64,000 nt of DNA from Aquisphaera giovannonii (lineage in GTDB: Bacteria; Planctomycetota; Planctomycetia; Isosphaerales; Isosphaeraceae): assembly GCF_008087625.1 (NCBI RefSeq), contig NZ_CP042997.1, positions 2,914,001 to 2,978,000 of the forward strand, given 5' to 3'. The position numbers were made by a program, and so were the translations under genes. Numbering within the stretch: the stretch's first letter is position 1; each line of letters starts with the position of its first letter. Under the pieces are notes generated by a model. The model saw only the letters and a list, made by a program, of their open reading frames with translations, was not told the origin of the DNA and made no database searches. Below are positions 1 to 64,000 of the stretch, piece after piece.

Positions 1-413
1 TCGCCAGCTTCGCGAAGATCCCCGCCGACATCACGCCGGACGAGTGGCTGAGCGACGAGACGGTCGTCAAGCACCCCGGGAGCGAGCCCTTCCAGAAGGA
101 ATGCGGCAAGTGCCACGTGATCGACGGCTACACCGAGGGGGGCGTCCGGGACAGCCCCCGGCTGTTCGCGTGGGGCTCGCCCCAATGGACCGAGCGGATG
201 ATCCGCAAGCCCGGCGCGCCGGACCTCTACGGGTATCTGGATCCCCAGTTCCAGATGCCGGCCTTCGGCCGCGACCAGCTCACCGAGGACGACCTGAAGG
301 CGATGATCCGCTACCTCCGCGGCGACTATCCGATGCCGATGGACAGGAGCTCGAAGGCGGCCTCCCCGGAGGCGGCCGGCAACGTCCCCGCGGCGGCCGG
401 CCACCTGCCCTGA
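1..413 (+). CDS. c-type cytochrome domain protein, 3' end only
   Basis: The reading frame is already open at the window edge, so this is the C-terminal part of a longer protein. It carries a haem-attachment motif CGKCH at 102-116 and, about 45 residues later, a Gln-Met-Pro stretch that fits the axial methionine of a class I cytochrome c. The tail after the helical end (LKAMIRYLRG) is Ala/Pro-rich and ends at TGA 411-413. The fold implies electron transfer outside the cytoplasmic membrane. In planctomycetes such domains often end quinol:cytochrome c reductase or oxidase subunits, but the missing N-terminus prevents a choice. Confidence 0.8.
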   Translation, partial: ASFAKIPADITPDEWLSDETVVKHPGSEPFQKECGKCHVIDGYTEGGVRDSPRLFAWGSPQWTERMIRKPGAPDLYGYLDPQFQMPAFGRDQLTEDDLKAMIRYLRGDYPMPMDRSSKAASPEAAGNVPAAAGHLP

Positions 414-897
414 TCGCCGGAAGGGCGCCCCGGGCCCCCGCGGCGCTCCCGCGGCTTCCCACATTGCATCCGCGTCGGGCGCCCGATCATGGGGCCGTGT
501 TTGTTTGAACAGCATCGCAAACACGGCCGGCCATTCGGTTTCGTAACCCCTCCTTCCCGTCGCCTCCGCGCATCGAAAAACGGCCGAAATTGCGCCGCTT
601 TCCCTGGAATTTCCTTGAAGGTGCGGATCGCGAAAGAGTAGACTCCCCGACGTCATGAGCGGACCTGAGATCCATCCTAACGAGTCATGATCAGGAATGG
701 ATTGAAGGCCAAGTGATCCCGCCTGGCGACCGTCTCCGCCCGATGCAGGGGCGGCGGGAGCCGTGGCCCCCGAGCCCTGCGGCCGGGCGGCCACGATGTG
801 AGCGTGTCTCGGGCCCCGCGGCCCCTCGCGAAGGGGGGCCCACGGCGCCGCTACGAACGGATTTCGCAGAGACCAACCCACGGAAAGGACGCCCACG
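414..897. other. intergenic region with hairpin and weak promoter-like boxes
   Basis: No convincing gene lies here; open frames on both strands have skewed Arg/Pro-rich composition typical of GC-rich shadows. The stretch holds the perfect hairpin at 493-528 and a weak promoter-like pair (TTGAAG 615-620, 18-base spacer, TAGACT 639-644) that could serve the gene at 898, leaving a leader of roughly 250 bases. Confidence 0.4.
493..528 (+). terminator. perfect 11-bp hairpin after the cytochrome gene
   Basis: GGCCGTGTTTG (493-503) and CAAACACGGCC (518-528) are exact reverse complements around a 14-base loop. No T-run follows, so it is a non-canonical terminator or an RNA processing/stability element downstream of the cytochrome gene. 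Confidence 0.45.
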
Positions 898-1650
898 ATG
901 TCTCATCGCCCCCTCATCGGGATCAACACCGACCTGCGCGTTTCCGCGAAGGGCCGCACCGCCTGCAGCGTCATCCCCAGCGGCTACTACGAGGCGCTGC
1001 TCACCGCCAACGCCCTGCCGGTGATGATCCCGCCCTTGATCCGCGAGAGCGAGCTGATGCCGATCCTGGAGAAGCTCGACGGCGTGGTCCTGACCGGCGG
1101 GGACGACCTGGACCCTCGCAAGATGGGCCTCTCCCCGCACCCGTCGGTGAAGATGATCCCCGAGCGCCGGGAGCTGGCCGACCGGCTCCTCTGCAAGCTC
1201 GTCCAGCAGCAGAAGATCCCGACCCTGGGGATCGGTCTGGGGATGCAGGAGTTGAACGTCGTCTGCGGCGGCGGCCTGTTCGTGCACCTGCCGGAGGACC
1301 TGCCCCGGTGCATCCCCCACTACGACCCGCACGGCGGGGCGCACCGGCACACGGTCGTGATGCAGCCCAAGACCCGCCTCGCCGAGATCTACGGGCCGGG
1401 CGAGATCCGCGTCAACAGCTACCACCACCAGGGCATCCGCAAGCTGGCCCCCAACTTCCGCACCGCGGCGATCGCCCCGGACGGCCTGATCGAGGCCTAC
1501 GAGGGCAAGGAGCCGGGCTGGTGGGTGGTCGGCGTGCAGTGGCACCCCGAGAACGAGGGCCACATCTCGCTGGACATGCAGCTCATCGAGGCGTTCGTCG
1601 CCGCGGCCGCTAAGGCCACCGCCGCGCCGGTGCTGGCGAAGGTCGGCTGA
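898..1650 (+). CDS. peptidase C26 (glutamine amidotransferase-like) protein lacking the catalytic Cys
   Basis: The 250-residue protein has the length and layout of the gamma-glutamyl-GABA hydrolase (PuuD-like) branch of class I glutamine amidotransferases: LTGGDDLDP near residue 65, SYHHQGI near 175, and a C-terminal WHPE (His216, Glu218). The nucleophile elbow, normally GICxGxQ, reads GIGLGMQ: codon 113 at 1234-1236 is GGT, so the catalytic cysteine is glycine. His and Glu of the triad remain. The family removes gamma-glutamyl groups; this copy should be unable to do so by the usual route and may be a binding protein, or the change could be a sequencing error. It starts at an ATG closely preceded by an A/G-rich stretch and stands alone between longer gaps. 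Confidence 0.85.
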   Translation: MSHRPLIGINTDLRVSAKGRTACSVIPSGYYEALLTANALPVMIPPLIRESELMPILEKLDGVVLTGGDDLDPRKMGLSPHPSVKMIPERRELADRLLCKLVQQQKIPTLGIGLGMQELNVVCGGGLFVHLPEDLPRCIPHYDPHGGAHRHTVVMQPKTRLAEIYGPGEIRVNSYHHQGIRKLAPNFRTAAIAPDGLIEAYEGKEPGWWVVGVQWHPENEGHISLDMQLIEAFVAAAAKATAAPVLAKVG

Positions 1651-1819
1651 CGCGTCGCGACTCGCGCCGGCCTCGCGGCCCGATGGCGAACGCCTGTTGG
1701 AGCGGGAGGCCACGCGGACTATGATGAGATTGCCCGGCAACAGGCCGGCGATCCGAGCAGTCCGCGGAGCCGCCTCGATGATGTCAAAGGGACGCCGCCA
1801 CCCGGCCTTCCGAACCGCC

Positions 1820-2929
1820 ATGCCCCCCGAACGCATGCGACGGTCCGCTTTCATCCTGCTGCCCCTCATCCTGGTCCCGGCGTCCGGCTGCGGCTCGACG
1901 GCGCAGGGCCAGTCGGGCTCACCGCGGGATGGGGCCGCTGCTTCCGGCGCGATCCACGCCCTGGCGAGGCTCGAGCCAGCCTCCGGGCTCATCACGGTCG
2001 GGGCCCGTCCCGGGTCGCGCATCGAGTCCGTCCTCGTTCGTCAGGACGACAAGGTCGAGGCGGGCCAGCTCCTGGCCGTCCTCGAGGGTAATGCCCAGGC
2101 GAAGGCGCAGCTCGCGGTCGCCGAGGCCGCGAAGGCCAAGGCGGAGCACCAACGGGCCGCGGAGAAGCGAAGGCTCGCGCTCGAGCGAGAGCGTGAGGAC
2201 GCCGAGCAAAAGGTCCGCGGCGGCATGGCCCCCCGCCTGCTGGCTTCCCAGGCGATCTTCGACGACCTGAGCAACCAGTTCAAGCAGCTCCAGTCCACCC
2301 TCCAGGGCAGGGAGAAGTTCGACCTCACGCGTGGCTACCTCGAAACGGAAGCTCGATTCCTCCGGGATTCCATCGAGGTCCGCTCGCTCCAGGCCACCCA
2401 GGGGCTCATTAAGAACAAGCGTGCCCTGGAGGACCAGCAGCTCGACGGCCCGAGCCCGGACCTCGTCCTGCTCGATCGCCAGATCGACCTGGCCCGCGCG
2501 GGGCTGGCGATGACCGAGGTCCATGCCCCCTCGGCCGGGCGGGTGCTGGAGATCGTTGCCCGTCCCGGCGAGCTTTCGAGCGGCCCCCTCCTGCTGATGG
2601 GCGACCTGTCCGCCATGAGCGCGACCGCGGAGGTCTTCCAGTCGGACATCCCCCGACTGAAGGTCGGGGATGCGGCGACGGTCCGGGTGCTCGACCGTCC
2701 GACCGCGGGTAAGGTCTCGCGGATCGGGTCCGTGGTCGCGAGGAACCTGATCAATCCGGTGGACCCGCGGGCGCTCCAGGATCGCCGTGTGATCAAGGTG
2801 CAGGTCGCGCTCGACGATCCCGCGTTCGCCGCCCGGTTCGTGAACATGGAGGTTGAGGTGTCGATCCGCCCCGGCGATGCGATCGCCGGTGCCGGCGCGT
2901 CCATGCCCGAGAGGAAACCGGGCTCATGA
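1820..2929 (+). CDS. HlyD/DevB-type periplasmic adaptor (membrane fusion) lipoprotein of an ABC exporter
   Basis: This is the periplasmic adaptor of the exporter encoded by the next three genes. The N-terminus has a lipoprotein signal (hydrophobic run ending PASGC, Cys about 24). A first half-lipoyl segment (VRQDDKVEAGQLLAVLEG) is followed by a long Ala/Glu/Lys/Arg coiled coil and a second half-lipoyl segment (VHAPSAGRVLEI), then a beta-barrel part with a VGDAATVRV motif. The frame is open back to 1697, but the upstream residues are Arg-rich and do not resemble an adaptor; ATG at 1820 or 1835 places the signal sequence at the start. It overlaps the following permease gene by four bases, so the genes are translationally coupled. 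Confidence 0.85.
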   Translation: MPPERMRRSAFILLPLILVPASGCGSTAQGQSGSPRDGAAASGAIHALARLEPASGLITVGARPGSRIESVLVRQDDKVEAGQLLAVLEGNAQAKAQLAVAEAAKAKAEHQRAAEKRRLALEREREDAEQKVRGGMAPRLLASQAIFDDLSNQFKQLQSTLQGREKFDLTRGYLETEARFLRDSIEVRSLQATQGLIKNKRALEDQQLDGPSPDLVLLDRQIDLARAGLAMTEVHAPSAGRVLEIVARPGELSSGPLLLMGDLSAMSATAEVFQSDIPRLKVGDAATVRVLDRPTAGKVSRIGSVVARNLINPVDPRALQDRRVIKVQVALDDPAFAARFVNMEVEVSIRPGDAIAGAGASMPERKPGS

Positions 2930-4245
2930 GCCCCTCGGGCGTAGCGGCGGCCGCGGGCGTCGCCGCATCTCGGACCGGGCGACGCGGCCTCCCGTGGCGG
3001 ACGCCCCCGCTGGCGCTCCGCAACGTCGTCCACGGGGGACGGCGGTCGCTCGCGGCGATCTCCGGGGTCGCCTTCTCGCTCACCATGGTGCTGCTCCAGC
3101 TCGGCTTCCTGGAGGCCGTCCGCATCACGGCCCGGAACAACTACGAGCTCCTCGACTTCGACGTCATCCTCCTCTCGCCCTACTACGAGCAGTTCTACGC
3201 CGCGGGCTTCATACCGCTGGAACGCCTCACGGAGGCCCGGTCCGTACCCGGCGTCGTCTCCGCCGCGCCCCTCTATGCGACGTTCCGACTCTGGCGGTGC
3301 CCGGCCGTCCCCGTGGACGACGACCCGGGGCCCTCGCCCCCGGCGACGGACCTCTCGCCGAGGCCTTCGGCCGCCTCGCTGGGGCGATGGTTCCTGGGCG
3401 GAGGCGTCTCCCGCCCGCTCCAGAGGAGGGAGCTGTTCGTGCTTGGCATTGACCTGGGCCGGAACCCGTTCGTCGGCGTCGTCCGCGATCGCATCGAGGC
3501 CGCCTCCTCCCTGATGCGGCTCCCGGGGAGGGTCCTGCTCAATGAAGAGTCGCACCCGGATTTCGGCTGGCAGCTCCGCGACCGCGTTCAGCACTGGGAG
3601 CTCGGCGGGAGCGAGGTGAAGCTGGCCGGCGGGTTCCCCATGCTCCGCGGATTCGCGGCCGATTCCACGGTCATCTGCGACGACACCAACTTCGCCGCCC
3701 TCTGCCGCCTGCCGTCGGGCCGGCCGTGCTTCGGGCTCCTGAAGGTCGAGCCCGGCTCGTGTGCCGAGGCGGTCTCGCGGCTCCGTGAAGCTTTGCCGGG
3801 GGACGTCCAGGTGCTCGGCCGGGATGAGATCCTGGTCCGCGAGACGGATCACTGGGTGAACCAGACCTCGACGGGGCAGCTCTTCGCGTTCGGCGTGCTG
3901 ATCGCCATGATCGTGGCCGCCGTCGTCGTCTACCAGGTGCTCTCCAACGACGTCCGCGAGCACCTGCCGGAGTACGCCACGCTGAAGGCGATGGGCTATT
4001 CGCTGCCCAGGCTGTACCGGGTCGTCGTCGAGCAGGCGCTGCTGTACATGATCGTGGCCTATCTGGTGGCGGTGATCCTCGCCATCGTCGTCTACCGCGC
4101 GACCGAGGCACTCGCCGGGATACCGATGCGACTGACCCCTCAGAGCCTGGCGATCACGCTCGGCCTGGCGATCGTGGTGGGCCTCCTCTCCGGCGGACTC
4201 TCGGTCTCCAAGCTCAGGACGGTCCAGCCGGCGGACCTCTTCTGA
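2926..4245 (+). CDS. ABC exporter permease, FtsX/MacB/DevC type (first)
   Basis: The 439-residue protein has the MacB/FtsX topology: one membrane helix near residues 45-65, a large extracytoplasmic domain of about 270 residues, then three helices at the C-terminus (FAFGVLIAMIVAAVVVY, YMIVAYLVAVILAIVVY, LAITLGLAIVVGLL). The coupling segment LPEYATLKAMGYS after the second helix is typical of DevC-like permeases that contact the ATPase. ATG overlaps the adaptor stop as ATGA. It shares this layout with the next gene but is divergent in sequence, so the exporter is probably a heterodimer. The substrate is unknown; the DevABC family exports glycolipids or peptides. Confidence 0.85.
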   Translation: MSPSGVAAAAGVAASRTGRRGLPWRTPPLALRNVVHGGRRSLAAISGVAFSLTMVLLQLGFLEAVRITARNNYELLDFDVILLSPYYEQFYAAGFIPLERLTEARSVPGVVSAAPLYATFRLWRCPAVPVDDDPGPSPPATDLSPRPSAASLGRWFLGGGVSRPLQRRELFVLGIDLGRNPFVGVVRDRIEAASSLMRLPGRVLLNEESHPDFGWQLRDRVQHWELGGSEVKLAGGFPMLRGFAADSTVICDDTNFAALCRLPSGRPCFGLLKVEPGSCAEAVSRLREALPGDVQVLGRDEILVRETDHWVNQTSTGQLFAFGVLIAMIVAAVVVYQVLSNDVREHLPEYATLKAMGYSLPRLYRVVVEQALLYMIVAYLVAVILAIVVYRATEALAGIPMRLTPQSLAITLGLAIVVGLLSGGLSVSKLRTVQPADLF

Positions 4246-4280
4246 AACCTCCCTCATGCGGCCCGGTGCCGAGACGCCCA

Positions 4281-5450
4281 ATGCAACCCGGTGCGACCAT
4301 CCCCATCTCGTGGAGGAACCTGACGGAGAACCGGCGCAGGCTCATGGCGTCGCTCGCCGGCACCGCGTTCGCGGTCACCCTGATGTTCATGGAGAACGGC
4401 TTCCGGCACGCGATGCTCGACAGCATGGTCAATGTGATCGAGCGGCTGGATGGCCAGGTCGTGATCGTCAGCCGGACGCTCTACACGCTCGCGGTGCCCT
4501 ACAACTTCCCCTATCGCAGGCTGCTCCAGGCGAAGGAATTCCCGGAGGTGGAGGCGGCCAGCCCGTTCTATATCGTGACCCGGTCGGGCTTCTGGAGGAA
4601 CCCCGCGGATTCGGGCCTCAGTCGCATCACCGTCATCGGCGTGCGGCTCGACGCCGACGACCTGAACCTGGGCGAGCTGAAGGCGAACAGGGACGCGCTG
4701 GGCGAGCCCGATACGGCGATCGCGGATGCCCTCTCGCGGAGTGCCAGCTTCGGGACGTTCGAGGCGGGCCAGGTGTCGGAGCTCTCCGGCCACAGGCTGA
4801 AGATCGTCGGGACGTTCCGGCTGGGGATCAATTCCCAGTCGAACGGCAACCTGATCATGAGCGAGCGGAATCTGCTGCGGCTGTTCCCGGAGCTGGCCGG
4901 GCCGACGGAGGCCGAGAACGCGGTGACGATCGGGCTGCTCAGCCTCCGCCCCGGGACGGACGCCGCCGCCCTCGTCGGCCGATTGCAGGCGTCGCTCCCC
5001 GCGGACGTCCGGGTGCTCACGCTCGGCGACTTCATCGCCCGGGAGCGCGACTTCTGGGACAAGGTCGCACCCATCGGCACCATCTTCTACATCGGGGTCG
5101 TGATGGGCTTCATCGTCGGATGCGTGATCTGCTACCAGGTCCTCTTCTCGGACATCAGCGACCGGCTGGGCGAATTCGCCACGCTCAAGGCGATGGGGTA
5201 TTCGAACTCCCGCCTCGTCCGGATCGTCGTCATGCAGGGGCTCTACCTGGCGCTGATGGGATTCGCGGCCGGCCTGGCGGTGAGCATCGCCCTCTTCGCG
5301 GTCGTCCACGAGGCCACGGGGCTGCCCATGGACCTGTCCCGGAACAATCCGCTCGCGATCCTGGCCCTGACCGTCTTCATGTGCGTCGCCTCCGGCGCCT
5401 TCGCCGCGCGGAGGCTCCTCTCGGTGGACCCGGCGCAGCTCTTCGCATGA
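4281..5450 (+). CDS. ABC exporter permease, FtsX/MacB/DevC type (second)
   Basis: Second permease of the exporter, about 390 residues, with an N-terminal helix, an extracytoplasmic domain and three C-terminal helices (IFYIGVVMGFIVGCVICYQ, YLALMGFAAGLAVSIALF, LAILALTVFMCVAS). It has the same cytoplasmic coupling motif as its neighbour (GEFATLKAMGYS). A GTG at 4266 is an alternative start in the same frame; ATG at 4281 was chosen because neither has a clear Shine-Dalgarno and the conserved part begins after it. The gene is followed after three bases by the ATPase gene, so adaptor, two permeases and ATPase form one operon. Confidence 0.85.
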   Translation: MQPGATIPISWRNLTENRRRLMASLAGTAFAVTLMFMENGFRHAMLDSMVNVIERLDGQVVIVSRTLYTLAVPYNFPYRRLLQAKEFPEVEAASPFYIVTRSGFWRNPADSGLSRITVIGVRLDADDLNLGELKANRDALGEPDTAIADALSRSASFGTFEAGQVSELSGHRLKIVGTFRLGINSQSNGNLIMSERNLLRLFPELAGPTEAENAVTIGLLSLRPGTDAAALVGRLQASLPADVRVLTLGDFIARERDFWDKVAPIGTIFYIGVVMGFIVGCVICYQVLFSDISDRLGEFATLKAMGYSNSRLVRIVVMQGLYLALMGFAAGLAVSIALFAVVHEATGLPMDLSRNNPLAILALTVFMCVASGAFAARRLLSVDPAQLFA

Positions 5451-5453
5451 GGG

Positions 5454-6650
5454 TTGAACACGTTGGCAAGCGTCACGACCGACACCGGCGCGTACTCCTC
5501 GCTGACCTCGATCGCCGTCAAGCAGCCGGCGAGGCCGGACGTGGTAATCCGCGTCCAGGGCGTCAATTACGCGTACGGCTCCGGCGAGACCAGGACGCAG
5601 GTGCTGTTCGACAACGACCTGGAGATCAGCCGGGGCGAGGTCGTGATCATGACGGGGCCCTCGGGCTCCGGCAAGTCGACCCTGCTGACGCTGATCGGCG
5701 CCCTCCGGAGGATGCAGGAGGGGCGGCTCGAGGTCCTCGGCAAGGACCTGACGGAGGCCGGCGAGGCGGAGCAGGTCGAGCTGCGCAAGGACATCGGGTT
5801 CATCTTCCAGCAGCACAACCTGTTCAGCTCGCTCTCGGCCATCGAGAACGTCCGGATGGCCACCGCCCTGCGGCCGGCGGGAGTGCGCGAGATGAATGAA
5901 CGCGCCGCGGAGATGCTCGGCCGCCTCGGGCTGTCGGCGCGGCTGGACCACCTCCCGAGCTCCCTGTCCGGGGGCCAGAAGCAGCGCGTGGCGATCGCGA
6001 GGGCCCTGGTGAATCACCCCTCGCTGGTGCTGGCCGATGAGCCGACGGCCTCGCTGGACGCCGAGTCCGGGAAGACGGTGCTCGACCTGCTCCGCGGCAT
6101 GGCGGACGGCCCGGACCGGACGACGGTGCTGCTCGTGACGCATGATCAGCGCGTCATCGACCACGCCGACCGCATCGTCAACATGGTCGGCGGGCGGATC
6201 GTCACCAACTCGCTGACCCGGATCGCCGTGCGAATCGTCCGGGCCCTGGCGGCCCAGGAGTCGCTCCGCGGCCTCGGCGAGGCGACGCTCTCTCGCCTGG
6301 CCAGCTTCATGACCGTCGAGAACCGTCCGGCCGGCGACACGATCGTCCGGGAGGGGGCCGACGGGGACAGGTTCTTCGCCATCGGCTCCGGCATCGCCGA
6401 CGCGTACATCAACGGCGAGTTCGACGAAGAATTGTGCTTCGGCGAGGGCTTCGGCATCATCACCGCGTACTTCAATCGGCCCAATCGACGCACCGTCATC
6501 TCCCGGACCGACATGGAGCTCTACGTCCTCTCGAAGGACGACTTCTTCGAAGCCCTCAAGCTGGACACGAGCTTCGAGAATCGCGTGCGGGCGACGTTGA
6601 TGTCCAATCCCTGGTTCCAGGACGCGTCCCCCGGGGCCGCGGGGTCGTGA
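5454..6650 (+). CDS. ABC exporter ATPase fused to a C-terminal cyclic-nucleotide-binding domain
   Basis: Residues 30-250 are a LolD/DevA-type ABC ATPase: Walker A GPSGSGKS (68-75), Q-loop FIFQQH (117-121), signature LSGGQ (171-175), Walker B LVLADEP (191-197) and switch His230. Residues about 265-385 look like a Crp-type cyclic-nucleotide-binding domain: GEATLSRLASFMTVE, then RPAGDTIVREGADGDRFFAIGSG, and a phosphate-binding-cassette-like FGEGF...RRT in which the usual R-x-A is RRT. The start is TTG at 5454, directly after the permease stop; no ATG fits. Family knowledge says DevA-type ATPases are normally single-domain, so ligand-gated export is an inference from the fusion. Confidence 0.88.
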   Translation: MNTLASVTTDTGAYSSLTSIAVKQPARPDVVIRVQGVNYAYGSGETRTQVLFDNDLEISRGEVVIMTGPSGSGKSTLLTLIGALRRMQEGRLEVLGKDLTEAGEAEQVELRKDIGFIFQQHNLFSSLSAIENVRMATALRPAGVREMNERAAEMLGRLGLSARLDHLPSSLSGGQKQRVAIARALVNHPSLVLADEPTASLDAESGKTVLDLLRGMADGPDRTTVLLVTHDQRVIDHADRIVNMVGGRIVTNSLTRIAVRIVRALAAQESLRGLGEATLSRLASFMTVENRPAGDTIVREGADGDRFFAIGSGIADAYINGEFDEELCFGEGFGIITAYFNRPNRRTVISRTDMELYVLSKDDFFEALKLDTSFENRVRATLMSNPWFQDASPGAAGS

Positions 6651-6779
6651 GACGACGCCGGGCCGTCCCGCGGACTCCGTCGGCCCTTGGACGTTGAGGA
6701 ACCTCGACGCGTCCCGGGGGGAGCGGCCCGCGATCGCCGTTTGCGGCGTGAAAACGATGGTCGATCGGGCCGGTTCGGC

Positions 6780-6785
6780 TATAAT
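6780..6785 (+). promoter_or_regulatory. candidate -10 box TATAAT
   Basis: A perfect TATAAT stands in the 299-base gap between the exporter operon and the chemotaxis-type kinase gene, with start of transcription expected near 6791. No good -35 is found 16-18 bases upstream, so this is weak evidence. The rest of the gap shows no gene. Confidence 0.3.
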
Positions 6786-6949
6786 TCAACCTATCGGCGT
6801 GGAAGGCCCCCGACGTAGTGCGTCGCAGGGGCCATGCCAGGGTGACCGGGTCGCGTGTCCAGTTGCAGCCGGTGTAGGATGGGCGATCCAGCCCAGATTT
6901 TCGCTCTGTTGCCCGGATCCCGCGTCTGGGATGGTCCCGCGAGGCATTC

Positions 6950-9900
6950 ATGTCCGACCCCAGCCGCGACCTCGAGGACAAAGCCGGTCCCAGGAGTGCG
7001 CGCACGCCGTCCCTCGTGGTCGGCATCGGCGTGGCGAGGGGAGGCGAGGACGCTCTCACCGCCCTGTTCCGGGTCAAGCCGCGTCATACCGGCCTGGCCT
7101 TCGTGGTCGTCCTGCCCGACGACACAGCGCTCGACATCGACGCCCGGGGCCTGTCCGGATTGACCGGACTGCCGGCGTTCGAGGCGCGCGACGGCGACCT
7201 GCTCCGGGCGGACCACGCGTATCTGGCCAGGCCGGGGTCTTCCCTGGGCATCCGTGACGGGGCCTTCGAGGTCAACTCCCCGGGCCCCGAGGACGGCGAG
7301 CGGGCGATCGACGTGTTCTTCCAGTCCCTGGCCGAGGACAGGCAGGCGGGGGCCATCGGCATCATGCTGGCCGGCGACAGCCCCGACGGAACGCTCGGCC
7401 TGAAGGCGATCAGCGACGCGGGAGGCCTGACGCTCGTCGAAGATGTCGGAAGCGCCGCATTCGACGGCAGGCCGCGGAGCGAGGTCAACCTCGGCATGGC
7501 GGACCGCGCCTTGCCGCCGGAGCGGATGATCCCGGAGGTCCTGGCGTACGCGGAGCACTTGCAGTCGTTGCTCGTCGGGGACCAGGGCGGCGTCGTGGAG
7601 GACCAGATCGGCGGCCACCTCGGCGAGATCTGCGACCTCCTGGAGGAGCGCACCGGGCATAACTTCAAGCATTACAGGACGAGCACGCTGGCGCGTCGGA
7701 TCGGCCGGAAGATGCAGGTCCACCGGATCGAGTCCGCCGCCGACTACCTCGATAGGTTGGAGAGGGACCCGGACGAGGTGCAGGACCTGTTCAGGGAGCT
7801 GCTCATCGGGGTCACGTGCTTCTTCCGGGATCCCGACTCGTTCGACCGCCTGCAGGCGGCCGTCATCGCCCCGCTCCTCAAGGACCGAGGTCCCGACGAC
7901 CCGGTGCGCGTCTGGGTCCCCGGGTGCGCGACGGGCGAGGAGGCCTATACGCTCGCGATCCTCTTCCGCGAGGAGCTGGAGCGTTGTGCCAACCCGATAC
8001 CGGTCCAGATCTTCGCGACCGACATCAACGCCAGCGCCGTCGCGAGGGCGAGGAGGGGGAATTACCCCGCATCGATCGCCGATGATCTGACGCCGGACCG
8101 ACTGAAGCGCTTCTTCGAGCCGGCCGGCCGGGGATTCGCCGCCGCGCGCGAGATCCGCGACCTCTGCGTGTTCTCCCAGCACAACCTGATCCGCGATCCT
8201 CCTTTCTCCCGCCTCGACCTGATCTCGTGCAGGAACCTGCTGATCTACCTGGGCCTTCACCTGCAGAAGAAGCTGTTCCCGCTCTTCCACTTCGCCCTGC
8301 GGCCGGGCGGATTCCTCTTCCTGGGCCCTGCGGAAGGGCTGGCGAGCCACGAGGAGCTCTTCAAGGCCGTCGATCCCAAGGCCCGCATCTCTCGCAGATT
8401 GGACACCGCCGTCCGCTCCCCGGCCGGCCCGCCCGTGCCGGAAGGGTCTCGCACGCCCTCACGCGTTCCCGAGGGCACCGCCGGGCCCGCCACGCACGAC
8501 CTGCCGCTCCTGATGCAGCGGATCGTGCTCGACGAGTTCGCGCCCCGATCCCTCGTGGTCCGCGAGGACGGCCAGATCCTCTGCACCTCGTCGGGGGTGG
8601 AGAGGTATCTCGGGATCGCCGAGGGGATCTTCCAGAACGACGTCGTCAAGCTGGCGAGGAGCGGCCTCCGGCTCGCGATCCGCTCCGCGCTGGCGGAGGC
8701 GGTCGCGTCGAGGAGGACGGTGAAGAACAAGGAGGCGGTCGTCCGCACTCCGGAGGGCGTCGAGCGGATCGGCCTGACGGTCCAGCCGATGCCCGAGCTC
8801 GGCGAGGCGGGCGGGCTCTTCCTGATCGTCTTCGACAACCTCGGCCTGCAGGCCGAGCCCGGGGAATCGGTCCTGGAAGGGGTGGGCGAGAAGGCCAACG
8901 CGCTGATCGAGCACCTCGAGCAGGAGCTCCGCAAGGCGCGTGGCGACCTCGAGCAGACGGTCCAGGACATCGAGGCCGCCAACGAGGAGCTCAAGTCGGC
9001 CAACGAGGAGCTCCTCTCGATGAACGAGGAGCTCCGGGCGGCGAACGAGGAGCTGGAGACGTCGCGGGAGCAGCTCCAGGTCAGCAATGAGGCCCTGACC
9101 CGCACCAACACCGACCTGGAGAACCTCCTCGCCAGCACCCGGATCGCCACGCTCTTCCTGGATCGCGAGGCGAGGATCCAGCGCTTCACCCCGGCGGTCG
9201 CGGACATCTACAATGTGATCCCCGGGGACGTCGGACGGTCCCTGTCCGACATCACGCATCGGGCGGCCTCCATGCCGCCGCTCCCCTCGATGGACGCGCT
9301 CGCCGCCGGGCCGGTCGAGGACGAGGTCCGCACGAGCGGCGGACGGTGGTTCATCCGTCGGGTCCACCCCTATCGCGACGCGGACGGCAACGCGAGCGGC
9401 CTCGTCGTGACCTTCGTGGACGTCAGCGATCTCAAGGAGGCCGAGGCGTCGGTCCGCGATCGTGAGGCCCGCCTGGCGCTGGCGCTCGACGCCGGCGGCA
9501 TGGCCACCTGGGAGTGGGACCTCGCCACGACGAGGCTGGAGTGGAGCGAGCACGTGTTCGCGCTGCTCGGCCTGCCCCCGGGGCGCGGGCCCGTCTACGC
9601 GGACGATTTCTACGCCCGGGTCCATCCCCAGGACGTGCCGGCCGTCCGCGCCGCATTCCTCTCGGCACTGGAATCCGGCAAGGAGTATTACCAGGACGAG
9701 TTCCGGATCGTGCGTCCCGACGGCTCCGAGCGATGGCTCGCCGGCAAGGGCAAGGTCTTCCGGGACGAGCTCGGGACGCCGGTCCGCATGCTCGGCGTCC
9801 ACTTCGACATCACCGACCGGAAGCGATTCGAGGACCGGCTCCGTCAGAGCGAGGCGCAGTTCCGCACCCTGGCCGACACGATCCCGCAGCTCGCCTGGAT

Positions 9901-10954
9901 CGCCGACGCCGACGGCGAGGTCCTGTGGTTCAACTGGCGATGGTATGACTACACCGGCACCACGCCGCAGCACCTCCAGGATCGCGGCTGGCGGGTCGTC
10001 CATGACCCCGAGGTGCTCGGGAGCGTGCTGGCACGCTGGGAAGAGTCGCTCCGGTCCGGGGAGCCATTCGAGATGGTCTTCCCGATCCGCCGCGCCGACG
10101 GAGTCTATAGGTCCTTCCTGACGCGGGGAGAGCCGATCCGCGACGACTCCGGGAATGTCGTCCGTTGGGTCGGTACCAATACCGACATCGAGGACCAGAA
10201 GCGTGCCGAGGACGACCTGCGGCTGGCGAATCATCACAAGGATGAATTCCTGGCGATCCTCGCCCACGAGCTGCGGAATCCCCTCTCGCCGATCCGCAAC
10301 GCGGTGCACCTCCTCCGCCTGTCCGGCTCCACCGATCCGACCCTGGTCGGAGCCCGCGAGATGATCGATCGTCAGGTCACCAACCTGGTGCGACTCGTCG
10401 ACGACCTGATGGACGTCTCCCGGATCAACCGGGGGAAGATCGAGCTCCGCAAGCGTCCCACCGACCTGAGGAGCGTGATCGAGTCCGCGGTCGAGTCCGC
10501 GCGGCCGCTGATCCAGTCCAAGGGCCACGGGCTTTCCGTCGCGATGCCGCCCCAGCCCTTCGTCCTGGAGGCGGACCCGGCCCGGCTTTCGCAGGTCGTC
10601 CTGAACCTGCTCAACAACAGCGCGAAGTACACCGACGAGGGAGGCAGCATCGCCGTCTCGATGGAGCGGGACAACGGGAAGGCGGTCGTCCGGATCCGGG
10701 ACAACGGGGTGGGGCTGGCGCCGGAACTCCTGCCGCGTATCTTCGACCTCTACACCCAGGCGGAACGCACTCTCGATCGCTCGCTCGGCGGACTCGGGAT
10801 CGGCCTGACCATCGTCCGGCGTCTCGTGGAGATGCACGGGGGGACGGTCGAGGCGCATTCCGAGGGCCTGGGACGCGGCAGCGAGTTCGTCATCAGGCTG
10901 CCACTCGCCGCCGAGTGGTCGCGACGGGCCGACGCGGAATCCCGGGCCGTCTAG
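6950..10954 (+). CDS. hybrid CheB(degenerate)-CheR-PAS-histidine kinase
   Basis: A 1334-residue cytoplasmic signalling protein with domains in order: CheB methylesterase-like (about 20-205), CheR methyltransferase (about 215-490, GCATGEEAYT and CFFRDP motifs), PAS-like region, a heptad coiled coil rich in ANEEL repeats (about 655-720), a PAS_10-like domain, two PAS-PAC units, HisKA (phosphoacceptor His1106 in ILAHELRNPL) and HATPase (N-box LLNNSAKY, G-boxes DNGVGL and GGLGIGLTI). The CheB part has lost its nucleophile: the usual GASAGG is GVARGG (Ala29), and the usual VVQHL histidine is absent (VVVLPDD); Asp146 in SPDGTLG remains. CheR and kinase parts look intact. No receiver domain follows, and no chemoreceptor gene is nearby. 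Output is therefore probably gene regulation rather than taxis. Confidence 0.9.
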   Translation: MSDPSRDLEDKAGPRSARTPSLVVGIGVARGGEDALTALFRVKPRHTGLAFVVVLPDDTALDIDARGLSGLTGLPAFEARDGDLLRADHAYLARPGSSLGIRDGAFEVNSPGPEDGERAIDVFFQSLAEDRQAGAIGIMLAGDSPDGTLGLKAISDAGGLTLVEDVGSAAFDGRPRSEVNLGMADRALPPERMIPEVLAYAEHLQSLLVGDQGGVVEDQIGGHLGEICDLLEERTGHNFKHYRTSTLARRIGRKMQVHRIESAADYLDRLERDPDEVQDLFRELLIGVTCFFRDPDSFDRLQAAVIAPLLKDRGPDDPVRVWVPGCATGEEAYTLAILFREELERCANPIPVQIFATDINASAVARARRGNYPASIADDLTPDRLKRFFEPAGRGFAAAREIRDLCVFSQHNLIRDPPFSRLDLISCRNLLIYLGLHLQKKLFPLFHFALRPGGFLFLGPAEGLASHEELFKAVDPKARISRRLDTAVRSPAGPPVPEGSRTPSRVPEGTAGPATHDLPLLMQRIVLDEFAPRSLVVREDGQILCTSSGVERYLGIAEGIFQNDVVKLARSGLRLAIRSALAEAVASRRTVKNKEAVVRTPEGVERIGLTVQPMPELGEAGGLFLIVFDNLGLQAEPGESVLEGVGEKANALIEHLEQELRKARGDLEQTVQDIEAANEELKSANEELLSMNEELRAANEELETSREQLQVSNEALTRTNTDLENLLASTRIATLFLDREARIQRFTPAVADIYNVIPGDVGRSLSDITHRAASMPPLPSMDALAAGPVEDEVRTSGGRWFIRRVHPYRDADGNASGLVVTFVDVSDLKEAEASVRDREARLALALDAGGMATWEWDLATTRLEWSEHVFALLGLPPGRGPVYADDFYARVHPQDVPAVRAAFLSALESGKEYYQDEFRIVRPDGSERWLAGKGKVFRDELGTPVRMLGVHFDITDRKRFEDRLRQSEAQFRTLADTIPQLAWIADADGEVLWFNWRWYDYTGTTPQHLQDRGWRVVHDPEVLGSVLARWEESLRSGEPFEMVFPIRRADGVYRSFLTRGEPIRDDSGNVVRWVGTNTDIEDQKRAEDDLRLANHHKDEFLAILAHELRNPLSPIRNAVHLLRLSGSTDPTLVGAREMIDRQVTNLVRLVDDLMDVSRINRGKIELRKRPTDLRSVIESAVESARPLIQSKGHGLSVAMPPQPFVLEADPARLSQVVLNLLNNSAKYTDEGGSIAVSMERDNGKAVVRIRDNGVGLAPELLPRIFDLYTQAERTLDRSLGGLGIGLTIVRRLVEMHGGTVEAHSEGLGRGSEFVIRLPLAAEWSRRADAESRAV

Positions 10955-10975
10955 GACGTCGCAGTCGCGGGACGG

Positions 10976-11001
10976 GCCGCCGCCCGGCCACGGGCGGCGG
11001 C
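10976..11001. terminator. 11-bp GC hairpin between convergent genes
   Basis: GCCGCCGCCCG (10976-10986), loop GCCA, CGGGCGGCGGC (10991-11001) forms a perfect stem in the short gap between the kinase gene and the end of thiC on the other strand. There is no T-run on either side, so terminator function is inferred from position and symmetry. Confidence 0.45.
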
Positions 11002-11052
11002 ATGTCGCCGCGAGATCAATCCGCGCGACCGGGATCGCGGCACCCTTCTCCG

Positions 11053-12502
<1,450 letters not shown>

Positions 12503-12640
12503 TTCGACTCGCGCCCCGGGGGCCGGCCGGGGAATTGCGGCACGATTCTCGGCCCGGGAGTCGCGTGGGTGCCGGAAATCGCTACACTGAGATGGCCAGG
12601 AAATCCGGAGGACGATCACCTCGGCCGCGAGTCCCCTTCG

Positions 12641-12928
12641 ATGTACACCCACGTCGTGACCTGCTCGCACCCCTATTGCTCGGACGCCGCCGCGTACAAG
12701 GTCGCCTCGCGATGGAGCGACGGGACCTTCTCGGAGCTGAAGACGTTCGGCTTCGCCTGCCCGGACCACCTGGAGGATGTCTTCCGGGAGGCCGAGGAGC
12801 GCATCCTCGACTACACGCTCTGCCCGGGCGAGGTCATCGAGGAGATCGCCATCTATCGCTTCGAGAGCGGCAAGCGCGATCGACAACTCCAGCGCCTCTG
12901 GGGCCTGGAAGAGAACTATCGGTCCTGA
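12641..12928 (+). CDS. small conserved-looking Cys protein of unknown function
   Basis: A 95-residue soluble protein that begins MYTHVVTCSHPYC and has a second Cys/His pair in FACPDH, so four ligands (CxxxxC...CxxH) could hold a zinc ion. The C-terminal half is a charged helix (DVFREAEERILDY) followed by EEIAIYRFESGKRD. I do not recognise the family. The frame is open far upstream, but that part lies antisense to thiC and has shadow composition; the ATG at 12641 gives a compact protein. It is divergent from thiC and followed by a long gap. Confidence 0.65.
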   Translation: MYTHVVTCSHPYCSDAAAYKVASRWSDGTFSELKTFGFACPDHLEDVFREAEERILDYTLCPGEVIEEIAIYRFESGKRDRQLQRLWGLEENYRS

Positions 12929-13396
12929 ACAAATCGGCACGTTCGGCGCCCGGCCGGACCTGGCCGGCGGGCGGCCCAGTAACGCGGACGCGGATGCGCC
13001 TCCGTTACGAACGGACTGACTGGCGCAGGTCTCGCGAGGTGCACCGCGGCAAGGATTTCGGGCGGGCGGCAGTGGCCCCGCGTCCGCGGCCTCGACGATA
13101 TTATGGTCGGTTGAACCGGGCTCCATCCGCCGAGGGAATCGGGGGATGGGCCCGGGTGGGATCCGCGGGAAGCGTCGTGGCCGCCTGGCGCGGTGACGGC
13201 CGAGCCGTGGGTCGTCCTCCCGGGGCCATGACGAGGGATCGCCCGCCGCCGGCATGCTGGCCGGCGGGCCTCCCGCGCGGCGGAGTTCCGGCGGACGGTA
13301 GCGGCGAAGGTCGGATTCGCCCGGCGTCGCGGGTCCGCCCCCCTGGGCAGGGGGGCGCGGGTCGACCCGCCCGGCGTTCAAGGAGGTAACCAGGAA
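12929..13396 (+). other. intergenic region; structured leader before fliW
   Basis: No gene is supported here. The last 70 bases hold two strong palindromes directly before the fliW ribosome-binding site (described separately at 13336-13370). The rest is GC-rich and featureless to the eye. Confidence 0.4.
13336..13370 (+). promoter_or_regulatory. hairpin plus palindrome in the fliW leader
   Basis: CGCCCCCCT (13336-13344) and AGGGGGGCG (13349-13357) pair around GGGC, and GCGGGTCGACCCGC (13357-13370) is a perfect 14-base palindrome. Both lie within 45 bases of the fliW Shine-Dalgarno AGGAGGT (13381-13387). They could be an RNA control element or a terminator plus operator; no T-run follows. Confidence 0.45.
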
Positions 13397-13876
13397 GTGA
13401 ACATCATCACCACCCGCTTCGGCCTGATCCAGGCCTCCGAGATGGACCTCTACCAGGTCCCGGAAGGGCTGCTCGGCTTCCGTTCCTACACCCAGTATCT
13501 CCACCTCCCCGATCCCGAGGTCTCCGGCCTGTCGTGGTTGCAGAGTGCGACCGCGCCGGACCTGGCCTTCGCGATGGTCGCTCCTCCCCTGGCGATCAGC
13601 GACTACCGGATCGAGATCCGGGCCGGCGACCGCGCCGCCCTGGAGTTGGAGGACGAACGGGCCGCCCTGATCTTCGTGATTCTCAACAGGGGCATGGGGG
13701 GAGGCCTGACGGTCAACCTCCAGGGCCCGCTCGTATTCAACCCGGTGCGCCGCCTGGGCCGACAGCTCGTGCTCACCTCGAGCCGATACCCTGTGCGGTA
13801 TCCGCTGGAGGCGCCGGCCGCGGCCTCGGCACCGGCCCTGGTGCCGGCCCACTCGCCGTTGCGTGCCACCGCCTGA
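13397..13876 (+). CDS. fliW: flagellar assembly factor FliW (CsrA antagonist)
   Basis: FliW binds CsrA and blocks it, and is itself titrated by flagellin in Bacillus-type systems. The protein has the FliW layout: TTRFGLIQASEMDLYQVPEGLLGF at the N-terminus, and a middle with LIFVILNRG and LTVNLQGPLVFNP. It is 159 residues, with an Ala-rich tail of about 20 residues beyond the usual end. The GTG start at 13397 is fixed by a strong AGGAGGT nine bases upstream. csrA follows on the same strand. No flagellar gene is in the window. Confidence 0.93.
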   Translation: MNIITTRFGLIQASEMDLYQVPEGLLGFRSYTQYLHLPDPEVSGLSWLQSATAPDLAFAMVAPPLAISDYRIEIRAGDRAALELEDERAALIFVILNRGMGGGLTVNLQGPLVFNPVRRLGRQLVLTSSRYPVRYPLEAPAAASAPALVPAHSPLRATA

Positions 13877-13907
13877 CCCGTGTAGTCCCCACCGTACCTG
13901 GCTGCAC

Positions 13908-13963
13908 ACCATCCCCGCTCCGTCGTGGTCACCGAGAGCCCGGGCAACGTGATCGGGGATGGT
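13908..13963 (+). promoter_or_regulatory. 10-bp inverted repeat in the csrA leader
   Basis: ACCATCCCCG (13908-13917) and CGGGGATGGT (13954-13963) are exact reverse complements, 36 bases apart, ending 37 bases before the csrA start. The following Shine-Dalgarno stretch has three GGA motifs, which are CsrA contact sites in other bacteria; feedback control of csrA is inferred. Confidence 0.45.
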
Positions 13964-14000
13964 CACGGGCCTCGTTGGCAGGAGGAAGGAGCCGAGAACG

Positions 14001-14267
14001 ATGCTGGTCCTGTCCCGACACCGCGACGAAAGTATCATCATAGGGGATGACATCGTCATCACCGTGGTGGATATTCGGGGCGATAAGGTTCGATTAGGGA
14101 TCGCGGCCCCGATCGAGATCTCCGTGCACCGGCAAGAGGTGTACGAGGCCATCCAACGCGAGAATCGACAGGCGAGCCGCCTGGAGCCCCAGGAAGCCCG
14201 CCAGATCGAACGCCTGCACCCCCCCGTCCGTCGCGAGGTGCGTCGGCCCCGGTCCGACGAGCCCTGA
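14001..14267 (+). CDS. csrA: carbon storage regulator CsrA
   Basis: CsrA is an RNA-binding homodimer that represses translation at GGA motifs. The first 60 residues match the family closely: MLVLSRHRDESIIIGDD, VRLGIAAP and VHRQEVYEAI. The 88-residue protein is longer than the usual 60-70 because of an Arg/Glu-rich tail. The open frame starts earlier at 13959, but the ATG at 14001 is the family start and has GGAGGAAGGAG just upstream. It is the partner of FliW encoded 125 bases upstream. Confidence 0.95.
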   Translation: MLVLSRHRDESIIIGDDIVITVVDIRGDKVRLGIAAPIEISVHRQEVYEAIQRENRQASRLEPQEARQIERLHPPVRREVRRPRSDEP

Positions 14268-14614
14268 GGCCGCGACCCTCCCGAGGCGTTATTCTCGCCC
14301 GCTGGCATGGTGGCGACCGACGCGGCGGCGGTCGCCATCGCCCCACCAACCCGTGCCCGCATCCAGCCGGACGCCCCATCGGCCAACGCCGATCCCGGGC
14401 GTCCGGTTTGCATTTCCCCCGGGGCTCCCGGCCGGTCGCAGCGGCGATCCGACCCGCTGGATTCGCCATCTCATCCCATCCCGCTCGTTCCCGGCCTCCG
14501 CGGGTCGAGCCGCCTGGTACCGAAACCGCATCCCGGCCATCATCTCGGAACCTTCATTCGACGAACCGGCTCCGGGCATTGCATAAGCTGGACGAGGTCG
14601 ACCTCTCCCGCGCC
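14268..14614. other. intergenic region without a supported gene
   Basis: Open frames on both strands here are Pro/Arg/Ser-rich and lack any recognisable domain or Shine-Dalgarno. No repeat or clear terminator was found. Confidence 0.3.
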
Positions 14615-14860
14615 ATGACCGACGGTCGTGTCGACGGCCCCGGGGTCCGCACCCGATGCCTCACCTTCCCGGCACGGGATGAACTCGAGGGCTTCTGGCC
14701 GCTGGCCGAGGGCAGGGCACTCCTCGCGATCGCCGGGCGACAGGACAATCTCTTCGAGGCCAGGGCTCGGAGGATTCGGGAGGAACTCCCGCCGACCGGA
14801 CCGTCGGCGGAGGACAGCGAATCAGGCCACGCCGCGGCGAGTCCCGCACTCGGCCGCTGA
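14615..14860 (+). CDS. possible small hypothetical protein
   Basis: An 81-residue frame beginning MTDGRVDGPG, with an acidic/hydrophobic middle (DELEGFWPLAEGRALLAIAG) and a helix FEARARRIREEL. It resembles nothing I know. A TTG at 14579 is an alternative start in frame. It is kept because its composition is less skewed than the shadows around it; it may not be real. Confidence 0.35.
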   Translation: MTDGRVDGPGVRTRCLTFPARDELEGFWPLAEGRALLAIAGRQDNLFEARARRIREELPPTGPSAEDSESGHAAASPALGR

Positions 14861-14980
14861 CGAGGCGGCAAGACGATCGACCGCGGAATGGAGGGGCCGG
14901 GATGACATGCCGCCGAAAGGTGATCTAGTGTTCCCAGTAGCTGCCCGTGCTCCACGGACGCCAGCGGATGGGGCCATACC

Positions 14981-15955
14981 ATGCGGATCCTGATCGCCGA
15001 AGACAGCCTGACCCAAGCCGTGGACCTGAGGCGAAGGCTGGAAGCTCTCGGCCACGAGGTGGTCGTCACGCACGACGGGCGTCAGGCCTGGGAGCGGCTC
15101 TCGGCGAGGCACGAGAACCTCGTGATCTCGGACTGGATGATGCCCGAGATGAGCGGCCTGGACCTCTGCCGGAAGATCCGCGCCGAGGTCACGTCGAACT
15201 ACGTCTATATCATCCTGCTGACGGTCAAGACCCACCGGCACGAGCGTCTCCAGGGCTTGCAGGCCGGGGCGGACGATTTCCTGGGAAAGCCCATCGACGG
15301 CGTCGAGCTCGAAATTGCACTCAAGACGGCGCGACGGATCATCGACGCCCAGGAAGCCCTGAGGGCGAAGGCCCGGGAGCTGGAGAAGGTAAATGCAGCC
15401 CTCGCGACCCGCGCCGTCCTTGATGATGAGACCGGCTTGAGGAACGCCGAAGGCTTCCGTCATGCCCTCGCGACGGCCTTCCAGCAGTCCATCTCCGACG
15501 GCCTGCCCCTCTCGCTGATCCACCTGAAAGTCGTGCCCGAGGCCGCTCCTGCCTCCCACCACCGGAAGTCCGACTGGGGGGCGGTGGCCAATCTCGCGGC
15601 CCGGATACTGTGCAGCGAGGGGCGAACCTGCGACATCGCCGGCCGTCTGGACGACCTGGGCTTCGGCCTCCTCCTCCCGGGCCTGGCCGCCGAGGATGCT
15701 CTCAGGATCGGGGACCGGCTCCTCTCCCGGCTCGACGAAGAACTCGGCTTCCACGCCGACGCCGTGGGCTACGCGGGGGTGGCCACGGCTTCGCCGAAGT
15801 CGCAGACTGACGATCCTTGCGAGTTGACCGCGGCGTGCGATGCCGCACTGGCCTGGGCGATGCAACATACCGAGGCGCGCATCGCTCATCGTGATTGTGC
15901 GGAGGTCACTCCGCCCGCGACCGCGACGGCGGGCGGATTCAATCGAGGTCGATGA
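14981..15955 (+). CDS. response regulator with degenerate GGDEF output domain
   Basis: Residues 1-120 are a receiver domain: acidic pocket ED (7-8), phosphoacceptor Asp51 in SDWMMPEMSG, Thr in LLTVKT and Lys in FLGKP. A short linker helix leads to a GGDEF-like domain (about 140-290) that keeps the entry motif DDETGLRNAEGF, but the signature loop reads GRLDDLGFGLLLPG in place of GRxGGDEF. It should not make cyclic di-GMP and could be a binding or dimerisation module. The 3' end overlaps the convergent FHA gene by 17 bases. Confidence 0.85.
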   Translation: MRILIAEDSLTQAVDLRRRLEALGHEVVVTHDGRQAWERLSARHENLVISDWMMPEMSGLDLCRKIRAEVTSNYVYIILLTVKTHRHERLQGLQAGADDFLGKPIDGVELEIALKTARRIIDAQEALRAKARELEKVNAALATRAVLDDETGLRNAEGFRHALATAFQQSISDGLPLSLIHLKVVPEAAPASHHRKSDWGAVANLAARILCSEGRTCDIAGRLDDLGFGLLLPGLAAEDALRIGDRLLSRLDEELGFHADAVGYAGVATASPKSQTDDPCELTAACDAALAWAMQHTEARIAHRDCAEVTPPATATAGGFNRGR

Positions 15956-16457
15956 TCTCGTCGGAATCGTCGAGGACGATGGGCGGCACAACCGCATCCT
16001 CTCCTTCCGAGGCGGGATGCTCGTCGGACTCCCAGACGCCGACCTCGAGTGGCGAGGGGTCGGGAAAACCCGCACCCGACGCAATGGCCCCGCCGGCCCC
16101 GGCCGCGGAGAAGGGACGGCTCGGGGCGTTGTAGACGCCTCGCGACCGTCGCTCCGACGGGCCGGGAGCGTCGTCGGGCCCCAGATAGACCCGCAACTTG
16201 TAACTTCCGAACGCGATGCGATCGTCCGGCAAGAGCGCCGCCCAGCGGATCCGCTGGCCCTTCACCTTCGTCCCGTTCGTGCTGATCAGGTCCCGGATGA
16301 CCAGGAGGCCATCCGTCTTGACCACCACGCAGTGGCGCTTGGAGAGGCTGGGGTGGTCGATCACGATGTCGCAGTAGCCGCGTCGGCCGATAACGGCCAT
16401 GTCGGTCGTGATCGGGATCGGGGGATCCCCATTCTCTGGTACGAGCTCAGCCTTCAT
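15939..16457 (-). CDS. FHA-domain protein
   Basis: The N-terminal 95 residues form an FHA domain, which binds phosphothreonine peptides: GRRGYCDIVI, then SLSKRHCVV and the loop STNGT with the conserved Arg, Ser, His and Asn. The C-terminal 75 residues are Pro/Ala/Asp-rich and end in an acidic stretch (LDDSDEIIDLD), probably disordered. Start: ATG at 16457; a TTG further upstream (16493) is less likely. It converges on and overlaps the response-regulator gene. Its kinase partner is not in the window. Confidence 0.88.
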   Translation of the reverse strand: MKAELVPENGDPPIPITTDMAVIGRRGYCDIVIDHPSLSKRHCVVVKTDGLLVIRDLISTNGTKVKGQRIRWAALLPDDRIAFGSYKLRVYLGPDDAPGPSERRSRGVYNAPSRPFSAAGAGGAIASGAGFPDPSPLEVGVWESDEHPASEGEDAVVPPIVLDDSDEIIDLD

Positions 16458-16862
16458 GGGCACGTAATTCCGCCGTCCAAGCGTCAGTTCCAACTAACCC
16501 ATCATCAATCCTGACAGCGCCATCGGTGATGCGCCAAGGCCGGCGGTGCGGACGCTCGCCCCGACGCTCATGCGTCGCGGCGTAGCACGGAATGGGCGCG
16601 TGCCCACGGATGCTCCGACGAGCGCTCGCGGGACCGATGCTGCGTATGCTTCCCAGTTTGTGGCTTTCATCACGAAAGAAGGGCCGCTTTGTAGAGAATA
16701 GTACCTGGCACTCGGCTTGCAGCGAAATAGAATCATATTGCGCCGATCTTTCGCAAGGAACCTGAGTGGCTGGTTGGCCCCTCATTCCTCCTTTCGCGTA
16801 CCAGAAGGGTCGGGACGATCTCTCGCGGGCTCCCGCACTGTGGCCGCGGCGGAGGTAGCGCC
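16458..16862. other. intergenic region holding a sigma-54 promoter
   Basis: This is the divergent control region between the FHA gene and the repeat-protein gene. It contains the sigma-54 element at 16705-16721 and no supported gene. Its AT content is visibly higher than that of the flanking genes between about 16630 and 16760. Confidence 0.5.
16705..16721 (+). promoter_or_regulatory. sigma-54 (RpoN) promoter
   Basis: CTGGCACTCGGCTTGCA matches the YTGGCAC-N5-TTGCW consensus at every fixed position; the GG (16707-16708) and GC (16719-16720) doublets are separated by exactly ten bases. Transcription would start near 16732, giving a leader of about 130 bases for the gene at 16863. Confidence 0.8.
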
Positions 16863-19430
16863 ATGAAGCGACGACGAATTCCGGGGCTGGCTCTCTGCTT
16901 CCTCTTCAGTGCTGGGCCCCTGCTCGCCAGCGCTCAGCAAGTCCCCTCGGATGCCGACCCGGCCCGATCGCCGGACGACGGGCTCGCCAGCGAAATCCCG
17001 GCGAGCCGCCCCCTCGCGGCGGCCGAAGCCCCGGCACCGAGGCTGGGGAGGGTCGCGGATCAGCCGGTAAAGCCCCTCGCCGAAGGGCCGCTGCACGAGG
17101 CGTTCCTTTCGCCTCGCAAGGACGTGCTGCCGCCGGCGGTCCAGAAGACTCCACCGCCGCCGGTCGTCGAACGGCCCGCCGTGGACCCGCCTTCCACGAC
17201 GGCGGAGTGGATCGAGGGTTACTGGGAATGGGATCCCGGACGCAAGGACTTCGTCTGGGTCACCGGCACCTGGCGCATCCCTCCGCCCGGCCGGTTCTGG
17301 GTCAACGGCTACTGGAAGCGAGACCAGGACGGGTGGCACCGCGTGGCGGGATTCTGGAGCGATCGCAAGACCGATCGGCTCGACTACCGCAAGAACGGTC
17401 CGCCGCAGGATCGGCCCGACGAAGACCCCGGCCAGGCCCCGGCGGACGACACGTTCTACGTCCCGGGACAGTACTACCCCGATGGTGACGGAGTTGTCTG
17501 GAAGAAGGGCTTCTGGACGAAGGCCCAGGAAGGTTGGGCCTGGGTCCCGGCCCAGTGGGTCCATCAGGCCGAGGGATGGGTCTTCCAGGACGGCTACTGG
17601 GACAGGACCCTGGAGGACCGCGGAACCCTCTTCGCCCCCGCCCAGGTGGATCGTTCGGCGCCGCAGAACGGCGAAGTGACCTATCAGCCCTATGCTCAGG
17701 TCACGCCCGACCTTTACGGCCAGCTCAACGGGGCTTTCGGACGCCCCAACTCCTACTACGACGGCTATCCCGGCGTCTTCTATGACGAGGATGGGCGCTT
17801 CTACGGGTACGCGAACTACGGGACCCTCGGGGGCTACTATGGATACCTGGATTACCCCTACTACGGGGGCGGAGGCTATCCGTACATCACCACGCCGGTC
17901 TATGGCGGATACGGGACGACGCTGGGATATGGGCTGCCCTACGGCTACAGCCTGTGCGGCAACGCCCTGAGCTGCCTCGGAGGGTTCGGCTGCGGTATGC
18001 CGGTGCTTGGGCTGGGTTGGGGCGGGCTCGGGTATGGGGGCCTCGGCTGGGGAGGACTCGGCTACGGCGGACTCGGCTACGGCGGACTCGGCTGGGGCGG
18101 GCTCGGATATGGCGGGCTCGGCTGGGGTGGATTGGGCTACGGCGGACTCGGCTGGGGCGGATTCGGTTGGGGCTGGCCGATGTGGGGCCTGGGATGGGGC
18201 GGATGGGGCTGGGGTGGCCTGGGATGGGGCGGATGGGGCTGGGGTGGCCTCGGCTGGGGCGGGCTCGGCTGGGGCGGATGGGGCTGGGGAGGACTCGGCT
18301 GGGGCGGGCTCGGCTGGGGCGGATGGGGTTGGGGCGGCTGGAACCGCTGGTGCAATCGCTACCCCTATAGCCCCGGTCGGATGCATCAGGGAAACGGTCA
18401 GGGGCGAGGTGGAATCGGTCAGGGCGGCATGGCCGGGAATGGTCGCAGCCTCAACGGCAATTTCAACCGGACTGGGCTGGCCCATAATGTCGGCCAGGGC
18501 CTTGGCCGGGGCGGTGCGGGAGGCCCGGCCGCTCGGGGTGGCCACAACCAGGGGCTTGCCTTGAACCACCCGTCGCAGGGCTCCCTTCATCATGGCTTGC
18601 AGGGACCAGCGGCCTCGCGAGCGTACGGCAATCCCTTCCGGGGGAGCGGCAACGGGCTCGCGCATCATGCGGCCGGCGGACGCGGCCTTGGGGCCCAGGG
18701 CTCGGCGGCGGGACACGTCCAGCACGCCTCCTCGCTAGCCGGCGGCGCAAACTCCTTCCGACCGGGCTTCAATGGCGTGAACAACGCGACGGTCCACCAT
18801 AACGTGTCACGCCCCGCGTTCGCGGGGAACACGGCCGGGGCGATGGGCCACGGTGCGGGCGGGCTGAACCTAGGCGGTGTGAACGGTCAACACGCGGTCG
18901 GCGGTGCCTATGGCCGCTCCGGGGCCTGGAATGGGGCGCAGGCCGGGGGCGGCCTGGCGGGCGCCGGGCAGGGGGCGTTCCATCAGGGCGGCAATGCGGG
19001 GCTCGGCGGGATGGGCATGGCACCAGGCGGGCATCATGCTGGCGCGTCGGGGATGGGCACCGCCGGACTCGGGGGAGGCGTGCCCGGTGGCCATGCCCTG
19101 GGCGGAGGCTCCTATGCCATGCCCGGAGCGGGCCATGCCGCCGGCATGTACGGAGGTCAAGGAGGGGGCGGCTTAGGGGCCGCGGCCCCGCACATCGGCT
19201 CAGCGGGGTCGCTGGGCGGAGGCTTCGGCGCAGCTCCGCATTATGGCGGCTACGCCGGGTACGGCAGTTTCAGCGGCGGCCACGTGGGCGGTTGGGGCGG
19301 CAGTAGCTTCTCGGGCGGCCATGTAGGAGGGTTCGGCGGCGGCATGGGAGGAGGCCACATGGGCGGTTTCAGCGGCGGGCACATGGGCGGGGGCGGGCAC
19401 ATGGGCGGAGGCGGCGGCGGCCACCGCTGA
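16863..19430 (+). CDS. secreted YXWGXW-type protein with Gly/Trp/Tyr tandem repeats
   Basis: An 855-residue exported protein. It has a signal peptide cleaved after ASA (about residue 24) and a Pro-rich spacer. A Trp-rich middle (about 115-265) has repeated aromatic units (EGYWEWDPG, VTGTWRIPP, VNGYWKRD, AGFWSDRK, KKGFWTKA, QDGYWDRT) as in YXWGXW-repeat proteins. Then come a Tyr/Gly-rich zone, a tandem array of GLGWGG/GLGYGG units (about 385-495) and a Gly/His/Met/Ala-rich C-terminal third ending in GGHMGG units. It has no catalytic domain and is probably an envelope or matrix component. The ATG follows GGAGG at good distance. Expression is probably sigma-54-dependent. Confidence 0.85.
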   Translation: MKRRRIPGLALCFLFSAGPLLASAQQVPSDADPARSPDDGLASEIPASRPLAAAEAPAPRLGRVADQPVKPLAEGPLHEAFLSPRKDVLPPAVQKTPPPPVVERPAVDPPSTTAEWIEGYWEWDPGRKDFVWVTGTWRIPPPGRFWVNGYWKRDQDGWHRVAGFWSDRKTDRLDYRKNGPPQDRPDEDPGQAPADDTFYVPGQYYPDGDGVVWKKGFWTKAQEGWAWVPAQWVHQAEGWVFQDGYWDRTLEDRGTLFAPAQVDRSAPQNGEVTYQPYAQVTPDLYGQLNGAFGRPNSYYDGYPGVFYDEDGRFYGYANYGTLGGYYGYLDYPYYGGGGYPYITTPVYGGYGTTLGYGLPYGYSLCGNALSCLGGFGCGMPVLGLGWGGLGYGGLGWGGLGYGGLGYGGLGWGGLGYGGLGWGGLGYGGLGWGGFGWGWPMWGLGWGGWGWGGLGWGGWGWGGLGWGGLGWGGWGWGGLGWGGLGWGGWGWGGWNRWCNRYPYSPGRMHQGNGQGRGGIGQGGMAGNGRSLNGNFNRTGLAHNVGQGLGRGGAGGPAARGGHNQGLALNHPSQGSLHHGLQGPAASRAYGNPFRGSGNGLAHHAAGGRGLGAQGSAAGHVQHASSLAGGANSFRPGFNGVNNATVHHNVSRPAFAGNTAGAMGHGAGGLNLGGVNGQHAVGGAYGRSGAWNGAQAGGGLAGAGQGAFHQGGNAGLGGMGMAPGGHHAGASGMGTAGLGGGVPGGHALGGGSYAMPGAGHAAGMYGGQGGGGLGAAAPHIGSAGSLGGGFGAAPHYGGYAGYGSFSGGHVGGWGGSSFSGGHVGGFGGGMGGGHMGGFSGGHMGGGGHMGGGGGGHR
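18004..18345 (+). repeat. tandem 18-bp coding repeats (GLG[W/Y]GG)
   Basis: Repeated units such as GGACTCGGCTACGGC and GGGCTCGGCTGGGGC encode six-residue GLGWGG/GLGYGG blocks, with some GWGWGG variants near the 3' half. The array lies inside the gene above and is not intergenic. Confidence 0.85.
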
Positions 19431-19457
19431 GCCGACGAGCTTTCAGTCAGAGGTCAA

Positions 19458-19490
19458 GGGCGGGCCGAATGGCCCGCCCTTTTTGCTTTT
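19458..19490 (+). terminator. intrinsic terminator of the repeat-protein gene
   Basis: GGGCGGGCC (19458-19466), loop GAAT, GGCCCGCCC (19471-19479), then TTTTTGCTTTT: a textbook rho-independent terminator 28 bases after the stop codon. Confidence 0.92.
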
Positions 19491-19497
19491 CCCGTCC

Positions 19498-20793
19498 TTA
19501 CACACGCCAGACGGGCTGGCCCGTGGACCGCATCACGGCGGTCCAAAGGTCGCTCGTCAGGTCCAATTGGCGTTTCTCCGCGATCGCAGTCCGGATCGGG
19601 ACGTGCACCAGCTCGTTGTGCCAGTATCCGATGAGGGTGTCGGTCTTGCCCGCCATCGCCGCATGGACCGCCATGCGAGCCATCTGATCGCTGAGGATCC
19701 GGTCGCCCGCGTTGGCGGGCGTGCTCCGGATGTAGTAGCTCGGGTCGATGTACTTGAGATTGATGGCGATGCCGCGATCCTTGAAGTGCGCGTGGCAGTG
19801 GTCGCGTATCAGGATGCCTATGTCGTCGTGGAGGACGTTCCCGGAAGCGTCCCGGCGGGTGTCGCTGGGCGTGAAGAGGTCCTGGCCGGCCCCTTCCGCG
19901 ACGACCACCAGCGCATGTCCCTTCGAGAGCACGCGCCGCTCGAGCTCGGTGAGGAAACCATCCTCGCCTTCGAGTCGGAAAGGGATCTCCGGGATCAGGA
20001 CGAAATTCGCGTCCTGGCTCGCCAGCGCCGCACCGGCCGCGATGAATCCCGCATTGCGGCCCATCAACTTCACCAGGCCGATGCCGTTCGGGGCGCAGCG
20101 GGCCTCGACGTGGGCACCCCGCAGGACCTCCTCGGCCTTCTCCAGCGCCGTGTCGTAGCCGAAGGACTTGTAGACGTAATGCAGGTCGTTGTCGATCGTC
20201 TTGGGGATGCCGACGACGGCCTTCTTCAGGCCCCTCCGCTCCACTTCGTCGGAAATGGCCGCGGCGCCTCGCTGGGTGCCGTCGCCCCCCACGCAGAACA
20301 GGATGTCGATCTCGTCGCGGACGAGCGTGTCGACGATGACCCCGACCTCCTGGCTCCCTCGCGAGCTGCCCAGGACGGTCCCGCCCAGGTAGTGGATGTT
20401 GTCGACGAACGCGGGGGTCAGCTCGACCATCCTCAGCCCGCTGTCGGGATTCAGGCCCATGTAGCCGTTGCGCACGCCCAGGACACGCGGCACCAGGTAG
20501 TTGTAGGCGAGCTCGCAGTAGACCGATCGGATCACGTTGTTGAGGCCCGGCGAGAGGCCGCCGCAGGTGACGACCGCCGCCGTGGTCTTCGCGGGATCGA
20601 AGTAGATCGAAGCGCGGGGCCCCGCCTCCTCGAAGCAGAGGCCCCCCCAGTCGGCGGCGCCGGCGCCGCACTTGTGCTGGTAGAGGATCCTCGCGTCGTC
20701 CTCCACGAAGCCCACGTCGTGGAGCCGGGAGAGCGGCGAAGGGCGGGTGCAAGGACCGAGCGTCTTGATCGCGAAGTCTTCCTGGGCTGGCAT
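19498..20793 (-). CDS. 6-phosphofructokinase, ATP-type of the TP0108 clade
   Basis: It phosphorylates fructose 6-phosphate in glycolysis. The 431-residue protein has the long N-terminal extension of the TP0108/plant/trypanosome clade. Motifs are TCGGLSPGLNNVIR, VGGDGTQRG, PKTIDNDL, MGRNAGF and PEIPF. GGDGT (not GGDDT) indicates ATP as donor, while the Lys in PKTIDND is found both in this clade and in pyrophosphate-dependent enzymes; the combination fits ATP-PFK of this clade. The start ATG at 20793 is preceded by few alternatives. It is followed after a short gap on the same strand by nothing; purH lies upstream and may be co-transcribed. Confidence 0.93.
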   Translation of the reverse strand: MPAQEDFAIKTLGPCTRPSPLSRLHDVGFVEDDARILYQHKCGAGAADWGGLCFEEAGPRASIYFDPAKTTAAVVTCGGLSPGLNNVIRSVYCELAYNYLVPRVLGVRNGYMGLNPDSGLRMVELTPAFVDNIHYLGGTVLGSSRGSQEVGVIVDTLVRDEIDILFCVGGDGTQRGAAAISDEVERRGLKKAVVGIPKTIDNDLHYVYKSFGYDTALEKAEEVLRGAHVEARCAPNGIGLVKLMGRNAGFIAAGAALASQDANFVLIPEIPFRLEGEDGFLTELERRVLSKGHALVVVAEGAGQDLFTPSDTRRDASGNVLHDDIGILIRDHCHAHFKDRGIAINLKYIDPSYYIRSTPANAGDRILSDQMARMAVHAAMAGKTDTLIGYWHNELVHVPIRTAIAEKRQLDLTSDLWTAVMRSTGQPVWRV

Positions 20794-20939
20794 GGCGGCA
20801 TCGGCTCCTCGACATCGTCGGCCATGGGCCGGCCCCGTACGCCGGGGGCCGCCCCGCGCCGCACCGATTATAACGGGAGCAGCCCCGCCGGACGTCTACC
20901 GCGCCAGGAAACGCGGCCGGAGGTCACGCACGGCGCACG

Positions 20940-22556
20940 TCAATGGCGGAAATGACGCCTGCCCGTGAGCACCATGGCCATGCCGTGCTCGTCGCAGGCG
21001 GTGACCGTCTCGTCATCCCGCCGAGAGCCGCCGGGCTGGATGATGGCGGAGACCCCGGACGCCGCGGCGATGTCGGGACCGTCCCGGAAGGGGAAGAAGG
21101 CGTCCGAGGCGAGCACCGCGCCCGCGGCACGCTCGCCGGCCTTGGACACGGCGATCCTCACGGAGTCCACCCGGCTCATCTGCCCCGCCCCCACGCCCAG
21201 GAGCTGTCCGTCCTTCGCGACGACGATGGCGTTGGATTTCACCATGGCGCACACGCGCCAGGCGAAGGCCAGGTCTCGCTTCTCGCGGTCGTCGGGGGCC
21301 CGCTTCGTGGCGACCCGGCCGCCCGCGGGGTCGTGCTCCACGAGGTCCCAATCCTGCAGCAGCATACCCCCCTCGATCCTCCTCAGGTCGAAGCCCGAGG
21401 GCGCCGCGGAGCCGGGTCCGATGGGCCCTCCGAGGTCGATGAGGCGGACGCTATTCTTCCAGGTTGGCTTGGTCGTCAGCCACTCGAAGGCATCGGCCTC
21501 GAATCCGGGGGCCAGAACCGCCTCCAGGAAGCGGCCCGGCGCGCACATCCGCTTCGCCGTGGGCAGGTCCACGGTCCGGTTGAGCCCGACGATGCCGCCG
21601 AAAGCACTCACCGGGTCTCCCTCGTACGCCCGCTCGAAGGCCGACTCCAGGTCCTGGCCGACCGCCGCGCCGCAGGGGTTGTTGTGCTTCAGGACGCAGG
21701 CGGCGGGCTCGTCGAACATGCGGATCAGCTTCAGCGCGCTGTCCAGGTCCAGCAGGTTGTTGTAGGAAAGCTCCTTGCCGTGCCGGACGCTGGCGGTGGC
21801 CAGGTTGGGCCCGGTCGCCGACGAGTCGGCGTAGAATCCCGCGCGCTGGTGAGGATTCTCGCCGTACCGGAGTGCCAACTTCAGCGGGAAGCGGACGGCC
21901 AGCCCCGACGGGAGGTCCCCCGCCGGCTTGTCGTCCGCGAAGGCCCCCTCGAGATAGTCGGCGATGGCCTCGTCGTACTGGCCCGTGGATCGGTAAGCCT
22001 CCAGCGCGAGCCTTCTCCGGGTCGCGAGGGTCGTGCCGCCCGCGGTGAGGTACTCGCCCAGGAAGCGCTCATACTGCAACGGGCTCGTCAGCACCGCGAC
22101 GTGGTCGTGGTTCTTGGCCGCCCCTCGGATCAGGGACGGGCCGCCGATGTCGATATTCTCGACGGCCTCCTCGAAGGTCGTCTGCGGCCTGGCGATCGTC
22201 GCGGCGAACGGATAGAGATTCACCACGACGAGGTCGATCGGCTCGATGCCCTGCGCGGCGAGGACGGACAGGTCTTCCTCCACGTTTCGCCGCGCCAGGA
22301 TGCCGCCGTGGATCCTGGGATGGAGCGTCTTGACCCGGCCGCCGAGGATCTCCGCCTGGCCCGTGTAGTCGGCGACCTCCGTGACGGGGAGGCCGGCGCC
22401 GGCGATCGCGGAGTGCGTGCCGCCGCTCGCCAGCAGGACGACCCCGCGGGAGGACAGGGCACGAGCGAGTTCCACGAGCCCGGCCTTGTCCGAGACGCTC
22501 AGGATCGCCCGTCGGATGGCCACCAGCCCTTCGCCGGCGTGTTCTGTGTTCGACAT
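20940..22556 (-). CDS. purH: bifunctional AICAR transformylase/IMP cyclohydrolase
   Basis: PurH carries out the last two steps of IMP synthesis. The 538 residues contain the IMP cyclohydrolase part (RRAILSVSDK, ASGGTHSAI, GRVKTLHPRIHGGIL, about 15-150) and the transformylase part (RYGENPHQ, SYNNLLDLD, LKHNNPCG with the Lys-His pair, FPFRDG, IIQPGGSRRD). The length is normal and no key motif is missing. The start MSNTEHAGEG is at 22556. The phosphofructokinase gene follows after about 145 bases on the same strand. Confidence 0.97.
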   Translation of the reverse strand: MSNTEHAGEGLVAIRRAILSVSDKAGLVELARALSSRGVVLLASGGTHSAIAGAGLPVTEVADYTGQAEILGGRVKTLHPRIHGGILARRNVEEDLSVLAAQGIEPIDLVVVNLYPFAATIARPQTTFEEAVENIDIGGPSLIRGAAKNHDHVAVLTSPLQYERFLGEYLTAGGTTLATRRRLALEAYRSTGQYDEAIADYLEGAFADDKPAGDLPSGLAVRFPLKLALRYGENPHQRAGFYADSSATGPNLATASVRHGKELSYNNLLDLDSALKLIRMFDEPAACVLKHNNPCGAAVGQDLESAFERAYEGDPVSAFGGIVGLNRTVDLPTAKRMCAPGRFLEAVLAPGFEADAFEWLTTKPTWKNSVRLIDLGGPIGPGSAAPSGFDLRRIEGGMLLQDWDLVEHDPAGGRVATKRAPDDREKRDLAFAWRVCAMVKSNAIVVAKDGQLLGVGAGQMSRVDSVRIAVSKAGERAAGAVLASDAFFPFRDGPDIAAASGVSAIIQPGGSRRDDETVTACDEHGMAMVLTGRRHFRH

Positions 22557-22619
22557 TCGAGTCTACCCGGAGGTCCCCACGTTGCTGTGCCTGCTGGAAG
22601 GTCGTCGAAAAACGAGAAT

Positions 22620-22655
22620 CCCCGACGCCTCGCCCCATGGGCGGAGGCGTCGGGG
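22620..22655 (-). terminator. terminator of the PQQ-repeat gene
   Basis: CCCCGACGCCTC (22620-22631) pairs perfectly with GAGGCGTCGGGG (22644-22655). On the minus strand it is followed by ATTCTCGTTTTT. It lies after the stop codon at 22734 and before the purH start. Confidence 0.8.
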
Positions 22656-22733
22656 TTGGGATGCGCCGCGGATCGCGGACTTGGGCCGGATTCCCCGGGA
22701 CCGCCTTCACTGAGGCAGCGCGGGGCCATCGCC

Positions 22734-24134
22734 CTAGGGCTTCTCGGACTCGGATTTCTCCGCCTCGGGGGCGTCGGCGTCGGGCTTCGGCTCGGCATCG
22801 GGCTTCGCTGCCGGGTCCGCCGCGGCGTCGCCCGCGCTGTCCTTGTTCTCGGATTCCTTGCCCTCGGCGCCCGGTTCCGTGGTCGCGGCGGGCGCTGGGG
22901 GCTTCTTCAGCCCCTCCGGCGGGATATACCCGAACGGCAAGGCCTTGGGATCTCGCAGGAGCTTCGGCTCGGTGGCGCCGATCTCCCGGAGGCAGACGAC
23001 GATCCCCGAGCTGGTGCCCAGGCAGAGACGGTCGTCGTACCGGTTCAGCATCGAGAGCTCGAAATCGCGCAGATTCAGGCCGGCCCGCTGACGCGTCGCC
23101 GCCGCATCGGCGAGCAATTTGCCGGCCGTCCGATCGACCACGATCAGGTCCTGATTCGTGGATCGGAGGTAGACGCGTGTCGGGCTGAGGGAGAGGAGGG
23201 TCGCTTCCGGAGTGGGGATGCTCCACTTCGGCGTCCCGGTCGCGGGCTCCAGCGAACTCAGGACGCCGGCCTCGTTGATGGTCAGGATGTCCTCCCCCGC
23301 GACCAAGGGGGACTGGAGGATGGGCGAGCCCGAGGGGAAGACCCACTGATTCTGCGCCGTCAACAGGTCCACGGCGTACAGGTTCTTGTCCGCCGAAGGG
23401 ATGAGGAGCGTGCGGGTCCCGTACGCGCCGAGGCCGTCGCCGATCTTGCCCCCGGTCCGGATCCGGTAGAGGGTGATCTGCTGATCGTTGAGCACCACGT
23501 AGACCCGCCCGTCTGTCGACCCGAAGGCCACGACATGCTGGGCCATCAGCGGCAGCGTGTCGACCGGGCCGCTGGTCTGCCAGCCCCATTCCATGCCCGG
23601 CTTGGTCCGGATCGTCGGGTTGCCCTTGGCATCCCGGGACCGCAGGCTGTACGCGTTCAGGCGTCCTTCCGCCGTGCCGACGAGCACTCGGTCCTCATCC
23701 GCCACCGTGCCGGACGTGGGGATCGCACCCAGGGATAGCCTCCAGATGACCCTGCCCTTGTTCTTGTCGAAGCCGATCAGCGTCTCGCCGACCGTGCCGA
23801 AGACCGCGTACGAGTTGGAGGAGATCGGCCGGGCGAATGGGGTGTAGCCCCCCAGGCTCGCCGTCCACCTCAGCTTCCCCGTCTCGGCGTCGAACGCGTG
23901 CAGGCCGCCATTGTTGGTCTGCGCGAAAATGAGGTCGGCGCTCCGGCTCACCCGCAGGACACGCTCCGTCTCGGAGAGCGCCACCACGGCGATCCACTGC
24001 CTCTCCAGCCCGACGCGGGCGAGCTGCGTCCTGGTGGGGATCATGTCCCTCGTGTAAGGGATCTGGGCACGGACCGCGGTCGAGCCAAGGCTCAGCAGCG
24101 CGAACGCCAGGACCGCGACGCGTCGGCAGGACAT
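22734..24134 (-). CDS. secreted PQQ-binding-like (BamB-like) beta-propeller protein
   Basis: A 466-residue exported protein with a signal peptide (MSCRRVAVLAFALLS ... AVRAQ). It has beta-propeller blades of the PQQ_2 type: FAQTNNGGLHAFDAETGKLRW, GFDKNKGRVIWRLS, LYAVDLLTAQNQWVF, LSSLEPATGTPKW, and LIVVDRTAGKL. The last 60 residues are a disordered Pro/Ala/Glu/Asp tail. No dehydrogenase residues are visible, so a scaffold role in the envelope is more likely than enzymatic activity. The open frame runs up to 24446, but the signal peptide fixes the start at 24134, with AAAGGAA ahead of it. Confidence 0.82.
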   Translation of the reverse strand: MSCRRVAVLAFALLSLGSTAVRAQIPYTRDMIPTRTQLARVGLERQWIAVVALSETERVLRVSRSADLIFAQTNNGGLHAFDAETGKLRWTASLGGYTPFARPISSNSYAVFGTVGETLIGFDKNKGRVIWRLSLGAIPTSGTVADEDRVLVGTAEGRLNAYSLRSRDAKGNPTIRTKPGMEWGWQTSGPVDTLPLMAQHVVAFGSTDGRVYVVLNDQQITLYRIRTGGKIGDGLGAYGTRTLLIPSADKNLYAVDLLTAQNQWVFPSGSPILQSPLVAGEDILTINEAGVLSSLEPATGTPKWSIPTPEATLLSLSPTRVYLRSTNQDLIVVDRTAGKLLADAAATRQRAGLNLRDFELSMLNRYDDRLCLGTSSGIVVCLREIGATEPKLLRDPKALPFGYIPPEGLKKPPAPAATTEPGAEGKESENKDSAGDAAADPAAKPDAEPKPDADAPEAEKSESEKP

Positions 24135-24575
24135 GGCCTGTTCCTTTCGATTGCCCGGAAGTTGCCGCCGGATAGTGATCATCTCATCCCTAACCAAAAT
24201 CGACGCGGGATTCAAGCTAGGCAATCTGGGAATTGTGACGGGCCCGCGCAGGCTGGTTTGATGTTTCATCCTGTCGTTGCGAACCCTGGGGGAGTTCGGT
24301 GGGACGGGAACACCTCTTCCCCATGATTCTACACCAGGACGAATCGAAGGCCGGGAGGGTGTCCGAATTTCCCGGCCTACGCCCCGGTTCCCGTCGGTAC
24401 GTCCGTACTGGTTGAGGAACTTCCGGGTCGCCGGGATGGAACTCAAACGGCCACCAGGGCCGGATTAGGAGTGAGCGCAATCCCGTCGCGAGGGGGCACG
24501 TCCCGTCGGTCCGATCCCCAGGCTGGCCGGGCCTCCGCTCGAAAAATTGCGGGCATCGACAGAAATGGTTCGGAG
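24135..24575. other. divergent intergenic region
   Basis: It lies between two genes facing away from each other and must contain both promoters, but I see no box pair that stands out. No gene or repeat was found. Confidence 0.3.
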
Positions 24576-25388
24576 ATGCTATACATCCATGGCCATCTGG
24601 AGAGGCTCATCTTGCCCGCCGACTGGGGGCCGCCTGGGAATGTCCTCGTCATGAGTCGTATCGATATCGAGGTCCAAAACGAAGCGACCGGCTTCATGAT
24701 CAGCTCCCGGGGCCTCTGCGGGCGCGATTTCTCCGGGATCGACAACGGCGACGAGGCCTGGGCCGAAGCCGTGCGGGACGGCATCATCCTCCCGGTGGAG
24801 CTGGCGCAGGACGAAGCCTTCTGGGTTCGCGTCCTCCTGGATCAGCCATTGTCGAACCAGGAAGATGCGGAATGGATCGGATGCACGCGGCATCGGCTGA
24901 GGGTGCCGGACGGCAAGCTGGAGATCACGGGCGGAGGGCCGGATTTCCTCTGGGACGACGATTCGGAGCAGTACACCCGGACCCTGGACATCCCCCCCGG
25001 CGATTACCTGGCCGAGCTGTACACTTACCTCCAGGGAATCAACGGCGTCTACACGCTCGAGAAGGCGGTCGATGCGGAACCCCTCGGCGCCTACTTCCGG
25101 CGGACCCGGCCGCACATCCCCTTTCCGCTCTGGCTCCGGAATGAATGTGCGGCCGACCCGGATGTCGATCCCGGCCACCAGGCGGAGTGGAACGACGTCG
25201 AGCTCGACTACATGTCGGACCAGCCGCCCTATCTGAGCTTCCTCCTGCGACTGTCCCCCTTCGTCGACGCGCCCGAGCCCGCCCGGCTCGAGCAGGGTTG
25301 GGTCGCCGCGGGGCAGGGGGCTCGTCGGCCGTCGAAATGCCCGCTCGGCCTCGTCGCGGAGTTCTTCCCGCCCGATGCTCCTTCCTGA
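24576..25388 (+). CDS. unknown 270-residue soluble protein
   Basis: No recognised family. It starts MLYIHGHLERLILPADWGPPG and has an acidic, beta-rich character, with a motif block FLWDDDSEQYTRTLDIPPGDYLAELYTYLQGING near residues 125-160 and WLRNECAADP near 190. It has no signal peptide or membrane segment. Cysteines are few and not clustered. A GTG at 24471 would lengthen it with an Arg-rich segment and is less likely. The PPGDYLAELY pattern recalls bacterial proteins that bind or protect in a beta-sandwich fold, but this is only an impression. Confidence 0.7.
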   Translation: MLYIHGHLERLILPADWGPPGNVLVMSRIDIEVQNEATGFMISSRGLCGRDFSGIDNGDEAWAEAVRDGIILPVELAQDEAFWVRVLLDQPLSNQEDAEWIGCTRHRLRVPDGKLEITGGGPDFLWDDDSEQYTRTLDIPPGDYLAELYTYLQGINGVYTLEKAVDAEPLGAYFRRTRPHIPFPLWLRNECAADPDVDPGHQAEWNDVELDYMSDQPPYLSFLLRLSPFVDAPEPARLEQGWVAAGQGARRPSKCPLGLVAEFFPPDAPS

Positions 25389-25536
25389 TGCGGGCGGGGC
25401 AGGCGGATCGGGGATGCTTCCCGGGCTGACCTTGTCCCGGATTGTCAGGGCGACGAGCAGGCGATAGCCTGGGTTCGGCCGCATCGTGGCATCGTCGATG
25501 CCTTGCGTCGCGCCCTTCCTAGCCGGCAGCGCCAGC

Positions 25537-26613
25537 ATGCGAGAGATCCTCAGAGCCCTGGTCCAGTCGCTTCAGGCGGGTCGCGAGGCGATCGTCTGCC
25601 AGGTCGTGGAGACTCGAGGTTCCACGCCTCAGAAGGCCGGCGCGATGATGATCGTCGATCCCGAGGGCGGCCAGGTTGGTACGCTCGGAGGGGGCTGCGT
25701 CGAGAACGAGGTGAAGCAGAAGGCAATCCGCCACATCGGGACGCCCGGCGCGGCGATCCAGTCCTTCGTGCTCGACCACGACTACGCCTGGGCCGACGGC
25801 CTCATCTGCGGCGGCAAGATGGTGGCGCTGGTCGAATGCGTCCGCGGCGACGCGGCGTTGGCCTACTTCCGAGCCGAAATGGGTCTCCTCGAGCGGGGTG
25901 AGGGGTTCACCGAGGCCATCGTCGTGGAACCGGATCGGGCCGGGATTCCAGCGATGGGGCGGCGGTTCCTGATCACGCCCGAAGGCGAGATCGCCGGGAG
26001 CTGGCCCGACGGGCCCACGCCCGATGGACTGAAATCGCGGGCGGCCTCGCTCGCGGACCGGCCGCGGCCGGAGGTTCGCGGCGGCGTGGCCTGGATCCCG
26101 AGCCTGCCGCGGGTGCGTTTGGTCATCGTCGGTGCCGGTCACGTCGGGCAGGCCGTGGCCGAACTGGCCGCGAAGGCCGACTTTGACGTGTGGGTCGTCG
26201 ACGACCGGGCCCAGTTCGCGAACGCGGAGCGATTCCCGGCGGCGCAACGGATCCTCGTCGGTCCGATCGAGGACGTACTCCGCAATTTGGAAGTGACCCC
26301 TCAGACTTACTGCTTGATCGTGACCCGGGGTCATGGGCACGACCAGGAGGCCCTCCACCACCTGGCCCCGACGCCGGCCCCCTACGTCGGGCTGATCGGG
26401 AGTCGCCGAAAGATCCGCCTCATCTTCGAAAGCCTCGTGGAGTCCGGGATCTCCCGGGACGTGCTGGATCGCGTCGCGGCGCCGGTCGGCCTGGAGATCG
26501 GGTCGCAGACCGTGTCCGAGATCGCCGTCAGCATCGTGGCCGAGCTGATCGCGCGGAGGAATCTCGGTCGGAAAGGACAGTCCCCGTCATCACGACCCCT
26601 AGGCCCTGCATGA
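25537..26613 (+). CDS. xdhC: XdhC/CoxI-family molybdenum-cofactor insertion protein
   Basis: XdhC-type proteins bind molybdenum cofactor and deliver it, after sulfuration, to xanthine-dehydrogenase-like enzymes. The N-terminal XdhC_CoxI domain shows VVETRGSTPQKAGAMMIV and GTLGGGCVENEV; the C-terminal Rossmann-type domain has VIVGAGHVGQAVAELA, TRGHGHDQEAL and YVGLIGSRRK. The start ATG at 25537 (MREILRALVQ) is preferred over an upstream in-frame start at 25486. Its stop overlaps the next ATG (ATGA), so it heads the Moco operon. No xanthine dehydrogenase gene is in the window. Confidence 0.9.
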   Translation: MREILRALVQSLQAGREAIVCQVVETRGSTPQKAGAMMIVDPEGGQVGTLGGGCVENEVKQKAIRHIGTPGAAIQSFVLDHDYAWADGLICGGKMVALVECVRGDAALAYFRAEMGLLERGEGFTEAIVVEPDRAGIPAMGRRFLITPEGEIAGSWPDGPTPDGLKSRAASLADRPRPEVRGGVAWIPSLPRVRLVIVGAGHVGQAVAELAAKADFDVWVVDDRAQFANAERFPAAQRILVGPIEDVLRNLEVTPQTYCLIVTRGHGHDQEALHHLAPTPAPYVGLIGSRRKIRLIFESLVESGISRDVLDRVAAPVGLEIGSQTVSEIAVSIVAELIARRNLGRKGQSPSSRPLGPA

Positions 26614-27497
26614 CCCCTCGCAGACTCGACGCCATCGTCCCGGCCGCCGGTGAAAGTTGCCGCCTGGGTCGTCCCAAGCTGCTCCTGCCATTCGACGGGC
26701 TGCCGCTCATCGCCAGGGTGGTGACGGCGCTCCGCGACGGCGGGAACGACAGGGTCGTGGTCGTGTCACCCCCCATGGATTCGCCGGAGGGCCCCGCACT
26801 GGCCGAGGCCGCGCGTGCGGCCGGGGCCGTGGTGATCGCCCCGGCCGAACGCCCCCGCGAGATGCGTGGCTCAGTCCAGGCCGGGATCGAGTGGTTGAGT
26901 CGGTCCGGGCCACCGGCCGCGGCCATGCTGACGCCAGGCGATTCCCCCGGCCTGACTGCCCATGTCGTGCGCCAGGTTCGCGATCGATGGGAGGAGTCTC
27001 CTCGGTCGATCGCCGTTGGCGTCGCCGGTGGCAGGCGAGTCCACCCGACGATCCTCCCCTGGGACATCCTTGAGGAAGTGCCCCTCCTGCCCGAAGGCCA
27101 GGGGGTGAATGCGGCCTTGCGGGTCCATGAAGCCCGGCTCGTGTCAGTTCCCCTAGATTGCCCGGAGCTGGCCGAGGACCTGGACACTCCGGATGACCTC
27201 GACGCGTGGCGCACGCGACTGGGCGAGCGTCCGCCGAATTCGATGACCGTCACGGTCCGGCTGTTCGCCGTCGCCCGGCAGCGATCGGGTCGGCCGGAGA
27301 TTGCGATCGAAGTCCCTCGCGATGCGACGGTCGGCCTGCTTCGCGACGCCATCGCGCGGCAGCATCCCGAGCTCTCCGAGATTGCGGCCAGGGTCGCGAT
27401 CGCCGTCGACGACGAGTATGCGAGCGATGGCCACCCCATCTCGGCCGGCTCTCGCGTCGCCATCATCCCGCCGGTCAGCGGAGGGGAATGCCCATGA
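26610..27497 (+). CDS. MocA-like nucleotidyltransferase fused to a MoaD-like sulfur carrier
   Basis: Residues 1-200 are a MobA/MocA nucleotidyltransferase: VPAAGESCRLGRPKLLLPFDG is the nucleotide-binding loop and LTPGDSPGL holds the metal Asp. This enzyme class attaches CMP or GMP to molybdopterin. The same frame continues without a stop into a MoaD domain (about 212-295: MTVTVRLFAVARQRSG, DATVGLLRDAI, AIIPPVSGG). Separate MocA and MoaD proteins are the norm. The MoaD end is also odd: Gly-Gly (291-292) is followed by Glu-Cys-Pro, whereas MoaD normally stops at Gly-Gly for adenylation by MoeB. An internal start at ATG 27243 could release free MoaD. Confidence 0.85.
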   Translation: MTPRRLDAIVPAAGESCRLGRPKLLLPFDGLPLIARVVTALRDGGNDRVVVVSPPMDSPEGPALAEAARAAGAVVIAPAERPREMRGSVQAGIEWLSRSGPPAAAMLTPGDSPGLTAHVVRQVRDRWEESPRSIAVGVAGGRRVHPTILPWDILEEVPLLPEGQGVNAALRVHEARLVSVPLDCPELAEDLDTPDDLDAWRTRLGERPPNSMTVTVRLFAVARQRSGRPEIAIEVPRDATVGLLRDAIARQHPELSEIAARVAIAVDDEYASDGHPISAGSRVAIIPPVSGGECP

Positions 27498-27916
27498 TCG
27501 AGATCACCGATTCCCCGCTCGACCACGCGGCCATCACCGACGGGGTCCGCTCGAAGGCAGCCGGTGCCGTGTGCAGCTTCCTCGGGACGGTCCGGGAGAT
27601 GACCGGAGCCAGGCGTACCCTCACGCTGGACTACGAGGCCTATCGGGAGATGGCCCTCAAGAAGATGGCGGAGCTCGAGTCCGAGGCCCGGGCGCGGTGG
27701 CCGATCCTCGAGATCGCCCTCGTGCACCGCGTGGGCCGCCTCGACCTGGGCGAGATTAGCGTCGTCGTCGCGGTCAGCACGCCTCATCGGAGCGATTCAT
27801 TCGAAGCATGCCGATGGCTGATCGACACGCTCAAGGACGTGGTCCCGATCTGGAAGCGGGAGACCTGGGCGGACGGCACCGAAGAGTGGGTCCATCCGGG
27901 ATTGAACGCGACTTGA
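27494..27916 (+). CDS. moaE: molybdopterin synthase catalytic subunit
   Basis: MoaE pairs with MoaD to put two sulfurs on precursor Z. The 140 residues contain ICSFLGTVRE-like VCSFLGTVREM, LDYEAYREMA, HRVGRLDLGE, VSTPHRSDSFEACRWLID and WKRETWADG with the active-site lysines. GGAGG at 27480-27484 lies nine bases before ATG 27494 and three before ATG 27488, so 27494 is the start. That Shine-Dalgarno is also the Gly-Gly coding stretch of the upstream MoaD domain, and the two frames overlap by four bases. Confidence 0.95.
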   Translation: MIEITDSPLDHAAITDGVRSKAAGAVCSFLGTVREMTGARRTLTLDYEAYREMALKKMAELESEARARWPILEIALVHRVGRLDLGEISVVVAVSTPHRSDSFEACRWLIDTLKDVVPIWKRETWADGTEEWVHPGLNAT

Positions 27917-27930
27917 CGACGTGCCCATAC

Positions 27931-28000
27931 TGTGACGGCAAGCGCAGGCCATCGGATCACTAGACCGCACCAAGTGGGTCCACCGGCCACCTCCGTCACA
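27931..28000 (+). ncRNA. candidate structured leader of moaA
   Basis: TGTGACGG (27931-27938) and CCGTCACA (27993-28000) form a perfect closing stem in the 104-base gap before moaA; inside, GACC and GGTC can form a second hairpin. Moco riboswitches occur at such positions, but I could not match the conserved core, so the type is open. Confidence 0.4.
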
Positions 28001-28020
28001 TCCTCCCGCCCCCGGGTCCC

Positions 28021-29019
28021 ATGGACGAAAACGGCCATACTCTGGTAGACGGCTTCGGCCGTAGGCACAACAACCTGCGGATCAGCGTGACGGACCGCTG
28101 CAACATCCGCTGCGTCTACTGCATGCCCGAGAATCCCGCGTTCCTGGAGCGGGAACAGCTCCTGAGTTTCGAGGAGATCGAGCGCTTCGTCCGCGTCGTC
28201 GTGCCGATGGGCATCGACAAGATCCGCCTGACCGGGGGGGAGCCCCTGGTGCGCAAGGGGCTGCCCGGGCTGGTGGAAAGTCTCTCGGCCATTCCGGGGG
28301 TCAGGGATATCGGGCTGACGACGAACGGCATCCTCCTCGGCCCGATGGCCGCGGCGCTCTGGGAAGCCGGGCTGCGTCGCATCAACGTGAGCCTGGACAC
28401 CCTCGATCCGGGCCGGTTCTTCGAGATCACCAGGCGACCGGGCGTGGAGAAGGTCGTCGAGGGGATCCTCGCGGCGAAGGCGGCCGGCTTCCACCCCGTC
28501 AAGGTGAATGCCGTCGCCATGAAGGGGGTCACGGAGGCGGACATCATCCCGTTGGCCCGGCTAGCCCGCGAGCACGGCCTGGAGATCCGGTTCATCGAGT
28601 ACATGCCGCTCGACGGCGGCACCTGGGAGCGCGGCAAGGTCCTGTTCGCGGCGGAAATCCTCGAGACGCTCGCCCGGGAGTTCGGTCCCCTGGCACCGGC
28701 CGAGCATCAGGACCCCCGCGCACCCGCGATGGATTACGACTACCTCGACGGCGGTGGCCGCGTAGGGCTGATCGCCTCGGTGAGCCGCCCTTTCTGCATG
28801 AGCTGCAACCGGATCCGCCTGACGTCCGACGGCCGGCTCCGCAACTGCCTGTTTGCCCTCGACGAGACCGACATCCGGCGGTTGCTACGAGGCGGGGCCG
28901 GCGATGACGAGATCGCCACCGTGGTCAGGGATTCGGTGCGAGGCAAGTGGGAGGGACACGAGATCAACTCGTCGAGATTCATCCAGCCCGAGCGTTTGAT
29001 GCACTCGATCGGAGGATGA
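28021..29019 (+). CDS. moaA: GTP 3',8-cyclase
   Basis: MoaA is the radical-SAM enzyme that starts Moco synthesis from GTP. It has the N-terminal cluster motif CNIRCVYC, the SAM-binding LTGGEPLVR, the C-terminal cluster CMSCNRIRLTSDGRLRNC and the C-terminal Gly-Gly (SIGG) needed for activity. It is 332 residues, the normal length. It follows moaE after the structured gap and ends the Moco cluster; moaC, moeA and moeB are not in the window. Confidence 0.97.
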   Translation: MDENGHTLVDGFGRRHNNLRISVTDRCNIRCVYCMPENPAFLEREQLLSFEEIERFVRVVVPMGIDKIRLTGGEPLVRKGLPGLVESLSAIPGVRDIGLTTNGILLGPMAAALWEAGLRRINVSLDTLDPGRFFEITRRPGVEKVVEGILAAKAAGFHPVKVNAVAMKGVTEADIIPLARLAREHGLEIRFIEYMPLDGGTWERGKVLFAAEILETLAREFGPLAPAEHQDPRAPAMDYDYLDGGGRVGLIASVSRPFCMSCNRIRLTSDGRLRNCLFALDETDIRRLLRGGAGDDEIATVVRDSVRGKWEGHEINSSRFIQPERLMHSIGG

Positions 29020-29092
29020 TTGATCCGATTGGAGCCTGCCATCTCCGCATGTCCCCGAACCGGGGGACGCGTGCGATGACCCGGTCCAAGGA

Positions 29093-29428
29093 TCAGTTGA
29101 AGTCGTCCTCCCGGGCTTTCGCATGCGGGAGCAGGCGGACCCGGTACAGGTAGGCGTCGCGCATCGCAAGGACCGCCACCAGGAAGAGGCCCGTTCCGCA
29201 GCCCATGAGCAGCCCACAGACGATGCCCAGGCCCGTCCCGAAGCCGGTCGGGTCCACGGCACCGATTCCGGCCTGCCCCAGGGGGTTGTAGATCCAGAGC
29301 ACGAAATCTGGGGCCAACCGGCCGACGCCCGCGCCGACGATCCCTCCAGCTGCACCCGCGGCCAGTGTGCACGACATCACCGCCACGATCGCCTGAGGAA
29401 GCCGGATCATGGCAAGCGTCGCCCCCAT
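29093..29428 (-). CDS. small glycine-rich membrane protein
   Basis: 111 residues with two or three membrane helices (AIVAVMSCTLAAGAAGGIVGAGV and GLGIVCGLLMGCGTGLFLVAVLAM) and a short polar C-terminus (RLLPHAKAREDDFN). Gly-x-x-x-Gly spacing suggests helix packing. The start codon abuts the stop of the amidohydrolase gene, so it is the last gene of a three-gene minus-strand operon. No function can be assigned. Confidence 0.7.
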   Translation of the reverse strand: MGATLAMIRLPQAIVAVMSCTLAAGAAGGIVGAGVGRLAPDFVLWIYNPLGQAGIGAVDPTGFGTGLGIVCGLLMGCGTGLFLVAVLAMRDAYLYRVRLLPHAKAREDDFN

Positions 29429-30382
29429 TCAGCGGTCCAACTTGTAGACGCGTACGGCGTTATCATGGAACAATTTACGGCGATCCGCCTCGATCCGGGC
29501 GCGGACCACCTCGCGGAGCGCCTCGACCCATCGGGACAGCGGAGCCCCGAGCGTGCAGACGGGCCAATCTCCGCCGAAGACGACGCGGTCCGGCCCGAAG
29601 CAGTCGAGGACGTGATTGATGATCGGGGCCAGATCCTCGGGCTTCCAGTCGTGCCCCTTGGTGGAAGCGACGATCCCCGAGACCTTGCAGGCCACGTTCG
29701 GCCGCCCGGCGATTGCGGCCAGGCCTTTCTTCCATGGCCCGAGATCGGCGCCATACACTTCGGGGTTCCCGCAATGGTCTAGGATGAACTGGGTCCCGGG
29801 GCAGGCCTCGATCAACTTAAGGCCGTCTCCCAGTTCGTCGGCCCTCATGCACAGATCGAAGCTCAACCCGAGTTCCCCCAGAAGCCGGATTCCGCGGACG
29901 AATGACGCGGCGAGGCAATAGCCCGGTGGCGTACCTCCGCCGTGCAGGACCTGGCGGACCCCCTTGATCGACGTGTCCGACGCGAGCGGCTTGATGTAGT
30001 CCGCGAACGACTCATCCGCCGGCCGTCCGGAGATCACGGCCGCGACGATCGGCGTTCCGCCCCGGCGGCAGAGCTCCGAGATCGTCCGGGCCTCCAGGCC
30101 TTGCTGAGCCGGCTCGACGTCCACCTCCATGTAGACGGCCTTGACGACGCCCAGGCCAGCCGTTGCGGCGGCGTAATCGGCCGGAGTATAGCTGGAATCG
30201 AGCGGCGAGCCGCGTTCGATCCAGGGCAGCCGGAACGTCTTCAGGTCCCAGAGGTGGACGTGAGTGTCGATGATCGCTGCGGCGGGCGCGGCCTCGTCCA
30301 GGCTGATTTTAGGTACGGCCAAGGCCGACGCCGCGGCGACTTGGAGCGCCTCGCGCCTGGTCATCGCATCCATCGTCTCCAT
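29429..30382 (-). CDS. amidohydrolase-2 family lactonase-like protein
   Basis: A TIM-barrel hydrolase of the fuconolactonase / 2-pyrone-4,6-dicarboxylate lactonase group: IIDTHVHLWDL (first metal His pair), FILDHCGNPEV, and FGGDWPVCTLG (active-site Asp). The N-terminus METMDAMTRREALQVAAASA carries a Tat-like Arg-Arg, so export is possible. The frame extends upstream to 30688 but overlaps the enolase gene in a skewed composition; ATG 30382 is the best start. Being next to an enolase-superfamily gene fits sugar-acid or acyl-amino-acid catabolism, but the substrate is not evident. Confidence 0.85.
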   Translation of the reverse strand: METMDAMTRREALQVAAASALAVPKISLDEAAPAAAIIDTHVHLWDLKTFRLPWIERGSPLDSSYTPADYAAATAGLGVVKAVYMEVDVEPAQQGLEARTISELCRRGGTPIVAAVISGRPADESFADYIKPLASDTSIKGVRQVLHGGGTPPGYCLAASFVRGIRLLGELGLSFDLCMRADELGDGLKLIEACPGTQFILDHCGNPEVYGADLGPWKKGLAAIAGRPNVACKVSGIVASTKGHDWKPEDLAPIINHVLDCFGPDRVVFGGDWPVCTLGAPLSRWVEALREVVRARIEADRRKLFHDNAVRVYKLDR

Positions 30383-30399
30383 GCGCAAAACCCTCTCAT

Positions 30400-31548
30400 T
30401 CAGCCCGTCGTCCGGGAGGTGAATTCGGCCTGTCGGACCTGATAGCGACGCAATTTCTGCTGATCGACCTGGTACCCGACGCCCGGTCGCTGGGGTATGG
30501 AGAAGAGGCCGGGCGACGAGAGTTCCAGGGCCGGCGCGATGCAGTCGTCCACGAACCAGCGGGCGGAGGGCTGCACGCCCGTCGGATACTTGCAGTTGGC
30601 CAGCGTCGCGAGGTGGAGCCCGAAAGACTGGCCCAGCCCGAGCTCGGGCGTCGAACCGACCCAGCAGGCGATTCCGTGCTGGAAGCACAGGTCGTGGATG
30701 GCCCTGGCCGGGCCGAGTCCGCCGACCCGCTGGATCTTGAGGTTCACGATCCGGCAGGCTCCAAGGCGGATCGCCTCCGTCGTCTGCTCCATCGTCCCGG
30801 CGGACTCGTCGATGCAGATCGGCGTCGAGATCTGGCCCTGTAGCGCGATCATGCCCTCGATGTCCCCGGGCTTCATCGGCTGCTCGATCATGAGCAGGTC
30901 GAACTCGTCGAGCGCGCGGAGCACGTCGATGTCCCGGGACGAATAGGCGCCATTGGCGTCCACCATCAGCGGGATGTCGCCGAAATGCTGGCGTACGGCC
31001 CGGACCACCTCGACGTCGCTGCCGGGTGAAATCCTGATCCTGACCCGACGGAAACCCTCGACGAGATGGGTCTCGATGGACCTGAGCAGCTCGACGATCG
31101 ACGGGAAGGAACCGAGGCCCAGGCCGGACTGGACACCGAGGCGGATCTGTTCATCGATCGCGCCCAGGAGCTGGGCGACGGTCACCCTGTGCGACTGGCC
31201 GAGCAGGTCCCACAGCGCCGTCTCGGCGCCGGCCGCGGCGGGACCGCCCCCCGGCCAGCCGGATGCGATGGCGCCGATCTCCTCGGTCGTCGAGAAGGAA
31301 AAACCGAGGAGTGACGGGGCGATCGCCTCGCTGAGTAGCTTCCAGCACTGCTCGGGCGTGCCGGCTGTGACTCCCAGGTCACCCGCCAGGGGCGAGCTCT
31401 CGCCGGCAGCCACCTCGGACGCCGTCTCCAGGGTGACGAGGATGGCGTCCTTGACGGTGAATTCACCCTCGGAAGTCCTCAAAGGCTGCTTGAGGGGGAC
31501 CTGAACGTGCGTCAGCACGACGCGCTCGATGGGACTTGTCGCCGTCAT
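30400..31548 (-). CDS. enolase-superfamily protein, MenC/N-succinylamino-acid racemase-like, with RxR in place of KxK
   Basis: The 382 residues follow the MLE subgroup: capping domain (1-125), then a barrel with metal ligands Asp197 (VDANGAY), Glu222 (IEQP) and Asp247 (CIDES) and the acid/base Lys271 (NLKIQRVGG). In OSBS and NSAR enzymes a KxK motif on the second strand supplies the other acid/base lysine; here residues 170-172 are Arg-Ile-Arg (VRIRISPG). Either the reaction is a one-base reaction or the protein does something else. The start MTATSPIERV at 31548 has no rival. It lies upstream of the lactonase-like gene. Confidence 0.88.
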   Translation of the reverse strand: MTATSPIERVVLTHVQVPLKQPLRTSEGEFTVKDAILVTLETASEVAAGESSPLAGDLGVTAGTPEQCWKLLSEAIAPSLLGFSFSTTEEIGAIASGWPGGGPAAAGAETALWDLLGQSHRVTVAQLLGAIDEQIRLGVQSGLGLGSFPSIVELLRSIETHLVEGFRRVRIRISPGSDVEVVRAVRQHFGDIPLMVDANGAYSSRDIDVLRALDEFDLLMIEQPMKPGDIEGMIALQGQISTPICIDESAGTMEQTTEAIRLGACRIVNLKIQRVGGLGPARAIHDLCFQHGIACWVGSTPELGLGQSFGLHLATLANCKYPTGVQPSARWFVDDCIAPALELSSPGLFSIPQRPGVGYQVDQQKLRRYQVRQAEFTSRTTG

Positions 31549-31683
31549 TTGCCATTCCCTCGAACCATGAATCGCGCCCCCGATCCTCGGGCCCTCAGCA
31601 TGCGGCGGGCCGGCCTGGCGAGGTCGGCGACCGCCGGGATCCGGCGTGCTGCGACATCATGGGGGCATCCCGAACTCCATCCC

Positions 31684-31712
31684 ACGATAGCACACAAATC
31701 TTGAATTGTCAG
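31684..31712 (-). promoter_or_regulatory. sigma-70-like promoter of the enolase-family operon
   Basis: Minus strand: CTGACA (31712-31707), 17-base spacer, TATCGT (31689-31684). Transcription would start near 31677, about 130 bases before the ATG at 31548. The surrounding stretch is unusually AT-rich for this window. Confidence 0.5.
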
Positions 31713-31811
31713 CATGTTAAATCCGTTCGAGGATTGCCGTCCCGCGGGTCCCGGGATACACTGCCAACGACTGACATTGGTCTCTTCGAAGCCCCTTCTT
31801 GGGATGCGATC

Positions 31812-32237
31812 ATGGCGAAGAAGACGCCAAAACTGCCCTGGTATGAGGATGGACTGTCATTCTCCTGCACGCGTTGCGGCAACTGCTGTACCGGTGCGCC
31901 GGGTTACGTCTGGGTCACTCCCGAGGAAATCGAGGCCATCTCCGCGATCCGCGGCGAGCCGGTCGACGACTTCTCCCGTCGTTTCGTGAGGCAGGTCGGC
32001 ACCCATTACAGCCTGACGGAGCGTCCCGGCGGAGACTGCATCCTCTGGGATCCGGCGATCGGCTGCACCGTCTACGAGGCGCGGCCGGTCCAGTGCCGCA
32101 CCTGGCCCTTCTGGCCGGAAAACGTGGAGAGTCCCGGTGATTGGGAGCGAGTCAAGAAGGGCTGTCCCGGTGCCGGGCAGGGACGTCACTACTCCCGGTC
32201 GGAGATCGTCGAGTCCATCGGCATGGTGCGCCAATGA
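31812..32237 (+). CDS. YkgJ-family cysteine-cluster protein (first)
   Basis: 141 residues with the Cys pattern of the YkgJ (Fe-S or Zn cluster) family: FSCTRCGNCCTG at the N-terminus, then DCILWDPAIGCTVYEARPVQCRTWPFWP. The family is often linked to metal-centre or methylation chemistry, but most members have no proven function. ATG 31812 starts MAKKTPKLPWY; the longer frame from 31536 is upstream shadow. Its stop overlaps the next ATG by four bases (ATGA), so the two cysteine proteins are co-translated. Confidence 0.85.
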   Translation: MAKKTPKLPWYEDGLSFSCTRCGNCCTGAPGYVWVTPEEIEAISAIRGEPVDDFSRRFVRQVGTHYSLTERPGGDCILWDPAIGCTVYEARPVQCRTWPFWPENVESPGDWERVKKGCPGAGQGRHYSRSEIVESIGMVRQ

Positions 32238-32716
32238 GCGTAAAACCCGATCCCGAACCGCCGTTGCGTCCCGATGACGAGGGCGAGGCCCGCGACGCGG
32301 CCATGCGGCGAGACGTCCTCGAGGTCTACCGGCAGCTGGGGGCGGAAATCGCCGCCCTGAGTCCGACCTGCCTTCTGAGCGGCCGATGCTGCCGGTTCCG
32401 GGAGTTCGACCACATCCTCTTCCTGTCCGGGGTCGAAGCGGCCGTCCTCAAGGCCCTTGCGCCCGCCCAGGTCCGGCCCGTGGACGACGGCTCGACATGC
32501 CCCTGGCAGGATGAGAGGGGCCGTTGCACCGCCCGGGACGGCCGTCCGCTGGGCTGCCGGGTCTACTTCTGCGATCCGGAGTACGAGCCGCTCGCGCCCT
32601 CGATCTCGGAACGATTCCTCGAGAAGCTGCGCCGGGTCGCGGAACGATACGAGGTCCCCTGGGAGTACGCCCCGCTCCATCATCACCTGGACCGCACGCT
32701 CGCCCCTCCGGGATAG
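32234..32716 (+). CDS. YkgJ-like cysteine-cluster protein (second)
   Basis: 160 residues; Cys clusters CLLSGRCCRFREF and CPWQDERGRCTARDGRPLGCRVYFC resemble the YkgJ pattern, with an N-terminal acidic segment and a C-terminal helix ending HHHLDRT. Start MSVKPDPEP at 32234 inside the previous stop. It is probably a paralogue of the first gene, but only the Cys pattern is shared to the eye. Function unknown. Confidence 0.78.
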   Translation: MSVKPDPEPPLRPDDEGEARDAAMRRDVLEVYRQLGAEIAALSPTCLLSGRCCRFREFDHILFLSGVEAAVLKALAPAQVRPVDDGSTCPWQDERGRCTARDGRPLGCRVYFCDPEYEPLAPSISERFLEKLRRVAERYEVPWEYAPLHHHLDRTLAPPG

Positions 32717-32774
32717 AAAAGTCGCCGCTCCCGCCCCTCGAGTGCGGCCCCGGGATGGCCCGATCGGAGCCGCG

Positions 32775-32799
32775 ACGGGCATCGCCGGTCCCGTTTTTT
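32775..32799 (+). terminator. short terminator before the HU promoter
   Basis: ACGGG (32775-32779) and CCCGT (32790-32794) followed by a run of six T. It is a weak stem, but it is placed after the cysteine-cluster operon and just ahead of the next promoter. Confidence 0.5.
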
Positions 32800-32800
32800 C

Positions 32801-32829
32801 TTGACATTAACCCAAGCTGCAAATACATT
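32801..32829 (+). promoter_or_regulatory. strong sigma-70 promoter of the HU-family gene
   Basis: TTGACA (32801-32806), 17-base spacer, TACATT (32824-32829): a perfect -35 with a good -10. Transcription should start near 32836. Confidence 0.82.
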
Positions 32830-32882
32830 TGAGCCACTCGCGACGCGCCCTTGCGGTCCACGCTTTCGTGGAGATCGACAAA

Positions 32883-33266
32883 GTGACCAAGAAAGAAATC
32901 GTCAAGAAGATCTCCGAAGAGATCGGGCTGACGCAGCTCAAGACCAAAGACATCGTCCAGCGGACGCTCGACGCGATCATCCAGACCCTGGTCTCCGAAG
33001 GGCGGATCGAGCTACGCAATTTCGGCGTGTTCGAAGTCAAGCGTCGAGCCCCGCGCAAGGCCAGGAATCCGAGGACCGGGGATAAAGTCTACGTGCCTTC
33101 CAAGAACGTGGTCACGTTCAAGCCGGGGAAGGAGATGGAAGAACTGGTACGAAAGATGAATCCCGACAATCTTCCCCTATTGGAAGAGGGCTCCGATGCC
33201 GATGTAGATAACATCGGACCCGTCGAGCCCGTCGCCGAGCCCCACGCCCAGACCTCCGCCGACTGA
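32883..33266 (+). CDS. HU/IHF-family DNA-bending protein
   Basis: A small dimeric DNA-bending protein. It starts [26 protein letters not shown], has [13 protein letters not shown] and the beta-arm residues around [26 protein letters not shown]; it carries IHF-like features (ARNPRTG). A C-terminal acidic tail of about 30 residues is extra. GTG at 32883 follows GGAG at nine bases; an upstream TTG at 32829 falls inside the promoter -10 region and cannot be the start. Confidence 0.93.
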
Positions 33267-33522
33267 GCCGCGCCGCCGGAAGGCCGTCGCGACGACCAGC
33301 CGGATGGGGCGAGCGGTCGGTGCCGCGACGAGCCCACCCCAGGGGTGGTTCGCCGCCACGGCGAATGGACGGTCGGTGCGTGATCGCGGCAGAAGCATGC
33401 TGCTGCGAGGCTTCGGCTCGTGCCGAGGGCGGAGCCCACGGTGACGAGTCCCGGGCCGGACCCGCTCAAGGATTGGGCGGATGGACCGACCCGAGCGAGA
33501 TCGATGGTGGGAGGAGCCCGAC

Positions 33523-33756
33523 ATGCGAAAATTCCTGGCGGCCTTGACGATCATGGTCGCTTCCCTCGCGGTGTTCGAGGGGTGTGCACCCGTACCTTTG
33601 CCACACTACGCGGCGTGGAAGCCGAAACGGGTGGAGGAGCTTCTCACCGATTCGGAGAATCTCCGCCAGGCCGGCGATGACTGGGAGCGAGCATGGCTCC
33701 TCGATCAGCCGTCCCACATGACGCCATTCCGGACCCACGGCGGCCTCGGGCCCTGA
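33523..33756 (+). CDS. small planctomycete-type lipoprotein
   Basis: 77 residues: a hydrophobic N-terminus MRKFLAALTIMVASLAVFEGC ends in a cysteine that could be lipidated, although the lipobox FEGC is atypical. The mature part has AWKPKRVEELLTDSENL and DDWERAWLLDQPSHMTPFRTHGG, a combination I associate with short secreted proteins in this phylum. GGAGG stands shortly before the ATG. A start at 33481 would add 14 polar residues ahead of the signal and is unlikely. Confidence 0.72.
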   Translation: MRKFLAALTIMVASLAVFEGCAPVPLPHYAAWKPKRVEELLTDSENLRQAGDDWERAWLLDQPSHMTPFRTHGGLGP

Positions 33757-33843
33757 TCGGCTGACGTCGCTCCTCGCCGCGACGCGGATCATGTCCCCGT
33801 GGCGGGCTCAGTCGGGCGAGCCTGTCCTCCGATCGACGCCTCC

Positions 33844-33884
33844 AAGGCCGGCGCGGCAGCCCATCGGTGCCCCGCCGGCCTTTT
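33844..33884. terminator. bidirectional terminator
   Basis: AAGGCCGGCG (33844-33853) and CGCCGGCCTT (33873-33882) pair perfectly, with a GGCA/TGCC inner stem; TTTT follows on the plus strand. It separates the small lipoprotein gene from the convergent hydrolase gene. Confidence 0.8.
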
Positions 33885-33913
33885 GCGATTCGAAAACCTT
33901 CGGCCCATCGCCC

Positions 33914-34816
33914 TCAAGGTCTGAGATGACTCGCGAAGAAGGTCTCGATGAGGGAGAGATAGCCCTCGGGATCGGATTCGTACGCGCCCACGTGCTCCAC
34001 CCCCGGCAGCGTGGTCGTCAGGCAGGTCGCCCCGGCCGCACCGGCGAGCTGATACGCCTGGCGCAGCGGGACGATCGAGTCGGCCTCGCCATGGATGAGC
34101 AGGAGGGGACGGCCTCCCCAGGACCGGGCGGCGCGAATCGGGATCAGGTCGTCCGTCCGCACCCCGTATACCCAGCGAGCGGCGGCGAGGATGCCGGGGT
34201 TGAACCAGGCGGGCAGTCGGCTGTGCTTGCTGAGCTGGCTGCCGAGGATATCCGGCAGGTCGCCGTATGGACTGTCCATGACGGCCACCCGGATGTCCGG
34301 GTTCTGGGCCGCCTCGAGGAGCACCGTGGACGCCCCCATCGAGTAGCCGAGCCAGCCGATCCGGTCGCGGTCGAAGCCCTCGCGCTCGGCCCAGCCCATC
34401 ACGGCCCGGATGTCGCCCCTCTCGCGACGACCCATCGTCAGCCGCGTCGGGTCGCTCTGGCCGTGGCCCCGGAGGTCGAAGAGGAGGACGTCATATCCGC
34501 CGGCATGGAGGTCGCAGCCGAGGGCTGCCATCTCCACCCACGAGCTCCACATGCCGTGGACCAGGATGATCAGATGCCTCCGTTCCTTCGTGGGCAGATA
34601 CCAGCCTCGCAGCGTCAGCCCGTCCTCCGTCCTGGCCGACCAAGGCCGCGCGCCGGCACCGAGTTGGGCCGGATCGATCCTGTGCGGATGGTTCGTGGCA
34701 CGCGTCAGCCGCTCGGCCGTCAGGAGCGAAACTCCCGCGTAAGCGGTCGCCGCCAAGGAAGCTAGGATCGCCGAGAACAGTGTGAGGCGCCGCAGGGCGC
34801 GGGATCCGCTCGACAT
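33914..34816 (-). CDS. membrane-anchored alpha/beta hydrolase
   Basis: 300 residues with an N-terminal membrane anchor or signal (RRLTLFSAILASLAATAYAGVSLL). The alpha/beta-hydrolase core has the oxyanion motif LVHGMWSSW, nucleophile elbow GYSMGAS, acid loop IHGEADSIVP and the final His in GVEHVGAY. The group resembles the YqkD/BAAT-like extracellular hydrolases. ATG 34816 is preceded by GGGAGGG; the longer frame to 34849 adds only polar residues. Substrate unknown. Confidence 0.85.
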   Translation of the reverse strand: MSSGSRALRRLTLFSAILASLAATAYAGVSLLTAERLTRATNHPHRIDPAQLGAGARPWSARTEDGLTLRGWYLPTKERRHLIILVHGMWSSWVEMAALGCDLHAGGYDVLLFDLRGHGQSDPTRLTMGRRERGDIRAVMGWAEREGFDRDRIGWLGYSMGASTVLLEAAQNPDIRVAVMDSPYGDLPDILGSQLSKHSRLPAWFNPGILAAARWVYGVRTDDLIPIRAARSWGGRPLLLIHGEADSIVPLRQAYQLAGAAGATCLTTTLPGVEHVGAYESDPEGYLSLIETFFASHLRP

Positions 34817-35065
34817 GGTCCCTCCCGGATCGCATCGACTTGAGTCCAACCATCCTGGCTACTCGAGATTATATCGACGGTCCGAATGAAGCCGAGTCGA
34901 ATCGGCGGGGCCGCACGTCGCCGCGCCGCGGGCCGTCGACCCCGTCGCGGAACCGGGGAGGGTGAAGGCGTCGAGGAGTTTCCTTCAAGCGGCTCGAACG
35001 GCCTTACCGATTGTGAAGGTACGGACAGGATGTCCAGGGTCCCGAGGCAAAGGAGGCGAAGGGAC

Positions 35066-35890
35066 ATGTCGCTCACGTATTCCGAGCAGATCCATTCCAC
35101 GGCGATCATCGATCCCGACGCGATCCTGGCGCCCGATGTTCAGGTCGGACCTTACGCAGTCATCGAGGGACCTGTCCAGATTGGCCCCGGATGCATCATC
35201 TCGGCACACGCCTGCTTGACCGGCCCCCTGGTCATGGGCCGCGACAACCTGATCGGTCATGGGGCCGTGCTCGGCAAGAGCCCTCAACACCGAGGCTACC
35301 GGGATGAGCCCACGAGCCTGGAGATCGGCGACTCCAACGTCATCCGGGAGTTCGTCACCATTCATCGAGGGACCGTCCAGGGCAGGGGGGTGACCACCAT
35401 CGGCGACCGCAACATGCTGATGGTCGGCGCGCACCTCGGGCACGACAGCCAGGTCGGCAACGGCTGCACCATCGTGAACAATGCCCTGGTGGCCGGCCAC
35501 GTGCGGCTCGAGGACGACTGCATCCTCTCCGGCCATACCGCGGTGCAGCAGCGGGTGCGGGTGGGGAGGCTCGCCATGCTGGGAGGCCTCGGGGCGTCCT
35601 CCAAGGACATCCCCCCGTTCATCCTCCAGCAGGGATACAACTGCGTGACCGGCCTGAATCTGGTCGGGATGCGGCGCGCCGGCTTCTCGTCGGAGTCCAT
35701 CAACGCGATGAGGCAGGTCTTCCGCATCCTGTACCGGGAGGGCAGGCCCCTCTCCGGCGCCCTGGAACGCATCGAGGGGGACTTCGGTCACATCGACGAA
35801 GTGAAGGAATTCGTCGACTTCATCCGGGGCTCGAAGATCGGGATCAACCCGGCGCGGTCGCAGGATCGCGAAAGCTTCGATATTCACTGA
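35066..35890 (+). CDS. lpxA: UDP-N-acetylglucosamine acyltransferase
   Basis: LpxA transfers a hydroxyacyl chain from ACP to UDP-GlcNAc, the first step of lipid A synthesis. The 274 residues show hexapeptide repeats forming a left-handed beta-helix (AIIDPDAILAPDVQVGPYAVIEG), the catalytic-His motif AHLGHDSQVG, and the C-terminal helical part with GLNLVGMRRAGFSS. The frame runs upstream to 34886, but MSLTYSEQIHSTA at 35066 with AGGAGG ahead is the true start. It stands alone, without lpxB or fabZ beside it. Confidence 0.93.
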   Translation: MSLTYSEQIHSTAIIDPDAILAPDVQVGPYAVIEGPVQIGPGCIISAHACLTGPLVMGRDNLIGHGAVLGKSPQHRGYRDEPTSLEIGDSNVIREFVTIHRGTVQGRGVTTIGDRNMLMVGAHLGHDSQVGNGCTIVNNALVAGHVRLEDDCILSGHTAVQQRVRVGRLAMLGGLGASSKDIPPFILQQGYNCVTGLNLVGMRRAGFSSESINAMRQVFRILYREGRPLSGALERIEGDFGHIDEVKEFVDFIRGSKIGINPARSQDRESFDIH

Positions 35891-35949
35891 GCCGCGGGCC
35901 GCCGCGACGCGCCGTCGGAGGCGCTTCAGGGCGGCAGGCTCATGGGCCC

Positions 35950-36228
35950 TCAGGACCGGCTCGACGACGAGCCGGGCGGCGGCGAGTGCTTGCCGAGGGC
36001 CTCTTTGACGCGAGCAAACTCGCCCTCGTCCAACTCGCCCGCCGCATGTGCCTCGTCGAGGTCCTCGAGCAATTCGTCGAGGGACGCCGGCTCGAGGTCC
36101 TCGTGCGCCTCCTCCCACGCCCGCTTCGCGACGATCAGGCCGTAGATCAGGGCGGCGACCAGAAGGACCAGGCCGCCGTAGTAATAGGCGGGCGAGCCGA
36201 GCCCGGCGCCTTTGAGCCAGTTCACCAT
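35950..36228 (-). CDS. small membrane protein with SHOCT-like tail
   Basis: 92 residues: one membrane helix (YYYGGLVLLVAALIYGLIVAKRAW), then an acidic region ending in LDEAHAAGELDEGEFARVKEALG, the pattern of SHOCT-type oligomerisation tails, and a Ser-rich end. It probably oligomerises at the membrane. No partner is identified. The ATG at 36228 has no strong Shine-Dalgarno. Confidence 0.68.
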   Translation of the reverse strand: MVNWLKGAGLGSPAYYYGGLVLLVAALIYGLIVAKRAWEEAHEDLEPASLDELLEDLDEAHAAGELDEGEFARVKEALGKHSPPPGSSSSRS

Positions 36229-36345
36229 GGTTTCGTCCTCGCGGGCGAGTCTGCGCGCCCCGTCTCAACCGGAAGTCGCCGGGCGGGCGGGGTCGCGGCC
36301 GAGTTTTTCGAAATCAACCCGGCCATCCTCCAGGATCTTGCCGCG

Positions 36346-36373
36346 TTGATTCGCCGTTACGCGCGATTATACT
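36346..36373 (+). promoter_or_regulatory. sigma-70-like promoter of the Gly/Met-rich gene
   Basis: TTGATT (36346-36351), 16-base spacer, TATACT (36368-36373) in an AT-richer stretch; transcription would begin near 36380, about 120 bases before the ATG at 36503. Confidence 0.55.
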
Positions 36374-36502
36374 ATTAAGCTGGGCCGAGTATGGATCGCC
36401 GTCGCCGCCGCGCCCGGGTCGCCTGGACCCAGCGACCCGGCCGTCCGATGAGTCATCCCGGGGGAAGGATTTCCGTCCCGAGTTCGATGGAGGTCATGTT
36501 CC

Positions 36503-37063
36503 ATGAATCGGCTCAGGCTTCGCGTGATCAGCGTCCTCGTAGGATTGAGTCTGACTCAGGTCCTGGGAGGAGGAATGGCTCGCGCCCAGACCTCGATCGG
36601 CGACATCTCCGCCGATCCCTTCATGTTCTACTACGCATTCTACCTGCCGAACCAGCAGGTGCAGTCGCTCCGCCCCAAGCCCATCGACCAGCTCAACGAC
36701 GCGGCCCAGGCCAGGCAGTATTACGCCCAGACGCAACGCCGTTCCCTCTACAACCCGAACTCTCCTTATACGGAAGAGTTCGACCCGCTCCGCCCCTTCT
36801 CCAAGCAGCAGGGGCAGGAACGCTTGGCCCGTGCCCACCGGTTCACCCAGGACCCCAGTAACGCCGACGGGCGGGGGCCGGCTGCCTACTTCCAGCGAGC
36901 CCAGATTTATTACCCGACGTTGAGGACCGGTCGCGGGCCGAATGCCAACGTGGCGACCATCGGTAGGCGGACCGGCCGCGGCGGCGGCATAGGCGGCGGC
37001 ATGGGCGGCGGCATGGGCGGCGGCATGGGCGGCGGCATGGGCGGCATGGGCGGTTTCATGTGA
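36503..37063 (+). CDS. secreted protein with Gly/Met-rich C-terminus
   Basis: 186 residues: signal peptide (MNRLRLRVISVLVGLSL ... ARAQ), a mature part with FMFYYAFYLPNQQVQSLRPKP and NPNSPYTEEFDPLRPFS, then GRRTGRGGG followed by tandem GGGM units to the last residue. It has no enzyme motif and probably belongs to the envelope. It resembles in style the sigma-54-driven repeat protein, but here the promoter looks housekeeping-type. It heads a row of three plus-strand genes before ribD. Confidence 0.72.
   Translation: MNRLRLRVISVLVGLSLTQVLGGGMARAQTSIGDISADPFMFYYAFYLPNQQVQSLRPKPIDQLNDAAQARQYYAQTQRRSLYNPNSPYTEEFDPLRPFSKQQGQERLARAHRFTQDPSNADGRGPAAYFQRAQIYYPTLRTGRGPNANVATIGRRTGRGGGIGGGMGGGMGGGMGGGMGGMGGFM
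36979..37059 (+). repeat. tandem GGC GGC ATG coding repeats
   Basis: Twelve-base units GGCGGCATGGGC repeated at the 3' end of the gene encode GGMG blocks; such arrays are prone to unit gain or loss. Confidence 0.8.
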
Positions 37064-37168
37064 GGCCGGCGCGGTCCGAATTTTCCACGCGCTCGTGTCC
37101 GGTGCACCGATCCGGTGCGGTTTCTGAATGTTCGATGCCAGCGCCATGTCGGCGACCAGGGGAGAGGA

Positions 37169-37666
37169 ATGCAGCCCGGTCCCGAGCAACGACTGAGTCC
37201 CGAGGAGCGGGGGAACCTGACCGCCTACCTCGACGGTGAGCTCGCCGAGATCGAGGCCCGCTCGATCGCGACCAAGTTGAGCCTGAGCCAGACGGCGAGG
37301 CGGGAGCTGGACTCCCTGAAGCGGACGTGGGAGCTGCTCGAGCGCCTCCCGCGTCCTCCTGCATCCCCGAACTTCCCCGAGCGGACCCTGGATTCGATCA
37401 GGGCGGTCGATGCGCCCACGTCGGCCTGGGCCCGGGACACGTCCTTCCTTGCTCGCCAGGCACTGAAACTTTGCCTCTGCCTGCTCGTCATCGCTGCCGC
37501 GGCCTCGACCGGATTCGTCCTGATTCGCAATTCCTTGCCCGACCCCGCCGAGCGACTCGAGCGAGACCGGTTGCTCGCCGAGCACCTGGACGAATACCAG
37601 GAGATCGGCTCGTTCGATTTCCTCGACGAGCTGGTCCGGTCGAGGGAATTCGGAGACGAACGCTAG
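37169..37666 (+). CDS. anti-sigma-factor-like membrane protein
   Basis: 165 residues: an N-terminal helix ERGNLTAYLDGELAEIEARSIATKL of the anti-sigma/zinc-finger (zf-HC2-like) type but without Cys ligands, one membrane helix (LKLCLCLLVIAAAASTGFVLI) and a short extracytoplasmic tail. In planctomycetes such genes sit after an ECF sigma factor and before a secreted protein like the next gene. Here the sigma factor is missing from the upstream position. ATG 37169 follows GGAGAGG. Confidence 0.68.
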   Translation: MQPGPEQRLSPEERGNLTAYLDGELAEIEARSIATKLSLSQTARRELDSLKRTWELLERLPRPPASPNFPERTLDSIRAVDAPTSAWARDTSFLARQALKLCLCLLVIAAAASTGFVLIRNSLPDPAERLERDRLLAEHLDEYQEIGSFDFLDELVRSREFGDER

Positions 37667-37685
37667 ATCGGCCAGAGAGTCTGCC

Positions 37686-38750
37686 ATGAGACCAGCGGTC
37701 CACAAGCTCATCGCCGTGATTCTGGGGGTAGGAGGCTGCCTGCTCGCCGCGGGCAGCTCTCCGGGGCCTGCCTCCGGTCGAGGCGGAGCATCGGGCATCT
37801 CGGCAGACGAATACAAGGCCATCACCGCCGCCCTCCGTCGGTTCGATCTGCAGCTCGGGCCGTCGGAACAGGCCGCGATCCGCGAGCTCGATTCGCGCCT
37901 CCGCAAGCTGCCGGAGAATGAGAGTCCTCGCTATCTCGCGGTCATGAGGAGATACCACGACTGGCTCGCGTCTCTCCCGGACGCCGTCAGGCAGAAAGTC
38001 CTGGATGCCCCCCCGTCCGGGCGGATGGCGGTCGTCAAGCAGACCGTGGCGCGATATCCGGTGCCCTCCGATGAGACCCCTTACTGGCTCCGCCTCTCCG
38101 AGATGGGGGGCGGGTCTCCATCCGAGCTGGCCGCCGTCGTCCGGGTCTGGGGCGAACTCACTCCGGAGCAGCGGCGCGAAGTCGACCGACTGCCGCTCGT
38201 CGCGGCCAAGCGCGAGAGGATTTTCAAGTTCGGTCGGGCCATGAAGCTCGCGAGGGAGATTCGGCCCCCGGACTTTCGTCCTGAGGAGTGGATACCCAAG
38301 GCGGAAGCCAGGGTGGACGAGCTGCGCTGGATCGAGGGAGAACTCCAGGCGCCGATCACTCGGGCCGAGGCGAAGGCCGAGGCGGCCTCCAAGACGAAGG
38401 GAGAGGCGAAGGCCAAACTACGACCCGCCGTGCTGGAGCGGCTGGCGCTCAATCTCTATTTCCTGTCTCATCCGGCGGCGCCCGTGATGGCCGATCGACT
38501 CGACGCCTTCTTCCGGACGTTGCCCTCCTGGGTCCAGACCGGCTTCGACGCATACTCGGCCGACGAGGCGAGGCGGAAGCTCACGGAGATCTATCGCCTC
38601 GTCTATCCGCATCCCAGCGAGTTCCGCCCGGCGACGCCCGCGCGAATCAGCCCGTCGCCCGGGAAGACCGATTCGTCCTCGTCAGCCCCGCGGCCGTCGC
38701 CGGTCGGTCCCAAAGCGGCTCCGGCCGGTTCCGGCGCATCGCCCTTCTGA
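37686..38750 (+). CDS. secreted protein of the DUF3106-like type
   Basis: 354 residues: hydrophobic N-terminus (MRPAVHKLIAVILGVGGCLLAAG) as signal peptide, then a helical mature region with Pro and Arg hinges (WGELTPEQRREVDRLP, RLRKLPENESP), an Ala/Lys/Glu-rich linker (KAEAASKTKGEAKAK) and a Ser/Pro-rich tail. I associate the pattern with the partner genes of planctomycete anti-sigma proteins, but no domain is certain. It follows the anti-sigma-like gene after 19 bases and its stop touches the ribD start. Confidence 0.65.
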   Translation: MRPAVHKLIAVILGVGGCLLAAGSSPGPASGRGGASGISADEYKAITAALRRFDLQLGPSEQAAIRELDSRLRKLPENESPRYLAVMRRYHDWLASLPDAVRQKVLDAPPSGRMAVVKQTVARYPVPSDETPYWLRLSEMGGGSPSELAAVVRVWGELTPEQRREVDRLPLVAAKRERIFKFGRAMKLAREIRPPDFRPEEWIPKAEARVDELRWIEGELQAPITRAEAKAEAASKTKGEAKAKLRPAVLERLALNLYFLSHPAAPVMADRLDAFFRTLPSWVQTGFDAYSADEARRKLTEIYRLVYPHPSEFRPATPARISPSPGKTDSSSSAPRPSPVGPKAAPAGSGASPF

Positions 38751-39938
38751 ATGGCCGGAATCCGGGCCGTCGCGAGGAAGTGCACCTTGACCGTGTCCGA
38801 CCAGACGTGGATGGCGATCGCCCTTGACGAGGCCGAGAAAGGGCGAGGGCTCGTCGAGCCCAACCCCGTCGTGGGAGCCGTCATCGTCAAGGACGGGCGT
38901 GAGGTCGGCCGCGGCCATCATGCCCGCTTCGGAGGCCCTCATGCCGAGGTCGCGGCCTTGGCCGTCGCGGGCCAAGAGGCGAGGGGGGCCACGCTCTTCG
39001 TGACACTGGAGCCCTGCTGCCACCACGGCAAGACGCCGCCCTGCACGGATGCGATCCTCGAGGCGGGCATTGCGAAGGTGGTCGTCAGCGCGCGTGACCC
39101 CTTCCCCCGCGTGAACGGGGGTGGGCTCGATCGACTCCGAGCGGCCGGGGTGACGGTGGAACTCGGCCTCCTAGGGGACCGCGCCGCGAGGCAGAATGCT
39201 CCCTTCTTCAAGCGGGTCTATACCGGGCACCCCTACGTGATCGCCAAGTGGGCGATGACGCTGGACGGCAAGGTTGCGGCGGCCACCGGCGATAGCCGTT
39301 GGATCTCCGGCGAGGCCTCCCGGGCCGAGGTCCACCGCGTTCGGGGACGCATGGACGCGATTCTCGTCGGCATCGGCACGGCCCTCGCGGATGATCCCCA
39401 GTTGACCGTCCGCCCCCCGGGCCCACGCACGCCGCTGCGTGTCATCCTGGACGGTGAGGCGCGAATCCCGGTCGAGAGCCGACTCGTGTCCACGTCGCGA
39501 AGCGTCCCCGTACTCGTCGCGGTCACGGGGCGGGCCGCGGCAGACCGGTGCCGTGCGCTGACCGACGCCGGCTGTGAAGTCCTGAGCCTGCCCTCGGAGA
39601 GTTCCCGCATTCCGGTCGTTCCCCTCCTCTCCAAGCTGGGAGAGCGCGGGATGACCAACATCCTCGTCGAGGGGGGCGGGAGGATCCTCGGGGCGTTCCT
39701 CGACGCCGGGCAGATTGACGAGGTCGATGCCTTCCTCGCGCCGATGCTGGAGGGCGGAGACCACGCAAGCACCGCGATCCGCGGCCGGGGGGTCCTGCGA
39801 ATGCCCGATTCGACGAGGCTGGAAGGAGTTTCGTACTCCCAGGTCGGCCCCGACCTGCGGGTCCGGGGTTGGCTGGATCAACCCTGGCGAGCGAGATTGA
39901 AGGACCTGGTCCAGTCGCCGGGGGACGATCGCTCTTGA
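38751..39938 (+). CDS. ribD: bifunctional riboflavin deaminase/reductase
   Basis: RibD deaminates the pyrimidine and reduces the ribose in riboflavin synthesis. The deaminase part has HARFGGPHAEVAAL (His-Ala-Glu) and EPCCHHGKTPPC (zinc Cys pair); the reductase part has YVIAKWAMTLDGKVAAATGDSRWISG-type NADPH motifs (KWAMTLDGK, RWISG) and TNILVEGGGRILG. Length 395. The ATG sits directly after the previous stop. No other rib gene is here; rex follows downstream. Confidence 0.95.
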   Translation: MAGIRAVARKCTLTVSDQTWMAIALDEAEKGRGLVEPNPVVGAVIVKDGREVGRGHHARFGGPHAEVAALAVAGQEARGATLFVTLEPCCHHGKTPPCTDAILEAGIAKVVVSARDPFPRVNGGGLDRLRAAGVTVELGLLGDRAARQNAPFFKRVYTGHPYVIAKWAMTLDGKVAAATGDSRWISGEASRAEVHRVRGRMDAILVGIGTALADDPQLTVRPPGPRTPLRVILDGEARIPVESRLVSTSRSVPVLVAVTGRAAADRCRALTDAGCEVLSLPSESSRIPVVPLLSKLGERGMTNILVEGGGRILGAFLDAGQIDEVDAFLAPMLEGGDHASTAIRGRGVLRMPDSTRLEGVSYSQVGPDLRVRGWLDQPWRARLKDLVQSPGDDRS

Positions 39939-40026
39939 CCCGGCCAATCGCGGCAAATTACAGTCGCTCCAACCGATCGCGTGGAGCCGCATCCCTCGCC
40001 ACGGACGAATCCCGGAGGCGCCCCTC

Positions 40027-40728
40027 GTGAAAGACCTGGGACGCGAGCCCGAGCACGTGAAGATGGCCCCGCGTGTGGTCGTCGGACGTGTGAGCCTGTA
40101 TCTTCGTCAGCTCGAGGCGTTCCAGCGTCAAGGCTATACGACCATCTCGAGCAGCCAGCTCGGCGCGCCGCTGTCGATCAAGAATGCGCAGGTCCGCAAG
40201 GACCTCGCCTGCTTCGGGCAATTCGGCCACCCGGGGGTGGGATACCGAATCGACGACCTGATCGGTGCGCTGAGGCGGGCCCTGGGGATCGATCGTGACT
40301 GGCCTCTGGCCGTCATCGGGCTGGGGAACCTGGGCCGCGCCTTGCTCGGCTATCGCGGCTTCCGTACGCGCCGATTCAAGATCGTCGCCATCTTCGACAG
40401 CGATCCCGCGAAAGTCGGCCAAGTCTACGAGGGACTGACCGTCGAGCCGCTCGAGAATCTCAAGAAGGCGGCGACTTCGGGCAAGATCCATCTCGGACTG
40501 CTTTGCGTGCCCGCCGAGTCCGCGCAGCGGGTTGCCGACCAGATGGTCCATGCCGGCATCACGGGCATTCTGAATTTCGCACCCGTCCCCCTCACGGTCC
40601 CGCCGCAGGTCAACGTGGTCACCGTCGACCTGAGCGTCCAGCTGGAGAACCTGGCCTACAAGGTCCTGAAGGGCCAGGAAGGCCTGCTCGCCAGGGGAAC
40701 CCTTCCCGCGCTGGTCGGCGATCGCTAG
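40027..40728 (+). CDS. rex: redox-sensing transcriptional repressor
   Basis: Rex binds DNA when NAD is high and leaves it when NADH rises, controlling fermentation and respiration genes. The N-terminal winged helix has SSQLGAPLSIKNAQVRKDLACFGQFGHPGVGY, and the Rossmann part has VIGLGNLGRALLGY with the NADH-binding Gly motif, then FDSDPAKVG and GILNFAP. It is 233 residues. The GTG start at 40027 is chosen because GGAGG lies eight bases upstream; an ATG at 40063 is an alternative that would trim 12 residues. Confidence 0.95.
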   Translation: MKDLGREPEHVKMAPRVVVGRVSLYLRQLEAFQRQGYTTISSSQLGAPLSIKNAQVRKDLACFGQFGHPGVGYRIDDLIGALRRALGIDRDWPLAVIGLGNLGRALLGYRGFRTRRFKIVAIFDSDPAKVGQVYEGLTVEPLENLKKAATSGKIHLGLLCVPAESAQRVADQMVHAGITGILNFAPVPLTVPPQVNVVTVDLSVQLENLAYKVLKGQEGLLARGTLPALVGDR

Positions 40729-40742
40729 AATAAATTTCCGAT

Positions 40743-40813
40743 TACCCGGTGGTGAAACGGTATCACAACAGGTTTTGGTCCTGTTTTTCCAGGTTCGAAT
40801 CCTGGCCGGGTAG
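40743..40813 (+). tRNA. tRNA-Gln (anticodon UUG)
   Basis: Acceptor TACCCGG/CCGGGTA, D-arm GTGA/TCAC, anticodon stem ACAGG/CCTGT around TTTTGGT with anticodon TTG, T-arm CCAGG-TTCGAAT-CCTGG, discriminator G at 40813. The 71-base gene lacks an encoded CCA and starts 14 bases after the rex stop. Confidence 0.97.
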
Positions 40814-40896
40814 CTCCTACACTTCCCTCATGCAGATAGCTTCCGACCCTATCCTTTCGGCTGCGGATGCCGGCCGGACCCGATTCATACGGCATG

Positions 40897-41673
40897 TCAC
40901 GGTATGGCCGCGACGCTTGCCTGGTACGCGATCTCCCCATTGGCTGGGATCCCAGGTCCAAGGCGCCGTCGCCGCACCCAGATGATGCCGACGGCGAGAT
41001 AGCCCAGGATCGCCGTAGCACCACTCGCCGGCTCGGGGACGGCCGCGGCGGAGCCCAGGGATGCCCCGAAGCGGAGGATGGAACCCCAGCGGGAGGAATA
41101 GGTCGTCGCGAACTTCACCTCGAGATATTCATATCCCTGGTTGACCAACCCTGCGCTGTAATCGCTGACATCGAGGGAAAGCAACAGCCCGTCCGGTCCC
41201 CCCGGCGATGAGACGGGTGGGACGTAGAAGCCGGCGGCCATGGATGCCGCATGGTCGGCGGTGAAATCGGCCTGCTGGACCCGATCATGGTTGGTGCCGA
41301 ACAGCTCGACGGTCAGGAAGGCATCGTCGAAACAATAAGCCATGCTGATCCATAAGATGGCCGGTGTGCTCGGGTCGCACGCGGACAGGCGGAAAATGCA
41401 AGCGGACACTTCCGTGAAACTGGACAAGGTCTGATCAACGCCGATGTACTGCGACTCATAAGCCTGTGCCTCCAGCACACTGCCCGTCTGGAAAGTCGTC
41501 TCCGTCGTGACGTCGCCGCTATCCAGGTAATAGGTGGTGAGGCTGTCATACACGGCCGTTGACGAGGGTAAAACGCTTCCTCCGTACGCCGTCCCAAGCC
41601 ACGCCTGGAAGGCGATCAACGTCACGAGCCAGCAACCGCCCGCCCGCCGCTTACGAAGCCCTGACATAGACAT
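40897..41673 (-). CDS. PEP-CTERM surface protein
   Basis: 258 residues: signal peptide (RKRRAGGCWLVTLIAFQAWLG), a beta-rich mature part, and a C-terminal sorting signal VPEPASG, hydrophobic segment ATAILGYLAVGIIWV and RRRR, which exosortase would cut and attach. After the RRRR there are about 20 more residues (LGPGIPANGEIAYQASVAAIP), unusual since PEP-CTERM proteins normally end soon after the Arg cluster. The frame opens earlier, but MSMSGLRKRR at 41673 gives the signal peptide. No exosortase gene is nearby. Confidence 0.82.
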   Translation of the reverse strand: MSMSGLRKRRAGGCWLVTLIAFQAWLGTAYGGSVLPSSTAVYDSLTTYYLDSGDVTTETTFQTGSVLEAQAYESQYIGVDQTLSSFTEVSACIFRLSACDPSTPAILWISMAYCFDDAFLTVELFGTNHDRVQQADFTADHAASMAAGFYVPPVSSPGGPDGLLLSLDVSDYSAGLVNQGYEYLEVKFATTYSSRWGSILRFGASLGSAAAVPEPASGATAILGYLAVGIIWVRRRRLGPGIPANGEIAYQASVAAIP

Positions 41674-41995
41674 GGTTGTCGTCGCCGGATAGGACGAGGA
41701 TCGAGACTGCCGCTCTCCCCGCCCGGGAAGGTCTTCGGTCCGCCCATTCGTGGATCGGTCGGAGACATTAGTACAGGAACGGAAAGTACGAAGCAACCCA
41801 TGTCGACAAAACCCCACTCAATGACGCTTGCGTGGACAGGGATTGATGAGGATTGGTGATCCAGTCCGGCTGCTTGTGATGATTACGAGGGGCGGGTGAG
41901 CTTCTGAAAATGGCCGGGGAGGGTCCTCGGTCCGTCGGCCTCAAAGGTCCGCCTTCGTTCCGCGACGGCCGGAGCTCTCGCCGGCACGGCCAGCG
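41674..41995 (-). promoter_or_regulatory. upstream region of the PEP-CTERM gene with weak promoter
   Basis: The region holds no gene. On the minus strand TTGCTT (41793-41788), a 17-base spacer and TACTAA (41770-41765) form a weak promoter about 90 bases before the start codon. Confidence 0.3.
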
Positions 41996-43180
41996 TCACC
42001 TGCCGTGGATGGCGATCACCCGATCCTGAAGTCCGCCGGTGACGTGCACCTTGCCTTCGGCGTCCACGAAGACGTTGACCTCGCTGCGCACGCCGAAGTC
42101 GTCGCGATAAATGCCGGGCTCTACGGAGAAGCAGGTGCGGCGGAGCACGAGGCGTTCCTCGTGGGTCTCCAGGTTATCCATGTGCGCTCCATTCCCGTGC
42201 ACTTCCTGGCCGATGTTGTGGCCGGTCCTGTGGACGAAATAGGGCCCATATCCGGCGCCATCGATGACCTTCCGGCAGGCATCGTCCACCTCCCAGCCGT
42301 GGAGGGGGCGGCCCGCGGCGAAGGCTGACCGCACCAGCTCGATGGCAGCGTCCCGGGCTCTCGCGACGATCGCGAATATGGATTCGTACCTGTCAGGGAC
42401 GGTCTCGCCGACGTAACCGACCCGGGTCAGGTCGCTGTAGACGGAGCGCGGGCGGTCGAGCTTGCACCACAGGTCGACCAGCACGAAATCGCCGGTTCGG
42501 ATCTCGGAATCCTTGCCCGGGAGTGGCTCGTAGTGGGGGTCGCCGCTGTGCGGGCCGACTCCCACAATGGGCGGGGCGTAGGTGGTCATGCCGTGACGCC
42601 TGAAATGGTCCAGGATGGCGGCCTGGACCTCGGTCTCGCGCACCGCGCCGCCGCCCCGGGTCCGGTCCGCGATCAGGCCCCAGGCGACGTCGTAGGCCGA
42701 CGTGGTGCAGGCCTCGGCCTCGCGGTGCATCCGCCACTGTTCGTCGTCCCAGGTCGCCTCGAACTGTTGAACGAGGTCCCCGGAGGAGGCCACGTCGACT
42801 CCCAGGGACCGCACCAGCTCGATGGTCCCCGCGTCCACCTTGGAGACGTAGGGATTGGACACCCTTGGGGCGTACTCCATGGCCACGCGGGATCGGCCCG
42901 CGAGGAGTCCCGCGACGCCGGCTTCGAGCTCCTGCCAGGTCATGTAGACGGTCTTCGACCCGGGCAGGTGGTCGAGGGCGCCGGGCTCGATCCGATGCAC
43001 GAGCCGGGCCGGCTCACCGGCCGCGGGGATCATGTAGAAGAATCGGCGGGAGCCGGCGGGCTTCCCGTCCAGGTCCAGCACACGACGGGCGAGCACGTTG
43101 CTCCCGCGGAAGTCGTACAGGAGCCAGCCGTCGAGCCCGAAATCACGCAGGCCGCGCTGGATCGCGTCGAGGTCGAACAT
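41996..43180 (-). CDS. M24-family Xaa-Pro aminopeptidase-like metallopeptidase
   Basis: 394 residues with the creatinase/prolidase two-domain layout: an N-terminal domain with FDLDAIQRGLRDFGLDGWLLYDFRG and a pita-bread C-terminal domain. The five metal ligands are visible: Asp in VLVDLWCK, Asp in YSDLTRVG, His in HRTGHNIGQE, Glu in FSVEPGIY, Glu in RSEVNVFV. It should cleave X-Pro bonds or hydrolyse a related substrate, probably in the cytoplasm (no signal). ATG 43180 has no rival. It stands alone between the PEP-CTERM and HAF-repeat genes. Confidence 0.92.
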   Translation of the reverse strand: MFDLDAIQRGLRDFGLDGWLLYDFRGSNVLARRVLDLDGKPAGSRRFFYMIPAAGEPARLVHRIEPGALDHLPGSKTVYMTWQELEAGVAGLLAGRSRVAMEYAPRVSNPYVSKVDAGTIELVRSLGVDVASSGDLVQQFEATWDDEQWRMHREAEACTTSAYDVAWGLIADRTRGGGAVRETEVQAAILDHFRRHGMTTYAPPIVGVGPHSGDPHYEPLPGKDSEIRTGDFVLVDLWCKLDRPRSVYSDLTRVGYVGETVPDRYESIFAIVARARDAAIELVRSAFAAGRPLHGWEVDDACRKVIDGAGYGPYFVHRTGHNIGQEVHGNGAHMDNLETHEERLVLRRTCFSVEPGIYRDDFGVRSEVNVFVDAEGKVHVTGGLQDRVIAIHGR

Positions 43181-43302
43181 CGGGACGCCCTTTTCGATTG
43201 GAGGTGGCGAGGCTTCGTCGGTTCGAGAGAATGCCCCGCCGTCTGGCGAGGTCGGATGATCCGCTAGGCGGCCGGAGGCGGCATTCCGCGACGTCCCCGC
43301 GA

Positions 43303-44490
43303 TCAGGCGGGGGCCATCACGAACGCTTCCAGCGGGCCGCCGCGCCCGCGCGTGCCGGTGCCGACGATCCAGCCTCGGTCGTCGATCATCCTGGGATACT
43401 GAAGGACGAGGCCCCCGGGCGGCTTCGCCAGCGAGGTGAGGTCGTGCATCTTCGAGCCGTCATGGAGGAACCCGCGCGTCTCCCCGTTTCGAGTCTGGTA
43501 GTTGCCGACGACGTGACCGTGCTGGTTGACGGAGATCGATTCCGAGGTCACCCCGAGGCTCGCCGGCTGCAAGTCCCGAAATTCCGCCCCCTCGCCCACC
43601 CAGAGGCATGCCTGCCTGGGGATCTTGCCGTATCTCCAGTACGACCCGGCGATGAGTCCCCCGTTGCTGATCGACACGGCGATGGAGTCGGCCTTCATCT
43701 CGCGGTATTTGTCCGAGAGCTTCAGGGCCACCGGCCGATCCGCCCCATCCCAGAACGTGGCCTGGTTGCGGTCGTCGTGGAAACTATTCCCCACCGCCCG
43801 CCCGGCCGCGTCCAGTGACATGGCCAGGCTGTGTTGCTCCCCCGAGAGGGGACTCAGCTCCAGCGCCTTGCCACGCTTCCAGATGAGCCCGCGGGTCTTC
43901 CGGTCCCTCGAGGTGGCATAGCCGGCCACGTCTCCCGCATCGTTGATGGACAGCGCATGACTCTCTCGGTAGCCGGCCGGCATGAGGCCGTCCCAGCGCC
44001 ATGCCGAGGGAGGCTCCTCGGGGCGATTCGGCCAGATGAACCCCCCCAGATCCGTGAGTGAGTCGAGGCGGCTCTCGCCGACGACATGGCCCCGCCCGTT
44101 GAGTCCGTGGGCCCAGCTCCCCCAGGAGGACCGCACGTCGATGTCGCGACACTCCTTCTCGTCGACGTGCCAGAGAGCCGCTCGAGTGACTTGCACGGAG
44201 CGGCCTGCATGCGTCACGGACACCAGCATGGTCCCGCAGGCCCATCCGTCCTCGTTGATCGCGTAGGCCCCGGAGGTCGGCTTGGGGCAGGTGACCAGCC
44301 GGTATCGTCTCGCGGCGGGCCGGTTCCCTGATGAGGGGGGGGCCTTGGCGGCCCTTGGAACGGGTGATGCGGCCTCGATGGACCTCGGCTCTGGCACCTC
44401 GGTCGGCGTGGGCGCGTGCCCGCAGCCTGCGCCAAGCGCGATGGGCCCGACGGTCGATCGTAGCCAGGTGCGCCTCGAGATCCTGCCCAT
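43303..44490 (-). CDS. Tat-exported HAF-repeat lipoprotein
   Basis: 395 residues: twin-arginine signal SRRTWLRSTVGPIALGAGC with a lipobox Cys (about 23), a Pro/Ala linker, then repeated blocks of the HAF type (AINEDGWACG, GLNGRGHVVGES, SINDAGDVAGYA, SLDAAGRAVGNS, SISNGGLIAGSY, SVNQHGHVVGNY, MIDDRGWIVGTG), each ending in G-x. These are probable beta-propeller blades on the cell surface. No enzyme motif is present. ATG 44490 has GGGAGG before it. Confidence 0.85.
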   Translation of the reverse strand: MGRISRRTWLRSTVGPIALGAGCGHAPTPTEVPEPRSIEAASPVPRAAKAPPSSGNRPAARRYRLVTCPKPTSGAYAINEDGWACGTMLVSVTHAGRSVQVTRAALWHVDEKECRDIDVRSSWGSWAHGLNGRGHVVGESRLDSLTDLGGFIWPNRPEEPPSAWRWDGLMPAGYRESHALSINDAGDVAGYATSRDRKTRGLIWKRGKALELSPLSGEQHSLAMSLDAAGRAVGNSFHDDRNQATFWDGADRPVALKLSDKYREMKADSIAVSISNGGLIAGSYWRYGKIPRQACLWVGEGAEFRDLQPASLGVTSESISVNQHGHVVGNYQTRNGETRGFLHDGSKMHDLTSLAKPPGGLVLQYPRMIDDRGWIVGTGTRGRGGPLEAFVMAPA

Positions 44491-44696
44491 CAACGCCTCC
44501 CAACGGCCCGGTTTCGGCTCGCGTCGAGAAGACATCTTACCATCGTCTCGACGCCACCAGAAATCCGGACCGGCCGATCCTTCTCCCGCGGTGTCCGCCG
44601 CGAGATCACCGGGAATGCCCGAGGGCCGGACCGTCGCGGGCGAATTTGAAGGAGGTGGAGCACCCGCTCGATGGGTACCTGTCGTTACGGGAGGAA

Positions 44697-44770
44697 TACC
44701 GGGGTGGGGACTCGAACCCCAGACCTGCGGATTATGAGACCGCCGCTCTGACCAACTGAGCTACCCCGGC
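44697..44770 (-). tRNA. tRNA with CAU anticodon (Met or Ile2)
   Basis: On the minus strand: acceptor GCCGGGG/CCCCGGT (one G-U pair), D-arm GCTC/GAGC, anticodon loop CTCATAA with CAT, T-arm TGGGG-TTCGAGT-CCCCA, discriminator A. The last pair of the anticodon stem is U-U. CAU is shared by elongator Met, initiator and lysidine-modified Ile2; the initiator C1-A72 mismatch is absent. Identity between Met and Ile2 is not decided. Confidence 0.9.
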
Positions 44771-45175
44771 CCGGCAAGGACGAAATCACTCGCCAGATGG
44801 AGAGAGATTAACAGACGAATGTCCCGTCTGCAAGAACGGCAGCGAAGGGCTTCCACGCTCCGGATACCGCATTCGAGCGACGCGGGATCGCGGTATGCCG
44901 AAAGGACAGGTGCGGGCCAACCACTGTTTGGCGGGCGGTATCTCGCGGAGCGATGCGACGGATTTGACCGGGACGGCTGATTCCGGTTCGAGTCCGCTCC
45001 GACGAGCGGCTCGGATCTCGACGCGTGCGTCCATCAGGGCTGTTCAGGGATATCCGTATCGTTTCTACTTTGGTACGGGGCCGCACCTTCGAGGGCAGCA
45101 TCCCGGGTCGGGAGACGTAGGGCCGTCGGGGACAGCCGTGCCGGCCGGTATACAGGACTTTTGAGCAATTTCACC
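44771..45175 (+). other. intergenic region with nested short repeats before ettA
   Basis: It holds repeated inverted elements: CGCTCCG (44856-44862) and ATACCGC (44864-44870), then GCGGTAT at 44890-44896 and 44935-44941, CGGAGCG at 44946-44952 and CGCTCCG at 44995-45001. They can pair in alternative ways. A tRNA-like GGTTCGAGTCC at about 44985 lacks a matching body. No gene is supported. Confidence 0.4.
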
Positions 45176-46849
45176 ATGCCGCCGCAGTACATCTTCCAGA
45201 TCGAGAAGCTCAGCAAGGCGTACGCCAAGAAGGAAGTCCTCAAGAATATCTGGCTGTCCTTCTATCCGGGGGCCAAGATCGGGGTGATCGGCGGGAACGG
45301 CTCGGGCAAGAGCACCTTGCTGCGGATCATGGCCGGATTGGACGATGACTTCGTCGGCACGGCCAGGCCCGCGCCCGGGACCACGATCGGGTATGTCCCG
45401 CAGGAACCGACTCTCGACCCGAGCCTCGATGTCCGCGGGAATGTCGAGCAGGCCGTCGCGGAGACGCGGGCCCTGCTGGAGCGGTTCGACGCGATCAACG
45501 CCCGGATGGGGGAGGGGCCCGACGCCAACGAACTCGACGAGCTGCTGGAGGAGCAGGCCAAGGTCCAGGATGCCATCGAGGCCCACGAAGGTTGGGACCT
45601 CGACCGCAGGATCGAGATCGCCATGGATGCGATGCGCCTGCCCCCGGGCGACGCCGACGTCTCCACGCTCTCCGGCGGCGAGCGCCGACGCGTCGCGCTC
45701 TGCAAGATCCTGCTGGAGAGGCCGGACATCCTGCTCCTCGACGAGCCGACCAATCACCTCGACGCGGAGAGCGTCGCGTGGCTGGAGCGGCACCTGTCAG
45801 AATACCCCGGCACCGTGATCCTGGTCACGCACGACCGCTACTTCCTCGACAACGTCGTCAAGTGGATCCTGGAGCTCGACCGCGGGCAGGGCATCCCGTG
45901 GGAGGGCAACTATTCCTCCTGGCTCGAGCAGAAGCAGGCGAGATTGGCCCTCGAGGAGAAGCAGGAGAGCACGCGGCGCAAGCAGCTCGCCCGGGAGCTG
46001 GAATGGGTCCGGATGTCGCCGCGGGCCCGGGTGGCCAAGAACCGGGCGCGGCTCCAGCGATACGAGCAGCTCGCCGCCCAGGAGGCCGACCGTCGCGACG
46101 AGGCGATCGTCCTGCAGATCCCCCCGGGGCCGCATCTCGGGTCGCTCGTCGTCGAGGCCGAAGGCTTGTCCAAGGGTTACGGGGAGCGGCTGCTCTTCGA
46201 GGACCTGAGCTTCCGCCTGCCGCCCGGCGGCATCGTGGGGGTCATCGGCGCCAACGGGGCCGGCAAGACCACGCTGTTCCGGATGATCGTCGGCGACGAG
46301 AAGCCGGACCGCGGGAATCTGAAGGTGGGCGATTCCGTGGCGATCTCCTACGTCGACCAGAATCGCGACGCGCTCCAGCCGGAGAACACCATCTTCCAGG
46401 AGATCACCGGCGGCATCGACCCGGTCGTCCTCGGCAAGCGGAAGATCCCGGCGCGGGCGTACGTGGCCACGTTCAATTTCAAGGGGCCGGATCAGGAGAA
46501 GAAGGTCGGCAAGCTCTCCGGAGGCGAGAGGAACCGGGTCCACCTCGCCAAGCTCCTCAAGAGCGGCGGGAACCTCCTCCTGCTGGACGAGCCGACGAAC
46601 GACCTGGACGTGGACATGCTGCGGGCCCTGGAGGAGGCGCTCGTCGACTTCGGTGGATGCGCCGTGGTTATCAGCCACGACCGCTGGTTCCTGGACCGGA
46701 TCGCGACCCACATCCTGGCGTTCGAGGGGGACAGCACCGTGGTCTGGTGCGACGGCAACTACGAGGCGTACGAGGCCCAGCGCCACGAACGGCTGGGGAC
46801 CGACGCAGACCAGCCGCATCGGATCAAGTACAAGTCCCTCCGGCGATGA
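45176..46849 (+). CDS. ettA: energy-dependent translational throttle protein (ABC-F)
   Basis: EttA is a ribosome-bound ABC-F ATPase that gates the first steps of elongation according to ATP. Both ABC domains are complete: [19 protein letters not shown] and [12 protein letters not shown] in the first; [19 protein letters not shown] and [12 protein letters not shown] in the second, with an arm insertion ([20 protein letters not shown]) in the first and the linker [19 protein letters not shown] between. ATG 45176 ([14 protein letters not shown]) is preferred over TTG 45161, because it matches EttA N-termini. Its stop overlaps the next ATG. Confidence 0.95.
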
Positions 46850-48348
46850 TCCTCGCCGAGGGCACCCGGCCCTCCCACGGGGCCGCCTCACGCGAGCGGC
46901 CGCTGCGGAAGATGGCGATCGCCTACGGGGTCGCGGCGGCCGCGTGGCTGGTCCTCGCGAGGTGGCCGGGGCGATCGCTCGCGCTCGCCGTGAATCGAGG
47001 TGCCGCACCCGACTGGGTCCGACATCTCATGCTCGGCTTCCCGCCGCCGGCTTACGGCGAGGAGACCCTCGCCGTCTGGGGAGAGAAGGCGATCGCCGTG
47101 GCGGTCGCGCTCGTCCTGCATCTGGGGCTGGTCGTCTGGCTCCGTCGACGACCCGGGCGGGACGTGGACGATGACGGAGCCTGGCGGGCGATGATCGGCC
47201 GGTTCGCCATCGTCTTCCTGATCTACACGGCCGCCGTCGGCCCCGTGCAGGACTACACCTTCTACCTCATCATGTGGAAGGAGACGTGGCTGGGGCATGA
47301 CCCCTGGTTCCTCACGTCCACCGTCTTCGGCCTCCACCCCCTCAACGCTTACGGTCCGCTGTTCAACCTCCTCGCTGCCCTCTGGGCCATCGACCGATTC
47401 TTCCCGAAGCTGGTCTTCGCGTCTGCGTACGTCGGCTTCGCCGCTTGGGTGATGGAATCGCGTCGGGGCCCGAGGCCCGGCTCCGCCGCCGGCAGGCTGA
47501 TGCTGATGGCCTGGCTCGGCAATCCTTACGTCTGGGTCGAGATCCCCCACTACGGGCACTTCGAGGTGCTCGTCGGGGTTCTCTGCGTGGCCGCCGTGCG
47601 AGCCCGGATCCGGGATCAGGATGTGAAGGCAGGAACATGCCTCGCGCTCGGCACGCTGATCAAGTACCTGCCCGTCTTCCTCGTCCCCTTCGTCTCGCTC
47701 GACCGGCCGCGGCACCGGTGGCGACTCATCGCCTGGGCCTATGGACTGACCGCGATCGGGCTCGGCGTCAGCACCGTCATCTGGGGGAGGTCGACCTTCC
47801 GCCCCATCCTCTTCGCCGTCGAGCGCTCGCCGCATCACCTCTCGATCTATCGCTTCCTAAACGGGGTGTACTCGCCGCTCGAGTATCTCTCCATCCGCGA
47901 GAGACCTTCCGACTGGGCGCCCGCCATCCTCGTCATCGCGTTGGGCTCGGCGCTGGCGTGGTGCGAGCGCCGGCGCGTCGCGCCCTTGCCGGCCGGCGTG
48001 CTCGCGATGGTCATCACCGCGCTGCTCTACCAGACGGGCTTCGCCCAGTACCACATGGTGGCCTTCATCCTCAGCACCGTCTGGGCCGCGGTGGATCCGC
48101 CGGAGGCGTGGCGGCGACGCGTGCTCATCGCGGCGATGGTCCCGTATTTCGGGTGGCTGGCCGGCTTCGACGTGTTCACCGCGTGCTTCGAATTCGACCG
48201 TTACAATTTCCAGGAGTGGGCGGGGCTCGTGACATTCCTCCTGGGATCCCTCCTGATCGCGGCCATCGCCGTCGCCGCGACGGGGCCGGCACGGTCGCGG
48301 GAGCCTGGCCCGTCCCTCGAAGGCGAGCATCAGCCGGGCAGGGCCTGA
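46846..48348 (+). CDS. polytopic membrane protein, GT87/DUF2029-like glycosyltransferase
   Basis: 500 residues with about ten membrane segments, an Asp/Glu-containing first loop ([22 protein letters not shown]) and the long GT-C style middle loop with [19 protein letters not shown] and [12 protein letters not shown]. Such enzymes use polyprenyl-phosphate sugars to mannosylate lipids or glycans. The long open frame upstream (45592) is the shadow of ettA; the start ATG 46846 overlaps the ettA stop (ATGA). The substrate is not indicated. Confidence 0.78.
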
Positions 48349-48756
48349 ACTCGCGTATCGACCCCCGTCCGCACACGACGAGAATGTGTGAACATTCTAT
48401 TGCGTCGACGATGCGCACGGCGATTCGCGGATCGCGGAAGCGGCATGCTCACGGGCATCGGCCGCGGGGGCTTGACCGCCTGCACGGGCCGCTCGCTCGC
48501 GACCCGGAACGCTGCATCCGAAGGAGGCCGCGCCAGGGTCTTGCAACCCGAGCCCCGCGAAGACTCTAGGTCCGCCCGAAACTTGCCAAGAAAGGGGCGA
48601 GCGGACGTCGAACGCCCGGAGTTGGTATTCGGATTGCGAGTGTCAGCCAATCCGTGAGGCATTCGGAGGCCCGGAATGGGCCGCCCTTAGGGAAGGGATG
48701 CACTTTCGATATGCCTCGTCCGAGAATGGTGTCTCTCGCATCAGGAGAATGGAAGA
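48349..48756 (+). other. intergenic region with a GNRA hairpin and sigma-54-like element
   Basis: AGAATGT (48381-48387) and ACATTCT (48392-48398) form a hairpin with a GTGA tetraloop, flanked by CGACG/CGTCG. The sigma-54-like element at 48623-48637 is further on. No gene is supported. Confidence 0.4.
48623..48637 (+). promoter_or_regulatory. candidate sigma-54 promoter of the EF-hand gene
   Basis: TGGTATTCGGATTGC keeps the GG (48624-48625) and GC (48636-48637) doublets ten bases apart and the TTGC box; the -24 box is TGGTAT, not TGGCAC. Transcription would start near 48649, about 108 bases before the ATG. Confidence 0.5.
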
Positions 48757-49632
48757 ATGCAAGTTAAGGGATTCAGGACGTTTGGTGCCGCCGCGGCGTT
48801 TTCCGGCATGTTGTTCGTGGGCTCCGCCGGGGCTGCCGACAAGGATCTTCCGGGGCCGATCGACAGCGTCGAGGACCTCCAGAGCGTCGGCAAGATGCTG
48901 TTCAAGCTCGCGGACACGAACAACGACAACCTCATCTCGCAGAAGGAGGCCGTCGACGCGGGCAACCTGCTCGCCGGAGGCTTCTTCTTCCGCGCCGACG
49001 CCAATGGCGATGGCACGGTGACGAAGGCCGAGGCGGATGCCGCCCGCGAGGCCCTGTTCGCCCAGAAGCCCCTGCTCCGGTTCGTGTTCGAGCGGGGCAA
49101 GGCCGAGGTCAACAATCAGGCCGCCCAGGGAGTCGCCCCCCGGCCCCTGAACCTCCAGGGCATCTTCGACAGCAACTCCGACGGCAACCTCTCCGCCCCT
49201 GAGCTTCGACAGGCGGTCCAGACGTCGGTGCAGGGACTGTTCACCGTCGCGGACAAGAACGCCGACGGCCAGCTCGATCCGACCGAGGTGAACCAGGGCA
49301 TCGTCGAGGCCGGTCGCGCCGGGATTCAGGCGGCCTTCAACGCCGCGGACCTGGACAAGAACGGCGCAGTGAGCCAGCAGGAGTTCGATCGGGCGATCAT
49401 CAATCCGGCGCACGTCATGTTCCGGATCATGGACGCGAATAACGACAACCAGATCTCGGCCGACGAGCTCCGCAGCGGGAGCCAGGTCCTGCTCCGCGAG
49501 TTCAAGGCGATGCAGGTGCCCGAGCCGGCCAACTCCATCCCGAATCAGGTCCGTCAGTTGACCGCGCCCACGGGCTCGACCCCGGGCGCCCCCGCGGCCG
49601 GCGGCCCGGCGACCACCGTCGCTCCCCGGTGA
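48757..49632 (+). CDS. secreted protein with six EF-hand loops
   Basis: 291 residues: signal peptide ending SAGA (about 26), then six EF-hand-type calcium loops: DTNNDNLISQKE, DANGDGTVTKAE, DSNSDGNLSAPE, DKNADGQLDPTE, DLDKNGAVSQQE, DANNDNQISADE. The two near the ends have Asn in place of the usual Gly at loop position 6. The C-terminus is Pro/Ala/Thr-rich. It is a probable calcium-binding envelope protein without enzyme motif. A GGAG-type Shine-Dalgarno precedes the ATG (AGGAGAATGGAAGA). Confidence 0.88.
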   Translation: MQVKGFRTFGAAAAFSGMLFVGSAGAADKDLPGPIDSVEDLQSVGKMLFKLADTNNDNLISQKEAVDAGNLLAGGFFFRADANGDGTVTKAEADAAREALFAQKPLLRFVFERGKAEVNNQAAQGVAPRPLNLQGIFDSNSDGNLSAPELRQAVQTSVQGLFTVADKNADGQLDPTEVNQGIVEAGRAGIQAAFNAADLDKNGAVSQQEFDRAIINPAHVMFRIMDANNDNQISADELRSGSQVLLREFKAMQVPEPANSIPNQVRQLTAPTGSTPGAPAAGGPATTVAPR

Positions 49633-49696
49633 CTTTCGCCCCGACGATCAGACGCGAAGGGCAAGGCCGATTCGGGCCTCGCCGGTCATGACATCA

Positions 49697-49730
49697 GCCC
49701 CGCACCGCATACCGTGGTGCGGGGCCTTTC
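49697..49730 (+). terminator. intrinsic terminator of the EF-hand gene
   Basis: GCCCCGCACC (49697-49706) and GGTGCGGGGC (49716-49725) pair perfectly around a nine-base loop, followed by CTTTCTC. It ends the EF-hand transcript ahead of the CBS gene. Confidence 0.82.
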
Positions 49731-49781
49731 TCGCAACCAGTCATTACCGAGTCCTCCCTGAAACACCGGAGCTTTGGACCG

Positions 49782-50291
49782 ATGCCCGAGACGCTGCCCC
49801 TCGACGAGAGTGCGAATTCCGCGGCGGCGCCCGCGGACCCCGCGAGCGTCGATTCCGACCTGATCAATCCCTCGCTGCGGGTTGCGGACGCGATGACGGC
49901 CGGTCCCCGGACCTGCTCCCCTCACAGCACCGTCCTGGAAGCGGTCATGTTCTTCAGGGACGCCGATTGCGGGGCGATCCCGATTACCGACATGGGCAAG
50001 CCGCTCGGCATCCTGACGGACCGCGACGTGGCCCTGGCGGTCGCGGAGCATCAGGGAGAGCTGTCGCGCCTGCCGGTGAGCGAGCTGATGAACAATCAGG
50101 TGCTGACCATCAACGTGGACGATACGATCGCGACCGCGATGGACATGCTGGGGGACCACGGCGTCCGCCGACTTCTCGTGGTGGACAGCGCGGGCGTGCT
50201 CCAGGGCGTGCTGAGCTGGACGGACCTGGTCCCGCACCTGTCGCCGTGCGGCCTCGGGCACGTCGTGTCGCGCATCGTCGAAAATCGCTGA
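49782..50291 (+). CDS. CBS-domain pair protein
   Basis: 169 residues: an Ala/Asp-rich N-terminus of about 30 residues, then two CBS domains: VADAMTAGPRTCSPHSTVLEAVMFFRDADCGAIPI with GILTDRDVALAV, and VSELMNNQVLTINVDDTIATAMDMLGDHGVRRLLVVD with GVLSWTDLV. CBS pairs bind adenine nucleotides and sense energy state. There is no catalytic domain, so it probably acts on a partner protein. It lies after the EF-hand gene terminator, with its own leader. Confidence 0.9.
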   Translation: MPETLPLDESANSAAAPADPASVDSDLINPSLRVADAMTAGPRTCSPHSTVLEAVMFFRDADCGAIPITDMGKPLGILTDRDVALAVAEHQGELSRLPVSELMNNQVLTINVDDTIATAMDMLGDHGVRRLLVVDSAGVLQGVLSWTDLVPHLSPCGLGHVVSRIVENR

Positions 50292-50778
50292 ACGAGGCCT
50301 GTGCCCGTCCCGAAAGGTCGCCGGGCCGCCCCATTCCATCGCCGTCCGTCTGAACATCGCACGAGGGCTGCGTCGCCCATTGCGGACTCCGCCCTTGTGG
50401 GATCTCGCGTCATGGGGCCTCGATTCGGCCCGGGGGTCCAGCCCGGACTCCATCGCCTGAGATCGATGACCCGTCTCTCCTTCGGTCGGACGCGGGCCCG
50501 AGCGCTTGTGGCCGCTCTACCGGATCGGCTCTCGTCGAGTGGTCCCCTGCCGACACGTCGGTCGTGAGTCAGACGTGCCGGCCGAAATCTCAGGTCCCTG
50601 AAGTCCGCATCGATTCCGGGAATGAGCCAAGACTGCGGTTGGAGTAGTCCGTTCGCATTCGGGAGCTTGCTCGGCATCGGACGCGTCCGCCAGGTGGCGG
50701 CATTGAGTCGGAGCGGAGGTATGCTCGCTGCCACCGTCCTCGATCGGGTAGAATGCCTGGGCGAGGGAGGTCGCGTCG
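50292..50778. other. intergenic region without a supported gene
   Basis: Short open frames here are Arg/Ser/Pro-rich and unconvincing. A TAGAAT at 50749-50754 could be a -10 for the next gene, but no -35 matches. No repeats seen. Confidence 0.3.
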
Positions 50779-51570
50779 ATGAGAGAGTGCCTCGTCGAGG
50801 AATCTGACGGCCCCGTATGCCGCCTGACCATCAATCGTCCCGAACGGCGCAATGCGCTGTCGATGGATCTGCTGAGTCGACTGGAAGCCGCCATCGCGAG
50901 GCTGCGGGAGGACGCCACGATTCGCGTCGTGGTGATCGCGGGGGCGGGCCCGGTTTTCTCCGCGGGCCACGATCTCGCGGAGATGGCCGGCCTTTCGGAG
51001 ACCGAGTTGCGCGGGCTCTTCGAGCTCTGCACCCGGGTGATGCTCGGCCTCCGGCGGATGCCCCAGCCCGTCATCGCGCGGGTCCATGGTCTCGCCACCG
51101 CGGCCGGATGCCAGCTCGCTGCGGCCTGTGATCTGGTCGTGGCGGCGGAGTCCGCGAGCTTCGCGACTCCGGGCGTGAAGATCGGGCTCTTCTGCACCAC
51201 GCCCATGATCCCGCTCGTTCGATCCATCCCGGCCAAGGCGGCGATGGAAATGCTGATGACCGCCTCCCCCATCTCCGCGCGCCGAGCCTTCGAGCTCGGG
51301 CTCGCGAATCGGGTGGTGGCCGACGCCGAACTCGATGCCGCCGTCCATTCGCTCTGCGAGACGATGCTCGCGCTCAGCCCGAAAGTGCTCGCCGTCGGGA
51401 AACGGGCGTTCTACGAGCTGGAAGGCCTCGACGAGCTGACCGCATACCGGAAAGCGGTGGGCGTCATGGTCGAGAACGCATCGTGCGAGGACGCCCGGAG
51501 GGGCATCTCCGCGTTCCTCCGCAAGCAACCTCCCCGCTGGTGCCACCAGGACAACGCAGATCCCCAATGA
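50779..51570 (+). CDS. crotonase-family protein, ECHDC3-like
   Basis: 263 residues with the crotonase fold: RLTINRPERRNALS, oxyanion motif FSAGHDLAEM (about 60), and GLATAAGCQLAAACDLVVA. The two catalytic glutamates of enoyl-CoA hydratase are absent: the AGC(E)LA position is Gln in AGCQLA, and the second, normally in QPE..LG, reads TPGVKIGLFC. This matches ECHDC3-type members rather than a true hydratase. CoA-thioester binding is likely, the reaction is open. Its stop overlaps the next ATG (ATGA), so it is co-expressed with the phosphate acyltransferase. Confidence 0.85.
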   Translation: MRECLVEESDGPVCRLTINRPERRNALSMDLLSRLEAAIARLREDATIRVVVIAGAGPVFSAGHDLAEMAGLSETELRGLFELCTRVMLGLRRMPQPVIARVHGLATAAGCQLAAACDLVVAAESASFATPGVKIGLFCTTPMIPLVRSIPAKAAMEMLMTASPISARRAFELGLANRVVADAELDAAVHSLCETMLALSPKVLAVGKRAFYELEGLDELTAYRKAVGVMVENASCEDARRGISAFLRKQPPRWCHQDNADPQ

Positions 51571-52496
51571 GTGGTCTCCCGAGCTTCGAGAGGTTGTTCG
51601 GGGTCGCCGACGCCCGTGGCGACGCCGCGACGCTGGCCGTTGCGGGCGGCGACGATCCGACCGTCATCGAGGCGATGGCACGCGCCCGCGATCGCGGCTG
51701 GATCCGCCCGATACTGGTCGGCCCCGAGCATCGGATCCGTCAGGTCGCAGCGGACATCGGCATCGACATGGCCGGAATGCAGATCGTGCACGCCGAAGGC
51801 GGGGATGTGGCGTCGTCTGCCGTCTCCCTCGTCCGGTCGGGCCGAGCCCGGGCATTGATGAAGGGGCAGATCGCGACCGCTTCCCTCATGCGCGCCGTGC
51901 TCGACGCATCGTCGGGCCTGCGCACCGGACGGGTGATCTGCCAGGTCGCGCTCGTGGAGATCCCTCGCGACGGCCGGCGGTTCCTCCTCGCCGATACGGG
52001 CATCACGATCCGCCCCGACCTCGAGCAGAAGATCGGCATCGCCACGTCCGCCATCGACGTCTCGCGTGCGCTGGGAGTGGCCTCCCCGCGCGTCGCGATC
52101 ATGGCGGCGAGCGAGTCCATCAACCCGGCCATGCCCGAGACGATCGACGCCCGGGATATCGCCGGCAGGCTCAACGAGGGCGGGGAAATCTCATGCGAGG
52201 CGCAGGGGCCGCTTTCCTTCGACCTCGCCTACGCCGACGATGCCGGGGCCCAGAAACAAATCGGCGGCTCGGTCGTGGGGAAGGCGGACGCCATGATTTT
52301 CCCCGACCTGAACTCCGCGAACCTGACCGTCAAGGCGATCATGTACACCGCCGATTGCCACTTCGGGGGCATCCTCATGGGCTGCTCCTGCCCCGTGGTC
52401 TTCATGTCCCGCGCGGACGACGTCTCCACCCGCATGAATTCCCTCGCGCTGACCCTCGCCGTCCTGGACGATCCGCGGCGGAAGACCTCCAATTGA
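51567..52496 (+). CDS. phosphate acyltransferase (phosphate butyryltransferase-like)
   Basis: 309 residues of the Pta/Ptb family, which interconverts acyl-CoA and acyl-phosphate. Motifs include MARARDRGWIRPILVG, GRARALMKGQIATASLMRAVLD, FLLADTGITIRPDLEQK, and KADAMIFPDLNSANLTVKAIMY with the SANLTVK loop. No acyl kinase partner gene is beside it. The ATG at 51567 overlaps the crotonase stop. The frame opens earlier at 51483 but there it is antisense-like composition. Confidence 0.88.
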   Translation: MSGLPSFERLFGVADARGDAATLAVAGGDDPTVIEAMARARDRGWIRPILVGPEHRIRQVAADIGIDMAGMQIVHAEGGDVASSAVSLVRSGRARALMKGQIATASLMRAVLDASSGLRTGRVICQVALVEIPRDGRRFLLADTGITIRPDLEQKIGIATSAIDVSRALGVASPRVAIMAASESINPAMPETIDARDIAGRLNEGGEISCEAQGPLSFDLAYADDAGAQKQIGGSVVGKADAMIFPDLNSANLTVKAIMYTADCHFGGILMGCSCPVVFMSRADDVSTRMNSLALTLAVLDDPRRKTSN

Positions 52497-52572
52497 CGGC
52501 GTCTATCAGAGGCGTGTAACATTACTACTTGCGAATTGAGTTGAGTTCAGCCGGGTTGAGTGGAGGTCGGCG

Positions 52573-54225
52573 ATGAAGCTGGTGATAGTCGGCGGGGTGG
52601 CGGGGGGCGCCTCGGCGGCGGCTCGGGCGAGGAGGCTCGACGAGCGGGCGGAGATCGTGGTATTCGAACGCGGCCCTGACCCATCGTTCGCCAATTGCGG
52701 CCTGCCGTACTACGTGGGCGGGGAGATTCGGGACCGCACCAAGCTGCTGGTGACGAGCCCTGAGGTGCTGAAGGGCCGATACAACCTGGACGTGCGTACG
52801 GATACCGAGGTCGTCGGGATTGATCGCGACGCCCGGACGGTCACGGCGAGGCGGCTCGCGGACGGCACGACGTACGTGCAGCCGTATGATGCCCTGATCC
52901 TGGCCCCTGGCGCCGAGCCGCTCCGCCCGTCGATACCCGGGATCGACCTGCCGGGCGTCTTCACGCTGCGGAACTTGCCGGATGTGGACCGCATCAAGGC
53001 GGCCGTCGATCGGGGGAGTCGACGGGCCACGCTCGTGGGCGCCGGGTTCATCGGCCTGGAGCTCGCGGAGAACCTCGTGCGGCGCGGGGTCGAGACGACG
53101 CTCGTCGAGCTGCAGGATCAGGTCCTCCCGCCGCTAGACCGGGAGATGACGACCCCGCTGGTGGAGGCCCTCGGAGCCAAGGGGGTTGTAGTCCGGCTGC
53201 GGGAATCCGCGGAGGCGATCCGGGCCGTCGCCGGTGGCCTTGCGATCGACCTGAGGTCGGGCGGGACGATCGAGGCGGACCTCGTCGTCCTCGGCGTCGG
53301 TGTCCGCCCCGAGAACGCGCTCGCCAAGGCCGCCGGGCTCGAGATCGGCCAACGCGGCGGGATCCGGGTGGACGATCGGATGCGAACCTCGGACCCGGCG
53401 ATCTTCGCCGTCGGGGACGCGGTGGAGATCCGCGACTTCGTTTCCGGGGCGCCCGCCCAGGTCCCCCTCGCGGGGCCGGCCAATCGCCAGGGCCGGATCG
53501 CGGCCGACAACGTGTTCGGCCGCGAGAGCCGCTATCGCGGGACGCAGGGCACGGCGATCGTCGGCTTCTTCGGGCATGCGGCGGCGATCACCGGTGCCAG
53601 CGAGAAGGCCCTCCGGCGCGAGGGTCGGTCCTATCAGAAAATCTATGTCCACGCCAATCAGCACGCGAGCTACTATCCGGGTGCGAGGCCGATGACCATC
53701 AAGCTGCTGTTCGAAGGGCCCTCGGGCAGGATCCTGGGGGCCCAGGTGGTCGGGGAGGATGGCGTGGATAATCGCGTCAATGTGATCGCGACGGCCATCC
53801 AGGCCGGGATGACGGTCTTCGACCTCGAGGAAGTCGAGCTCGCCTACGCACCCCAATTCGGGTCGGCCAAGGATGCCATCAACATGGCTGGCTTCGTGGC
53901 TTCGAACGTCCTGCGGGGTGACGTACGCCAGGTTCACGTCGACGAACTGGACGAGCAGCGGCTCCTCGGGGCCGCGATCATCGATGTCCGGACGCCGAAG
54001 GAGTTCGCCGCCGGCCGCATAGAGGGCGCAGTGAACATCCCGCTTGAGCAGCTTCGCACGCGAATCGGCGAGGTGCCGAGGGACCGTCCCGTCGTGGTCC
54101 ATTGCCAGGTCGGGATGCGAGGGTACATGGCCACGCGCATCCTCCGCGACGCGGGCCTCGACTCGGCCAATCTCGCGGGCGGCTACAAGACCTACCGGTT
54201 GTACCATCCCGAGTGTAAGCTCTGA
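52573..54225 (+). CDS. CoA-disulfide reductase-type flavoprotein fused to rhodanese
   Basis: 550 residues. The first 450 are a pyridine-nucleotide-disulfide oxidoreductase of the CoADR/Nox group: FAD motif VIVGGVAGGASAAARARR, active Cys43 in FANCGLPYY, NADH-binding VGAGFIGLELAENL and the ATG-like AVGDAVEI. The last 90 are a rhodanese domain (AIIDVRTPKEFAAGRIEGAVNIPLE and the active loop HCQVGMRGY with Cys). Such CoADR-rhodanese fusions reduce CoA-disulfide, persulfide or polysulfide. Its location is cytoplasmic. The ATG at 52573 has GGAGG seven bases before. Confidence 0.93.
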   Translation: MKLVIVGGVAGGASAAARARRLDERAEIVVFERGPDPSFANCGLPYYVGGEIRDRTKLLVTSPEVLKGRYNLDVRTDTEVVGIDRDARTVTARRLADGTTYVQPYDALILAPGAEPLRPSIPGIDLPGVFTLRNLPDVDRIKAAVDRGSRRATLVGAGFIGLELAENLVRRGVETTLVELQDQVLPPLDREMTTPLVEALGAKGVVVRLRESAEAIRAVAGGLAIDLRSGGTIEADLVVLGVGVRPENALAKAAGLEIGQRGGIRVDDRMRTSDPAIFAVGDAVEIRDFVSGAPAQVPLAGPANRQGRIAADNVFGRESRYRGTQGTAIVGFFGHAAAITGASEKALRREGRSYQKIYVHANQHASYYPGARPMTIKLLFEGPSGRILGAQVVGEDGVDNRVNVIATAIQAGMTVFDLEEVELAYAPQFGSAKDAINMAGFVASNVLRGDVRQVHVDELDEQRLLGAAIIDVRTPKEFAAGRIEGAVNIPLEQLRTRIGEVPRDRPVVVHCQVGMRGYMATRILRDAGLDSANLAGGYKTYRLYHPECKL

Positions 54226-54273
54226 ACCACCGGCCCCGCGTCGCGAGCCGGCCACAACGCGGAGACCCCCTCC

Positions 54274-56433
54274 ATGATCACGCCGGCCGCCGCATCGCTC
54301 CTGGTACTGTCCCTCCTCGCCGATGACCACGTTGGCGGCAGGCAGGAAGTGCCCGCCCGGCCGGCGATGACGGCCACGGCGGCCCAGTTGGAGTCGCACC
54401 TCACTGCGCAGGCCGGTCTCCTGCTTCGAAGGCGTCGCGACGAGGTCGCGGCGGCGACGACGGTCGAACAGGTCGAGGCGCGTCGCGAACGCCTGCGGGC
54501 ATTCTTCCTGGGTTCGCTGGGCGACCTGCCGGCGCGCACGCCGCTGGAGGCGCGGGTGATCGGTGTGCGGCCATGCCCCGGCTATCGAGTCGAGCGGATC
54601 GTGTTCCAGAGCCGGCCGCGGCATCACGTGACGGCGAACCTCTACCTCCCGGACGGGCCGGCTCGCGTCCCCGGCGTGCTGATGCCCTGCGGGCACTCCG
54701 AGAATGGCAAGGCCGACGAGACGTATCAGCGCGCCTGCATCCTGATGGCCCGCAACGGCCTGGCGGTCCTCACATACGATCCGATCGGCCAGGGCGAACG
54801 CAAGCAGCTCCTCGATGCGGGCGGCAATCCTGCGGTGCGCGAGGGGTCGACGACCGAGCACACGCGGGTGGGCGTTGGTGCCATCCTCGTCGGCAGACAG
54901 GCCGCCAGCTACCGCATCTGGGACGGCATCCGCGCGCTCGACTACCTGGCCTCGCGGCCGGAGGTCGACGGGACGAGGCTGGGCTGCACCGGCAACTCCG
55001 GGGGTGGGACCCTCACGTCTTACCTCATGGCGCTCGACGACCGGATCGCGGCCGCCGCCCCTTCCTGCTACATCACGTCGCTGGAGCGACTCTTCACCAC
55101 GATCGGCCCCCAGGACGCCGAGCAGAACATCACGGGGCAGGTCGCGGCGGGGATGGATCACGCGGACTACATCGCCCTCCGCGCCCCGAAGCCCACGCTC
55201 CTCTGCACCGGCACGCGCGACTTCTTCGACATCCAGGGGAGCTGGGACACCTTCCGCGAGGCCAAGCGTCTCTATACACGCCTCGGGTTCGCCGAGCGCA
55301 TCGACCTGATGGAGTCCGACGAGCCGCACGGTTTCACGTCGCCACGGCGTGTCGCCGCGACGCGATGGCTCCGCCGCTGGCTGTCCGGGCGGGACGAGGC
55401 GATCACGGAGTCGCCCGCCACGGTGCTCCCCGATTCCGAGCTGCTGTGCACCTCGACCGGCCAGGTTCTCAGCGAGCTGCATGGCGTGTCGGCGTTCGAC
55501 CTGAACGCCGAGCGAGCCCGCGAGCTGCGGCCGGCACGGGAAGCCTTCGCCCGCGACTCGACCCCGGCCGACTTCCGCGCCCGCGTCCGGGAACTGCTCG
55601 GGATTGGCCGATCGCGCCCTGCCTCAGGCCCGGTCGAGGAAGTCGGTCGTCAGTCGGGCACCGGGTACCTTCGTCGCTCGCTCGTCTTCAGCCCCGAGCC
55701 GGGGCTCGCCCTCGGAGCCGTCGAGTGGATCCCCACCGGTGAAGCGGGCAAGGCCCCGGTGGTCGTCCTCCTGGGCGATCGGACGGACTCGGAGCCGACG
55801 CCCGGCGGCCCGCTGGAGCGGGCACTCAAGTCGGGTCGCCGGGTCGTCCAGGCTCAACTGCGAGGGTCGGATTCGGGGAAGGCCACGAAGGCGGCATCCG
55901 GGCTCGACGCCGTGGTCGGGCAGGATTGGAAGGCGGCCTTCCTTTCGCTGCACCTCGGCCGACCGCTGCTCGGCCAGCGTGTTGTGGACCTGCTGGGATT
56001 GCTCGAGAGCCTCGACGGCGAAAGCGGCGTGCGCGGACGCGGCTTCGAGGTGCGAGCCGACGGCCCATCCGGGCCGGTCGCCCTGCATGCGGCGGGCCTC
56101 GACGAGTCCCGTCGAATCGTGGCCCTCGAGGTGAGAAATAGCCTGGTTTCCTGGGCAGACGTCGTGGATCGAGCTGGGGGCCGTCGCCAGCTCGGGAACG
56201 CGGTCCCGGGAGTGCTGAGGTATTATGACCTCCCCGACCTCGCGGCGCGGCTCTCCCCCTTGCCGCTGAGGATCGAGTCCCCGATGGACTCGGTAGGGAA
56301 CCCCGTCACGCAGGCCGATCTCGAGTCGTCCCACGCCGCCGCGGTCCGGGCGTACGAGAAGACGGGCGGACTGGTGCTCGAAGCGGGCAAGCCACGCGAG
56401 GCCTCGGATTCGCCCTCGGCGAAGGCCCGCTGA
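54274..56433 (+). CDS. exported acetyl-xylan-esterase-like protein with second, degenerate hydrolase half
   Basis: 719 residues with a short hydrophobic N-terminus (ITPAAASLLVLSLLA). The first half is an alpha/beta hydrolase with oxyanion motif MPCGHSENGK, nucleophile Ser242 in GCTGNSGGGTLT, acid loop DFFDIQGSW and final His in DEPHGFT, as in acetyl xylan esterases. The second half (about 450-690) repeats the fold in outline (VVVLLGDRTDSEPTPGG, LHAAGLDESR) but has no serine elbow that I can find. Such large esterases often act on plant polysaccharide in this phylum. Start 54274 is followed by nothing better. Confidence 0.85.
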   Translation: MITPAAASLLVLSLLADDHVGGRQEVPARPAMTATAAQLESHLTAQAGLLLRRRRDEVAAATTVEQVEARRERLRAFFLGSLGDLPARTPLEARVIGVRPCPGYRVERIVFQSRPRHHVTANLYLPDGPARVPGVLMPCGHSENGKADETYQRACILMARNGLAVLTYDPIGQGERKQLLDAGGNPAVREGSTTEHTRVGVGAILVGRQAASYRIWDGIRALDYLASRPEVDGTRLGCTGNSGGGTLTSYLMALDDRIAAAAPSCYITSLERLFTTIGPQDAEQNITGQVAAGMDHADYIALRAPKPTLLCTGTRDFFDIQGSWDTFREAKRLYTRLGFAERIDLMESDEPHGFTSPRRVAATRWLRRWLSGRDEAITESPATVLPDSELLCTSTGQVLSELHGVSAFDLNAERARELRPAREAFARDSTPADFRARVRELLGIGRSRPASGPVEEVGRQSGTGYLRRSLVFSPEPGLALGAVEWIPTGEAGKAPVVVLLGDRTDSEPTPGGPLERALKSGRRVVQAQLRGSDSGKATKAASGLDAVVGQDWKAAFLSLHLGRPLLGQRVVDLLGLLESLDGESGVRGRGFEVRADGPSGPVALHAAGLDESRRIVALEVRNSLVSWADVVDRAGGRRQLGNAVPGVLRYYDLPDLAARLSPLPLRIESPMDSVGNPVTQADLESSHAAAVRAYEKTGGLVLEAGKPREASDSPSAKAR

Positions 56434-56473
56434 TGCCGACGGGGATCGCCCAGATCAACACGGAGGAGTCATC

Positions 56474-57466
56474 ATGCCGCTCGATCCTCAGGCCAGGGAC
56501 TTTCTCGACCGACTCGCCGCGGCGAACCTCAAGCCGATCGAGTCCATCCCGGTCTCGGAGGCCCGCGCCCAGATGGATCTCTCCACGCACTTCCTGGGGC
56601 CCTTGCCGCACGTCGCACGGGCGGAGGATCGGCATTTCGAGGGGCCGGGCGGGACGATCCGGGTCAGGCTGCTGAGGCCGTCTCCCCGAGACGGGGCGGA
56701 TTCCTCCGCCGGCCGGCATCCGGCGCCGGCGCTCGTTTACTTTCACGGCGGAGGGTGGGTCCTCGGGAATTTGACATCCCACGAGCATATCTGCCGCGCG
56801 ATCGCCAACGAGGCAGGGGCGGTGGTGATTGCGGTGGACTATCGGCTCGCTCCCGAGCATCGGTTCCCGGCGGCGGCGGAGGATGCCCTCGCCGCGACGA
56901 CCTGGGCGATCACCCGGGCCGAGGAGTTCGGCCTCGATGCCCGGCGGATCGCCGTGGGCGGCGACAGCGCGGGGGGCAACCTGGCCGCGGCCGCCTGCCT
57001 GATGGCCCGCGACGCCGGAGGGCCCCGGCCCGCTTTCCAGGTCCTCGTGTACCCGATCGCCGACTGCGGCATGGACACGGGTTCCTACCGAGAATTCGCC
57101 GACGGCTATTTCCTGACGGCCGCGGAGATGGCCTGGTACTGGGACCAGTACGTGCCGGACCGGGGACGTCGCCCGGACCCGCTGGCCTCCCCCTGTCGAG
57201 CCCAGGACCTCCGCGGGCTGCCCCCCGCGCTCGTCATCACGGCGGGCTGCGACGTGCTGCGGGACGAGGGCGAGTTGTACGCCAGGCGCCTGCAAGACTC
57301 CGGCGTGCCGACGACACTGAGCCGTTACGAGGGGACGATCCACGGCTTCGTCCGCCGATTCCCGTTCTTCGACCAGGGCAGGGCGGCCATCAAGGAGATC
57401 GGCCGCGCGGTCCGCGACGCCATCGGCGAGGGAGGACCGGGGCCCTCGACCCCTTCAGTGTTGTGA
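56474..57466 (+). CDS. alpha/beta hydrolase-3 (hormone-sensitive-lipase family) esterase
   Basis: 330 residues with the HSL family signature: HGGGWVLG (oxyanion hole), GDSAGGNLA (Ser165), DVLRDEGELYA (Asp) and IHGF (His). It lacks a signal peptide and should be a cytoplasmic carboxylesterase. It begins 40 bases after the previous esterase gene, so they may share a transcript, and its 3' end overlaps the convergent TPR-like gene by 12 bases. Confidence 0.93.
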   Translation: MPLDPQARDFLDRLAAANLKPIESIPVSEARAQMDLSTHFLGPLPHVARAEDRHFEGPGGTIRVRLLRPSPRDGADSSAGRHPAPALVYFHGGGWVLGNLTSHEHICRAIANEAGAVVIAVDYRLAPEHRFPAAAEDALAATTWAITRAEEFGLDARRIAVGGDSAGGNLAAAACLMARDAGGPRPAFQVLVYPIADCGMDTGSYREFADGYFLTAAEMAWYWDQYVPDRGRRPDPLASPCRAQDLRGLPPALVITAGCDVLRDEGELYARRLQDSGVPTTLSRYEGTIHGFVRRFPFFDQGRAAIKEIGRAVRDAIGEGGPGPSTPSVL

Positions 57467-59848
57467 TCCGATGCGTTGGCGGAGGCGGATGAACTTCTGC
57501 TCGATCGCGCCGCCGCCGAGGTTCGGGTGGAGGATGGCCGTCCCGTTGATGAGCTGAGCGGACTCGGCGAGCTGGCCGGATCGGAAGTAGGCGAGCGCCA
57601 GCCCATAGCGAGATCCGAACCACGCGGGGGAGCCGGGCTTCAGGTTCCGCGAGCGCAGCCGTTCGACGTCGATGGCCAGCTCGTACGCCTCGATGCGATT
57701 GTAGGTGTCGGCCAGGTCGCGTAGCAGCGCATCGTCGACGGTGCCTCGGGGCGGCCCCGAGAACGTGCGGAGGGCGGCACGTGCCCCCCGCTCGTCTCCG
57801 AGGAAGAGCAGGGCGCGTGCGAGCCTCATGCGCAGCTCGGCACGCTCGACGGCCGTCCATCTCTCCTCGTCCGGATCCGATGCCGCGGGCTGGACAAGGA
57901 GGCGGAGGACCATCCCCAGCCGTCGCTCGTGCAGGTCTTCCTCGGAGTACGTGGCACACTCATCGAGCAGGCGGGTCGCCTCGAGGAAGGCCGTCCGGCC
58001 CGTCGGCTCGGCCCACGAGGCGTGCATCTGCGCCTCCCGCTCCGCCTGCAGATACGGCGGCCCGGTCTGCACGAGCGCGACCAGGCGCAGGAGCCGGGCG
58101 CGGTAGCGTTCGGCCGGCCGCATCGGCATCGTCGTGATCCGGTCCAGGCATTCGAGCGAGTGGCGCGAATTGCCGACGAGAGGGACGAGGTTGAGTCGAG
58201 CCTCCGCGACCAGGAGCGCGGCCCTCTCGGCGTCGCCGCGGGCCTGCTTGACGCTCCCCTGGAGCTCATCCTGCGCCCGCCGGAAGTCCTCCTTGAGCGT
58301 CGCACGCTCGGAAGTGACGAGGAGGGTCTCCAGCTCGAAAAGGTTCAGCGCGGCCGCGGCCAGGCGGGCGTCGAGCCATCTCGGCGAGCCGGGTCCAATC
58401 TCCTTCCAGAGCGACCGCGCCCGGGACGTGTCGTCGGCGGCGCGGGAGAGGTTGGCGAGCAGCCATCGGGCCTCGTCGGTGGAGGGCTCGGCGGGGAAGT
58501 CGCGGATCTGCCGCTCGAGCGCGTCGGCATAGGAGGCGGCCGTCACGCCGGGGGCTCCGGCGGCGAGCGCACGGCCCCGGGCGAGGGCCAGGAGCAGCCC
58601 GGCCTTCGAACGGGACGCGCCGGCCTTCGGGTCGTTGCAGACCCTGGAGAGCAGGGCGTCGGCCTCGGCGAGGCGACCGGCCCGGAAAAGCATCGCCCCG
58701 GCCTTGAGGCGATAGGCCGAAGCCCCGGCAGGGTCCGACGCCTCGTCCGCATGGGCGGCCGCCTGCGATTCGAGCTCCGCCGCACGATCCAGATCGCCCC
58801 GGATCTCGAAGGCGTCCGCCATCACATCCGAGGCCATCGCCGAGTGCTTCTTGCTGGTCTTCAGCCCGGACGCGGCCAGCGCCACGAGGGCCCTGCGGGC
58901 TTGCGGGCTTCTCGCCGTCCTCATTCCATCCAGCACGCGGAACAGGTCCTGCTCGAGGGCGTCGCGCCCGGCGCCCGGGTCCAGGGCGGAGAGCTGGGCG
59001 ATGCGGAGCCTGACGAGGGCCAGATTCTTCGTCGGGTCGTCGGCCGGGGCGGCCTTGATGAGCGCCTCGGCCTCCGCCCATCGTTGGCGGGACGTGAGGA
59101 TCTCGAGCCGGGCCTCGAAGAGGTCGCGGGGCGGCGGCGGAGGATCCAGCCGCGAGGCCGACTCGACCTCCGCCGCCGCCTCGTCGAGATGTCCCACCCG
59201 ACGGAGCAGCTCGGCACGCAGGAGCGAGTTGAAGGTCTTCAGGCCGGGCTCGGTTGGGGGGGGGGCCGTCAGGGCGACCGCCTCCGACTCGAGGGCCTTC
59301 CTGGCCGGGGAGTCCGATGGCTCCAGCTCGGCCCGGTCCGCGAGGGCCCGAGACAGGCGGTAGCGGACGTTTTCCGACAGGGCGGTCTCGCCCTCCTCCG
59401 GCTTGATCGCCCGGAATCGAGAGATGGCATCGTCGAGGGCGCTCGCCGCCTGTCGCGAGTCGGCCTCGTCCGCGGGATTGAGCTCGCGATGCTGACGCCA
59501 GCTCATCCCCTGGGCCCATCGATAGACCCCGGCCTGGAGCTGGAACTCTCGGCTGCGCGGATGTCCCTCGTTCTGCTCGTTGAACTCGCCGAGGACGGCG
59601 ATGGCACGGTCCCAGAATGAGGCCTTCTCCGCCGGCCCATCGGCCGCCCTGGCAGTCTCGTCGAGGGCGCCGACCATCTCCATGGCGGCCGATTCCCGCT
59701 GGCCGATGGCGAGGGTCGGATCGTCGGCCAGGCGCTTGAGATCCTCCAGACGAATGGCCAGGCGGTCATTCGCCGGGCGGTCCTGGAGAGACGCCCAGGG
59801 CAGCAGAAGTCCCAGACTGAGGGCCAGATGGATCATGCGAAGTCCCAT
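57455..59848 (-). CDS. exported TPR-like repeat protein
   Basis: 797 residues: signal peptide (MGLRMIHLALSLGLLLPWASLQ) and then an almost all-helical protein with TPR-like units: DEAAAEVESASRLDP, QRWAEAEALIKAAP, GDLDRAAELESQAAAHADEA, GRLAEADALLSRV, and YRIEAYELAIDVERLRS. It contains no catalytic motif and is probably a periplasmic scaffold. ATG 59848 or 59836 starts the signal; a longer frame to 59881 adds residues before it. It faces the importer operon divergently, with 146 bases between. Confidence 0.78.
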   Translation of the reverse strand: MGLRMIHLALSLGLLLPWASLQDRPANDRLAIRLEDLKRLADDPTLAIGQRESAAMEMVGALDETARAADGPAEKASFWDRAIAVLGEFNEQNEGHPRSREFQLQAGVYRWAQGMSWRQHRELNPADEADSRQAASALDDAISRFRAIKPEEGETALSENVRYRLSRALADRAELEPSDSPARKALESEAVALTAPPPTEPGLKTFNSLLRAELLRRVGHLDEAAAEVESASRLDPPPPPRDLFEARLEILTSRQRWAEAEALIKAAPADDPTKNLALVRLRIAQLSALDPGAGRDALEQDLFRVLDGMRTARSPQARRALVALAASGLKTSKKHSAMASDVMADAFEIRGDLDRAAELESQAAAHADEASDPAGASAYRLKAGAMLFRAGRLAEADALLSRVCNDPKAGASRSKAGLLLALARGRALAAGAPGVTAASYADALERQIRDFPAEPSTDEARWLLANLSRAADDTSRARSLWKEIGPGSPRWLDARLAAAALNLFELETLLVTSERATLKEDFRRAQDELQGSVKQARGDAERAALLVAEARLNLVPLVGNSRHSLECLDRITTMPMRPAERYRARLLRLVALVQTGPPYLQAEREAQMHASWAEPTGRTAFLEATRLLDECATYSEEDLHERRLGMVLRLLVQPAASDPDEERWTAVERAELRMRLARALLFLGDERGARAALRTFSGPPRGTVDDALLRDLADTYNRIEAYELAIDVERLRSRNLKPGSPAWFGSRYGLALAYFRSGQLAESAQLINGTAILHPNLGGGAIEQKFIRLRQRIGSQH

Positions 59849-59994
59849 GCACCGCGAAATCTTCCGAGGAGGCCGTTGCATCTCAGTCCGGAATTATAGC
59901 AGCCTTGCAGTACAGGCGTGCGGTCGCGACCATGGTCAGACGCATCGGGGCCGCGGACGCCCTTGCGCCGACGATTCGCAAGGGGATGTGCCGA

Positions 59995-60774
59995 ATGCCA
60001 GACGCCACACCGTCCATCGCCGCCGCGTCGTGGGCCGGGGTGTCGAAGACCTACCCGGATGGTCGGAAGGCCCTGAACGACGTCCATCTCAATGTGCACA
60101 AGGGAGAGATCCTGGCCTTGCTGGGGACCAGCGGGTCGGGGAAGACGACCCTCCTGAAGATGCTCAACGCCCTCGTCCTGCCGAGCTCCGGAGAGGTGCG
60201 GGTTCGCGGCAAGGCCACGACGGAATGGAGTGCCACCGAGTTGCGCCGGTCGATCGGCTTCGTCATCCAGGAAGGCGGATTGATGCCCCACCTGACCGTC
60301 CACCGGAACGTGTCGCTGGCGGCCCGGATCCAGGGGAAGCCCCGTGCGGAACGCGAGGAGCTGGCCGCTTCCAGGCTGCGGCTCGTCGGCCTGGATCCCG
60401 ACCGGTTCGGAGGCCGATTCCCGAGGGAACTCAGCGGAGGCCAGCGTCAACGGGTGGGCGTGGCCCGGGCGCTGGCGGCGAGTTCGGACCTGATCCTCAT
60501 GGATGAGCCCTTCGGCGCCCTGGACCCGGTCACCCGTCGCGACATCCAGGACGAATTCCGGGACCTCCAGCGGAAGCTCGGGACGACGGTCGTGATCGTC
60601 ACTCACGACATCCGGGAGGCGTGCCGACTGGGCGACCGCCTCGCCCTGCTCCACGAGGGCACCCTCCTCCAGGTCGGGAGGGCGGCCGAATTCCTGGACC
60701 ATCCCGCGACGGACTACGTGCGCCGGTTCTTCCTCGATGCGGCGGCGGTCGACCTCGCGGGCGAGGCATCGTGA
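59995..60774 (+). CDS. OpuC/EgtU-type ABC importer ATPase
   Basis: 259 residues: Walker A GTSGSGKTT, Q-loop FVIQEGGLMPH (Gln followed by Glu, typical of glycine-betaine type importers), signature LSGGQRQRVGVARAL, Walker B LILMDEPFGALD and switch VTHDIREACRLG. The C-terminus lacks the CBS domains of OpuAA/ProV. ATG 59995 was chosen over 59986 because of AGGGG ahead; it is immediately followed (TGATG) by the permease-binding protein gene. Confidence 0.92.
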   Translation: MPDATPSIAAASWAGVSKTYPDGRKALNDVHLNVHKGEILALLGTSGSGKTTLLKMLNALVLPSSGEVRVRGKATTEWSATELRRSIGFVIQEGGLMPHLTVHRNVSLAARIQGKPRAEREELAASRLRLVGLDPDRFGGRFPRELSGGQRQRVGVARALAASSDLILMDEPFGALDPVTRRDIQDEFRDLQRKLGTTVVIVTHDIREACRLGDRLALLHEGTLLQVGRAAEFLDHPATDYVRRFFLDAAAVDLAGEAS

Positions 60775-62357
60775 TGGCCGACGGCTGGCTCGCTCTCCTG
60801 ATGGCCGAACGATGGTCGCTGCTCGAGGCGGCGGCCGCTCACCTGGCGCTCGTCGCGGAGGCGGTCGCCCTCGCCGCCATGGTCGGGCTCCCGGCGGGGA
60901 TCGTCGCGGCGCGACGGCCCACGTTCGGGCGTATCGCCCTGGGGATCGCCAACATCCTCCAGACGATCCCCAGCCTCGCGCTCCTGGGATTCCTGCTCAT
61001 CCTCTTCCGGGGGCAGATCGGCCAGCCTCCGGCTCTCGCGGCCCTCGCCCTCTACGCCCTCCTGCCGATCGTGAAGAACACGATGGTCGGGCTGCGGGGC
61101 ATCGACCCGGGCATCCGAGAGGCCTCCTTGGCGCTCGGGATGACGGCCTGGCAGCGGCTCGCCCTCGTCGACTTGCCGCTGGCCATGCCCGTCATCATGG
61201 GGGGGCTGCGTGTGGCGACCGTGGCCTCGGTGGGCATGGCGACGATCGCGGCGGCGATCGGCGCCCGCGGGCTCGGCGGCTACATCTTCCGGGGGGTCGC
61301 GCTCTCGGACACGCGGCTGATCCTCCTCGGCTCGGTCCCGGCCGCCCTGCTCGCGCTGGCCTTCGATGCGGCGCTCGGCGAGGTCGAGACGAGGCTGGAC
61401 CCGGGCCGGCCGCGGCGATCCCGGTCCCGGGCGATCGCCTCGGCCCTCGCGCTCGCCGCCGCCGCCGCCTTCGCGGCCTGGGGCCTTTGGAGGGAGAATC
61501 GGCCGACCGGGGGCGGGGCGCGGCAGGCGACGATCGTCATCGGCTCCAAGGACGGCAGCGAGATGATCATCCTCGGGCACATGCTGGCCGAGCTCGTCGA
61601 GGCCAGGACCGACCTTCGCGTGGATCGACGCCTCAACCTCGGCGGGACGCTCGTCTGCTACAACGGCCTGCGGCTGGGCGGCCTCGACGCCTACGTCGAG
61701 TACACCGGGACGGCACTCACGACGATCCTCAAGCAGCCCGTGGAGCGAGACCCCGGGCTCGTGCTCGAGCGGGTCCGCGCGGGGACCGGGCGCGACGAGG
61801 TCGCGTGCCTCGATCCGCTCGGGTTCGAAAACACCTTCGCGATCCTGATGAAGCGAGAGCGGGCGGAGCGGCTCGGGATCCGGAGGATCTCCGACCTGAG
61901 GGGCCATCAACGGGACCTGCGGGCCGGCTTCGGCCCCGAGTTCATGAACCGGCCGGATGGGTATCGCGGGCTGCTCCAGGCCTATGGCTTGAGCTTCGGC
62001 CAGGCCCCCAGGGAGCTGGACAGGAACCTCCTCTACCAGGCGATCGTGCAGGGCTCGCTGGACGTCGCGGCGGGCGACTCGACCGACGGCCGGATCGCCG
62101 CATTCGACCTCGTCCAGCTCGAGGACGACCGTCGTTACTTCCCCCCCTACGAGGCCGTGCCCCTGGCCCGGGCCAAGACGCTCGAGGAGCACGCCGGGCT
62201 ACGCGAGGCATTGAATGCCCTCGCCGGGGCGATCGACGCCCCCGCCATGCGGGGGCTCAACCGTCAGGTCGACGAGCATCGCAAGCGACCCGAGGACGTG
62301 GCGCACGCGTTCCTGGTCGAGAGGGGGCTCATCCCCTCGTCGGGCCGCACCGACTGA
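60774..62357 (+). CDS. ABC importer permease fused to its substrate-binding protein (OpuC/EgtU-like)
   Basis: 527 residues. The first 215 are a five- to six-helix permease (LALVAEAVALAAMVGLPAGIVAAR, NILQTIPSLALLGFLLILF) with EAA-type loop IREASLALGMTAWQRLALVDLPLAMPVIMGGL. After one more helix (RAIASALALAAAAAFAAWGLW) comes an OpuC/ProX-like binding domain (about 260-527: IVIGSKDGSEMIILGHMLAELVE, GGLDAYVEYTGTALT, YPPYEAVPL-like FPPYEAVPLARAK). Permease-binding protein fusions of this kind carry glycine betaine, choline or, in EgtU, ergothioneine; ligand residues do not let me decide. ATG overlaps the ATPase stop. Confidence 0.92.
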   Translation: MADGWLALLMAERWSLLEAAAAHLALVAEAVALAAMVGLPAGIVAARRPTFGRIALGIANILQTIPSLALLGFLLILFRGQIGQPPALAALALYALLPIVKNTMVGLRGIDPGIREASLALGMTAWQRLALVDLPLAMPVIMGGLRVATVASVGMATIAAAIGARGLGGYIFRGVALSDTRLILLGSVPAALLALAFDAALGEVETRLDPGRPRRSRSRAIASALALAAAAAFAAWGLWRENRPTGGGARQATIVIGSKDGSEMIILGHMLAELVEARTDLRVDRRLNLGGTLVCYNGLRLGGLDAYVEYTGTALTTILKQPVERDPGLVLERVRAGTGRDEVACLDPLGFENTFAILMKRERAERLGIRRISDLRGHQRDLRAGFGPEFMNRPDGYRGLLQAYGLSFGQAPRELDRNLLYQAIVQGSLDVAAGDSTDGRIAAFDLVQLEDDRRYFPPYEAVPLARAKTLEEHAGLREALNALAGAIDAPAMRGLNRQVDEHRKRPEDVAHAFLVERGLIPSSGRTD

Positions 62358-62374
62358 CGACGCCCCGAGCCCGA

Positions 62375-63766
62375 TCAGTGGACCGGCGCCGTCGCCGGCT
62401 CCAGCTCCTCGACGCCCCCGCCCTTGCCGAATTGCTCCTCCTTGAACAGGAGCCCGAACACGACCATGCAGAAGATCGTCAGCAGGAACGGCCCCATCCA
62501 GATGCCGTGCCAGTTCTCGACCGTGGCTCCGTTCACCGTCTCCGTGAAGTAACGACGTATCGGCCCTGTGAGGACGCTCCCGAGGACGGTCCCCAGGCCA
62601 TAGACCACGAAGATGAGGAGGCTCTGGGCGGACGCCTTGATATCCCGGGAGGCGGCGCGGTCGACGTACATCTGGGCGACCACGAAGAAGAAGCCGAAGG
62701 CGAAGCCGTGCAGGGCGATCGTCGTGATCATGAGCCAGAACGGGTATCCGAGGGCGGAGAGCCCGAATCGTGCCGCCCAGGCGCCGGCCCCGATGAGCAT
62801 GGTGGCCTTGATCCCGAGCCTCGAGACCGCCGCCGGCACGAACAGCATCACCAACGCCTCGGAAATCTGGCCGATCGTCATGTAGGCGCCGGTCTGCGTC
62901 GGCGGGACGCCGATCGCCTCGAGGAAGTAATTCTCGCAGGCGAAGTAGAAGGCCAGCATGATGCCCACCAGGCCGGCGACGAGGACGAGGACGGCGAACG
63001 ATCGGTACTCCATCAGCTCCAGGCTCTCGAGCGCGGCCGATTTCTTGTCGACCGGGTCGGTCTCCTTCGCGGGCAGCGGGGGCGTGTGCGGCAGGAACAG
63101 GCAGTACAGCGCGTAGCCGAGGGAGAACGCCCCGGAGAGGCGCAGGCAGTCCCAGTATTTCGGCTCGCCCACGAACGGCAGGGCGAAGATCGGCTTGAGC
63201 AGCGGGACCACGGAGGCCCTCCAGCCCGCGAGGAAGCTCTCGAAGGCGCCGTGAGCCCCGACGAGGTCGAAGAGCGACTGGTAGAAGGAGAGGTTGTTGT
63301 ATTCCAGGTAGCCGGCGAAGAAGAGCCCCGCGGCGATCCATCCGACCGTCCCCCAAAAACGGATCTTCGGGAAGTAATGCTGGTTCTCTTCACCGAGGCT
63401 CCGGAAGGAGATCGAATTGGAGAGCGCCATGGTGGGCATGTAGAGGTTGCAGTACAGGAGAAGGGCGATGAAGATCGGCCAGAAGGTGGTCAGGTACGCG
63501 GCGACGATGAGCAGCAGGCCGCCGAGGAAGTGCGCCACGGCCATCACCCTCTCCGTCGCGAAATAGCGGTCGGCGAGTTGACCGAGCACGAACGGGCCGA
63601 TGATCGCGCCGATCCCGTACACCGTGAAGATCCAGCCGATCTCATTCGCACTCAGGTTCAGGTCATTCTTCCCCAATCGTTGAGCCAGCATGGGCAGCCA
63701 GATGCCCCAGACGAAGTACTGGAGGAACATCATCACCGAGAGCTTGACGCGGGTTGCGAAAGTCAT
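62375..63766 (-). CDS. MFS nucleoside:proton symporter-like permease
   Basis: 463 residues and 12 membrane helices. Motifs FLQYFVWGIWLPML, GQLADRYFATERVM and FWGTVGWIAAGLFF place it in the NupG/NHS family of nucleoside transporters (PF03825-like). A polar, Pro-rich tail ends it. The start MTFATRVKLSVM at 63766 is well placed, and no partner gene is present. Transport of nucleosides is inferred from the family; the exact substrate may differ in planctomycetes. Confidence 0.88.
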   Translation of the reverse strand: MTFATRVKLSVMMFLQYFVWGIWLPMLAQRLGKNDLNLSANEIGWIFTVYGIGAIIGPFVLGQLADRYFATERVMAVAHFLGGLLLIVAAYLTTFWPIFIALLLYCNLYMPTMALSNSISFRSLGEENQHYFPKIRFWGTVGWIAAGLFFAGYLEYNNLSFYQSLFDLVGAHGAFESFLAGWRASVVPLLKPIFALPFVGEPKYWDCLRLSGAFSLGYALYCLFLPHTPPLPAKETDPVDKKSAALESLELMEYRSFAVLVLVAGLVGIMLAFYFACENYFLEAIGVPPTQTGAYMTIGQISEALVMLFVPAAVSRLGIKATMLIGAGAWAARFGLSALGYPFWLMITTIALHGFAFGFFFVVAQMYVDRAASRDIKASAQSLLIFVVYGLGTVLGSVLTGPIRRYFTETVNGATVENWHGIWMGPFLLTIFCMVVFGLLFKEEQFGKGGGVEELEPATAPVH

Positions 63767-64000
63767 CGGGATTCTCGCGAGGGTAGGTCTGGAAGGGCAA
63801 CGGATCGACCGGCGCGGTCGGGGAGCGAGGCGTCCGAGCTGGGCCGCCCACGAATTTAACGTGCGGGCGCCTGGCTCGCCATGGGGTTCCTGGTCGACGA
63901 CGGCGACGTCCCGCCCGTCAGGAGCTGGAGCAGGCGGCCCGCATTAACGGTGCAGGAGTTGATCCGGGCGTGGTGGTGACGCGCGGCCGAGCGGCCGTCA
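63767..64000. other. window end, no gene seen
   Basis: This includes the upstream region of the nucleoside permease gene. No gene, repeat or clear promoter box is visible before the window edge. Confidence 0.3.

Follow-up and report, generated by a model that had tools for sequence, protein, structure and literature searches.

A Capped C-Terminus on a MocA-Fused MoaD of a Planctomycete and Its Association with a Mec-Type JAMM Protease

Structure of the mocA-moaD Locus

The sulfur carriers MoaD and ThiS are taken, as a fixed rule, to end in a free Gly-Gly. The moaD studied here encodes a protein that ends in Gly-Gly-Glu-Cys-Pro instead of Gly-Gly, and a Gly-Gly end would be obtained only after trimming. 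This raises the question of whether the capped end is real and how such a protein could be matured. The window, which is the whole stretch of 64,000 nucleotides that was analysed, corresponds to G000:C1:2914001-2978000 of a 10.5 Mb genome, where G000 denotes the window genome.

The sequence and the profile matches showed that xdhC, mocA-moaD, and moaE form a single overlapping string on the plus strand, with moaA downstream. The gene of the XdhC-family maturation factor (25486..26613; Pfam XdhC_C, E = 4.6e-42) ends in a TGA that overlaps the ATG of mocA-moaD (ATGA at 26610). The moaE gene for the large subunit of MPT synthase (27494..27916; MoaE, E = 7.5e-40) overlaps the MoaD stop, again by ATGA. 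The moaA gene for GTP 3',8-cyclase is located at 28021..29019 on the same strand and scored 386.6 bits with TIGR02666, above the cut-off. According to the Pfam and NCBIfam profiles, these three neighbours are all intact. The window also contains a gene for ThiC (11053-12462, minus strand), which acts in the pyrimidine step of thiamine synthesis, and an 855-codon ORF (16863-19430) with a coding-like GC3 and no Pfam match at 1e-8.

The ORF at 26610-27497 had been described in the initial annotation as a MocA-MoaD fusion, and this was borne out. Direct reading showed a MocA-like nucleotidyltransferase joined in frame to MoaD, with residues 8-173 matching NTP_transf_3 (E = 3.7e-28) and residues 216-292 matching ThiS (E = 4.5e-15). 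The MocA/MobA-like domain (26610..27242, plus strand) had its best NCBIfam match with TIGR03310 (MocA), at 95.7 bits against an equivalog cut-off of 186.45, and the adjacent xdhC fits MocA. The MoaD core (27243..27485, plus strand) runs from M1 to G81 and ends in PPVSGG. It scored above the curated cut-offs of both PF02597 (56.4 vs. 22.5 bits) and the NCBIfam moaD model TIGR01682 (66.8 vs. 66.15 bits).

The final codons of mocA-moaD are GTC AGC GGA GGG GAA TGC CCA TGA. They place Gly-Gly at 27480-27485, the Glu-Cys-Pro cap at 27486-27494, and the stop at 27495-27497, and the ATG of moaE starts from 27494. The reading of this end in the initial annotation was thus correct. The same-genus genome G002 shares the fusion and the ATGA overlap but has another three-residue tail (SRP), which rules out a sequencing error or frameshift behind the tail. 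A second, normal MoaD in the window genome was also ruled out. Only three ThiS-family proteins are present, of which the other two are a CysO-like carrier ending in GG and a ThiS-ThiG protein. PPVSGG is invariant across a 19-sequence MoaD alignment. The capped end of MoaD in the window genome is confirmed as real and beyond chance.

A test for internal initiation at 27243 had been suggested, and the sequence does not favour such initiation. An ATG is present at this position, the start of MoaD, and no Shine-Dalgarno-like sequence was seen upstream of it. No ATG, GTG, or TTG lies in the linker or near the MoaD start in the MocA-MoaD ORFs of four relatives (G029, G015, G217, and G233). In these genomes MoaD is therefore made solely within the fusion, indicating that the MocA-MoaD fusion is real in this group. 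Independent initiation of MoaD alone is unlikely on both grounds.

C-Termini of MoaD in Planctomycetes

MoaD genes were located in relatives and in class and phylum samples with the window MoaD or the 19-row profile A1. The DNA around each gene was fetched and the end of the frame was read by a script, which gave 192 complete ends. A stop at Gly-Gly was found in 140/192, and 52/192 extend beyond it. The extended MoaDs comprise 42 tailed proteins, with tails of 1-21 residues and one of 180, and 10 in-frame MoaD-MoaE fusions. Among the relatives, G007, G024, and G041 carry the MoaD-MoaE fusion. The 180-residue extension occurs in G012 (L029), contains an MshEN domain (E = 9e-7), and reaches the moaE overlap; this genome is JAMM-positive.

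The search of relatives for the same extension, as the initial annotation had proposed, gave a divided answer. G002 and others among the 42 tailed MoaDs carry such ends, whereas MoaD of the same-genus G001 and of others stops at Gly-Gly. The initial annotation had taken relatives with a normal end as evidence against the tail. This argument fails because the close relatives ending in Gly-Gly also carry JAMM, and the tail is therefore optional there.

The residue right after Gly-Gly in the tailed MoaDs was S (15), A (7), G (6), T (4), or others. A functional tail motif was rejected, since this residue is variable and no sequence is common to the tails. Comparison of related pairs showed that tails diverge faster than cores. 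The MoaD cores of G010 and G027 are identical at 60/80 positions and their 18-residue tails share 6 residues; those of G009 and G026 are identical at 69/81 positions and their tails are hardly alignable. The draft genome G035 has two MoaD loci (L031 and L034) with cores identical at 73/78 positions and diverging 18-residue tails, and it may be a strain mixture.

JAMM Protease and the CysO-Type Cysteine Pathway

The initial annotation compared the tail with QbsE and proposed a search for a JAMM/Mec-type protease gene. Such a gene was found in the window genome at G000:C1:8668755-8669204 (L123:6756-7205). It is intact, matches PF14464 with an E of 1.1e-20, and contains the metal motif HxHx(7)Sx(2)D as HSHPRWQAIPSRTD. 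By sequence match, the protein resembles the solved JAMM chains 2kks, 2kcq, and PfJAMM1 5ld9. The gene shares an ATGA overlap with a cysteine synthase gene and has the same neighbour in most relatives of the window's family, f1. It lies 5.7 Mb from moaD, and the genes are unclustered. The CysO-like carrier at 3.32 Mb ends in IIPAVAGG and is located between threonine synthase and a MoeB/ThiF-like E1. This gene set of JAMM, cysteine synthase, CysO-like carrier, and E1 would fit a CysO-CysM-Mec pathway.

The bond cut by Mec+ lies after the Gly-Gly of CysO, so the position at which a Mec-type enzyme acts is already the one that trimming requires. In the CysO/CysM/Mec+ pathway of M. tuberculosis, Mec+ hydrolyses the CysO-cysteine adduct (PMC3227635). 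The CysO-like carrier is mostly uncapped in the relatives. Capped forms were seen in G033 (L107, GGSV), G024 (L113, GGSV), and G041 (L092, GGSR), all JAMM-positive, and G024 and G041 have the capped carrier together with a MoaD-MoaE fusion. Two more ThiF genes of the window genome, both outside the window (G000:C1:1067186-1068840 and 3663300-3664881), each stand just before a weaker JAB gene. These pairs look like separate systems and are possibly ubiquitin-like conjugation operons.

Prok-JAB (PF14464) was then searched in the genomes of the MoaD survey, with E<=1e-10 as the line for JAMM-positive genomes. Extended MoaDs were found in 52/104 JAMM-positive and 0/88 JAMM-negative genomes (192 MoaDs; Fisher p = 5e-18), counts that overstate independence at the genome level. 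JAMM presence clusters by lineage. When counted by family, the proportions were 14/29 and 0/22 (p = 7e-5). The association was also seen after removal of family f1 (21/64 vs. 0/88, p = 1e-9) and outside the class (15/36 vs. 0/25, p = 1.3e-4). Moving the line to 1e-8 gave 52/112 vs. 0/80, and moving it to 1e-13 gave 51/99 vs. 1/93, the one being G110 with a JAMM E of 6.3e-13. All 10 MoaD-MoaE fusions (10/10) were in JAMM-positive genomes. On the MoaD tree, whose 81 residues are too few to give power, a test of independent pairs had 4 supported pairs, of which 1-2 were concordant and none was opposite; significance cannot be reached with so few. The comparison with QbsE and JAMM-type proteases holds, with an intact JAMM in the window genome and tails confined to JAMM-positive genomes.

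ThiS-ThiG Fusion

A second carrier with an internal Gly-Gly was found in the window genome at 7.27 Mb (L122:4707-5858, minus strand). Here ThiS is fused to ThiG: the sequence reads VTLVGGG, followed by APAAEHEAP and a complete ThiG domain. In the class sample, 60/62 genomes with fused ThiS-ThiG were JAMM-positive, compared with 1/62 unfused ones. The two fused genomes without a clear JAMM, G278 and G287, have assemblies 94% and 83% complete, and they represent either assembly gaps or true exceptions. In family f3, ThiS is separate in G051 and G231, both without JAMM, and in G231 it stops right after GGG. G262, a member of f3 from the genus of G051, is JAMM-positive and combines a fused ThiSG with the MoaD tail AAP.

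Proposed Mechanism and Alternative Explanations

We consider it probable, at about three chances in four, that the Mec-type JAMM of the CysO pathway also trims the MoaD and ThiS precursors and has thereby freed their C-termini to drift. The mocA-moaD ORF would yield a precursor of MoaD in which Glu-Cys-Pro caps the Gly-Gly. The Mec-type JAMM, a zinc protease encoded elsewhere beside the cysteine synthase gene, would cut after Gly-Gly. Adenylation and thiocarboxylation of the exposed glycine would come next, and the MoeB/ThiF-like enzyme whose gene adjoins CysO is the most likely catalyst. Together with MoaE, the matured MoaD would then supply the sulfur in MPT synthase. In the cysteine pathway itself, JAMM would ordinarily remove cysteine from CysO-Gly-Gly-Cys. 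Because JAMM would always be present, selection for an exact stop at Gly-Gly would be lost. After that, MoaD tails could drift, often into translational overlap with moaE, or MoaD and MoaE could fuse, and ThiS and ThiG could fuse likewise. We infer the cleavage after Gly-Gly, the identity of the enzyme, and the order of events from what was observed, namely the cap and where it occurs, its co-occurrence with JAMM, the intact protease motif, and the gene context.

The proposal can be widened to one housekeeping JAMM that is kept for cysteine synthesis and acts as the general maturase of CysO, MoaD, and ThiS. Such an enzyme would have repeatedly released C-termini, and the caps and both fusion types would be one phenomenon. 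We lean only slightly towards this wider form. If true, it would link three pathways through one protease, with cysteine, molybdenum cofactor, and thiamine synthesis all depending on it once caps or fusions arise. The lineage clustering of JAMM, the ThiSG-fused G278 and G287, and the distance of the JAMM gene from moaD count against a role of JAMM.

The cap might instead be removed by a general carboxypeptidase or another protease, with the JAMM co-occurrence reflecting shared ancestry of both traits. We regard this as unlikely. The distribution of JAMM by lineage and the lack of power in the tree-based test are in its favour, but the association persists by family and outside the class. An exopeptidase does not fit caps and fusions that reach 180 residues, whereas an endoprotease acting at Gly-Gly does. 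The protease of MoaX in M. tuberculosis was reported as unidentified (PMC4326299), which leaves room for another enzyme; against this, DRJAMM performs the same cut on MoaD-MoaE of Deinococcus radiodurans (DR2607), leaving a C-terminal Gly, and is required for MPT synthase there (PMC8832034). It is very improbable that the window MoaD is no longer a sulfur carrier, or that the uncut protein works as is. Its encoded C-terminus does lack the free Gly-Gly required in E. coli MoaD. However, the invariance of PPVSGG, the intact moaE, moaA, and xdhC alongside, and the lack of a second MoaD argue for a working carrier, and MoaX must be cut after Gly82, the second Gly, for activity (PMC4326299).

The initial annotation had pointed out that the bases of Gly-Gly form a Shine-Dalgarno-like sequence for moaE, and this stands: GGAGGGG at 27480..27486 (plus strand) covers the Gly-Gly codons and lies 7 bases before the moaE ATG. 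The tail could accordingly exist only because moaE must start just downstream, and overlap with moaE is indeed common in tailed MoaDs that have moaE downstream (27/39) and rare in untailed ones (2/118). As the sole cause, this is less likely still than removal by another protease. The tails in G009, G026, G264, and others terminate 40-65 bases upstream of moaE, and many tails are far from moaE or have no Shine-Dalgarno at Gly-Gly. The JAMM-negative G081 has a MoaD that overlaps moaE and yet has no tail. The same need exists in JAMM-free genomes, where tails are absent, so the Shine-Dalgarno is not the permissive cause. It is a partial explanation: the need for it is a possible driver, and translational coupling to moaE may favour tails once they are tolerated. 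The interpretation in the initial annotation is therefore partly supported, being right on JAMM and partly right on the cause.

Trimming by the Mec-type JAMM, the reading we prefer, bears on how carrier genes are read. The survey suggests that the Gly-Gly rule is strict only without JAMM (0/88 exceptions) and that half of the JAMM genomes depart from it. Annotators would thus have reason to expect MoaD tails and not to correct them.

Comparison with Known Systems

A capped carrier with a JAMM, and the cutting of MoaD-MoaE by a JAMM, are already published. In the searchable literature we found no description of a housekeeping MoaD that is both capped and fused to MocA, nor of a strict co-occurrence rule tying MoaD and ThiS to JAMM, and a search that missed most subscription journals gave no paper on MoaD caps in planctomycetes. 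MoaD-MoaE fusions were reported in 775/33,957 bacterial genomes and in some archaea (PMC11237513).

One close likeness is to the capped carriers of Streptomyces platensis, which require the JAMM PtmS1 (PMC6006322). In PtmS2/PtmS3-PtmS1 and QbsE/QbsD, Gly-Gly is followed by one to a few residues and becomes exposed only with the help of a genomic JAMM (PMC6006322); for the window MoaD this requirement is a prediction. These carriers all belong to natural-product pathways, and the genes of at least PtmS2 and QbsE lie in a cluster with that of their protease, an arrangement typical of qbs and ptm cassettes but not essential, whereas the carrier here is a housekeeping MoaD fused to MocA with its JAMM far away on the chromosome. 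DRJAMM likewise matures a MoaD to a Gly end for MPT synthase (PMC8832034), as may happen here. DR2607, however, is a full MoaD-MoaE fusion, and the window MoaD has a short cap that overlaps a separate moaE. MoaX shares the cleavage after the second Gly (PMC4326299), which is presumed for the window MoaD, but it too is a fused MoaD-MoaE, and the window MoaD is separate from MoaE. Mec+ is an obvious candidate for the MoaX protease.

The Thermus TtuC system resembles the arrangement proposed for the window genome in that one E1 is common to TtuB, MoaD, and ThiS and a JAMM is present (PMC3980101). Unlike our proposal, no shared trimming of capped precursors was described for it. The parts of the CysO/CysM/Mec+ system (PMC3227635) are all present in the window genome, which has the CysO-like carrier, the E1-like enzyme, and, adjoining the JAMM, a cysteine synthase. 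The difference is that the genes here lie in separate places and that, in our proposal, MoaD and ThiS are further substrates of the JAMM.
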